NCBI GenBank assembly: GCA_002790095.1
Contig: PFUL01000027.1
Location: 1-36,199 of the forward strand
Source: Elusimicrobia bacterium CG_4_9_14_3_um_filter_62_55
GTDB taxonomy: Bacteria > Elusimicrobiota > Elusimicrobia > UBA1565
Reading direction: 5' to 3'
DNA: 36,199 bases
Shown here piece by piece: positions 1-36,199 of this stretch. Within the stretch, counting starts at the first letter, position 1; each line of letters begins with the position of its first letter. A program made the translations under genes and the position numbers. The notes under the pieces were generated by a model. That model did no database searches. It had not been told where the DNA came from and saw only the letters and a program-made list of their open reading frames with translations.

Positions 1-149
1 TGTCCCTGCTTGAGGGTTTCGACGTCCTTGAGAGCGACGATCACCGTCTTTTCAAGAATTTCGACGGCCGCGTCGACGGGGTCGGTGAGTTCCGACAGCC
101 GCGCGACGACCATTTCCTTCGTCAATTGGTTCACATTGAGATATTCCAT
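1..149 (-). CDS. partial hypothetical protein (N-terminus only)
   Basis: The ATG at 149 is preceded by GGGGAGG about 6 nt upstream, and the frame stays open to the window edge, giving 49 visible residues. They begin MEYLNVNQLTKEM and are mostly helical with a mixed acidic/hydrophobic pattern. I do not recognise the family. It lies downstream of the SIR2-like gene on the same strand with a gap of about 270 bases, so it may be a separate unit. The C-terminus is outside the window, so no function can be given. Confidence 0.5.
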   Translation of the reverse strand, partial: MEYLNVNQLTKEMVVARLSELTDPVDAAVEILEKTVIVALKDVETLKQG

Positions 150-422
150 GAGGGGCCTCCCCGGTGGGGCCCTCTCTGCGAAGGTCCCGCGAATTCCGGT
201 ATGTCCTATCACCAGTGTAACCGGTCTACGCGGGTTGTCCATGCGACCTTGGTCTGTGACGCCGGTCACGGAACGGATAATCGAACTGGCCGCCCCGAAT
301 CGCTCATCTCGTCGTGCTGATCATGCTTGGGATCGGTTATGGCGATTAAGAAGAGGATGGAAATGCTTGCACCTAAACGGGCAGCATTGAAGAGATAGTA
401 GGCGCTTGTTTCCCAATCGGGC
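150..422. other. intergenic gap, no supported gene
   Basis: This gap separates the SIR2-like gene from the partial gene at the window start. A minus-strand frame ending at 266 contains a short hydrophobic run, but it begins inside the SIR2-like gene, has no ribosome binding site and resembles nothing I know. I see no tRNA, convincing terminator or repeat here. The promoter of the partial gene probably lies here, but I could not pick a clear -35/-10 pair. Confidence 0.4.
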
Positions 423-1757
423 TCATCTTTGCTTGGCCATGATTTCCGGAACGAGGCGTTCCTGCACAAATCGTTCTGTGAAGCCCTCCCGCCAAGGCTC
501 GATTCGAAAATCTGGTCGGAAGGCCGCGACGAAGCGGTGGTAGAAAATGTCGCTTTTGCTCGTATCGCACACGAGCAGGCGCTTTATGGGGTTGTTTCCG
601 CGTTTGGCGATTGCATCGGCGATGCGCGCCCGAACATCACCATCGGTAGCGGGCATATTCCAGCCGATGACGACGACGGACGCGCACTCCTGAAGCTCTC
701 GGTCGATATTCTGCCAAGTCTGCCAGAGAACAGTTCCGTCCAGGGCCTTTGTCGGGCTGGGTGGAATGAGTATAGGCTCAAGTCCGTCGCTGGATGGGCC
801 GAGATACTTGGCAATTAGCTTTGAGTAGCTGTCGCCCGGAGTCGGCAGGATCGGGAGCTTCGGATTCTCCATGTCGAGCAATGGCAGAGACCAGCGGTCG
901 CCGTTTCGCTGGCGGAACCAATAGAGGCTGCCATGCGGCTTGAGGACCGTAACATGGCCTTTGTCGATGTGCGGAAAATGCTTCGGTTTCAGAGCTCGAC
1001 CGTTTCGAAGGTCCTCGCAGGTAATATGCCGCTCGAATCCGACCCCGTAGTTTTCGTGCGGGTTCCAGACGGTCTTGCCGGATCCTCGGTTGGGGTCCGT
1101 AGGATTTTGCCGCTGAAGGGCACGCTCCAGGAGTACGTCGTAATTGAACGAGACGAAGCGGGTGAATCGGGTATAGCCCCGTTTTTGGATGGTGTCGCAA
1201 AGATGGTCTAGCGGCGTGCCCCCTGCGACCGCGCCGGCCTCTTCCTCCAGTTTCCCAAGGAGCCAGAGGATGTAGTTCTTAACTGCGATGAAGGGTTTGT
1301 CATCATCGGTGCGAAGCGCGTACTCTTCGGCCTGGGAGAGCGCCCATTCGATGTTTGTTCGCCGACGTTCTTGGCTCTTAAGGAATTCCTGATTCGATAG
1401 CTTCTTGAGGTATGTCGTTGCTGCTTTTTTAAAAATATCAGTGTCATGGCCGGCAAGAAGGTCTTTGGCCAGCACCCCGTATTCGGGCTCTCCCACAGAC
1501 TCGCCAAACGGCATTCCGGAAAAACTTCCTCCCGACATTCCCATGTTCGAGGGGGGTCCTCCCCAAACACCGCATTCTGAGTGAACAGTTTCCAGACGGG
1601 CCATCATCTGCCAGTACGGGAGAGTATTGCCTGGAGAGTCGGTATTCCGCGAGGCAAATTCAAAACCAAGCTCAAGGAAATCATCCATAAGAGGCATGCG
1701 GGGCCACGCTGCACGTGAAGCCCCGGCGCCAATGAAATAGAGAATCTTTTCACTCAC
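423..1757 (-). CDS. SIR2-like domain protein, probable anti-phage effector
   Basis: A 444-aa protein starting at GTG 1757. The N-terminus has the SIR2 nucleotide-binding signature GAGAS at residues 10-14. SFNYD follows at 203-207, KPHGSLYW at 273-280 and VVVIGWNMP near 361-369; these are the usual landmarks of bacterial SIR2-like proteins. Families with this domain (ThsA, DSR and others) act in anti-phage defence, commonly by depleting NAD+. No transmembrane or fused effector domain is evident, so this is a single-domain type with a long insertion at about 60-180. It is the last gene of the hsd-centred cluster, 46 bases after hsdR. Its start codon lies in the loop of a perfect 11-bp inverted repeat. 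NADase activity and the defence role are inferred from family and location. Confidence 0.82.
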   Translation of the reverse strand: MSEKILYFIGAGASRAAWPRMPLMDDFLELGFEFASRNTDSPGNTLPYWQMMARLETVHSECGVWGGPPSNMGMSGGSFSGMPFGESVGEPEYGVLAKDLLAGHDTDIFKKAATTYLKKLSNQEFLKSQERRRTNIEWALSQAEEYALRTDDDKPFIAVKNYILWLLGKLEEEAGAVAGGTPLDHLCDTIQKRGYTRFTRFVSFNYDVLLERALQRQNPTDPNRGSGKTVWNPHENYGVGFERHITCEDLRNGRALKPKHFPHIDKGHVTVLKPHGSLYWFRQRNGDRWSLPLLDMENPKLPILPTPGDSYSKLIAKYLGPSSDGLEPILIPPSPTKALDGTVLWQTWQNIDRELQECASVVVIGWNMPATDGDVRARIADAIAKRGNNPIKRLLVCDTSKSDIFYHRFVAAFRPDFRIEPWREGFTERFVQERLVPEIMAKQR

Positions 1758-1770
1758 GGAAGATTCTCTA
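1738..1770 (-). promoter_or_regulatory. 11-bp inverted repeat enclosing the SIR2-like start codon
   Basis: TAGAGAATCTT (1738-1748) and AAGATTCTCTA (1760-1770) are perfect inverted repeats separated by 11 nt that contain the GTG start of the SIR2-like gene. In the mRNA this folds into an 11-bp stem with the start codon in the loop. A translational-control hairpin or a dimeric repressor site would both fit. The downstream arm is coding, so part of the symmetry could be chance. Confidence 0.5.
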
Positions 1771-1803
1771 AGTCGGCCGGCATATGTTCATGGCGCATTG
1801 ACG

Positions 1804-4800
1804 TTATGCCGCCCAATCCTTGCAGAGCAGTTCCGCCTGCTCCAGCACCGTCTTGACCGCCTTCTCCTGTTTGTCCGGCGGGTAGCCGTGGCGGCGCAGA
1901 ACGCGCTTGACCATGACGCGCAGATTGGCGCGCACGCTCTCGCGGACAGTCCAGTCGATCGTGGTATTCTTACGCACCGTATCGACGAGTTCGCGGGCGA
2001 TGGCTTTGAGCGTCTCATCGCCGAGAACCTTAACCGCGCTGTCGTTGATCTCCAGTGCGTCATAGAAAGCGATCTCATCGTCGGTCAGGCCTAGCCCCTC
2101 CCCCCGCTGGGAGGCTTCGCGCATTTCCTTCGCGAGCCGGATCAGTTCCTCGATGACCTGCGCAGTCTCGATGGCCCGGTTGCGGTACTTGCGGATGGAC
2201 TCTTCGAGCATCTCCGAGAAGGAACGGGACTGGATCAGAAACTTGCGCTTGCGGAGCTTGATCTCGTCTTGGAGCAGGCGACGCAAGGTCTCCAGGGCGA
2301 GGTTCTTGTGCGGAAGTCCGCGGATCTCGGCTAAGAATTCATCCGAAAGGATGGAAATATCGGGTTTCTTAAGACCCGCCGCTTGGAAAATGTCCACCAC
2401 GCCGTCCGAAGAGACTGCCTTGGAAACGATCTGCCGGATAGCGTGTTCGACCTCTTCCTCGGGTTTGCGCTCGCCGGTGCCGCGCTTGGCCAGCGCGGCC
2501 TTGACCGCCTGAAAAAAAGACACATCGTCGCGAAGGCGCAGGGCTGCGGGCTGCGGCACGGCCAAGGCGAAGGCCTTGGAGAGCTCGGTCACCGCGCGCA
2601 TGAGGCGATCCTTACCCTCCTCCTTGGCCAGGATATGTTCCTGGGCCGGCGGCAGAAGTGCCAACCGCGCCTCAGGTTTGCCCGAAGTCCACGCGCTCCA
2701 ATCGAAGCCGTGGAAGAGGCTCGCGCAGAGCTCATGCTTCTCCTGGATGAGCGCCACGGCCTCGTCCTGGTCGATCGTCGGCCGGCCGCGGCCTTCGTTT
2801 TCCGTGTAGTCGGCGAGCGCCTTCTTAAGCTGATCGGCCAGACCGAGGTAATCGACCACCAAACCGCCGGGTTTGTCCTTGAACACCCGATTGACCCGCG
2901 CGATGGCCTGCATGAGGCCGTGGCTGCGCATGGGCTTGTCCACATACATGGTGTGCAGGCAGGGCGCGTCGAAGCCGGTCAGCCACATATCCCGGACCAG
3001 GACCAGCTTCAAGGTGTCTTTCTCCGCTTTGAATCGCTTCGCCAGGGCGTCGCGGCGCGGCTTGTTGCGGATGTGTCCCTGCCAGTCCTCGGGATCGGAG
3101 GCGCTGCCGGTCATGACGACCTTGATTTGACCCTGGCCATCATCGTTGTCGTGCCACAGAGGCCTGAGCGCGACGATCTGCTTGTAGAGCTCGACGCAGA
3201 TGCGCCGGCTCATGCAGACCACCATGGCTTTGCCCGTCATAACCTCAAGACGAGCTTCAAAATGGTCCACGAGGTCCCGGGCGATTAGGTCCAGTCGCTT
3301 CTCGGTGCCCACAAGAGCCTCGAGCTGCGCCCACCGGGACTTGAGCTTTTCCTTGCGGCCCACTTCCTCGCCCTCAGTTGCCTCCTCGAAGTCGGGGTCG
3401 ATGCGCGGCTTTTCCCGTTCGTTTAGCTCCAGCTTGGCCAGGCGGTTTTCATAGTAGATCGGGACCGTCGCGCCGTCTTTGACCGCCTGCTCGATGTCGT
3501 AGACGCTGATGTGGTCGCCGAAGACATGCCGCGTGTTCTTGTCGTCACCTTCAAGCGGCGTCCCCGTAAAGCCGATAAAGGAGGCGTTGGGCAGCGCGTC
3601 CCGTAGATGACGCGCGAAGCCGTCTATGAAATCGTACTGGCTGCGGTGGGCTTCGTCGGCGATCACGACGATATTGCGCCGGTCAGAAAGCAGCGGGTGC
3701 TTGTCGCCCTTGGTCTCGGGGAAGAATTTCTGAATCGTCGTGAAGACGACCCCGCCCGAGGCGCGCTTAAGCCGCTCCCGCAGGTCGGCGCGGTCACCGG
3801 CCTGCTCCGGAGCTTGGCGCAAGAGGTCCTTGCACAGCGCGAAGTTGTCAAAGAGCTGGCCATCCAGATCGTTGCGGTCGGTGATGACCACGACGGTCGG
3901 GTTCTCCATGTGGGGCTCAAGCACCACGCGGCGGGTATAGAAGGCCATGGTCAGGCTCTTTCCGGACCCCTGGGTGTGCCAAACGACACCGATACGCCGG
4001 TCGCCGCGGGGACGGGAGGCCCGGACCGTCTCCTCGACGGCCGTCATGACGGCGTGGTATTGGTGATAGCCCGCCATCTTCTTGATGAGCTCGCCGCCGC
4101 CGTGGTCCTCGAAAACGATGAAGTCCTGGAGGATGTCCAAGAAGCGTCTCTTCTCGAAGGCTCCCTTGACCAGCACGTCAAGCTGTGGCGTGGAGCCCGG
4201 CGCGGCGCTTTTGCCATCGACGGTGCGCCAGGGCATGAAACGCTCGCGGTCCGCGGTCAGGCTGCCGATGCGGGCTTCGAGGCCGTCGGAAATGACGAGG
4301 GCTTCGTTGTAGGCGAAAAGGGAGGGGATCTGTGCCTTGTAGGTTTGAAGCTGGCGGAACGCGCTCCAGATCGTGGCGTTCTCATCGGCGGGGTTCTTAA
4401 GTTCGATGACGACAAGCGGCAGGCCGTTGACGAAGACGACGATGTCGGGACGGCGGTTGTGTTGGCCTTCGATGACGGTGAACTGATTGACGGCGAGCCA
4501 GTCGTTGTTGTCGGGGTTCTCGAAGTCGATGAGCTTGGCGGCGTCGCCTGAGATCGAGCCGTCCTCACGGCGGGATTCGACTTCGACGCCGTCGGTGAGC
4601 ATCTTGTGGAAGTGTCGGTTGTTGGCGATGAGAGACGGCGAGTGGGCGCGCAGGACCTTTCGGAAGGCTTCTTCTTGGGCTTCGGCGGGCAGGTGTTTGT
4701 TGAGTCGGGTTAGGGCGTTCTTTAGGCGGTCTTCGAGGACGACTTTGTCGAAGGCGTCGCGCTCGCAGGCCGGTCCTTCGGGCTCGAGGTCGGGCCCATG

Positions 4801-4878
4801 GGCTACGGCATAGCCCAGGCCGCTGAACCACTCGAGGCAGGCTTCTTCGACTTCGGATTCGGTGAATCTGTGTCTCAT
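1804..4878 (-). CDS. hsdR: type I restriction enzyme, R (motor/nuclease) subunit
   Basis: A 1024-aa HsdR of normal length. An N-terminal PD-(D/E)XK nuclease is visible as RPDIVVF near 143-149 (PD at 144-145) and ELK at 159-161. The SF2 motor follows: Walker A HTQGSGKS at 301-308, DEAH at 408-411 and FTGTP near 437-441. HsdR binds the HsdM-HsdS methylase, translocates DNA with ATP and cleaves at a distance from unmodified sites. The ATG at 4878 overlaps the stop of the DUF4276 gene as ATGA, implying translational coupling. It is separated from hsdS by about 5 kb of accessory genes. Its first 50-100 bp occur twice more upstream as remnants (6777-6826 and 9080-9194). Confidence 0.96.
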
Positions 4879-5483
4879 CCCAACGCCCGGTTTCCCGCAT
4901 TCACCAGCTGGCCTAAGCAGTCCATCGCTCCGCGTAAACTCTCGGAATATCTTCGAGCGATCATCGGGCGCCAGCGGCTTTGTGTGAATTCTATCAACCT
5001 GGATGTGTATGCGGGCCCGACGGAACGACCGCTACCAGGTCTCGGCACCATATCTTCCCGTATAGGCCTACTTCTAGACGAGGAAGCGACACCAACCATT
5101 TCCTTCTTCGGATCTGCGAGGTCTTCGGGCGTATTCGGCACACGGGCGACGGGAACCGATAGGAAGCGAGCCAACTGCTCTTTGTCCGCTAGGAGCCACG
5201 ATTCGATTTCGTGAACCGCAATGCGAAAGCAAAGATGCTGCGCTGGAGAGGGAAGCCATGTTTGTCGAAATTCAGGGGCGCAAGGAGCGTCATTGTCGAG
5301 ATCCACGATCACCAGCCATAGCGCATGCCTGGCTGCGTTGTTATAGCCAGCGATGCGACTCCGAAGAGTGCCTTTCCCGTTTTTACCATAGATGGAACCG
5401 GGAGAAGCGCCTGCTTGGACGATCAATCGTTTCGCGACGGCCTCGTCCAGTAAGCCCTCGACTGCGGCAGAGACGACCACCAT
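4875..5483 (-). CDS. DUF4276 (TOPRIM-like) protein, partner of the AAA ATPase
   Basis: A 202-aa protein when started at ATG 5483, one base after the stop of the AAA ATPase (TGA-C-ATG), with GGAG about 12 nt upstream. An ATG at 5522 would lengthen it but lacks a ribosome binding site. The VEGLLDEA start, the IVDLDND strand end near the middle and the [11 protein letters not shown] segment are typical of DUF4276, a family related to TOPRIM nucleases. ATPase-TOPRIM pairs form known anti-phage systems (OLD, PARIS, AbiL/RloA-RloB). In these the ATPase senses or assembles and the TOPRIM protein is the nuclease effector. That role is inferred here. The stop overlaps the hsdR start by 4 nt. Confidence 0.78.
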
Positions 5484-5484
5484 G

Positions 5485-6666
5485 TCAGAGGGAATCTCCA
5501 AACAATGAGAGCTGTTCGGCATTTTCAGGCTTGGTTCGAGGCATGACGATTTCGGGAAGCGGTACGCCTCCTTCTAGCAATTCCTTCACCTGAGCAATCG
5601 TATTGGCAGCTTTCACCTCCGAGCCTTCGTTGCCCGGCATCAACAGGGAAACCTCGTCAATACCTATGCCTTCATCCCGAAGCAGATCGGCAGAATGGGT
5701 GCTTAAAATTATTTGCCGACCAGTGTGTCGCTGAATGCGCGCAAAGAGCTGGGGGATGTAGCGTACGACTTCCGGGTGCAACGACAACTCGGGTTCCTCC
5801 AAAAGCAGGGGTCCGCTGCCATCGAGGACCGCCCACAACAACCCCAAAAGGCGCAGCGTTCCGTCGGAGAATTGATCCTCGGTCTGCCACGCTCCCTGAG
5901 GGCGCCAGTGCTGATACTTCCCGTACAAGTGCGGCGTCCCTTTCTTATCCTTATCGAGCTTGATCTCGACAAGCTGCGGAACTGCTACTCGCAAAGCCTT
6001 CTGAATCCGTCGTAAGCGCGCACCCTTGGTCTTCTCGGGAGTGTTGGCAATCTGTTCCAGAAAATCGCCGCCGAAAGGGTCGTTTCGTTTTCCCACAGAG
6101 CGATCCGGCTCCCGAACCAATTGCGGCACGATGTGAAGGTAGTGGGTTGAGGAAAAGAATTCGGAAAGATCGCGGAACTCCTTGTTCACGTTCACCTGTT
6201 CCAGGTAGGTCTGGATCAAGCGCTCCTCGTCCACTTTGTCGTCCTTGTCCGGACGCTCAAAGAGCGTGCGGCCGTTTCTGATCACGGTTTCCTTGCGTAC
6301 AAACGGTCGGCGCTGGTTGTCCTGTGCAAATCGAAGCTCATACATCGTTCTGGAAATTGCGCCGTCTGCGACCTCGACCCGGATCACGATGTCCGGGTTC
6401 TGTCGCGCGGCCAAGGACCTGATTGCGGATACCCCGCCACGCGATTTTACCGCCTGCTGAAAGCCGCCGCCCACCGAGACGATGTCTCGCAGGAAGCGGA
6501 ACGCGTCAAGCAAATTGGACTTCCCGGAGGCGTTTGGTCCGATGAAAAAAACGCGGTTTCCCAGGTCTATCTCGGCGCGAGGGAAGTTTCGCCAGTTTTC
6601 TAGATAAAGTTTTCTGAATTTTCGGCTGGAGCCGGGTTTTTTACCGTTTGGATTTTTGGTTGCCAT
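5485..6666 (-). CDS. AAA family ATPase (AAA_21 / RloA-like)
   Basis: A 393-aa ATPase. The ATG at 6666 has an AGGAG ribosome binding site, and upstream in-frame residues overlap the previous gene, so the longer reading was rejected. Walker A GPNASGKS is near residues 43-50. An ABC-type signature FSDGTLRLL is followed by Walker B LLLEEPELSLHP and the His-containing STHSADLL, the order seen in SMC/OLD-like AAA_21 ATPases. The C-terminal tail carries QLSLF (5500-5514), a perfect match to the beta-sliding-clamp binding consensus. It forms a pair with the adjoining DUF4276 gene. Restriction-linked ORFs of this kind (rloA/rloB) were first named in Campylobacter hsd loci. A phage-defence function is inferred. 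Confidence 0.85.
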   Translation of the reverse strand: MATKNPNGKKPGSSRKFRKLYLENWRNFPRAEIDLGNRVFFIGPNASGKSNLLDAFRFLRDIVSVGGGFQQAVKSRGGVSAIRSLAARQNPDIVIRVEVADGAISRTMYELRFAQDNQRRPFVRKETVIRNGRTLFERPDKDDKVDEERLIQTYLEQVNVNKEFRDLSEFFSSTHYLHIVPQLVREPDRSVGKRNDPFGGDFLEQIANTPEKTKGARLRRIQKALRVAVPQLVEIKLDKDKKGTPHLYGKYQHWRPQGAWQTEDQFSDGTLRLLGLLWAVLDGSGPLLLEEPELSLHPEVVRYIPQLFARIQRHTGRQIILSTHSADLLRDEGIGIDEVSLLMPGNEGSEVKAANTIAQVKELLEGGVPLPEIVMPRTKPENAEQLSLFGDSL

Positions 6667-6679
6667 TAGAGACTCCTTT

Positions 6680-7360
6680 TCATGCGGTGCCGGCCGAAAT
6701 CTTCTCGGCGCATTTGAGTTGGTCCGCGATCTCAAGACTTGATGCGCGAGTTGCGAAAAAGTCCCCGTTCTCAGCCCATTCGAGGCAGGCATCTTCGCCT
6801 TTGGATTCAATGAATTTTGGGCTCATTTTTTCCGACAAAGCGATTGTGGAAAGCTTATCCGCTAACGCGTCCGCGAGTTTTTCATCCGTCGTTATTAAAC
6901 GGAGATGGTCGTTGCTGTAGGCGAGTATGCGGTCGTTCTCTTTGATTGGGACAGGGTATCGTCCCCCCCAGAACATGTATTCCTCGGAGCGCCGAAGCAA
7001 ATCCTTCTCCTTTTCGGTGAGACTAATTTCCAGGGTAGCCGCAATCGTCGAGAGGCCATGCCCGTTGCGATGCTTGAGAGGGCGGCCAGATTTCAGGAGG
7101 CCATCATTTGCCGAGATGAGACCCTTTCTCGCGCCGATGGCCTTCAAAAGGTTCTCAAAGGCGACCCCCTGGAGGAGCATCCATCCGCGAACAAGACCGA
7201 GCATTTCGACTCGGTCTTCAGTGGGGGCGTGGCCGATTTCCATCAGCCTCTTGAATATTGGCCGCGCGGCAATCCGGATGCTCTGCGCATGTTCGATCCA
7301 TTGGCCGGGTTCGAGGGCGATGAGTTGGAACAAATTGTCAGATTCTTGTTGGTTGGTCAT
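6680..7360 (-). CDS. helical hypothetical protein with C-terminal HsdR-derived tail
   Basis: A 226-aa protein. The start at 7360 is fixed by the ATGA overlap with the preceding gene; the frame is open further upstream but those residues overlap other coding sequence. Residues 1-175 are largely helical, with a conserved-looking GHGLSTIA stretch followed by YMFWGGRYPVPI, a pattern I associate with uncharacterised HEPN-like proteins. A canonical RX4-6H motif is not clear. From Met179 onward the sequence MSPKFIESKGEDACLEW mirrors the first residues of HsdR in this window, so the last 48 residues look like a captured, diverged hsdR 5' end. It forms a pair with the 133-aa gene. Function unknown; candidate defence gene by location. 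Confidence 0.65.
   Translation of the reverse strand: MTNQQESDNLFQLIALEPGQWIEHAQSIRIAARPIFKRLMEIGHAPTEDRVEMLGLVRGWMLLQGVAFENLLKAIGARKGLISANDGLLKSGRPLKHRNGHGLSTIAATLEISLTEKEKDLLRRSEEYMFWGGRYPVPIKENDRILAYSNDHLRLITTDEKLADALADKLSTIALSEKMSPKFIESKGEDACLEWAENGDFFATRASSLEIADQLKCAEKISAGTA
6777..6826 (-). repeat. hsdR 5'-end remnant (copy 2), fused in frame
   Basis: These 50 bases align without gaps to the first 50 bases of intact hsdR (4829-4878), with 10 mismatches by eye. The ATG (6824-6826) lines up with the hsdR start codon. At protein level FIESKGEDACLEW matches [13 protein letters not shown]. Similarity fades upstream of 6777 but may continue weakly. The AAA gene begins about 110 bases after this point. 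Confidence 0.85.
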
Positions 7361-7758
7361 TTGGGGGATTTCGCAAGTGCTTGCAGCTTCTCGGCAAGGT
7401 AAAGGATGCGTTCCGTGATTTCCACAGCGCGGTGGAGCCGCATGCCGCGCAGAGTGGCATTTAACCTCCCTTCCGACCAAGTCCTTCCTAAAATCACGCC
7501 GTGGCGTTTCGGCTCTTTTTTCGTTAGAGAATTCCTAATCCAGTGAAAGTCCTCCAAGAGATCATCGGGGATTTCGCTATCCGAAACGGCAACGATTTCC
7601 ACATAGGCATCAAAAAGTCTGGTTTTTATCTTTTCTCTGCCGACTGCTAGGCGGCGAACCGCGCACATAAATTTTTCTCTCGCGTAGAGCGATTGTTGCC
7701 CCTTGTCAGCAAGATCGAGCGTGAACTTCAGCGAGGCCTTTTCTTTGCCGACGCTCAT
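7357..7758 (-). CDS. small helical hypothetical protein
   Basis: A 133-aa protein whose ATG overlaps the stop of the DUF7309-like gene by one base (TAATG), and whose stop overlaps the next start as ATGA. The composition is charged and predicted helical, with Arg/Lys-rich segments (GREKIKTRLFDAYVEIV, then WIRNSLTKKEPKRHG). There is no signal peptide or membrane segment. I do not recognise the family. Tight coupling to the 226-aa protein suggests a two-component unit such as a toxin-antitoxin or sensor-effector pair, which is inference only. Confidence 0.6.
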   Translation of the reverse strand: MSVGKEKASLKFTLDLADKGQQSLYAREKFMCAVRRLAVGREKIKTRLFDAYVEIVAVSDSEIPDDLLEDFHWIRNSLTKKEPKRHGVILGRTWSEGRLNATLRGMRLHRAVEITERILYLAEKLQALAKSPK

Positions 7759-8810
7759 TATCGTAATCCCTTCGCCATCGCTTCAATCAGCCCGTCTTTC
7801 GCCTCTTGTATCGCGGGAAGAAATCGCTTTGCCTTCACGCGCAGGCCGAGCGCCTTACCAAGCGGCGAGAGCGCGGCGACGAGCGGATCTTCGTGGACAT
7901 GGAGTTCGGAAGGTTTGCGTCCATTCTTTTCGATCGCCTGGACGACGGCCTCGGCGATTGTCTGATGGACGGGGTGCTCCGGCGAGACGGCGAGGGCGTT
8001 TAAGATGTAGCCGCTCGGGGCGTGGGCCAACAACAGATATCGGGCGAAGTAAGGTCGCTCGCGGTCCATGATCGGGGCCGGAATAAAGAAGGCTTGGACT
8101 TCCCAGGGCGCGTCGGCTTCAAACGCGGCCAGGGCGTTCAGTTTGTCTGTAGGCAGCGAGAGCGGCGCCGGAGGTTCCGGCCGGTGAACGGGGTAGGGCT
8201 CCCAACGTGCGGTGAATCCTGGGTTTCCAGCGGCGGGAAAGTAGGCGTACACCCGCTCCGGTTGAGCATCAAGATGGATGCGGCCCGCACGCACGCCTTC
8301 GACGGCGTCACCGGCGCATCTGAGCGCAAAGGCGAGAAACACCGCTTCCTGCTCCGTCAAATGCCAGGGGAGGTGGCCCGGAAGGTGGCTGCGAAACAGC
8401 GGCCATCCCCTGCGGCCGCGGAACTTGAGACCAAGATCGCGAATGACGGCCAGGTCGGCGGCCTGGAGTTCCTTTCGCGCCGTCGTTTCGGCCATCAAGG
8501 CGTCCTGGAGGGCGAAGATGTCGTCGGTATCCTGGTCGATCTCGCCGCGCTGCATGCGCTGGTGAACATCAAAACCCCCGGTGCCGCGATAGAGGCAAAG
8601 GGAGAGGACTTGTCCGAGCGCGCCGAGGATGCAGGCGTAGCCCATTTGGCCGGTGACGGGGTCCTGGACGGCGAAGAGGGAATCGTCATCGAAGTCTTGC
8701 CAGGGTTTTAGTTCGGCGAAATGGGTGAATGTGTCGTAGAGTTTTACCCAGGTCGCGTCGGAGACGGCGGGGGGCTTAGGGGGGACGCGCGTCTCTTTAG
8801 GCCTTGTCAT
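7758..8810 (-). CDS. DUF7309/DUF6930-like protein in defence island
   Basis: A 350-aa soluble protein. I chose ATG 8810 because it overlaps the upstream stop as ATGA and has GGAAGG 7 nt upstream; the ATG at 8825 has no ribosome binding site. The N-terminal part (WVKLYDTFTHFAELKPW, then DDSLFAVQDPVTGQMGYACI) resembles a family I know as DUF7309. The C-terminal half (about 200-350) resembles the DUF6930 domain that often follows it. No catalytic motif is recognisable to me. Such proteins also occur outside defence loci, so its immunity role is uncertain. Base composition is GC-rich like hsdR, unlike the AT-richer genes on its downstream side. Confidence 0.6.
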   Translation of the reverse strand: MTRPKETRVPPKPPAVSDATWVKLYDTFTHFAELKPWQDFDDDSLFAVQDPVTGQMGYACILGALGQVLSLCLYRGTGGFDVHQRMQRGEIDQDTDDIFALQDALMAETTARKELQAADLAVIRDLGLKFRGRRGWPLFRSHLPGHLPWHLTEQEAVFLAFALRCAGDAVEGVRAGRIHLDAQPERVYAYFPAAGNPGFTARWEPYPVHRPEPPAPLSLPTDKLNALAAFEADAPWEVQAFFIPAPIMDRERPYFARYLLLAHAPSGYILNALAVSPEHPVHQTIAEAVVQAIEKNGRKPSELHVHEDPLVAALSPLGKALGLRVKAKRFLPAIQEAKDGLIEAMAKGLR

Positions 8811-9064
8811 GTGGAGGCCTTCCATGTCATGAGCGCGGTCAAGATAGTGATGATGACGGTTAGAACTGTTATGGCGATGGTCATGCAGTGCATCTCCCGA
8901 CTAATTCGTATCAATTTCTGATCGTGTTCTTCTCGGTCTCGACGGTAGATTTCCTCAAGCAAGAAGTCGGTGTGAACATTGGTATCTTTGGTGTGGTCGT
9001 CATATTTCTCGATCAGATCATCCTTGCTCATTTTCCGCAAGTTGGCATACTTTGGCGCTTTCAT
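8807..9064 (-). CDS. small tail-anchored membrane protein
   Basis: An 85-aa protein from ATG 9064; a longer reading would need a TTG and runs into hsdR-remnant sequence. The soluble N-terminal part has a LRKMSKDDLIEKYDDHT motif and a charged helix (EEIYRRDREEHDQKL). It is followed by one C-terminal hydrophobic helix (MTIAITVLTVIITILTALMTW), so it is probably tail-anchored in the inner membrane. Similar short proteins are common beside restriction systems. It is coupled by ATGA to the DUF7309-like gene. It could place that partner at the membrane, which is inference. Confidence 0.6.
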   Translation of the reverse strand: MKAPKYANLRKMSKDDLIEKYDDHTKDTNVHTDFLLEEIYRRDREEHDQKLIRISREMHCMTIAITVLTVIITILTALMTWKAST

Positions 9065-9079
9065 AATTTCTCGACATCC

Positions 9080-9194
9080 TTCATGCGATCTGGCCTTACG
9101 GCACGAGGTCGGGGCCGTGGGATACGGTGCAGCCAAGGTTGTCGAGTCACTGGAGGCGAGCCCCTGTGACTTCGAATTCGGTGCAGCGAGTCAT
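9080..9194 (-). pseudogene. decayed hsdR 5' fragment (copy 1)
   Basis: The ATG at 9194 overlaps the Abi-gene stop as ATGA, exactly as intact hsdR overlaps DUF4276. Translation gives MTRCTEFEVTGARLQ, a stop, LDNLGCTVSHGPDLVP and another stop. This parallels the HsdR N-terminus residue by residue, including VxHGPDLxP. At DNA level 9100-9194 aligns with 4781-4878 at roughly three-quarters identity with one 3-base gap; similarity trails off near 9080. The two in-frame stops make it non-functional. It marks where hsdR once began, directly after the Abi gene. Confidence 0.88.
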
Positions 9195-9991
9195 GACTTC
9201 GTCTGAATATGAGTCTCAAATAGGAATGTTGCTAGTGTCGCTGCTGCGCCTACAGCGAGTTTCGCATGACGAGGTTTTAGCGTGGAAGCCTTTCCGTGCT
9301 TGCCATGGCCCGTTCCGTAAAGGTTTCGCAATTCGGCAAGCCCTTGGCAAACCGTGCCGAGATTATTGAGAAGACGCTTAATTGTATTCGCGCCTTTTGC
9401 GGAATCGGGAATTTCATTTGGAACAAGCTTTAACTCCTTCATAGCCATTTTCATGAGCGCAGGGATATCCGGTTGCCCTTCGACAGGGGCTTCTCGCTCT
9501 GCAAGGATCGTCTTGCAGCATGTCTCTATCAGTTCCTTCGCTGTGCCGATTGCAAGGCTTGGATCACAGTCAACGGCGTTCTCCATGCGCTGGATTTGGT
9601 CAGCAAGATGATTAGCGTCGAGCGCCTTCGCGTGATTTTTTAACGGCTTGAGGGCAGTGGACCCCGCAAGTAGCCGTGAGGCAATCTGACGGCATCTCTC
9701 CCCCAGACTCTTGTTCTCTGGAGTTTGATGCTCTGTCGAGGTAGATGCGTACTTCACGAGTTCGAGCAATAGTTTCCCAACGACAGGGTCCGACTCGAGC
9801 TTCCAGAAAGCCCGCAGTTTATTGGCTTTCGAGGTGCCTCCAATCTCAAATCTTTCGGAGTGGATGTCCATCTCGACGGCTTCGCCAATGAATTCACTGA
9901 AAGTCCGATCGGAAAATGTCAACACATACCCAGACGACATTCCGAAATACTGTTCGAGATCGCGCCTTTCAGTAAAGCTGAGTGAGCTCAT
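9191..9991 (-). CDS. abortive-infection family protein (AbiJ-like N-term, HEPN C-term)
   Basis: A 266-aa protein with ATG 9991 overlapping the hsdS stop as ATGA. The N-terminal 80 residues (GYVLTFSDRTFSEFIGEAV, then SKANKLRAFW) match the AbiJ-type N-terminal domain. The C-terminal half has the Abi_C pattern ELIETCCKTIL followed by LRNLYGTGHGKHG. Arg222-X6-His229 there fits the HEPN ribonuclease motif. HEPN effectors of this type cleave RNA and arrest growth on phage infection; that role is inferred. It immediately follows hsdS and, judging by the remnant overlapping its stop, once immediately preceded hsdR. Its base composition is AT-richer than hsdM. Confidence 0.8.
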   Translation of the reverse strand: MSSLSFTERRDLEQYFGMSSGYVLTFSDRTFSEFIGEAVEMDIHSERFEIGGTSKANKLRAFWKLESDPVVGKLLLELVKYASTSTEHQTPENKSLGERCRQIASRLLAGSTALKPLKNHAKALDANHLADQIQRMENAVDCDPSLAIGTAKELIETCCKTILAEREAPVEGQPDIPALMKMAMKELKLVPNEIPDSAKGANTIKRLLNNLGTVCQGLAELRNLYGTGHGKHGKASTLKPRHAKLAVGAAATLATFLFETHIQTKS

Positions 9992-11280
9992 GATATGGCC
10001 GTTTCTGCGAGATTGTCGACCCGCAGGTTTCCAGAAATCAGCTTCGGTAACAAAGCGTCACGTAGAGCAGCCAATCCCTCCGTCTCTCGGCCGGTCTGAG
10101 TAATGCGCTTTGCGACAGAAGACACGATACCGCCGAATGCCTGAAACACCGGGGTATCAGGTAGAGGGACCAGGAATTGTTCGAAGCATGAAATTGGCAC
10201 GCGTTGCCGGCCGCTTGAACCTGTCATGCTCTGAATTGCATGTTGGCGGAAATCCTCGCTCCGCGCGAGGAGATACCCCCAGTATTTCGGTATGGGGGGC
10301 TTCGGACGCATCACAATGTACTCCGTCGACCCCCATCCTGTCTGGCCATCGGACAAGAAGTCCACGAGCGAGGTCTTCCCATTTTCTAGGCAGGGAGTGA
10401 TGCGAGCAACTAGGGTGTCGCCGTTCTGGAACCGAGAGCCTGAGCCAAACGGCCGGAGATAGGCTCCTGTCGCATGATGGCCTCGTGTCGGCATCATTTT
10501 CATATCCAAGTAGGGAGCCTCGACGCCCTTCTTGAGGGGTCTGGGTGGGTTAAGGTCGACAACCTCGGATAGTGATTTCGCTTGCCATCCCTTCGGAATC
10601 TTCCCCATCGGCGAGTCTAGGAAGGAGTCGGGAAAGAGTGCCGCGATCTCCTCGCTCATGCCCGCGGGCTTGCGCCCCTCCATCTTGGCGCGGACGGGAT
10701 CGAAATCCACGAACCAGGACTTGAAGATGGCGCGGGCCATGGCCTCCAGCGTCTCGTTTATGCGGCGGTTGAGTTCGATCTTGTCGTCGAGGGAGCCGAG
10801 GATGTCTACGATGGCGCGTTGCTCTTGAATCACGGGAAGCCGCAGGCGCATCTTGCGTGCGGAACCCACGTTGAAGTGCTGCTGGACGGCCCCCACCAAA
10901 TGTGAGTTCACATGGTGCACGGCCACAGAGTTGACGTAGTAGGCCAGGAATCGCGGATCAAGATCTGACCCGCAGCGGATAATGACGAGGTCTGAGCAGT
11001 TCGCTTTGGGGAGAGTCGGCGGCACAACCGCGCAGGCACCAGGTTTGCCCGTGCGGACAATGACAACATCTCCGGGGGATAGCGTTGATTTTTTAAGGCG
11101 TGCATGGAAGTCCGGTGAGACAAACTTGAGGTCTTCCCGATTGATGGTAAGCGGGTCGACGTTTTGTGAACGAAGGAATGGGATGCCATCGGCTAAATAC
11201 TCAGAGGCCATCGGTCCAACATAGCCGACAGTGACTTCCGTGGCGACCTCCTCTAACGTGGTCTCCCGCCATTCACTCAT
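9988..11280 (-). CDS. hsdS: type I restriction-modification specificity subunit
   Basis: A 430-aa HsdS of normal length. I chose ATG 11280 (AAGGAG about 11 nt upstream, 8-nt overlap with the YhcG gene) over an upstream TTG. There are two target-recognition halves, each followed by a conserved helical spacer. The first ends with RAIVDILGSLDDKIELNRR and FKSWFVDFDPVRAKMEGR. The second begins WQAKSLSEVVDLNPP and contains the GSSGRQRVPIS element typical of HsdS. It directs both methylation and restriction by recognising a bipartite target. The recognition site cannot be read from sequence. It is coupled to the Abi gene by ATGA. Confidence 0.95.
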   Translation of the reverse strand: MSEWRETTLEEVATEVTVGYVGPMASEYLADGIPFLRSQNVDPLTINREDLKFVSPDFHARLKKSTLSPGDVVIVRTGKPGACAVVPPTLPKANCSDLVIIRCGSDLDPRFLAYYVNSVAVHHVNSHLVGAVQQHFNVGSARKMRLRLPVIQEQRAIVDILGSLDDKIELNRRINETLEAMARAIFKSWFVDFDPVRAKMEGRKPAGMSEEIAALFPDSFLDSPMGKIPKGWQAKSLSEVVDLNPPRPLKKGVEAPYLDMKMMPTRGHHATGAYLRPFGSGSRFQNGDTLVARITPCLENGKTSLVDFLSDGQTGWGSTEYIVMRPKPPIPKYWGYLLARSEDFRQHAIQSMTGSSGRQRVPISCFEQFLVPLPDTPVFQAFGGIVSSVAKRITQTGRETEGLAALRDALLPKLISGNLRVDNLAETAIS

Positions 11281-12334
11281 CGCGCCCAAGCTCCTTCTCA
11301 ATCTCCTTCACCGTCGGCAACTTCGTCTTGAGCTTCTCCGGCAGCGACCGCGTCAACTTATACGCCGAAACCCCAATCGGCTTATGCGCGTCCCTCAGCG
11401 CATACTCGGCGATCAGCTTATTCTTCGACTTGCAGAGAATAATGCCGACGCTCGGCTGGTCGTCCTTATGCCGTAGCCGGTCGTCCACCGCTGAAAGATA
11501 GAAATTCATCTTGCCCGCGTACTCCGGCTTGAACGCCCCCGTCTTAAGTTCGATGACCACATAACAGCGCAGCCGCAGATGGTAAAAGAGCAGGTCGATG
11601 TAGAAGTCCTCGCCGCCGACCTCCAGGTGAACCTGCCGTCCCACGAACGCGAAGCCTACGCCTAGCTCCAACAGGAACTTCTGGATATGGTCGATGAGTC
11701 CCTGCTCCAACTCCCGCTCCCGGGCATCGTCGGCCAGGGTCAAAAAGTCGAAGGTGTAGGGGTCCTTGATGATTTCCTGCGCCAAATCCGACTGCGGCGC
11801 CGGCAAGGCCTTTTTGAAATTGGTGAGCGCCTTGCCCTGCCGCTTGTGCAGGCCCGACTCGATCTGATGCACGAGAACGGCGCGGCTCCAGCCGTGCTCG
11901 AGGGTTTTTTGCGCGTACAAAAGGCGCACCGCGGGATCTTTGATCTTTTGGAGGAGAACGATGTTTTGGCCCCAGGGGATTTGTCCAACAGGTTGTTGGA
12001 CGATCGGCCCGTCGGGATACGCCTCCGCGAACGCCCGCATGTAGAGCAGATTCGCCCGCGAAAACCCCTTCATCTCCGGAAACGAGATGTGAAGATCTTT
12101 GGCCAATCGTGCTACGACCTTGGCGCCCCATCCTTCCTTGCTCTGACGAATCAGGATTCCTCGTCCAATGTCCCAATAGAGCCCAATCATTTCCGAGTTG
12201 GCGGAAAGGGCGGCCTTGAAGCGGGCCGAGCGAACGCGATTCTTTATCTCTTCGAGAAATTGCGGGTAGTCGGGCGGCAGCCCGCGAGGTTCTATCACGG
12301 CCCGTGATAGATTTTTCCGCTTCTTAGACGCCAT
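11273..12334 (-). CDS. YhcG/DUF1016 PD-(D/E)XK nuclease
   Basis: A 353-aa protein from ATG 12334, with AAGGTGG just upstream and an 11-nt overlap with hsdM. The N-terminal DUF1016 region includes LYWDIGRGI near 52-60 and [16 protein letters not shown] near 91-106. The C-terminal PD-(D/E)XK domain shows Asp247 in FYIDLLFYH and ELK at 262-264. This family is common beside type I restriction genes and is thought to be a nuclease, but its cellular role is poorly defined. Its position between hsdM and hsdS, coupled on both sides, suggests co-regulation with the methylase. Confidence 0.9.
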
Positions 12335-13934
12335 ACCCCACCTTCTTGAGGTTCTCGCGGATCGCCTTCTCAAGCGCCGCGGACTCGGCGAACTGATCTT
12401 TGAGTTGGGCCGTCAGACGCTTCATCTTCTCATCGAACGGCTCGCCGTCATCCTCCACCTCTTCCGCGCCCACATAGCGTCCTGGGGTGAGCACATGGCC
12501 GTGCTGCTCGATCTCCTCTAAAGAAGCGCTCTTGCAGAAGCCCGCGACATCCTCGTATTTGCCCGCGCCCTTCTCGCCCCGCCAGGCGTGGTAGGTCCGG
12601 GCGATCTTCTGGATGTCCGCATCGGAAAACTCCTTATGAGTACGGTCCACCAGCGCGCCCGTCTTACGGGCATCGATAAACAGGGTCTTTCCGCGGCGGT
12701 TCCTAAACTTGCCGTTGGACTTGTCCCGCGCTAGAAACCAAAGGCAGGCGGGTATCTGCGTACCGTAGAAGAGCTGAGAGGGCAGGGCCACCATGCAGTC
12801 CACAAGATCGGCCTCGATGATGTTCTTACGGATATCGCCCTCGCCCGACTGGTTGGAGGACATCGAGCCGTTGGCCAGCACGAAGCCGGCCGTTCCGCGC
12901 GGGGCCAGGTGATGGATCATGTGCTGGACCCAGGCGAAGTTGGCGTTTCCCGCCGGAGGGACGCAGAACTTCCAGCGCGCGTCGCCCTTAAGGCGCTCGC
13001 CTCCCCAGTCGCTCATGTTAAACGGCGGGTTGGCCAGGATGAAGTCGGCCTTCACATCGCGGTGCAGGTCACTGTGAAAGGTGTCGGCGTTTCGGGGGCC
13101 TAAGTCGGCCTCGATGCCGCGCAGGGCGAGGTTCATCTTGGCCAGCTTCCAGGTCGTAGGGTTGGACTCCTGGCCGTAGACGGAGATGTCCTTCCTGCCG
13201 CCGCCGTGAGCCAGGATGAACTCCTCGCTTTGCACGAACATGCCGCTTGAGCCGCAGCAAGGATCGTAGATCCGGCCTTTGTAGGGCTCGATCATCTCGA
13301 CTAAAAGCCGGACGATGCAGCGCGGGGTGTAGAACTCGCCTCCCTTCTTGCCCTCGGCGCTAGCGAATTGAGAGAGGAAATATTCGTAGACGCGTCCCAG
13401 GATGTCCTTGGAGCGGTTCTCCTTGTCGCCAAGCCCGATAGTGCTGATAAGATCGATGAGCTCGCCGAGTTTCTGCTTGTCGAGCGACGGCCGTGCGTAG
13501 TCCTTCGGGAGAACGCCCTTAAGCGGGGGGTTCTTGCGCTCGATCTCGACCATGGCGTCGTCGATCAGCTTGCCGATCGTCGGCTGCTTGGCCTGGGCTT
13601 GAAGCGTGGACCAGCGCGCCTTGGGCGGGACCATGAAGACATTGGCGGCCTTGTATTCGTCGGGGTCCTCGATGACCTCTTGCCGATGCCCGGGCTCCCG
13701 AACGAACATGGCCCCGCCGGGGCGGGAGACCTCTTCGTTGAGAAAGCTTCGATGTTCTTCGAATGCGTCCGAGATGTACTTGAGAAAGATGAGGCCGAGA
13801 ACTACATGCTTGTACTCGCCGGGGTCCATGTGCCCGCGCATCTTGTCGGCGGCCTGCCAGAGCTTCTCCTCGAAGCCGAGGCTCGCGCCGTTGTTTTTCT
13901 TTCCTTCTTTCTTTCGGGTCTTTGCGCGAGCCAT
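12324..13934 (-). CDS. hsdM: type I DNA methyltransferase (M) subunit
   Basis: A 536-aa N6-adenine methyltransferase. It starts at ATG 13934, overlapping the HTH-gene stop as TGATG, with AGAGGA upstream. The N-terminal HsdM_N domain ([19 protein letters not shown]) precedes the SAM-binding motif [11 protein letters not shown] near 222-232 and the catalytic NPPF at about 302-305. Two HsdM plus one HsdS form the methylase that protects host DNA; HsdR joins for restriction. It is complete, with no lesion seen. Confidence 0.96.
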
Positions 13935-14122
13935 CAAATCCTCTGGTACTTTGTCCCGCGCGCTTTAAGTACCTCGGTGCGCAGGAAAATCCAAGCCTCG
14001 TTGCCGCCGATCTTGCCCCAAGGCTTGAGCTTGCCCTGCCCGATCCATGAGTAGAGGGTAGGCCGGCTGATTTTAAGAAGCTCGCAGGCTTCCCGGGTGC
14101 TGACGATATCTTGTGGGCGCAT
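13934..14122 (-). CDS. excisionase/MerR-type HTH DNA-binding protein
   Basis: A 62-aa protein from ATG 14122 (66 aa if TTG 14134 is used). [20 protein letters not shown] is a clear winged-helix HTH_17 motif: the acidic residue before the second helix, then a recognition helix and a wing ([11 protein letters not shown]). Proteins of this kind are phage excisionases or small regulators. As the first gene of the hsd operon it may act as a control protein that times expression of methylase and nuclease, which is inference. A TATATT -10-like hexamer (14143-14148) lies upstream without a good -35. Confidence 0.8.
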
Positions 14123-14199
14123 GGGAATATTCAACCAAATTTAATATACCGGTAAAACTTTTGCAGGAGCGTCTCGGGGGGATTCTCGTCCCCGTTGCC

Positions 14200-14228
14200 T
14201 TGAAGGCGCCTCGGGACGCGGGTATACT
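14200..14228 (+). promoter_or_regulatory. sigma70-type promoter for leaderless gene at 14235
   Basis: TTGAAG (14200-14205), a 17-nt spacer and TATACT (14223-14228). The expected transcription start is at or next to the ATG at 14235, so the mRNA would be leaderless. No ribosome binding site is present. Confidence 0.65.
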
Positions 14229-14234
14229 GTGAAG

Positions 14235-14774
14235 ATGAGGCTGATTTTCGCGCTTGCGATCCTGTGTTCCTTTTGTTCCGCGCCTCGCGCCGAGGACCGC
14301 GACGAGACCTACGAACGGTCGAAGTACATCGCTCCCGCCCAACTGGACGGCAGCCATTATCTGTTCGATCATAACGGCCGTCCGACGCGGGCTCAGAAGA
14401 AGAAGGACGAAGAAAAGGCGGTCAAGAAGAAAAAAGAGGAAAAGAAGCGCAAGAAGCTCACGCATAAGCCGCGCAAGCGCCGCCCTAAGAAACCGGTTTC
14501 GAGCAAGAGTTCCAAGGAGCGCAATCCTCCCGCTTCGAGCGAAACCGCTTCCGAGGATTTCCCTCCCGAGGACGCGCAAGAACCGCCCGACGCGCAAAAA
14601 CCGTCCGACGCTCAAGAGCCGCCCGACGGGCCTCCCCAGGGGGGGCAGGGTTTGGACTACGGGGCGGTGAACGTCGAAGACGATCAAAAGGTCGCGATTC
14701 CCGGCGGCAGCGGGGCGGCGACCGAGGAGCCTTTCCGGCCGAGTCCGCCGGAGTCGGAAGGAGCCGACGAATAG
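14235..14774 (+). CDS. secreted Lys/Pro-rich protein of unknown function
   Basis: A 179-aa protein with a signal peptide (MRLIFALAILCSFCSAPRA, cleavage likely before EDR). A short acidic region is followed by a very Lys-rich block (residues about 55-95) and then a Pro/Glu/Asp-rich tail with imperfect repeats of the type DAQEPPDAQKPSDAQEPPD. It is low-complexity and probably disordered; no enzyme motif. The ATG at 14235 was chosen over GTG 14229 because it sits 6 nt after a good -10 hexamer. The Lys-rich stretch could bind anionic cell-wall or outer-membrane components, which is speculation. Start of a two-gene plus-strand unit. Confidence 0.7.
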   Translation: MRLIFALAILCSFCSAPRAEDRDETYERSKYIAPAQLDGSHYLFDHNGRPTRAQKKKDEEKAVKKKKEEKKRKKLTHKPRKRRPKKPVSSKSSKERNPPASSETASEDFPPEDAQEPPDAQKPSDAQEPPDGPPQGGQGLDYGAVNVEDDQKVAIPGGSGAATEEPFRPSPPESEGADE

Positions 14775-14784
14775 GAGCCGCGTC

Positions 14785-14973
14785 GTGAAGACGCGCTCTC
14801 GACTCGCGCTTCGTTGGGCCCTGTTCTTTTCGGCGGGCTCTTTTTTCCTTTATTTCGTGTTTATCGACAGCGGCTCGATGTCCGCGCTCGGTGGGTTTTT
14901 CGTCACGGGCGGGCTTTGGTATTGGCGTGAGCGCCGCAAGATGCGGGAACTGGACGCCCCGCGTCCCCGATAA
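14785..14973 (+). CDS. small membrane protein
   Basis: A 62-aa protein from GTG 14785 with AGGAGCC upstream, 10 nt after the previous stop. There are two hydrophobic segments (WALFFSAGSFFLYFVFI and MSALGGFFVTGGLWYW) and a basic C-terminus, as in a small inner-membrane hairpin protein. Its 3' end overlaps the convergent histidine-kinase gene by 71 bases. No recognisable family. Confidence 0.6.
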   Translation: MKTRSRLALRWALFFSAGSFFLYFVFIDSGSMSALGGFFVTGGLWYWRERRKMRELDAPRPR

Positions 14974-15676
14974 CCTGCGGCAAAGTGAAGCGGAAGGTCG
15001 CGCCCTTCCCCGGGGTGCTTTCAGCCCACATCATCCCGCCGAGGATTTCAACGAACGACCGCGCCAAGGGCAGACCCAATCCCGTTCCGTCCTCGCGTTG
15101 TGCGCCCTTCTTCCCCTGCACGAAGTAGCGAAAGACGCTCTTAACTTCATCGGGCGACAGGCCCGGGCCGGTGTCGGAAACCGAGAAGACGACGCTGCCC
15201 GCGAGATCCCGGGTCCCCCTCTCCACGGAAACGACGATCGCGCCCCCTTCGGGCGTGAACTTCAGGGCGTTGGAAATGAGATTGGTCAGCGCCTGCACGG
15301 TTCGTTTGGAGTCGGTCAGGACCTGCGGGAGATTTCCGCTCGCGCGGACGCTTAGGGTGATCCGTTTGTGTTCGGCCCAGGGCTGCAGAAAGAGAACCGT
15401 GTCGCAGGCGATGCGGGTCGGATCGCTCGCACAGGGCTTCATGCGCATGCGGCCGGCCTGAATTTTGGAACTGTCCATGACATCGTCGATGAGCAAATTG
15501 AGCCGTTCCGCGTTGCGCAGCGCGACCTCCAACAGGTGATTTGACGGGGATTCGACCGCATTCCCTTCCTGTTCCTGCAGCAGCTTCAGCGCGCAGAGAA
15601 TCGAGGTCAACGGGGCGCGGAGTTCGTGGGTGAGGAAGGCGGCGGTCTTGGAGCGGTTGTCGGAGTTCGGCGTCAT
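14903..15676 (-). CDS. soluble orphan sensor histidine kinase
   Basis: A 257-aa protein from ATG 15676 with GAGGGC upstream; upstream in-frame residues run into promoter sequence. The HisKA domain starts almost at the N-terminus, with the H-box FLTHELRAPLTSIL (His17). The HATPase_c domain follows with the N-box NLISNALKF, G1 DTGPGLS and G2 GTGLGLPLAR. No sensor, PAS or membrane segment is present, and no response regulator gene is adjacent. It must therefore take its signal from a partner protein or be an output-splitting kinase. It is divergent from the COG0523 GTPase gene. Confidence 0.88.
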   Translation of the reverse strand: MTPNSDNRSKTAAFLTHELRAPLTSILCALKLLQEQEGNAVESPSNHLLEVALRNAERLNLLIDDVMDSSKIQAGRMRMKPCASDPTRIACDTVLFLQPWAEHKRITLSVRASGNLPQVLTDSKRTVQALTNLISNALKFTPEGGAIVVSVERGTRDLAGSVVFSVSDTGPGLSPDEVKSVFRYFVQGKKGAQREDGTGLGLPLARSFVEILGGMMWAESTPGKGATFRFTLPQVIGDAGRPVPASCGAHANTKARP

Positions 15677-15736
15677 GCCCTCAGCATAATGCGCGCGGCA
15701 GGCTGAAACACGAAGAGATATCGAAGAATCCTCGAT

Positions 15737-15765
15737 TTGCTGTAAATGCAACTATTTCCTATATT
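15737..15765 (+). promoter_or_regulatory. promoter with overlapping palindrome for the COG0523 GTPase
   Basis: TTGCTG (15737-15742), a 17-nt spacer and TATATT (15760-15765). The ATG at 15773 is 7 nt further, with no ribosome binding site, implying a leaderless mRNA. The -35 box overlaps a small palindrome TTGC-N7-GCAA (15737-15751), a plausible repressor site. It does not match the GTTGATAA palindrome of the zinc-uptake operon. Confidence 0.6.
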
Positions 15766-15772
15766 TTTTACA

Positions 15773-16732
15773 ATGCGAACACCCGTTACGATCCTCTCGG
15801 GCTTTCTCGGCAGCGGAAAGACCTCGCTGTTGAACCATATTCTCGCGGGACATCCCGGGGCTCGCATCGCTGTCTTGGAAAATGAATTCGGGGAGATCGC
15901 CGTTGACTCCGAATTGATCTCCGCGGTGCAGGAAGACGTCATCGAACTGACCAACGGCTGCGTCTGCTGCAGCGTTCGAGGCGACCTGACAACGGCGTTT
16001 GAAACGCTTGCGGCCCGCATGGAGGCGGGCGATCGGTTTGACCGGGTGCTGATCGAGACCACCGGTCTCGCCGATCCCGGGCCGGTGGCTCAGCTGTTTT
16101 TGATCGAAGGGGCGGCGAAGCGGCATTTTCGTCTCGACGCAGTGCTCACCGTCGTCGACGCCCGGCAGGCGCTCGACGGAGTCGACGACCGAGGCGAATC
16201 CAAGGCGCAGATCGCGCTGGCCGATGCGCTGATCGTCAATAAAACCGATCTGGCTTCCCCGCAGGAGCTGGATGGACTCGAACGTTGGTTGGGGGCGATG
16301 AATCCCGGGGCGAAACGCCTGCGCGCCAAGCACGCCGCCGTCGCTCTCACGGAGATTCTCGATATCGAAGCGTTCGATCTTTCCCGGGCGGCGGCGAGCG
16401 CGGAGCATGCCGAGGCGGGATTCGAGCACGATGACGCGATCGGGTCGGTCGGCGTGCGGGCGTCGGGCGATCTCGATCGGGACCTGTTCATCGATTGGAT
16501 CGCGGGGGTTCTCTCGGAGTACGGGCCGCGGATGCTGCGGATAAAAGGAATCCTCGCCTTTCCCGGCGCCGACAAGCGCTTCGTATTCGAAGCGGTGCAA
16601 ATGCTCAACGATTTGCAGGAGGGGCGCGCCTGGGAGACGGCGGCGCGTGAATCCAAAATGGTGTTTATCGGCACGGACCTTGACCGCGCGGCGCTGCAGC
16701 GCGGGTTCGCCGGCTGCGTCAGGTTCTCTTAA
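15773..16732 (+). CDS. COG0523 (CobW/ZigA-like) G3E GTPase metallochaperone
   Basis: A 319-aa protein. Walker A GFLGSGKTS spans 10-18, the hallmark metal-binding GCVCCSVRGDL follows with ENEFGEIAVD ahead of it, then ETTGLADP and the guanine-specificity motif NKTD. The C-terminal CobW_C domain ends near FIGTDLD. COG0523 GTPases deliver metals to client proteins. Location opposite a ZnuABC operon points to zinc handling (ZigA/YeiR-type) rather than cobalamin. ATG 15773 was preferred over ATG 15746, which would place the promoter inside the gene. The 3' end overlaps znuB by 14 bases, convergent. Confidence 0.9.
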   Translation: MRTPVTILSGFLGSGKTSLLNHILAGHPGARIAVLENEFGEIAVDSELISAVQEDVIELTNGCVCCSVRGDLTTAFETLAARMEAGDRFDRVLIETTGLADPGPVAQLFLIEGAAKRHFRLDAVLTVVDARQALDGVDDRGESKAQIALADALIVNKTDLASPQELDGLERWLGAMNPGAKRLRAKHAAVALTEILDIEAFDLSRAAASAEHAEAGFEHDDAIGSVGVRASGDLDRDLFIDWIAGVLSEYGPRMLRIKGILAFPGADKRFVFEAVQMLNDLQEGRAWETAARESKMVFIGTDLDRAALQRGFAGCVRFS

Positions 16733-17585
16733 TCAGCATCCGCAGAGCGGAGGAGACGGCCAGCGCTGCGCACGCGGCGCAGACGATCACGGGCCCCAGC
16801 GGCAGGTCTCGCGTATACGAGAGCCAGAAACCCGCGAACGCGCTTGTCCCTCCGCAGAGAGACGAGAGCAGAGAGAACGAGAGCATCCCCCGCGCCCACG
16901 GCAGCGCCGCCAACGGCGGGATCACCAGAAGCCCGAAGATCACCAGCGGTCCGACGGTCATCACGCCGAGCGAGACCGTCAGGCCGACGATCAGGTAGAG
17001 GAGCAGATCCCAGCCGAGGGCGCGCCGTCCGAGCACGACCGCCATGTCGCGATCGTACGACACCAAAGAGAACTCGCGCTGAAACGTCAGCATGCAGAAC
17101 GCGACCCCGGCGAAGCAGTAGAGCATCGCGTGAAAGTCCGACTCCGAGATCGAGACGATTTCGCCGCGCAGCAGTCCCATCAATTCCGTCTCGCCCGCGG
17201 CGTTCCAGGAGACAAAAAGGATCGCCGCCGCCGCCGCGAGAGCGTACAGCACCCCGACGCGCCCCTCCGAAGAGCCGTCTCCCTTGCGCTCCAGCGCGGC
17301 GAGCGCGAGGACGGCGGCCAAGGTGAACGCGACGGCGGCCGCGATCGCCAAATGCCGCTCATGACTCTCGCCTCCGCTGAGCAATCCGAAGCCCAGTCCC
17401 TGCAGCATGAACGCGAACGCGATGCCCGCGGCCGAGACCTGGGGCAAGGCGATCCCCCAGAACACGAGCCTGCGCAGCACGAAGTACACGCCGACCAGCG
17501 GGCAGACGAGTCCGACCACGAGGCTTCCGTAAACCGCGTGATGGAGCAGGAAGCCGGGGCTGAAGATGTGCGCGAGCGTTTCCAT
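16719..17585 (-). CDS. znuB: zinc ABC transporter permease
   Basis: A 288-aa very hydrophobic protein with about eight membrane segments, of the ABC-3 metal permease family. FVLRRLVFWGIALPQVSAAG and the VGPLVIFGLLVIPPLAA segment are typical of ZnuB/MntB proteins. The ATG at 17585 overlaps the znuC stop as TGATG. It forms the inner-membrane channel of the zinc importer with ZnuC and ZnuA. Manganese is possible from family alone; zinc is favoured by the COG0523 neighbour and the Zur-like operator. Confidence 0.88.
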   Translation of the reverse strand: METLAHIFSPGFLLHHAVYGSLVVGLVCPLVGVYFVLRRLVFWGIALPQVSAAGIAFAFMLQGLGFGLLSGGESHERHLAIAAAVAFTLAAVLALAALERKGDGSSEGRVGVLYALAAAAAILFVSWNAAGETELMGLLRGEIVSISESDFHAMLYCFAGVAFCMLTFQREFSLVSYDRDMAVVLGRRALGWDLLLYLIVGLTVSLGVMTVGPLVIFGLLVIPPLAALPWARGMLSFSLLSSLCGGTSAFAGFWLSYTRDLPLGPVIVCAACAALAVSSALRMLIKRT

Positions 17586-18298
17586 CACAGTTCGCTTCGA
17601 AACACTTCGCTGAGCCGGCCCGAGCTGAGCATTTCCTCGGCCGGTCCGGTCTCAACGCGGCCCTCGTCGACCCAGGCGATGTCGGTGAACAAGCCCTTTT
17701 CCGCGCGGACGCGGTGGCTGATCATCAGGATCGTCAAGCCGTGCGTCTCCTTAAGAGTCTTGAGCAGTTCGAGCAGCGCGTGCTGCGTGGTGATGTCGAT
17801 GCCGGCTAGGGGCTCGTCGAGCGCAAGCAGGTTCGGTTCGGCGGCCAGCGCGCGCGCGATCAGAACGCGCTGCTTCTGCCCTCCCGACAGGGCGCTGTAG
17901 GGCTTCCCCGCGAAATTCGCCGCGCCGCATTCCCGCAGGCAGCGCCGCGTGAGTCCCTGGGACGCGGAGCGCCCCGGCAGCAGGCCGGGTTGGATGCGCC
18001 GGTAGGTTCCCATCACCGCGACGTCGAATGCGGACAACGGATAAATGGGATCGAGCTTCTCTTTCTGCGGGACATACCCGAAGCGGACGTCGCCGCGCGC
18101 GACCTTGCCGCGCAGGCAGGGGATCAGCCCCAGCATCGTCTTCAGGACCGTCGTCTTGCCCGAGCCGTTATGGCCGAGTACGCCCCAAAAGGAACCCGGT
18201 CGGATCTCGAGGTTCACGCCTTCGACGACCGCGGCGCCGCCGTAGCCGAGAGAGGCGCGCTTGAAGCGGATCAAGGGTCCGGTCGGGGTTTTCACCAC
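17585..18298 (-). CDS. znuC: zinc ABC transporter ATP-binding protein
   Basis: A 237-aa ATPase from GTG 18298, 4 nt after znuA. Walker A GHNGSGKTT, Q-loop in FGYVPQKEKLD, signature LSGGQKQR, Walker B LLALDEPL and switch His in MISHR are all intact. It powers zinc import through ZnuB. A second GTG follows at 18295 and could be the true start. Length and motif spacing are normal for the family. Confidence 0.93.
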   Translation of the reverse strand: MVKTPTGPLIRFKRASLGYGGAAVVEGVNLEIRPGSFWGVLGHNGSGKTTVLKTMLGLIPCLRGKVARGDVRFGYVPQKEKLDPIYPLSAFDVAVMGTYRRIQPGLLPGRSASQGLTRRCLRECGAANFAGKPYSALSGGQKQRVLIARALAAEPNLLALDEPLAGIDITTQHALLELLKTLKETHGLTILMISHRVRAEKGLFTDIAWVDEGRVETGPAEEMLSSGRLSEVFRSEL

Positions 18299-18302
18299 CG
18301 TC

Positions 18303-19244
18303 TCATTCTACATCTTTCCCGATTTTTGCCGCGGTGAGCAGCGCGTCGAGGTTGTGTTCGATCGCGCCCGCGAAGGTTTCGGTCTCGGGGAACGCGCCGG
18401 CCATCGTGCCGATCACCGCGATCCTGGCGCCGGTTTCCCGCGCGAGCCATTCGGAGGTCTTCGACTCGTATTCCTGTTCGCGCACGATCAAAGACACCTT
18501 TTCCTTTTTCATCTTTTGCACGAGCTTCTCCAGATGCGTCGGCGTCGGCGCGATGCCGGGTTTGAGCTCGACCGTGTCGACGAAGTCAATGCCGGTGAAG
18601 CGGCCCAGATAGGCCGTGTCCTTGTGATAAGAGACGGCTTTCACGCCCTTGAGCGGCGCGGCCTTCTTTTTCCATTCGCTCAGCTTCGCGTCGAGCTCCA
18701 AGAGATAAACCTTCAAGTTCGCGTCGTAGTCCTTCGCATGCGCGGGATCGACGCGCTTGAGCCCGTCGGCGACGCTGCGCGCGATCACCGGGCCGTTGTC
18801 GGCGCCCATGTTGTAGTGCGGATTCCCGAGGGGATGAATCTCGCCCTCGGCGCGGCTGAGCGTGTCGGGCTTTTGCAGCACCCGGACCCCCGTCGAGGCG
18901 TCGATGCAGCCGGAACCGGCGCAGGTGCGGGTCCAGTCCGCGCTCATCTTGGGATTGCGGGCGACCTCGAGCAGTCCCGGCAAGAAGGAGTGCTCGCTTC
19001 CCATGCCCAGATAGACCACCGCGTCGGCGCGGTTAAGCCGGGTCACGAAACTCGGCCGCATCTGAATCTGATGGATGTCCTCGGTCCCGCGCGCGAGGCC
19101 CTGGACCGCGACACGATCGCCTCCGACCCGTCCGACGATATCGACGAGGTCGGGAACGGTCGCGACGACGCGAATCTTCGCCTCGGCGCGCGGCGCGGCC
19201 GCAGCGAGCGCGGCCAGAGGAAGCAGCAGGAATTTAAGTTTCAT
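18303..19244 (-). CDS. znuA: periplasmic zinc-binding protein of ABC transporter
   Basis: A 313-aa cluster A-I substrate-binding protein. Signal peptide MKLKFLLLPLAALAAAAPRA. Metal-ligand positions are visible in TEDIHQIQ, GNPHYN and SYHKDTAYLGRF, with a C-terminal acidic site in REQEYESKTSEW. It lacks the long His-rich loop of enterobacterial ZnuA but has a Cys pair (TCAGSGC). ATG 19244 has GGAG 6 nt upstream; the ATG at 19256 is itself part of that ribosome binding site. Confidence 0.9.
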   Translation of the reverse strand: MKLKFLLLPLAALAAAAPRAEAKIRVVATVPDLVDIVGRVGGDRVAVQGLARGTEDIHQIQMRPSFVTRLNRADAVVYLGMGSEHSFLPGLLEVARNPKMSADWTRTCAGSGCIDASTGVRVLQKPDTLSRAEGEIHPLGNPHYNMGADNGPVIARSVADGLKRVDPAHAKDYDANLKVYLLELDAKLSEWKKKAAPLKGVKAVSYHKDTAYLGRFTGIDFVDTVELKPGIAPTPTHLEKLVQKMKKEKVSLIVREQEYESKTSEWLARETGARIAVIGTMAGAFPETETFAGAIEHNLDALLTAAKIGKDVE

Positions 19245-19266
19245 CGATTTCTCCATGAGGATGGGG

Positions 19267-20445
19267 TCAGCGGTCGCGGAAGCCGTGCACGTGGCGGCCG
19301 ATGAAGGCCGTCCACTGCAGGGTCACAATGTCGTTGCGGCGCGAGCCCGGAACAGTGTCGGTCCTGCGCGCGTACGAGGCCCGCAGCCGTTGGAACTCGG
19401 TCGCGTACCAGGTCGCGGTCAGCGTGAGCGTCTTCGCGTTTCGGCGCGGGTTGTCGAGGTTTTCGGTCAGGTCGAAAAGAACGCTGCCGCGCCAGCGGCG
19501 GCCGAACTTCGCCTGTACGAACGAGTAGCCCGAGAAGGCCCGGGTCCGGTCGGTTGGAAGCTGCGTGCTGTCGTCGAAGCGGCGCTCGTTGTTGACCAGC
19601 ACCTCCGTCCCCCAGAGAAGTCCCCGGTAGATGCCGCCGCTCGTCGGTTCGTAGCGGTAGGTCAGGTCGACTCCGCTCAGCGTGCGCCAGGTATTCTTCT
19701 TCGTCACTTCGGCGACGGCGTTTCCGCTCGCCGCCAGGTCCTCGGTAACCGTGCGCCGCGGGGTATAGGCGGTGCCCGCGCCGAGTTGGACGGTGTGGTC
19801 GGATCCGAGCTCGAACGACGTGGCGAGCCGCCCGAGGTAGGTGAACTTGGCGAGGTTGCGCGACGGGTCGTTGGCCTCGCGATCGTTCTCGCCGCCGATC
19901 TTGTTGTACATGCCGAGGGTTGCCGCCAGGTACGGACCGAACGGCAGCAGATAGCTCGTCTCGATGCCGTCGGCCTGGGATTCTCCGCCGATGTACTCAT
20001 TGATGGAGGCGGGGCGGTCCGTGACCGGCAGTGCGTCGTCGTGGAAGTGACCCATACGGCCGAAGTCGGCGAAGAGGCGCCCCCCGCGCACCGTGAGATT
20101 CCATGGGAGTGCCGTGGTCTGGAGCGCCATCTCCTCGACTTCGACCTCGGAGGCGCCGGCGTTGATGATCGCCCAGCCCTTGGTGAACGGGTCGATCGGG
20201 GCTTCGAGGTTGAGCTCCGCCGTGCGGAACTCGAAGTTCGCCTTGTCGTCGGCGAAACGCCCGACTTGGTCGAGCGCGAGGCCGATCGCGGGGTTGAAGG
20301 CGTTTAGGGAGGTTTTTGCCGGGGCGCCTTCGAGTTTCTCAAGTCTGCGCTCGAGTTCCTGCAGCCGGTCGGCGACCGGAGGGGTCTGCTGGGCCGAGGC
20401 GCGAAGCGGGGCGAGCAGGAGTATCGAGATCAAGAGGGTTCGCAT
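19267..20445 (-). CDS. outer-membrane porin-like beta-barrel of zinc operon
   Basis: A 392-aa protein with a signal peptide (MRTLLISILLLAPLRASA) and a short coiled coil (RLQELERRLEKLEG). A long stretch of alternating amphipathic strands rich in aromatic residues runs to the end, as expected for an outer-membrane barrel. In the zinc operon it probably lets Zn2+ or a zinc complex cross the outer membrane. I infer this from position, since the family is not one I can name. ATG 20445 was chosen because GGAGAAATCT precedes it, the same arrangement as znuA. Confidence 0.75.
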   Translation of the reverse strand: MRTLLISILLLAPLRASAQQTPPVADRLQELERRLEKLEGAPAKTSLNAFNPAIGLALDQVGRFADDKANFEFRTAELNLEAPIDPFTKGWAIINAGASEVEVEEMALQTTALPWNLTVRGGRLFADFGRMGHFHDDALPVTDRPASINEYIGGESQADGIETSYLLPFGPYLAATLGMYNKIGGENDREANDPSRNLAKFTYLGRLATSFELGSDHTVQLGAGTAYTPRRTVTEDLAASGNAVAEVTKKNTWRTLSGVDLTYRYEPTSGGIYRGLLWGTEVLVNNERRFDDSTQLPTDRTRAFSGYSFVQAKFGRRWRGSVLFDLTENLDNPRRNAKTLTLTATWYATEFQRLRASYARRTDTVPGSRRNDIVTLQWTAFIGRHVHGFRDR

Positions 20446-20533
20446 AGATTTCTCCAAAGACGGATTCGCTGCTGTCGTAGCCGACGCGACCGATGGAGGG
20501 CGCGCGGGCGTCCGTGAGGACGAAAGGAGGAAG

Positions 20534-20893
20534 TCAGGCGAGGGCGGGTGGGCCGCGGGGCGGCGCTCCAGGGAGCGCCGGGGACTGCGTCAAATCGCAG
20601 AGTGGGGGAAGGTCCGCGGCGCGCGGCGCCCCGCGGGGGTGGAGCCGGGTCGTCGTGTGCAGCGGGGATCCGCCCCGGGACAGAAGAAGGCAGAACGCGC
20701 AGTCGGTCTCGGTATGATGCTTGTGAGCGTTCTTGTCCGAGACCGCGGAGTCGGGGTCGGTGCTCTCCGTAGAGTGGTGAAATGAGGATTCGACGAGGCC
20801 GACGCGCCATTCGTGCAGAATGGGAATCAAAGACTGGTTCGCGAGAAGAAGCGTTGCCAGTACGAATGCGCGGCGGAGACGAAAGGCCCTCAT
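20534..20893 (-). CDS. small His/Cys-rich protein, first gene of zinc operon
   Basis: A 119-aa protein from ATG 20893. An N-terminal hydrophobic helix (signal or anchor) is followed by a His-rich segment (SFHHSTES, then NAHKHHTETDCAFCLLL) and a Pro-rich tail. The HxxxDCAFC pattern recalls DUF2946-type small proteins found in metal-related operons. It may bind or buffer zinc in the periplasm, which is inference. The promoter and palindrome directly upstream show it is the first gene of the operon leading to the porin and znuACB. Confidence 0.6.
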   Translation of the reverse strand: MRAFRLRRAFVLATLLLANQSLIPILHEWRVGLVESSFHHSTESTDPDSAVSDKNAHKHHTETDCAFCLLLSRGGSPLHTTTRLHPRGAPRAADLPPLCDLTQSPALPGAPPRGPPALA

Positions 20894-20895
20894 GA

Positions 20896-20935
20896 GTTGA
20901 TAACAAATTATCAACTAATAGAGACCTTCCGTCAA
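20896..20935 (-). promoter_or_regulatory. promoter with Fur/Zur-type operator
   Basis: Reading on the minus strand, TTGACG (20935-20930), a 17-nt spacer and GATAAT (20912-20907) form a good sigma70-type promoter. The perfect palindrome GTTGATAA-N4-TTATCAAC (20896-20915) covers the -10 box and the transcription start. Its core TTGATAA/TTATCAA resembles Fur-family, notably Zur-type, boxes. Zinc-dependent repression of the downstream zinc operon follows naturally but is inferred. Confidence 0.8.
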
Positions 20936-20993
20936 CCCCGCAGCCCGCTCCTTTTATAGAATGCGGACAGACTTCGTCTACGAGGGTATCCCG

Positions 20994-22385
20994 ATGGCTA
21001 AACAAAACTTCAGAATCGAACGCGACAGCATGGGGGAGATGCAGGTTCCGGCCGACGCGTTGTGGGCCGCTCAGACCCAGCGTAATATCGGCAATTTTCC
21101 CATCAGCGGCCAGCGGTTCCCTCGCGCGTTTCTGGAGGCGATCGGCTTGGTGAAGGGCTGCTGTGCCGCCGCGAACGCTCACTTGGGACTGATGAAGAAA
21201 GACGTGTCCGCCGCGGTGCAGAAGGGATCCTGGCAGGTCGCGGCGGGGGACTACGACGACCAGTTTCCGCTCGATGTCTTTCAGACCGGTTCGGGGACGA
21301 ACACCAACATGAACGCCAACGAGGTGATCGCCGCGCTCGCGTCGAAGCATCTGAAGGCCAAGGTTCATCCGAACGATCACGTGAACATGTCGCAGTCCTC
21401 CAACGACGTGATCCCGACGACGATCCACGTCGCGGCTCACCTCCAGGCGACGAAGAAGCTGATCCCGGCCCTGAAGCACTTGGAGAAGACGATCCGCGCG
21501 AAAGCCCGCAGCGTCGACTCGGTCGTGAAGACCGGGCGCACGCATTTGATGGACGCGATGCCCGTGCGCATGAGCCAGGAACTCGGCGCGTGGGCGACCC
21601 AGGTCTCCAACGGCGTGAAGCGGCTCGAAGCCTCTCTCCCGCGCGTCGCGGAGCTCGCGATCGGAGGGACCGCCGTCGGCACGGGGATCAACGCCCCGAA
21701 GGCCTTCGGTCCAAAGGTCGCCGCCGAACTCAAGAGGCGGACCGGGATCGCGTTTAAGGCCGCCCCCGACCGTTTTGAGAAGCTCGCCGCGCAGGACGCC
21801 TCCGTCGAGCTTTCGGGCCAATTGAAGGTGATCGCCGTGAGCTTCATGAAGATCGCCAACGATTTGCGCTGGATGAATTCGGGTCCGAACTGCGGCCTGG
21901 GCGAGATCGTTCTCCCCGGACTCGCGCCGGGTTCGAGCATCATGCCCGGAAAGATCAACCCGATCATTCCCGAAGCGACGACGATGGTTTGCGCACGCGT
22001 GATCGGCAACGACGCGACGATCGCGATCGCGGGACAGTCCGGAAACTTCGAACTCAACGTGATGCTCCCGGTCGTGGCGTTCGACCTGCTGCAGTCGATC
22101 GAACTGCTCGCCAACATCGCGGTGCTGCTCGCCGACAGGGCGATCGCGGGGTTCATCGCCAATAAAAAGAAGGTCGGCGACCTCGCGGAGATGAATCCGA
22201 TTCTGGTGACGGCGCTCAACCCGATCACGGGCTACGACCTCGGCGCGAAGATCGCCAAGCGTGCCTACGCGGAGGGCCGCAAGGTGAAGGACGTGGCCGC
22301 GGAGATGACGACCTTGGCCAACGGGAAGCTCGATCGGCTGCTCGATCCCGCTTTGCTCACGCACGGGGGCGTCCGGAAGACGTGA
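20994..22385 (+). CDS. fumC: class II fumarate hydratase
   Basis: A 463-aa enzyme that interconverts fumarate and malate in the TCA cycle. The superfamily signature GSSIMPGKINP is intact, as are TGSGTNTNMNANEV and the SQSSNDV and GRTHLMDAMP segments. ATG 20994 (MAKQNFRIERDSMGEM) was chosen over ATG 20961: GAGG lies about 8 nt upstream and the family starts here. Aspartase shares the fold, but the N-terminal RIERDSMGEMQVP form favours fumarase. The start region is divergent from the zinc operon by 100 bases. Confidence 0.95.
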   Translation: MAKQNFRIERDSMGEMQVPADALWAAQTQRNIGNFPISGQRFPRAFLEAIGLVKGCCAAANAHLGLMKKDVSAAVQKGSWQVAAGDYDDQFPLDVFQTGSGTNTNMNANEVIAALASKHLKAKVHPNDHVNMSQSSNDVIPTTIHVAAHLQATKKLIPALKHLEKTIRAKARSVDSVVKTGRTHLMDAMPVRMSQELGAWATQVSNGVKRLEASLPRVAELAIGGTAVGTGINAPKAFGPKVAAELKRRTGIAFKAAPDRFEKLAAQDASVELSGQLKVIAVSFMKIANDLRWMNSGPNCGLGEIVLPGLAPGSSIMPGKINPIIPEATTMVCARVIGNDATIAIAGQSGNFELNVMLPVVAFDLLQSIELLANIAVLLADRAIAGFIANKKKVGDLAEMNPILVTALNPITGYDLGAKIAKRAYAEGRKVKDVAAEMTTLANGKLDRLLDPALLTHGGVRKT

Positions 22386-23434
22386 GCCCGCTTCCCGCGG
22401 ACTTCGATCCGAACGCCGCCGCCGCCGGCGACGAAGGAATATTCGGTCTTCCGTTCTCGGAAAGCGAGGCGGCCTTGGTGTATCTGCCCGTCCCTTGGGA
22501 GGTGACGACCTCCTACGGGCGGGGCACCGCCGACGGACCCGCGGCGATCGCGAAGGCGAGCGCGCAGATCGACCTCTACGACGCGGACGTTCTGAACCCC
22601 TACGAAGCGGGCTTGTTTCTCAGGCCCGAAGATCCCGCGATCCGCGCGCTCAACGACGGAACGCGGCCCGATGCCGAGAGGATCATCGCGGCCGGCGGAC
22701 CCGTGGAGGGACTCGAATCGGTGCTCGAGCGCGTCAACACGGCGGGCGCCGAACTCAACGAGCGCGTCTATGCGGCCGCGAAGGAATTGCTCGACGCGGA
22801 CAAGATCGTCGGCCTGGTGGGCGGAGACCATTCGACGCCGTTCGGCTCGATTCGGGCCCACGCCGAGCGGCATCCCGGCATGGGCATTCTGCATATCGAC
22901 GCTCACTCGGATACGCGCGACGCGTACGAGGGGTTTACGTGGTCGCATGCGTCCATTTTGCGCAACGTGCTGGACCGGATTCCGGGGCTGTCGACGACGG
23001 TACAGGTCGGTATTCGGGATTTCTGCGAGCAGGAAGCGGAGTATTGCGCGAAAAACGAAGCGCGCTTGAGGGTGCATTACGACCGCGACTTGAAGGCGAA
23101 GGAATACCGCGGCGAGCGTTGGGACGGCGTTTGCGAAAGCCTCGTCGCAGGTCTTCCTGACACCGTCTACATCACCTTCGACATCGACGGACTCGACCCT
23201 CGCTTCTGTCCCCATACCGGAACGCCGGTGCCGGGCGGTCTGGACTTCAGCCAGGCGAATCATCTTCTCGGCGCGGTCGTCCGCTCAGGCCGTACGATCG
23301 TCGGTTTCGATCTCAACGAGGTCGCCCCGGGGCCCGGCGGCGATGAGTGGGACGCGAATGTCGGCGCTCGCCTGCTCTACAAGCTTTCGGCTTGGACGCT
23401 GGCGAGCCGCGGTTTGGCGAAACCGCGTCCGTGA
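22382..23434 (+). CDS. arginase/agmatinase-family ureohydrolase
   Basis: A 350-aa Mn-dependent ureohydrolase from GTG 22382, overlapping the fumC stop as GTGA. The binuclear-metal motifs are GGDHS, HIDAHSDTR and TFDIDGLDP, all intact, plus TGTPVPGGLDF near the active-site entrance. The N-terminal LPVPWEVTTSYGRGTADGP is agmatinase-like. Likely substrates are agmatine or a related guanidino compound, releasing urea and feeding polyamine synthesis. The exact substrate cannot be told from sequence. About 60 residues are inserted compared with short agmatinases (near residues 80-130). Confidence 0.85.
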   Translation: MSPLPADFDPNAAAAGDEGIFGLPFSESEAALVYLPVPWEVTTSYGRGTADGPAAIAKASAQIDLYDADVLNPYEAGLFLRPEDPAIRALNDGTRPDAERIIAAGGPVEGLESVLERVNTAGAELNERVYAAAKELLDADKIVGLVGGDHSTPFGSIRAHAERHPGMGILHIDAHSDTRDAYEGFTWSHASILRNVLDRIPGLSTTVQVGIRDFCEQEAEYCAKNEARLRVHYDRDLKAKEYRGERWDGVCESLVAGLPDTVYITFDIDGLDPRFCPHTGTPVPGGLDFSQANHLLGAVVRSGRTIVGFDLNEVAPGPGGDEWDANVGARLLYKLSAWTLASRGLAKPRP

Positions 23435-23703
23435 ACGGCGCTTCGGACGCGCTCTACCGCTGCCGCGTTTGCGGTTGGCGTCACGAGACCCCGCCCTGGG
23501 GACTTGATGGGAAGACGCCCTACTTCACGCATTGCGATTGCTGCGGCAACGAGGTCGGTTGGCAAGACCGCACGCCGGAACTCGCGCGCAAGACGCGCGC
23601 CGCCTGGATCGGGCGCGGCGCGCCGTGGTTTAGCCGGTCGATGAAGCCCGAGGGTTGGAATCTTGAGCGGCAGCTCGAGGAAGTGCCGGAGAAATTCCGC
23701 TAG
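23431..23703 (+). CDS. small zinc-ribbon-like protein
   Basis: A 90-aa protein from GTG 23431, overlapping the previous stop (GTGA). Two CxxC pairs (CRVCGW and CDCCGNEVGW) frame a PPWG segment, followed by RKTRAAWIGRGAPWF. This matches a widespread uncharacterised small zinc-ribbon family. The TAG stop lies within a CTAG palindrome shared with the convergent gene. Function unknown. Confidence 0.75.
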   Translation: MNGASDALYRCRVCGWRHETPPWGLDGKTPYFTHCDCCGNEVGWQDRTPELARKTRAAWIGRGAPWFSRSMKPEGWNLERQLEEVPEKFR

Positions 23704-24266
23704 GTTTTAATCAGCACCGGCTCGTCTCGATCCGGTCCGTAGTAGATCGCGGGGACGGCGCGCGGTCCCTCGCCGTTTCCCGGGTTGCTGATCTTCTGGA
23801 GGGTTGCTCCGTTTCCGCTGAGAACGGACTCGCAGAACCGGACCTGGGTGCCCAGTACGCTCATGCCGGGAGTTCCCATGTGAAAATTCTTCTTGCCGTT
23901 GAGGTATAAGCCGTCGGACCGGACTTCGCGTCTGTTGTTGTCCCCGAAATTCGCGACCGCGAGCGGCACCCCTTCTCCGGCGTTCGGGTTGGCCATCCCC
24001 AGCACCGCGTTGTGGTTTCCGTTGTAGCAGATCAGGCCCTGTCCTTCCGCGCCTTGGGAAATCTCGTCGCAATTCACGTTCCCGAGCCCCTTCGACCGCG
24101 CGGCCTCTAAGATCACCTGTCGAACGCGCTGCAGACCGGGGACGGGGCCTCCGCTCATCGCGGCCTTGATGACGGCGCTGTCGCTGAGATTCCCGCAACC
24201 CGGTGCTCCCGCTTGGGCGAGCGGAACGGAGAAGGCGGCCAGAGCGAAAATCAGCAGGGGGCGCAT
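23700..24266 (-). CDS. secreted protein of unknown function
   Basis: A 188-aa protein with a signal peptide (MRPLLIFALAAFSVPLAQA). The mature part has four Cys (PGCGNLSD, VNCDEIS, LICYNGN, RFCESVL), so two periplasmic disulfides are plausible. An Asn/Gly-rich middle contains GVPLAVANFGDNN. I do not recognise the family. A TTGAAA-16-TACACT promoter ends 8 nt before the ATG. It stands alone, convergent with the zinc-ribbon gene. Confidence 0.7.
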   Translation of the reverse strand: MRPLLIFALAAFSVPLAQAGAPGCGNLSDSAVIKAAMSGGPVPGLQRVRQVILEAARSKGLGNVNCDEISQGAEGQGLICYNGNHNAVLGMANPNAGEGVPLAVANFGDNNRREVRSDGLYLNGKKNFHMGTPGMSVLGTQVRFCESVLSGNGATLQKISNPGNGEGPRAVPAIYYGPDRDEPVLIKT

Positions 24267-24274
24267 CGCTTCTT

Positions 24275-24302
24275 AGTGTAGTCCCGATCCCGGGAATTTC
24301 AA
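24275..24302 (-). promoter_or_regulatory. promoter of secreted-protein gene
   Basis: On the minus strand TTGAAA (24302-24297), a 16-nt spacer and TACACT (24280-24275). Only 8 nt separate the -10 box from the ATG at 24266, implying a leaderless or nearly leaderless mRNA. Confidence 0.6.
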
Positions 24303-24369
24303 GGGCCTTTTTCAGGAACTTCGGACCTCCGGTTGCCCGGATTAGGTAGAATGTCGAAGAAGGGGACGA

Positions 24370-24453
24370 GGGCGAGTGGCGGAACCGGCAGACGCAGCGG
24401 ACTTAAAATCCGTGGACCGAAAGGTTTTGAGGGTTCGAGTCCCTCCTCGCCCA
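24370..24453 (+). tRNA. tRNA-Leu(UAA)
   Basis: The acceptor stem GGGCGAG (24370-24376) pairs with CTCGCCC (24446-24452), followed by discriminator A at 24453. The anticodon arm GCGGA-CTTAAAA-TCCGT gives anticodon UAA. A long variable arm and the TTCGAGTC T-loop fit a class II leucine tRNA. The 3' CCA is not encoded. The psd start follows 9 bases later. Confidence 0.96.
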
Positions 24454-24461
24454 AAAACATA

Positions 24462-25106
24462 ATGAAAATAGCGATTTACGCATGGAAGTTCATCATTTTA
24501 GGAACAACGGCCGCCGCCGCCGGCGTCGCCTTATACCGCCTAAAAGGGCTGAATGCCGGGTTGGCGCTCGCCTCCTTGGGCGTGTTGTTCGCGCTGTTCT
24601 CGGCGTATTTCTTCCGCGACCCGGACCGGCCCCTGCCGACCGACCCCAACAAGCTCTATTCCTCGGGCGACGGCGTGATTATGAGCGTCGCCCGCGAGGG
24701 GCCGGGCGGCGTCACCACGATCCGGACCTTCCTTTCCGTCTTCGACGTGCATGTCCAGCGCCTGCCGTGTTCGGGCAAGGTCGAAAAGGTTCAATACGTG
24801 GACGGGTCCTTCGTCGCCGCGATGAAGCAGCCGGAATCCTTCCACAACGAGCGCAGCATCGTTTCGATCGCCTGTGAGGGACGCGGGACGATCGTCGTTG
24901 AGCAGATCGCCGGACTGATCGCTCGCCGCATCCGCTGCTGGATCGGAGCGGGAGACGCGGCCGTGGCGGGCGAGCGCTACGGCCTGATTCAATTCGGATC
25001 GCAAGCCGCCGTGCATATGCCCGACGGAGCGCGGCCTTTGGTCAAGGCGGGAGACCGCGTCGTGGGGGGCGTCACGCCCATCGCAGAATGGATCGAGCGA
25101 AACTAA
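24462..25106 (+). CDS. psd: phosphatidylserine decarboxylase (short type)
   Basis: A 214-aa pyruvoyl-dependent enzyme making phosphatidylethanolamine from phosphatidylserine at the inner membrane. Two N-terminal hydrophobic segments precede the catalytic part. FLSVFDVHVQRLP and SFHNERS carry conserved residues. The self-cleavage site is FGSQ near residue 183, whose Ser becomes the pyruvoyl group; FGS is usual in the short form. ATG 24462 follows the tRNA by 8 bases. It overlaps pssA by 19 bases, a common psd-pssA pair. Confidence 0.92.
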   Translation: MKIAIYAWKFIILGTTAAAAGVALYRLKGLNAGLALASLGVLFALFSAYFFRDPDRPLPTDPNKLYSSGDGVIMSVAREGPGGVTTIRTFLSVFDVHVQRLPCSGKVEKVQYVDGSFVAAMKQPESFHNERSIVSIACEGRGTIVVEQIAGLIARRIRCWIGAGDAAVAGERYGLIQFGSQAAVHMPDGARPLVKAGDRVVGGVTPIAEWIERN

Positions 25107-25852
25107 AACGCGGCGGGCAGGTTCTGGCGCCTTCCATCTTCACGATGGGAAACATGGCCTGCGGGTTCTACGCGATCATGTCCGCGCATATCGGCAATTT
25201 CACGGGGGCCTCCACCGCGATTCTCGGCGGCATCGTGTTCGACATGCTCGACGGACGCGTCGCCCGATTGGTCCACGGGGAGAGTTCTTTCGGCGTTGAG
25301 TTCGACTCGCTTGCGGACTTCTTGACCTTTTGCGTGACGCCGGCCTACATGATGTGCGCGCTGCTGCTCAAAGACTACGGTCCGGTCGGCTACGGGGCGT
25401 CGTTTCTCTTCGCGTTGTGCGGGGGCCTGCGCTTGGCGCGATTCAACGCCGACGCGCAGGCGGGGGAGGGATCGAAGAAATTTTTTCAAGGTCTCCCGAC
25501 GCCGGCCGCCGCGGGATTCTTGGCGAGCTTCGTACTCCTTTACGAGATCGTCGAGCAGGGAAAGAGCGTTCATACGCTTTCCTTCCTGATGGGCATCGTT
25601 CCGCTGATCGCCGCTTTGGGGCCGTTTCTGATGATCGCGTTGGCTTTTCTGATGGTTTCGAATGTCCCTTACGGGGCGTTCAAGCAGCAGAACGCGTTGA
25701 ACCCGCAGAGCGTGAGGCTGATGCTGCTGGTCGCGTCGGTGCTGACCTTGCTTTACTTCTACCCCGAGAACGCGCTGTTCTTGATCACGCTTTCCTACGT
25801 CCTTTCGGGACTGTTCGGGGCCCTGCTTCATCTGTTTCCTCAGAAGCCTTAA
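25088..25852 (+). CDS. pssA: CDP-diacylglycerol-serine O-phosphatidyltransferase
   Basis: A 254-aa integral membrane CDP-alcohol phosphatidyltransferase. The signature D-x2-DG-x2-AR-x8-G-x3-D-x3-D is complete in the stretch from DMLDGRVAR to FDSLAD. It makes phosphatidylserine, the substrate of the overlapping psd gene. About seven membrane segments. The 3' end overlaps the convergent LssY_C-like gene by 68 bases. Confidence 0.92.
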   Translation: MDRAKLKRGGQVLAPSIFTMGNMACGFYAIMSAHIGNFTGASTAILGGIVFDMLDGRVARLVHGESSFGVEFDSLADFLTFCVTPAYMMCALLLKDYGPVGYGASFLFALCGGLRLARFNADAQAGEGSKKFFQGLPTPAAAGFLASFVLLYEIVEQGKSVHTLSFLMGIVPLIAALGPFLMIALAFLMVSNVPYGAFKQQNALNPQSVRLMLLVASVLTLLYFYPENALFLITLSYVLSGLFGALLHLFPQKP

Positions 25853-26426
25853 GCGTCACGACCAGAACGCGGCCGTCGCAATAAAACGGGTAGCCCTTGT
25901 CGTTGCGTCCTTCGCGAGGGATTCGCCTGCAAGGGCGCAGTTCGGTCGATTCGACCCCGTGCCCGCGTTCGATCGTCGCGCCGATGAAATCGCGCTCCTT
26001 ATCGATGTCCGGGTCGGGGCGATGGGAGAGATCCCGCAGGCGGGAGTCCAGGTCGTAGTTCCCGCTTCCCCACCAGAACGGGCGGCCCGACGGATTGCTC
26101 GCGTTGAGTCGCCAAAGACGGAAGTGGTGGCGCTCGTGGATGGCGCGCACCGGGATCGCCCAGTTGTGGTCCTGAATCCGGTCTTCCACGCGATAGAGAT
26201 TCATGGGAGGAAAGCGCGTCAGGCGTTTTCCCGAAAGGAGGTCGGCGATCCCCAGCGCGATCGCGGCCGGGATCGAACGGGGGATGCGATGCCAGCCGCC
26301 CGTTTCGAGCGTGCGCACGACGGCCTCTTCGGAACCGATCCACAGCAGGTTCCAAGGGTCGCCTGGTTTTCCGAAACGCCCGACGCTTCGCGTCTGAACC
26401 GAGCCGAAGAGTTCCTCGACGGTCAC
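25785..26426 (-). CDS. LssY C-terminal-domain-like protein
   Basis: A 213-aa protein starting at GTG 26426, overlapping the M48 peptidase stop as GTGA; a longer frame upstream is only a shadow of the peptidase gene. The order GDPWNLLWIGSEEAVVRTLETGGWH, ending in the RHHFRLWRL segment and a late DYDLDSRLRD-type region (YDLDSRLRDLSHRPD), matches the LssY_C domain. That domain is found at the end of some PAP2/DedA-type membrane proteins or alone. No membrane segment is present here. Molecular role unknown; co-transcription with the M48 peptidase suggests an envelope role. Confidence 0.65.
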   Translation of the reverse strand: MTVEELFGSVQTRSVGRFGKPGDPWNLLWIGSEEAVVRTLETGGWHRIPRSIPAAIALGIADLLSGKRLTRFPPMNLYRVEDRIQDHNWAIPVRAIHERHHFRLWRLNASNPSGRPFWWGSGNYDLDSRLRDLSHRPDPDIDKERDFIGATIERGHGVESTELRPCRRIPREGRNDKGYPFYCDGRVLVVTLKASEETDEAGPRTVPKGRRKA

Positions 26427-27229
26427 TTCGCCTTTTGAGGCTTGTAGTACTTCTCGACCATTTCGGGAAGCCAGGCCTTGATTTGATCCTGGCGCGTGCG
26501 GCTGGTCGGATGGGTGCTGAGGAATTTCTCCAGGTCGCCGCCGCGTTCCTTTTGGACGCGGGTCGCCGCTTCCATCCGCTGCCAGAATTGCAGGGCTTCG
26601 ACGGGATCGTAGCCGGCCTTCGCCATCAGGATCATGCCGATCTGATCGGCTTCGCTCTCGTTTTTGCGGCTGTAGGGAAGCAAAACGCCGACGCCCGTTC
26701 CGATCGCGTAGAGCTGCTGATAAAGATTCGCCTGCGCGGGAGTTTCGGCGCCGACGGCCGCGCTCAGCAGTTGGCCGCCGGATTGGACGAGCATCCCTTG
26801 ACTCACCCGTTCCGCGCCGTGGCGCGCGAGGGCGTGGGCGATCTCGTGACCCATGACGACGGCGACCCCCGCCTCGGTCTCCGCCACGGGAAGGATGCCG
26901 GTGTAAAACGCGACCTTGCCGCCGGGGAGACAGAACGCGTTGATCTGCTTGTCGTCCTCGACCAGGTTGAACTCCCATTGAAAATCCGGCCGGTCGGCGT
27001 GCTTGGCGATCTTGCGCCCGACGCGTCGGATCATGTCGACCTTCGCCGTGTCGTTGGAAAGTTTGGCGTCTTTGAGAATCTGCTTATAGGCCTGCTCCCC
27101 CATCTGCTTCTCCTCGGCTTGGGAGATAAGCAGCAATTGGCTGCGTCCGGTGTACTGCACGGTTTGGCAGGCGGTCGCCAGGGCGAGCGCGGCGAGCGGT
27201 GCGGCGACGCGCCATCGTCGGTTGATCAT
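26423..27229 (-). CDS. M48 family metallopeptidase, probable lipoprotein
   Basis: A 268-aa protein from ATG 27229. The N-terminal signal (MINRRWRVAAPLAALALATAC) ends at a Cys, so lipidation is likely although the lipobox is not perfect. The zinc motif HEIAH is in GHEIAHALARHG, with the third ligand Glu in ESEADQIGM. THPTSRTRQDQI near the end is typical of periplasmic M48 proteases such as LoiP/BepA-like enzymes. It probably degrades misfolded outer-membrane proteins. A TATACT hexamer lies 6 nt before the ATG, implying a leaderless mRNA. Confidence 0.88.
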   Translation of the reverse strand: MINRRWRVAAPLAALALATACQTVQYTGRSQLLLISQAEEKQMGEQAYKQILKDAKLSNDTAKVDMIRRVGRKIAKHADRPDFQWEFNLVEDDKQINAFCLPGGKVAFYTGILPVAETEAGVAVVMGHEIAHALARHGAERVSQGMLVQSGGQLLSAAVGAETPAQANLYQQLYAIGTGVGVLLPYSRKNESEADQIGMILMAKAGYDPVEALQFWQRMEAATRVQKERGGDLEKFLSTHPTSRTRQDQIKAWLPEMVEKYYKPQKAK

Positions 27230-27235
27230 GCGGAT

Positions 27236-27241
27236 AGTATA
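27236..27241 (-). promoter_or_regulatory. -10 hexamer of leaderless M48 gene
   Basis: TATACT on the minus strand ends 6 nt before ATG 27229; no good -35 box was found at 16-18 nt and no ribosome binding site is present. Confidence 0.45.
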
Positions 27242-27246
27242 ACGAA

Positions 27247-28529
27247 TCAGGGCATGTACGACGGAGCGCGGAATCGGCCGGAGGCGTTTCTGGCGTTCTC
27301 GTGCGGGGAACGGGCCTGCTGCGCTTTCGAGCGGGCCTGCCGCGCGCGGCTCTTGAATTCCTGCGCCTTCTGCTTCATCTTTTGCTGGAGATCTTTCGCT
27401 TTTTGGACGGATTTCTTTTTCATCTCTTCGCCTTCTGTGACGAGTTTCTCGCCGTCCTTCACGTCGTTGTTGCCTTGTTCGATCAAAGAGGTCCCGGAGC
27501 CGGGGCTGATCGCGTTGAGCGCCTCGCCCTGCGCAATTTCGCCTTCCCCGAGCTTTTTCTTCGCTTCTCCTTCTTTCACCTTCGCCTTGCCCTCGTCGTA
27601 CATCTGCTTGACCGGGCCTTTTACGAGACGGCATAGATCGTTGATTGATTGGTTCGCGGTCTGTCCCTGCTGTTGGGTCTGATCCAGTTTATCGGCGGCG
27701 CCCTCGCTCGATTTTATCGCGTTTTCGGCGGATTGTTCGGCGCCCCGTCCGTCTGCGATGGACTTTCTCAGCTGCGGGTGGTAATGCCGGTACTTCGCCC
27801 ATTCTCCTGCGACGAGATTATAGGCGTCGGCGCTGCCTGAATTGTTTTTCGATTGCGTGAACGAGCCGATGTCGCGAAGCTTGGGGACCGCGGAATCGAG
27901 CGTGGCGATGTTCCCGGCCATCGCGTTCGCCGCAGCGTCGGCTTCGCTTAGTTGAGCCCGCCAACGGCCGTGTCCGTGGCGCGCTTGCGAGAGACCGCTT
28001 CGGTTCGGGCGGGAGAATCGGGTTTCCCGAGGCGTGCAGTTGGGCGGCTCGGTTGTGACGCTGTCGGCCACGCCTCCCAATTTCCCCGCGTTGCCGTGGT
28101 ACTCTTTCGCCTTCGAGTCGTTTTCCTTGCTCCGTAGGCGGCCGCGGGTTGATGGTTGAGAGAATTGATCTGTTGCGGGGTCGAGACGGGGCTTGTGCGC
28201 ATTTGACCGTAAACCTTCGATTGTCGAGAAGGAGCCGGCGCGGTGATGCCCGCGCCGGTGCTCATGTTTGAGGTTGGAACGACTCCGGAAAGGCCCGAAC
28301 TAGAAAGGCCGGAGGCCGCGCCTGAGGGTTGGGAGTACGGCTGGAGCGTCTGAAAATCACTTCCCTGCATTTCGGGAAAGTCGCTTTGAAACGCGGAGTT
28401 GGCAGGAGAGCTGAGCGGACGAAGTTTCGGCTTGGGGACGGGTTTTTTGGGGGCCGCCTGAGAGACGGCCGCAAATCCTGAAAACGCGACCCCCGCGGCG
28501 ATCGCCGCCGCGCAGCACCTCTTCCTCAT
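27247..28529 (-). pseudogene. frameshifted secreted coiled-coil protein
   Basis: One gene split between two frames. The first frame starts at ATG 28529 with a signal peptide (MRKRCCAAAIAAGVAFSGFA, cleaved near SQA) and a Ser/Pro-rich region, and stops at 27948. The second frame carries a long Lys/Glu/Gln-rich coiled coil down to 27247. Between about 28140 and 27950 coding character (high GC3, sensible composition) alternates. The second frame reads SKAKEYHGNAGKLGGVADSV, then the first reads ARTEAVSRKRATDTAVGGLN, then the second continues AQLSEADAAANAMAG. So three apparent frameshifts lie within about 190 bases. Either it is a decaying gene or the assembly has indels. It may encode an envelope or filament protein; family unknown. 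Confidence 0.6.
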
Positions 28530-28557
28530 AAAGATAGTCTGCTTGATTTAGATTCCG

Positions 28558-28601
28558 TGTCAAGGGACCGCTACCGTTTCTTAACCCGCGGTCCCTTGAC
28601 A
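28558..28601. promoter_or_regulatory. 13-bp inverted repeat with divergent -35 boxes
   Basis: TGTCAAGGGACCG (28558-28570) and CGGTCCCTTGACA (28589-28601) are perfect inverted copies 18 nt apart. Each contains a consensus TTGACA, pointing outward to the coiled-coil gene (minus) and the lipoprotein gene (plus). Weak -10 candidates follow at 18 nt (AACACT at 28620-28625 on plus). It reads as a symmetric divergent promoter or operator. Confidence 0.65.
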
Positions 28602-28641
28602 GCGGGTTCGGGGCGGCGCAACACTCTATCGCGAGGATATT

Positions 28642-28884
28642 ATGAGTCGAAAACTGATTCCTTTGATGCTGGGGTTGTGTTTTTTGGGCGGGTTCTCCGG
28701 CTGCGGCGGGAGCTCCGCCGACGCCACGCAGTTGGCCAACGAGCGCGAGGCCCGCAAGAACGAAATCGACGAACTGCAGAAGAAGCAAAACGCCGGGACG
28801 ATCACGCCCGAGGAAGAGGCGCGGTTGGCGCAATTGTACAAGGAGCTGGAAGAAGAAGGGGAGAACCCGGCCGACGCCGGCTAG
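28642..28884 (+). CDS. small lipoprotein
   Basis: An 80-aa protein from ATG 28642 with GAGG upstream. The signal peptide ends in the lipobox GFSGC (Cys about residue 20), followed by a Gly/Ser linker and a charged coiled coil (residues about 35-75, EIDELQKKQNAGTITPEEEARL). It resembles small outer-membrane lipoproteins that form helical bundles. Its TAG stop is shared as CTAG with the convergent gene. Confidence 0.75.
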   Translation: MSRKLIPLMLGLCFLGGFSGCGGSSADATQLANEREARKNEIDELQKKQNAGTITPEEEARLAQLYKELEEEGENPADAG

Positions 28885-29702
28885 CGCTTCGGGGACTTCA
28901 ACTGCTTTTCGAGCTCGAGCAGTTTGGGATCGAGATTCATCATCTTTAGCGTTTGCGCGCTCGAGGGAGGGGCCGTCAGGCCCTTCCCTTTCGCGTTGAT
29001 TGCCCCGAGCGACCCCAATCCCGGGATCGGCAGCGCGTCGATGTAGGGTTTCAGGCTGAATTCCTGGGTAACCGCCTTCGCCGCCCGCATGACGGAAGAA
29101 GAGCTCATCATCGAGTGGACGAAGGCGGCGACGTCCGACTCGGCGATGTGCTTTTTCGCGACGGAGCCAAACGCCGGGGATTTTACGGTTTCCACGACGA
29201 AGCGGACGGGGTTGCGATGCTTCGTATAGTAGCGCTCGTTGACGCCGCGCAGCGCCGGATCGGCGAGGAAGTCCCGTTTCACGGCGTTCAGCGACTTGGA
29301 ATCCTTAAAGCGTTTGGAATTCTTCATCCGGAAAAAAGCGTCTTCCGCCTTCTTCATTAACTTCCACGTGGCTCCGCCGCGCTCCGAGGAGGCGGGCGCG
29401 GGAGTTTTCTTCGGGACGGCGCGAAACTCGTCGGAATCCGCCTCCGGCTCGGGCAGGATTTCAAAAGGCGACTTTCTCGGGGCGCGCGTGTCCTGCAGGT
29501 TGTAGAGCTGATCGCGCAGTTCATCCCCCGCCCGCGCCTCATCGAAAACGCTGCCGCCTTCCGCAACCGGAGCCGACGCCCGTTTCTGAGGGGCCATGAG
29601 AATCCACGCAGCAACGACGGCCGCGACGCCCATCGCGCAGACCACCAAGAGCGCCGCGAATCGTCCCGCTCCGGATTCCTCTTCCGCTTCCCGTTCGTTC
29701 AT
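28881..29702 (-). CDS. single-pass membrane protein of unknown function
   Basis: A 273-aa protein from ATG 29702, which overlaps the upstream stop as ATGA. A short cytoplasmic N-terminus is followed by one membrane helix (FAALLVVCAMGVAAVVAAWI), a Pro-rich acidic linker and a periplasmic helical domain (about 110-230) with VNERYYTKHRNPVRFVVETV. It is not a family I recognise. Co-transcribed with the 184-aa gene. Confidence 0.65.
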   Translation of the reverse strand: MNEREAEEESGAGRFAALLVVCAMGVAAVVAAWILMAPQKRASAPVAEGGSVFDEARAGDELRDQLYNLQDTRAPRKSPFEILPEPEADSDEFRAVPKKTPAPASSERGGATWKLMKKAEDAFFRMKNSKRFKDSKSLNAVKRDFLADPALRGVNERYYTKHRNPVRFVVETVKSPAFGSVAKKHIAESDVAAFVHSMMSSSSVMRAAKAVTQEFSLKPYIDALPIPGLGSLGAINAKGKGLTAPPSSAQTLKMMNLDPKLLELEKQLKSPKR

Positions 29703-30253
29703 GCGCCGGTTCCCTCGTCCACGTTGTCGACTTCCTGGGTCAGACGGTCGGCGGTGTCGAGCGCGATGGAAAGCACGAGGTCGTACGCGACGGGGGCGTC
29801 CTCCCGGAAGAAGCGGTCCGAGACTCGGCGCGCCACGATTGCGAACGGGGAGGACTCGAGCGTCTTGCCGCCGTCGTCGAAGGACCCGTAGTACGGCTCA
29901 AGAGGATCCCGCTCGGGACGGAGGTCCTCCCAAATCCGCCGCCCCTCGGGCACGCCGGCGAGTTCCTCGCGCAAACTCAGCAGGCGGCGGGTTTCCGTTT
30001 CAACGAAAAGCGCCCGCAGGGAGTCGTGCACGCGCTCGAAGAAGCTGCGGTCGCGGTGCTCCTTGTCGCGCAGCGAGGAGAAGATGAGAAACAAGTGGAA
30101 GCGGTCGATCTCCGCGGCGATCGCGGGCCGCAGCGGGAGAGGCACGCGGTCGCGAAGACGGGCGTCTTTGCAGAGCAGTTCCACCGCGCGCTGCGCGTAG
30201 GCGCGGGAGGCGCCGAGAAGAGCGCGCGCGTGATTTTCCTCAGGGGAGAGCAT
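29699..30253 (-). CDS. hypothetical protein
   Basis: A 184-aa soluble, Arg/Glu/Leu-rich helical protein (AIAAEIDRFHLFLIFSSLRD in the N-terminal half). No signal peptide, membrane segment or catalytic motif. A TTGAAC-18-TACACT promoter ends 7 nt before the ATG, so the mRNA is probably leaderless. The stop overlaps the next start as ATGA. Family unknown. Confidence 0.65.
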   Translation of the reverse strand: MLSPEENHARALLGASRAYAQRAVELLCKDARLRDRVPLPLRPAIAAEIDRFHLFLIFSSLRDKEHRDRSFFERVHDSLRALFVETETRRLLSLREELAGVPEGRRIWEDLRPERDPLEPYYGSFDDGGKTLESSPFAIVARRVSDRFFREDAPVAYDLVLSIALDTADRLTQEVDNVDEGTGA

Positions 30254-30260
30254 CGTCCTA

Positions 30261-30290
30261 AGTGTAGTCCCCGGGAGTCCGAAAGTTCAA
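30261..30290 (-). promoter_or_regulatory. promoter of the 184-aa gene
   Basis: On the minus strand TTGAAC (30290-30285), an 18-nt spacer and TACACT (30266-30261), 7 nt before ATG 30253. The GACTACACT segment is shared with the promoter at 24275-24302. Confidence 0.55.
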
Positions 30291-30313
30291 TATGCGGCGG
30301 ACCTGTTCCCGCG

Positions 30314-31825
30314 TCAATCTTTTCGGGGGAACAGCGGGGGGGCTTTTTCGATTTTCCCGCCGTCTGCGCCGAGCGCGGCGAGAATCTTCGATGAGATTTC
30401 CGGCATAAACGGCGAAATCCAACCGCCGATCAAACGCAAAGAAAAAACTAAATCGCAGAGCAGCCATTTCACGGCTTCCGGATCGGTTTTCGCCAGCTTC
30501 CAAGGCTCCTTCTCGTTGACCAGGCGGTTGAGCCGTCCGACTTCCGCCCAAATCCGATTGAGCGCCTCTTGAAGGTCGACCGCCTCGATCGCCGCGTCCA
30601 CCGCGGGCCCCGCGGTCTCGACCCGGGGCGTGGTCTCGAGCTTCTCCGCAGGGGGATTTTCGGGGAGGACGCCGTCGAGGTATTTCTCCACCATGTTCGT
30701 CACGCGGCTGACCAGATTGCCGAGATCGTTGGCGAGTTCCGCGTTGTAGCGCTGCTTAAGCTTCTCAACCGAGAAGTCCCCGTCGTTGCCGAACGGCATC
30801 TCGCGGAACAAGTGGTAGCGGAAAACATCGACCCCGTATTCGTTGGTGATCTCCCGCGGGTTCACGAAGTTCCCCTTCGACTTGGACATCTTCTGCCCTT
30901 CGACCGTCCACCAGCCGTGCGCGTAAACGCATTTCGGCAGCGGGGCTCCGAGCGCCATGAGCATCGCGGGCCAGATCACCGCGTGGAAACGGAAGATCTC
31001 CTTGCCCACGAAATGGATGTCGGCGGGCCACAGTTCCTGAGAGTGATCCTCGCCTTCGGCGTCCTTCATCCCCGGCGGGCGATAGCCGGTCGCGGTGATG
31101 TAGTTTTGAAGCGCGTCGAACCAAACATAAACGACGTGCTTCGGATCGGAGGCGACGGGAATGCCCCAGCGCACCTTCGTCCGGGAAACGGCGAGATCCC
31201 GGAGTCCCTCCTTCACGAAGTTGACGATTTCCAAAGAGCGCGATCGGGGCATCAAAAACCCGGGATTCTTCTCGTAATGCTCCAGGAGAGGCGCGGCGTA
31301 TTTGGAAAGCTTGAAAAAGTAGCTTTCCTCTTCGGTGAGCTTCAGTTCCTTCCCGCAGCCCTCGTTCGGGCAGCGGCGCATGCCGCTGTCTCCGTCCGGC
31401 GGGGCCTCGGTTTCGGTCCAATAGGTCTCGCAGGCGACGCAGTAGTAGCCTTTATAGATTCCTTTATAGATGTCGCCTTTGGCGAGAAGGTGCTCGAAGG
31501 CCGCTTGGACCCGGGTCACATGCCGCGTTTGGGTCGTGCGGATGAAATCGTCGTGGAGGACCTCGAGGTGCTTCCACATCTCGGCGAACTCCGCGGCGAT
31601 TTTATCGGCGTAGGCGCGGGGTTCGACTCCGGCGGCGAGTGCGACCTCTTCGATCTTCGAGCCGTGCTCGTCGGTTCCGGTGAGCAGATGCACGGCCCGT
31701 CCCTTGCTGCGGTGATGGCGCGCGAGGATGTCGGCGGCGAGCGTCGTGTACGCGTGTCCGATGTGGGGGGAGGCGTTGACGTAGTAGAGCGGCGTCGTGA
31801 TGTAGAATTTTTTACCGGGGTTCAC
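30314..31825 (-). CDS. metG: methionyl-tRNA synthetase
   Basis: A 504-aa class I synthetase from GTG 31825, overlapping the holB stop as GTGA, with GGAGG 9 nt upstream. PHIGHAY (HIGH motif) is near the N-terminus and GQKMSKSKGN (KMSKS motif) in the second half. The Cys knuckle (CVACETYW, then CPNEGCGK) is one full zinc site. It ends after the anticodon-binding helical domain and lacks the C-terminal tRNA-binding dimerisation domain, as in many short bacterial MetG. Upstream in-frame sequence is a shadow of holB. Confidence 0.95.
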   Translation of the reverse strand: MNPGKKFYITTPLYYVNASPHIGHAYTTLAADILARHHRSKGRAVHLLTGTDEHGSKIEEVALAAGVEPRAYADKIAAEFAEMWKHLEVLHDDFIRTTQTRHVTRVQAAFEHLLAKGDIYKGIYKGYYCVACETYWTETEAPPDGDSGMRRCPNEGCGKELKLTEEESYFFKLSKYAAPLLEHYEKNPGFLMPRSRSLEIVNFVKEGLRDLAVSRTKVRWGIPVASDPKHVVYVWFDALQNYITATGYRPPGMKDAEGEDHSQELWPADIHFVGKEIFRFHAVIWPAMLMALGAPLPKCVYAHGWWTVEGQKMSKSKGNFVNPREITNEYGVDVFRYHLFREMPFGNDGDFSVEKLKQRYNAELANDLGNLVSRVTNMVEKYLDGVLPENPPAEKLETTPRVETAGPAVDAAIEAVDLQEALNRIWAEVGRLNRLVNEKEPWKLAKTDPEAVKWLLCDLVFSLRLIGGWISPFMPEISSKILAALGADGGKIEKAPPLFPRKD

Positions 31826-32775
31826 GAGGGGAATCCTCCGATCGAGTGCAGTTGCTGAAGTCGAAACGCGGCGAGTTCCACGATGATTTTCGGATCCGCG
31901 TTGGACTTGAGGGCGCCGTGGAGTTCGTCGATCTCGCGCAGGACCGAACGGACGGGCGCAAAGCGGTATCCCTGCGTCCCGCGCTTCTCCCGGATGAACC
32001 AGGCGATTCGGTGCAGATGCTTTTCCGCAACCGGGCGGGCCAGGTGGAGTTCTTTCGGGAGCGCGTCCGCCAGCGTGAACGGTCCCATCGGATCGGAGAT
32101 CCAATCCGAGGGACTCGCCGGAGGGGTTTCGATCAATTCCAGCGCCCGCCGGGCGGACCCTTCCGCGAGCGGGGCGGCGGCGCGCGCCGCGGCTTCGTCG
32201 ATGCCGCGGGTGCCGAGAATCGCGATCAACGCGTCGATTCCGAGAGGTCCGAAATTGAGCGTTTGGCAGCGCGAACGGATGGTGCCGAGAAGGTCTCCCG
32301 GACGGTGCGTGGTTAAAATCCAAACCGTTTTCGGCGGCGGCTCTTCCAAGGCCTTGAGCATCGCGTTCGCCGCGGCCTTTTCCAGCAGATGCGCGTCTTC
32401 GATGATCACCGCTTTCCACCGGCCGAGAAACGAGCGCAGCCCGGCTATTTCAATCGCGTGCCGGACGGTGTCGATGCGGATGCTGCGCTGCTTGGCGGTT
32501 TCCTCGTCGCGCAGTCCCGCTTGGTAGGCGGAATCCACCCGGTGCAGGTCGGAGTCGGCGCCGTTTGCGACTGAGGCGCAGGAGGGACACTCTCCGCAGG
32601 AGTCCGTCTTGCGCTTGGAGCAGTTTAGCGCGGCGTACAGCGCGAGCGCCGCGCCCGCTTTGCCGACGCCGCGAGGCCCTTGGAACAAAAGGGCGGGGGG
32701 AACGCGTTCGGAAACGACGAGGTCCTTAAGCCGGCGGCCCGCCCGGTCCTGGCCGACGAGTTCGGAAAGCTTCAC
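31822..32775 (-). CDS. holB: DNA polymerase III delta-prime subunit
   Basis: A 317-aa clamp-loader subunit from GTG 32775 (GTGA overlap). GPRGVGKAG is a P-loop with Ala in place of the usual Thr/Ser, in line with delta-prime not hydrolysing ATP. The zinc module is CGECPSC, and the trans-acting IRSRCQTL motif and LEEPPPKTVW are conserved. Works with DnaX and HolA to load the beta clamp. It sits between the 149-aa gene and metG in a housekeeping operon. The tmk-holB linkage is common in bacteria. Confidence 0.92.
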   Translation of the reverse strand: MKLSELVGQDRAGRRLKDLVVSERVPPALLFQGPRGVGKAGAALALYAALNCSKRKTDSCGECPSCASVANGADSDLHRVDSAYQAGLRDEETAKQRSIRIDTVRHAIEIAGLRSFLGRWKAVIIEDAHLLEKAAANAMLKALEEPPPKTVWILTTHRPGDLLGTIRSRCQTLNFGPLGIDALIAILGTRGIDEAAARAAAPLAEGSARRALELIETPPASPSDWISDPMGPFTLADALPKELHLARPVAEKHLHRIAWFIREKRGTQGYRFAPVRSVLREIDELHGALKSNADPKIIVELAAFRLQQLHSIGGFPS

Positions 32776-33221
32776 GGCGCCGCGGCCTTGCGGCAGAGCT
32801 CCCGGAATACTTCGGCCGTTCCCATGAAGCGCTCATCGACCGCGTGAGCGATATCGGCGACCTTTTGCTTCGGGACGGCGTTCGCGATTCGCGAAATCCC
32901 TTCGAGCGCCCAGGTCACGAGTTCCTGGGGGTCGACCTGGACTTCCTGAGCGACCGAGGCCATGCCGTCGAGCAAAATGACCGCGCCTTTGGGCAGATCG
33001 AGATCAGCGAGCAGCAAAGCATTGATAGCCCCGTGACAGACTTCCCGGACGATTTCGTCTTTCGGGACGGCTCCCGAGCGGCCCGCGGTTTTGCGCACCA
33101 CGGCGGTGATCATTTCGTCGGCGGCGCGGGCCGCCGCGTCCAGCGGGGAGCTCTCTCCCTGGATCTTTTCGGAGACAAAGGACTGGGTGGCGTTCTTGAG
33201 CGGGCTTTTGTCCGGGGTCAC
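32772..33221 (-). CDS. conserved hypothetical protein in tmk-holB operon
   Basis: A 149-aa protein from GTG 33221, overlapping the tmk stop and the holB start, each as GTGA. It is helical with no membrane segment (GAVPKDEIVREVCHGAINAL; GAVILLDGMASVAQEV). I do not recognise the family. The strict coupling suggests it is made in proportion to Tmk and HolB. A role in DNA metabolism is possible but not shown. Confidence 0.65.
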   Translation of the reverse strand: MTPDKSPLKNATQSFVSEKIQGESSPLDAAARAADEMITAVVRKTAGRSGAVPKDEIVREVCHGAINALLLADLDLPKGAVILLDGMASVAQEVQVDPQELVTWALEGISRIANAVPKQKVADIAHAVDERFMGTAEVFRELCRKAAAP

Positions 33222-33919
33222 GGCGAGGATTCTACTAAATTAGGTTCCAAGGGCACCGGAGCGATCCGAAGTCCGGTCCGGCGGGAGACGCGATCGAGAA
33301 TATCGCGGTGGATGACGAATTTCGGGGCGGTCCCGTCCAGGAGAACTGTTTTGGGTTCGCTTTTCGCGGCGCGGCGGTAGCCTTCCCGCACTCGCTTTCG
33401 GAACGGCGCCGTCTCGAGTTCGAGCCGGTCAAGGCTGCGCCGGGCGTCGCGTTTGCGGAACTGCGATTCAGGGATGTCGAGGACGATCGTCAGGTCCGGA
33501 CGAACCCCGCTGGCGGCGACGCGGTTCAGACGCCGGACCAGCGCGGGATCGAGCCCCCGGGCGTAGCCTTGGTATACCACGGTGGCGAGGGTGAATCGCT
33601 CGCAGACGACGACGGCGCCCTTTGCGACCGCCGGACGAACCAGTTCTTCCACGTGCTGAACGCGCGCGGCCTCGTAGAGTAGAAGTTCCGAGAGGGGGTG
33701 GACGACATTGCCCGGCTCCAGGAGCAGTTCGCGGATTTTCTCGGCGAAAGGAACGGAGGTGCCTCCGGGTTCGCGCGTATGAATCGCTTTAAGCCCCGCG
33801 TCGAGCAGCGCCCGCGTCAGCAAAGCGGCCTGAGTGGACTTTCCGCTTTTGTCGGGTCCCTCGAGAACGATGAAAATGCCCCTTTCCCTTTTCGGGGGAC
33901 GTGTCGAGCGCGTCTTCAT
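33218..33919 (-). CDS. tmk: thymidylate kinase
   Basis: A 233-aa dTMP kinase. P-loop LEGPDKSGKST, then TREPGGT for nucleotide binding, ERFTLATVVYQGYARGLD in place of the usual DR(Y/F) segment (Glu for Asp), and the LID region RDARRSLDRLE. It phosphorylates dTMP to dTDP. First gene of the operon with holB and metG. The ATG at 33919 has no ribosome binding site; TAGAAT lies 9 nt upstream, so the message may be leaderless. The C-terminus is about 20 residues longer than usual. Confidence 0.92.
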   Translation of the reverse strand: MKTRSTRPPKRERGIFIVLEGPDKSGKSTQAALLTRALLDAGLKAIHTREPGGTSVPFAEKIRELLLEPGNVVHPLSELLLYEAARVQHVEELVRPAVAKGAVVVCERFTLATVVYQGYARGLDPALVRRLNRVAASGVRPDLTIVLDIPESQFRKRDARRSLDRLELETAPFRKRVREGYRRAAKSEPKTVLLDGTAPKFVIHRDILDRVSRRTGLRIAPVPLEPNLVESSP

Positions 33920-34003
33920 GGTGATCCGATTCTAACAAATGCCGGTTCGCGGCGCTTCCGCGGTCATGACCGGGGTCACTGACTGAAATCACGGCGCTTC
34001 GGC

Positions 34004-34032
34004 TTGATTTAGACTTATAAGGACCCTATACT
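34004..34032 (+). promoter_or_regulatory. promoter of pilin-like gene
   Basis: TTGATT (34004-34009), a 17-nt spacer and TATACT (34027-34032), a good sigma70-type promoter. The expected start near 34039 gives a leader of 58-79 nt, unlike the leaderless genes elsewhere in the window. Confidence 0.65.
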
Positions 34033-34038
34033 TGAATC

Positions 34039-34096
34039 GACTTGCAGGGAAAGGATTTTCCATAAATCCTCGGCCCCGCGGGGAACCTAGCGGAAG
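34039..34096 (+). promoter_or_regulatory. structured 5' leader of pilin-like gene
   Basis: A 7-bp hairpin AGGATTT/AAATCCT (34052-34058 with 34064-34070, 5-nt loop) is followed by a GC-rich hairpin (GGCCC...GGGAACC, 34072-34087, with an AA bulge). No known riboswitch class fits. It could stabilise the mRNA or gate translation. Confidence 0.4.
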
Positions 34097-34117
34097 ATCC
34101 AATTAGGGAAACGGGGC

Positions 34118-36199
34118 ATGAGCCTCGTAGAAGTGCTTGTGGCGATGACGATTCTGAGCATCGGGGTGCTCGGATTCGTCGGCTCGTTCTCCTACATCAG
34201 CAAAGCGATCCGCGTCTCCCGGGCCGGGACGCTGGCGACGAACCTCGCCCAGGAAAAGATCGAAAACCTCAAAAACGAGCCGTACTACAAGCTGGCGCTC
34301 ACCACGGTGACGACGGCGAGCCCCAATTTTTTCCCGGTGATCTACTACGACAACCTCAATTACGGTCTTGAGACGATCCGCATCGGCGGCATTACCTTCG
34401 AACGCGGGGTTTTGGTCTCGATGGCGCAGGTGGCCGACGGGTCGATCACCTCGGTCGGCTACAACTATCCGGATACCGGGATGAAGATGTTGACCGTCTA
34501 TGTGATGTGGCAGCAGGGGACGAACTGGAAATATGTTTCCCTGGAAAATGTGTATGAAAATCCGGTCGTCGATCCGTTGACCGCTCAGGTCTCCGGCACG
34601 GTCAAAGACGGGGGTGGAACGGGGATCGCCGGGGCCTTGGTGCGGATCGTGGAGAACGCGGACTGGAGCGACACCACGGGAGCGGGAGGGACTTACGGCT
34701 TTTCGGCCCAGCCGGGGACCTATGCGCTGCGCGCGTCTTCGGCGGGGTATTACGACACGCTCGTGACCGAGGTGAGTTTGAGCTCGACGAACATCGAGAC
34801 GCTCAACTTCACGCTGACCGAGATCGCGACGGGGACGATCACCGGCCGGGCGTGGAGCAACCCTAATCTGCTGATCGCCGGCTTCGCGCTTTCCACGACG
34901 ACGATCATCGCCGATGGCGCGACGCTGGAGGTCGAATTCATCCAATTGTTCAATCCGACCACCTACGCGATCAACATCGGCAACGACGTCGACGGTTCGT
35001 CGACGAAGATCAAGTATTGGCGGGAAACGACGGGTTCGGGGTCCGACAACGGGGACATGCTGGTCGGAGGCGGATACGACAATTACGTCGCGTCCTATGT
35101 CCCCGCCGGGCGCTACTACCTGATCGCGAACACGAGTTTCTTTTGGCTCAACGACAGGTACATCCACGCGGACGGGCATTATCCCGGCAAGAAAATGAAA
35201 TTGACCGATGGAGGATCCATCGAGCTGCTGCGCGTCGCCGACGACTACACCTGGGATGTGGTCGGTTGGCGGGATTTGGCGGGGACCCAGCAAAAGTGGG
35301 AGGGGACCCAGATTTCCAACCCGACTTCAAGCGGGGGGAAGCCCGCGCAGTGCTCGCTGGACGGCATGGGGGCGGGTTGGTCCTACATGCGGATCTCGTC
35401 CCCGGCGTCGGTCAACGACGGTTACGCCCCCGCCTACGATTCCGGAGACAACGAGGCGGATTTCCTATCAACCGCTGAGGCCTGCCAAGTGGTATCGCCG
35501 ATGCCGCTGTTCGGGGTTCGCAATACCTCGGACGCCGCTCCGACGATCATCGCGGGTGTTCCGATGTTCGACGCGTACGTGACCGCCGACGATTTGATGG
35601 GCCCGGCGACGAACGCGCTGCGCACCCCCGTCAGCGAGGGCATCTTGGGGACAACCGTCACGCTGACCTCGGAGGTCGCGTATTTCTCGCTGGCGGGGGT
35701 TTCGACGGGGACCTGGAACGTCGTGATCGCGAGCGGGGCGTACTCGGCGACGATCTCCGAGGTCGAGATCGTTCAGAATGTCTCGACAGGGATCCCGAAC
35801 GGCGTCACCGAGCCGAGTTGGGCTTTGGAGAACTACGCCGAGGTCAATCTCACGACGCAGTCCGTAAACGGCTATGTCGCCGGGACGATCCGAGACATCT
35901 CGGGTGCGCCGATTTCGGGGATCAAGATTCTCGCCGGGGGCGAGTCGAAGACGACCGGGGTCAACGGCCGCTACTTCGTCTCCGTGGGGACCGGATCCCT
36001 TTACCTGACCGCGAACCCCAACAACCTGGACACCCGCTTCGTCGAATCCGTGGAAAACGCCGTCGTTGAGACCGGCGAACTGACGACCGTCAATTTCACG
36101 CTGACCGAGGGCGGCGTGATCAGCGGGTTCGTGTCCAGCGACGGAACCTCGATACTCCCGAACGTTCAGGTCGCGGCGACGAAATCCGGAGCCCAATAC
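34118..36199 (+). CDS. PilV-like prepilin with lamin-tail and CarboxypepD_reg domains (partial)
   Basis: An open frame from ATG 34118 to the window end, 694 residues visible, C-terminus missing. The N-terminus MSLVEVLVAMTILSIGVLGF is a type IV pilin helix of PilV type. The in-frame codons just before the ATG encode GKRG, so the class III cleavage site G|MSLVE spans the apparent start; true initiation may be at a near-cognate codon (ATC 34097). A carboxypeptidase-regulatory-like domain lies near 157-240 and a lamin-tail-like domain near 270-430 (EVEFIQLFNPTTYAINIG, then IELLRVADDYTWDVVGWRD). Two more regulatory-like repeats begin near 588 and 666. It is probably a pilus-tip or surface adhesin displayed by the type IV pilus machinery; that role is inferred. 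Confidence 0.8.
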   Translation, partial: MSLVEVLVAMTILSIGVLGFVGSFSYISKAIRVSRAGTLATNLAQEKIENLKNEPYYKLALTTVTTASPNFFPVIYYDNLNYGLETIRIGGITFERGVLVSMAQVADGSITSVGYNYPDTGMKMLTVYVMWQQGTNWKYVSLENVYENPVVDPLTAQVSGTVKDGGGTGIAGALVRIVENADWSDTTGAGGTYGFSAQPGTYALRASSAGYYDTLVTEVSLSSTNIETLNFTLTEIATGTITGRAWSNPNLLIAGFALSTTTIIADGATLEVEFIQLFNPTTYAINIGNDVDGSSTKIKYWRETTGSGSDNGDMLVGGGYDNYVASYVPAGRYYLIANTSFFWLNDRYIHADGHYPGKKMKLTDGGSIELLRVADDYTWDVVGWRDLAGTQQKWEGTQISNPTSSGGKPAQCSLDGMGAGWSYMRISSPASVNDGYAPAYDSGDNEADFLSTAEACQVVSPMPLFGVRNTSDAAPTIIAGVPMFDAYVTADDLMGPATNALRTPVSEGILGTTVTLTSEVAYFSLAGVSTGTWNVVIASGAYSATISEVEIVQNVSTGIPNGVTEPSWALENYAEVNLTTQSVNGYVAGTIRDISGAPISGIKILAGGESKTTGVNGRYFVSVGTGSLYLTANPNNLDTRFVESVENAVVETGELTTVNFTLTEGGVISGFVSSDGTSILPNVQVAATKSGAQY

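Follow-up and report, generated by a model that had tools for sequence, protein, structure and literature searches.

Our data suggest that in the window (the whole stretch of DNA analysed, 36,199 nt of a contig from a metagenome-assembled genome) the junction between hsdS and hsdR of a Type I restriction-modification (R-M) operon acts as a slot for defence and addiction genes. Such cargo would enter with the 5′ part of a new hsdR attached to it, and this incoming hsdR would recombine within the conserved body of the one already present. At its other end the incoming DNA would be joined at a point about 50–400 bp into the resident gene, whose 5′ end would remain as a stub on the upstream side of the cargo. 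Stubs of this kind are present in the window and at other loci, and from them we infer the recombination route. At least two arrivals may be stacked in the window, a four-gene cassette after stub 1 and the HEC-01 genes after stub 2. The four cassette genes would have gathered in the slot separately and would be translated together with the R-M operon, rather than form one four-part machine. We assign a probability of roughly 0.6 to this joint explanation by a slot, stub-leaving arrivals and four separate accessory genes.

All features of the operon lie on the minus strand (Table 1), in the order HTH_17-hsdM-yhcG-hsdS-Abi_C-[stub 1]-85 aa-DUF7309/6930-133 aa-226 aa (its tail being stub 2)-AAA-DUF4276-hsdR-SIR2-like. 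The original prediction had described four co-oriented ORFs with 1–4 nt overlaps inside the R-M operon (9064-6680), bracketed by hsdR remnants, and both observations were confirmed. The ORFs overlap by 4 nt (8810-8807), 1 nt (7758) and 4 nt (7360-7357), and are located between hsdS and hsdR on the same strand (operon order 11280-4878). The GC content at third codon positions (GC3) is host-like for hsdR and hsdM (0.81; host 0.79, sd 0.05) and amounts to 0.53–0.72 for the cargo genes. Gene calls at unannotated loci were made with a simple codon model, and several neighbours were identified by eye from their translations.

Table 1. Features of the R-M operon in the window, and stubs and DUF7309 genes at other loci.
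Feature	Position or locus	Strand	Evidence and remarks
HTH_17 protein, 62 aa, first gene of operon	13934..14122	-	Pfam PF12728 E 3e-12; 1-nt overlap with hsdM
hsdM, methyltransferase subunit	12324..13934	-	similarity to hsdM of related loci and position; GC3 host-like
yhcG (DUF1016), PDDEXK nuclease	11273..12334	-	PF06250 E 3e-69, PF17761 E 4e-42; PADLOC PDC-S02
hsdS, specificity subunit	9988..11280	-	translation and operon position
Abi_C protein	9191..9991	-	PF14355 E 5e-28
hsdR 5′ stub 1	9094..9194	-	DNA alignment, shuffles, junction with Abi_C
Tail-anchored membrane protein, 85 aa	8807..9064	-	hydropathy; G214 homologue E 1e-20
DUF7309-DUF6930 protein, 350 aa	7758..8810	-	PF23988 E 5e-44, PF22007 E 2e-20; possible upstream start 8825
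Helical protein without family match, 133 aa	7357..7758	-	AF2 all-helical, pLDDT 65; one Leptospira plasmid relative
226-aa ORF: HEPN-like core of ~177 aa plus hsdR-derived tail	6680..7360	-	homologues; relative L089 vs PF05168 E 2e-4
hsdR 5′ stub 2 and following bases, in-frame tail of 226-aa ORF	6680..6826	-	clear homology 6826-6731
AAA ATPase, HEC-01A	5485..6666	-	PADLOC HEC-01A E 4e-157
DUF4276 protein, HEC-01B	4875..5522	-	PADLOC HEC-01B E 2e-64; ATGA overlap with hsdR
hsdR, intact	1804..4878	-	PADLOC REase_I, 1160 bits
SIR2-like gene directly 3′ of hsdR	423-1757	-	30% identical relative upstream of L074 R-M operon (4189-5088)
hsdR stub	L072		89 nt, 81%
hsdR stubs, two	L081		412 nt, 84%; 67 nt, 85%
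hsdR stub	L111		135 nt, 87%
hsdR stub	L115		184 nt, 82%
hsdR stub, Deinococcus grandis plasmid	L125		259 nt, 90%
DUF7309 gene directly 3′ of yhcG, same strand	L026, L028, L032 (G008:C35, G183:C87, G161:C2)		possible partner genes

The remnants on both flanks of the cassette are real at the DNA level. Stub 1 (9183-9094) aligns with nt 15-104 of hsdR at 73.3% identity over 90 nt (E 3e-10), and stub 2 (6826-6776) with nt 1-51 at 80.4% over 51 nt (E 4e-8; 37.5% over 32 aa at the protein level). The local scores of 60 and 52, respectively, compare with a maximum of 26 in 300 shuffles. The ATG of stub 1 at 9194 overlaps the stop codon of Abi_C as ATGA (9194-9191), and three in-frame stop codons follow within the stub. 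The same type of junction is seen in L074, where hsdS, Abi_C and an intact hsdR with ATGA overlap represent the order of an empty site. A relative of the window Abi_C (61% identical) in genome G223 (L072) is likewise followed by an hsdR stub. Stub 2 begins at the ATG at 6826, in frame with the 226-aa ORF, and encodes about 49 C-terminal residues; the last residues of the 226-aa protein are therefore read from old hsdR DNA. An independent homologue of 183 aa (L010) ends near the start of stub 2.

Besides the window, the survey covered 40 more hsdR loci from this class and 12 on plasmids of other lineages, with the 5′ end of each locus's own hsdR as query. Six of the 53 hsdR loci carry stubs, eight in all, in four Elusimicrobiota families and on one Deinococcus plasmid (Table 1), and at these loci the stub is located before the cargo and the intact hsdR after it. 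Weak matches in L071 and L129, and one of 21 nt in L069, were discounted as chance similarity. Among control genes of the same loci, 5′ stubs were found for 2 of 248 at E 1e-6 (P 5e-4 for the comparison with hsdR): L076 contains the first 56 nt of hsdM (10934-10989, 86%) 140 nt upstream of hsdM, and L074 the first 115 nt of a TcmP-like gene (8138-8252, 91%) 3 kb upstream of that gene. When hsdR was compared to hsdM alone, stub frequency did not differ significantly (P 0.19). Since control genes also bear stubs, the scar is enriched at hsdR without being exclusive to it. The D. grandis stub (L125, 5093-5449) is annotated as hypothetical protein DEGR_37280; databases may therefore list stubs as spurious genes. 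No description of hsdR stubs was found in the titles, abstracts and selected passages of the literature searched.

While the embedding of defence genes in R-M operons is already known, the stubs bear on the route of entry. Each arrival leaves such a physical scar, from which the order of events in time can be read, and automated searches for stubs are feasible in any genome. Stubs also delimit cargo objectively, and genes of unassigned function between two stubs are therefore good candidates for defence screens. The strongest outcome is the stub scar as evidence for how immune operons take up cargo, and the defence setting of the cassette is strengthened.

A target-site duplication starts as an identical copy and then decays without constraint. 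For the short stretches available, omega (Nei-Gojobori) was calculated between stub and intact hsdR. The 136-codon stub of L081 gave an omega of 0.106, with 10/8/47 differences at the three codon positions. Values of 0.045 (L081 stub 1), 0.165 (L111) and 0.178 (L115) were obtained for other stubs, while intact homologue pairs gave 0.06–0.20. As omega in these three loci is near that of functional alleles, most of the divergence between these stubs and the present hsdR would date from a time when both genes were functional, which favours replacement of a resident hsdR by incoming cargo plus hsdR. In the better-preserved stubs the codon pattern thus points to replacement by a diverged hsdR allele. 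The stubs of L125 (0.26, few differences) and L072 (0.41) gave higher values and, like those of the window, may be older. In the window omega was about 0.6 for stub 2 and stub 1 looked neutral, both stubs being too short or too decayed for a call between replacement and duplication. Exchange of hsdR among close relatives fits the base composition, with hsdR and hsdM host-like and cargo lower in GC3.

The best surviving alternative is that the stubs are no replaced alleles but target-site duplications, generated when a cassette inserted at the hsdR start. Each stub is most similar to the hsdR of its own locus, the omegas of the window, L072 and L125 are compatible with duplication, and insertion with long target duplication is a mechanism named in the R-M literature. 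Passages of PMC3240628 describe it together with homology-facilitated illegitimate recombination; in both mechanisms foreign DNA joins a locus through one-sided homology or leaves a copied stretch at the junction. The differences in L081, L111 and L115, however, are mostly synonymous (omega 0.05–0.18; P 6e-6 for L081 stub 2 against an omega of 0.5). This codon pattern suggests allele replacement, nearer to homology-facilitated illegitimate recombination than to long target duplication, and we regard duplication as unlikely. Later recombination that overwrote the intact hsdR could mimic a low stub omega. At L081, L111 and L115, incoming cargo and hsdR most likely replaced the resident hsdR. With somewhat less than even odds, hsdR might serve as a general homology anchor for building embedded immune operons: defence cargo and the hsdR 5′ end would be exchanged between related Type I R-M loci, the resident hsdR would be beheaded, and the stubs would form a fossil record of the stacking order. 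The four-gene cassette would then be an arrival that likely brought in one or more new defence genes, with the HEPN-like protein of 226 aa and the association of DUF7309 with YhcG as the first candidates.

Cargo in this slot or operon elsewhere includes SIR2, RhuM/Fic, VapBC, HEPN/nucleotidyltransferase pairs, HEC-01, a ZorD-like helicase, Abi_C, ORF6N with Fic, FRG, DUF4268, TPR/AAA and small proteins without assignment. The slot usually holds toxin-antitoxin (TA) or defence genes (HEC-01, SIR2, VapBC, Fic, Abi_C). In L070 (15298-16419) a cargo protein fuses an Abi_C domain to a segment resembling the C-terminus of a Type I R subunit (T1RH-like_C, E 6e-5). HEC-01, an embedded candidate of PADLOC consisting of AAA and DUF4276 genes, is the neighbour of the cassette (6666-4875) and recurs in the slot in L081 and L082; the cassette, unlike HEC-01, matches no HEC model. 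A search of titles and abstracts for HEC-01 and DUF4276 found nothing useful. In the passages of PMC12255303, DarTG2 is located between hsdS and hsdR in the RptR island of EPEC, and the site is called a potential recombination hotspot for defence systems. The window shares with this island unrelated defence genes between Type I hsdS and hsdR, but its cargo is without assigned function and its arrivals are marked by hsdR 5′ stubs, which those passages do not mention. PMC11411939 describes the gene group TgvAB, likewise embedded in a Type I R-M operon (in VPI-2 of Vibrio cholerae), and demonstrates its protection against phages. The two GmrSD-like components of TgvAB act together, whereas none of the four window genes resembles it by PADLOC.

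None of the four cassette proteins had a significant PADLOC or NCBIfam match, in agreement with the original prediction that they belong to no named defence system. No significant Pfam match was obtained for the 85-aa, 133-aa and 226-aa proteins, and no convincing PDB sequence match for the 133-aa, 226-aa and DUF7309-DUF6930 proteins. Matches of the 226-aa protein to HetE-N, GapS6a and CARF-PIN were rejected as weak (E 0.016–0.06), and the Pfam one among them vanished once the hsdR-derived tail was left off.

The 226-aa protein is assigned to a divergent HEPN-like family, its predicted fold being supported through relatives. Against HEPN (PF05168), the relative in L089 scored 21.8 bits (cut-off 22) and that in L091 E 0.12, and the order of the E..K, H.L and RYP positions is shared; the window protein itself stays below detection. 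E69, K73, H101, W131 and Y135 are invariant in seven family sequences. The Rx4-6H motif is not conserved in this family, unlike in HEPN ribonucleases: it occurs singly at differing places and is absent in 2 of 7 sequences. The AF2 model had a pLDDT of 39.5. Relatives adjoin an R-M pair (Bradyrhizobium), HipBA (Alteromonas), Fic/Doc (L010) or mobile DNA, and a pattern-limited scan of the whole genome collection with the family alignment yielded one relative only. The protein is probably of an RNA-directed toxin or antitoxin type.

The 133-aa protein is an orphan. A structure search with its AF2 model (pLDDT 65) against the PDB gave no match with E below 2. The single relative is encoded on a Leptospira plasmid, where it forms the C-terminal part of a longer protein. 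Could the 133-aa and 226-aa proteins be a TA pair of helical partner and HEPN-like toxin? The 4-nt overlap of the 226-aa gene with a small gene upstream, the HEPN-like relatives and their other TA neighbours would agree with this. We nevertheless consider it improbable: no 133-aa relative is found near any 226-aa relative in the loci examined, the Leptospira protein has no 226-aa neighbour, and a conserved catalytic HEPN motif is lacking.

The DUF7309 and DUF6930 domains of the 350-aa protein, as originally predicted, were clearly recognised by Pfam (150 and 74 bits; cut-offs 27). The DUF7309 family is present in 11 of 117 class genomes. Of 12 DUF7309 genes elsewhere, three stand immediately after yhcG (P about 8e-8; some of the chance expectations used here, which involve gene counts and independence, are rough). 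By eye, the neighbours of other DUF7309 genes were RhuM-, HepT-, PRiA4-like or R-M genes, and some DUF7309 genes are located among ordinary genes (L025, L030). YhcG is encoded in the window operon as well, but there it is parted from DUF7309 by hsdS, Abi_C and the membrane protein gene. Given this genomic association, the DUF7309 protein probably acts as an accessory to the YhcG nuclease; the two families, neither with a settled function, could thus be tested as partners. Searches of titles and abstracts for DUF7309 and DUF6930 found nothing useful. A paralogue on contig C114 of G000 (L002, 490-2502, minus strand) has a DUF7309-DUF6930-TPR-SEC-C architecture and is located near R-M- and helicase-like genes.

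The 85-aa protein has a clear C-terminal hydrophobic helix (Kyte-Doolittle maximum 2.46 at residues 60-78), in line with the predicted tail anchor. Among 231 class genomes the only other believable copy is that of G214 (58% identical over 56 residues), which stands alone between hsdS and hsdR, in the same slot as in the window. A third match (G109) was rejected, as it overlaps a 145-aa gene resembling NusB. A copy from Xanthomonas adjoins an AbiU2 gene. Most likely the protein represents a membrane-anchored accessory of Type I R-M operons, an association seen in two genomes only.

Relatives of three of the four proteins were found near defence genes and not mostly in housekeeping contexts, and a putative defence role of the cassette genes is plausible by position. 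No less doubtful than a TA pair is the view that the four genes are passengers without defence role, kept by chance in an insertion-tolerant slot. DUF7309 is also fused to TPR and SEC-C and located beside the ordinary genes mentioned above, and sugar-metabolism genes surround one relative of the 226-aa protein, which nevertheless adjoins HipBA. Against this view, the four reading frames have all stayed open although the adjoining stub 1 has decayed, slot cargo elsewhere is dominated by TA and defence families, and DUF7309 is associated with YhcG.

No two of the four genes co-occur in the homologous loci examined, which come mostly from one class and plasmids, most proteins having been searched in genome collections near the window; viral contigs contained no relative of any of the four. 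Sampling of homologues beyond this class was limited, and a conserved pair may have escaped the comparison. Since no two genes co-occur and GC3 differs between them, the cassette resembles a patchwork of accessory genes more than a single, proven new defence system. The proposed division into two pairs (membrane protein with DUF7309, 133-aa with 226-aa protein) likewise found no support, as neither pair co-occurs and 226-aa relatives lack a 133-aa partner. Least probable is the originally suggested single defence module, for which we would envisage a cytoplasmic sensor (DUF7309 and/or 133-aa protein) controlling a HEPN-like effector and a membrane-disrupting small protein: the translational coupling by 1–4 nt overlaps, the single block bounded by two stubs, the position in a slot for defence genes and the lack of a match to a known system would fit a co-inherited module, but there is no second locus with any two of the genes among those examined, each family is found on its own elsewhere (the membrane protein alone in G214), and base composition differs.

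Similar 62-aa HTH_17 proteins are encoded at the head of the window R-M operon and in L027 (8180-8368) just before a DUF7309 gene. They represent a possible regulator comparable in place to RptR.
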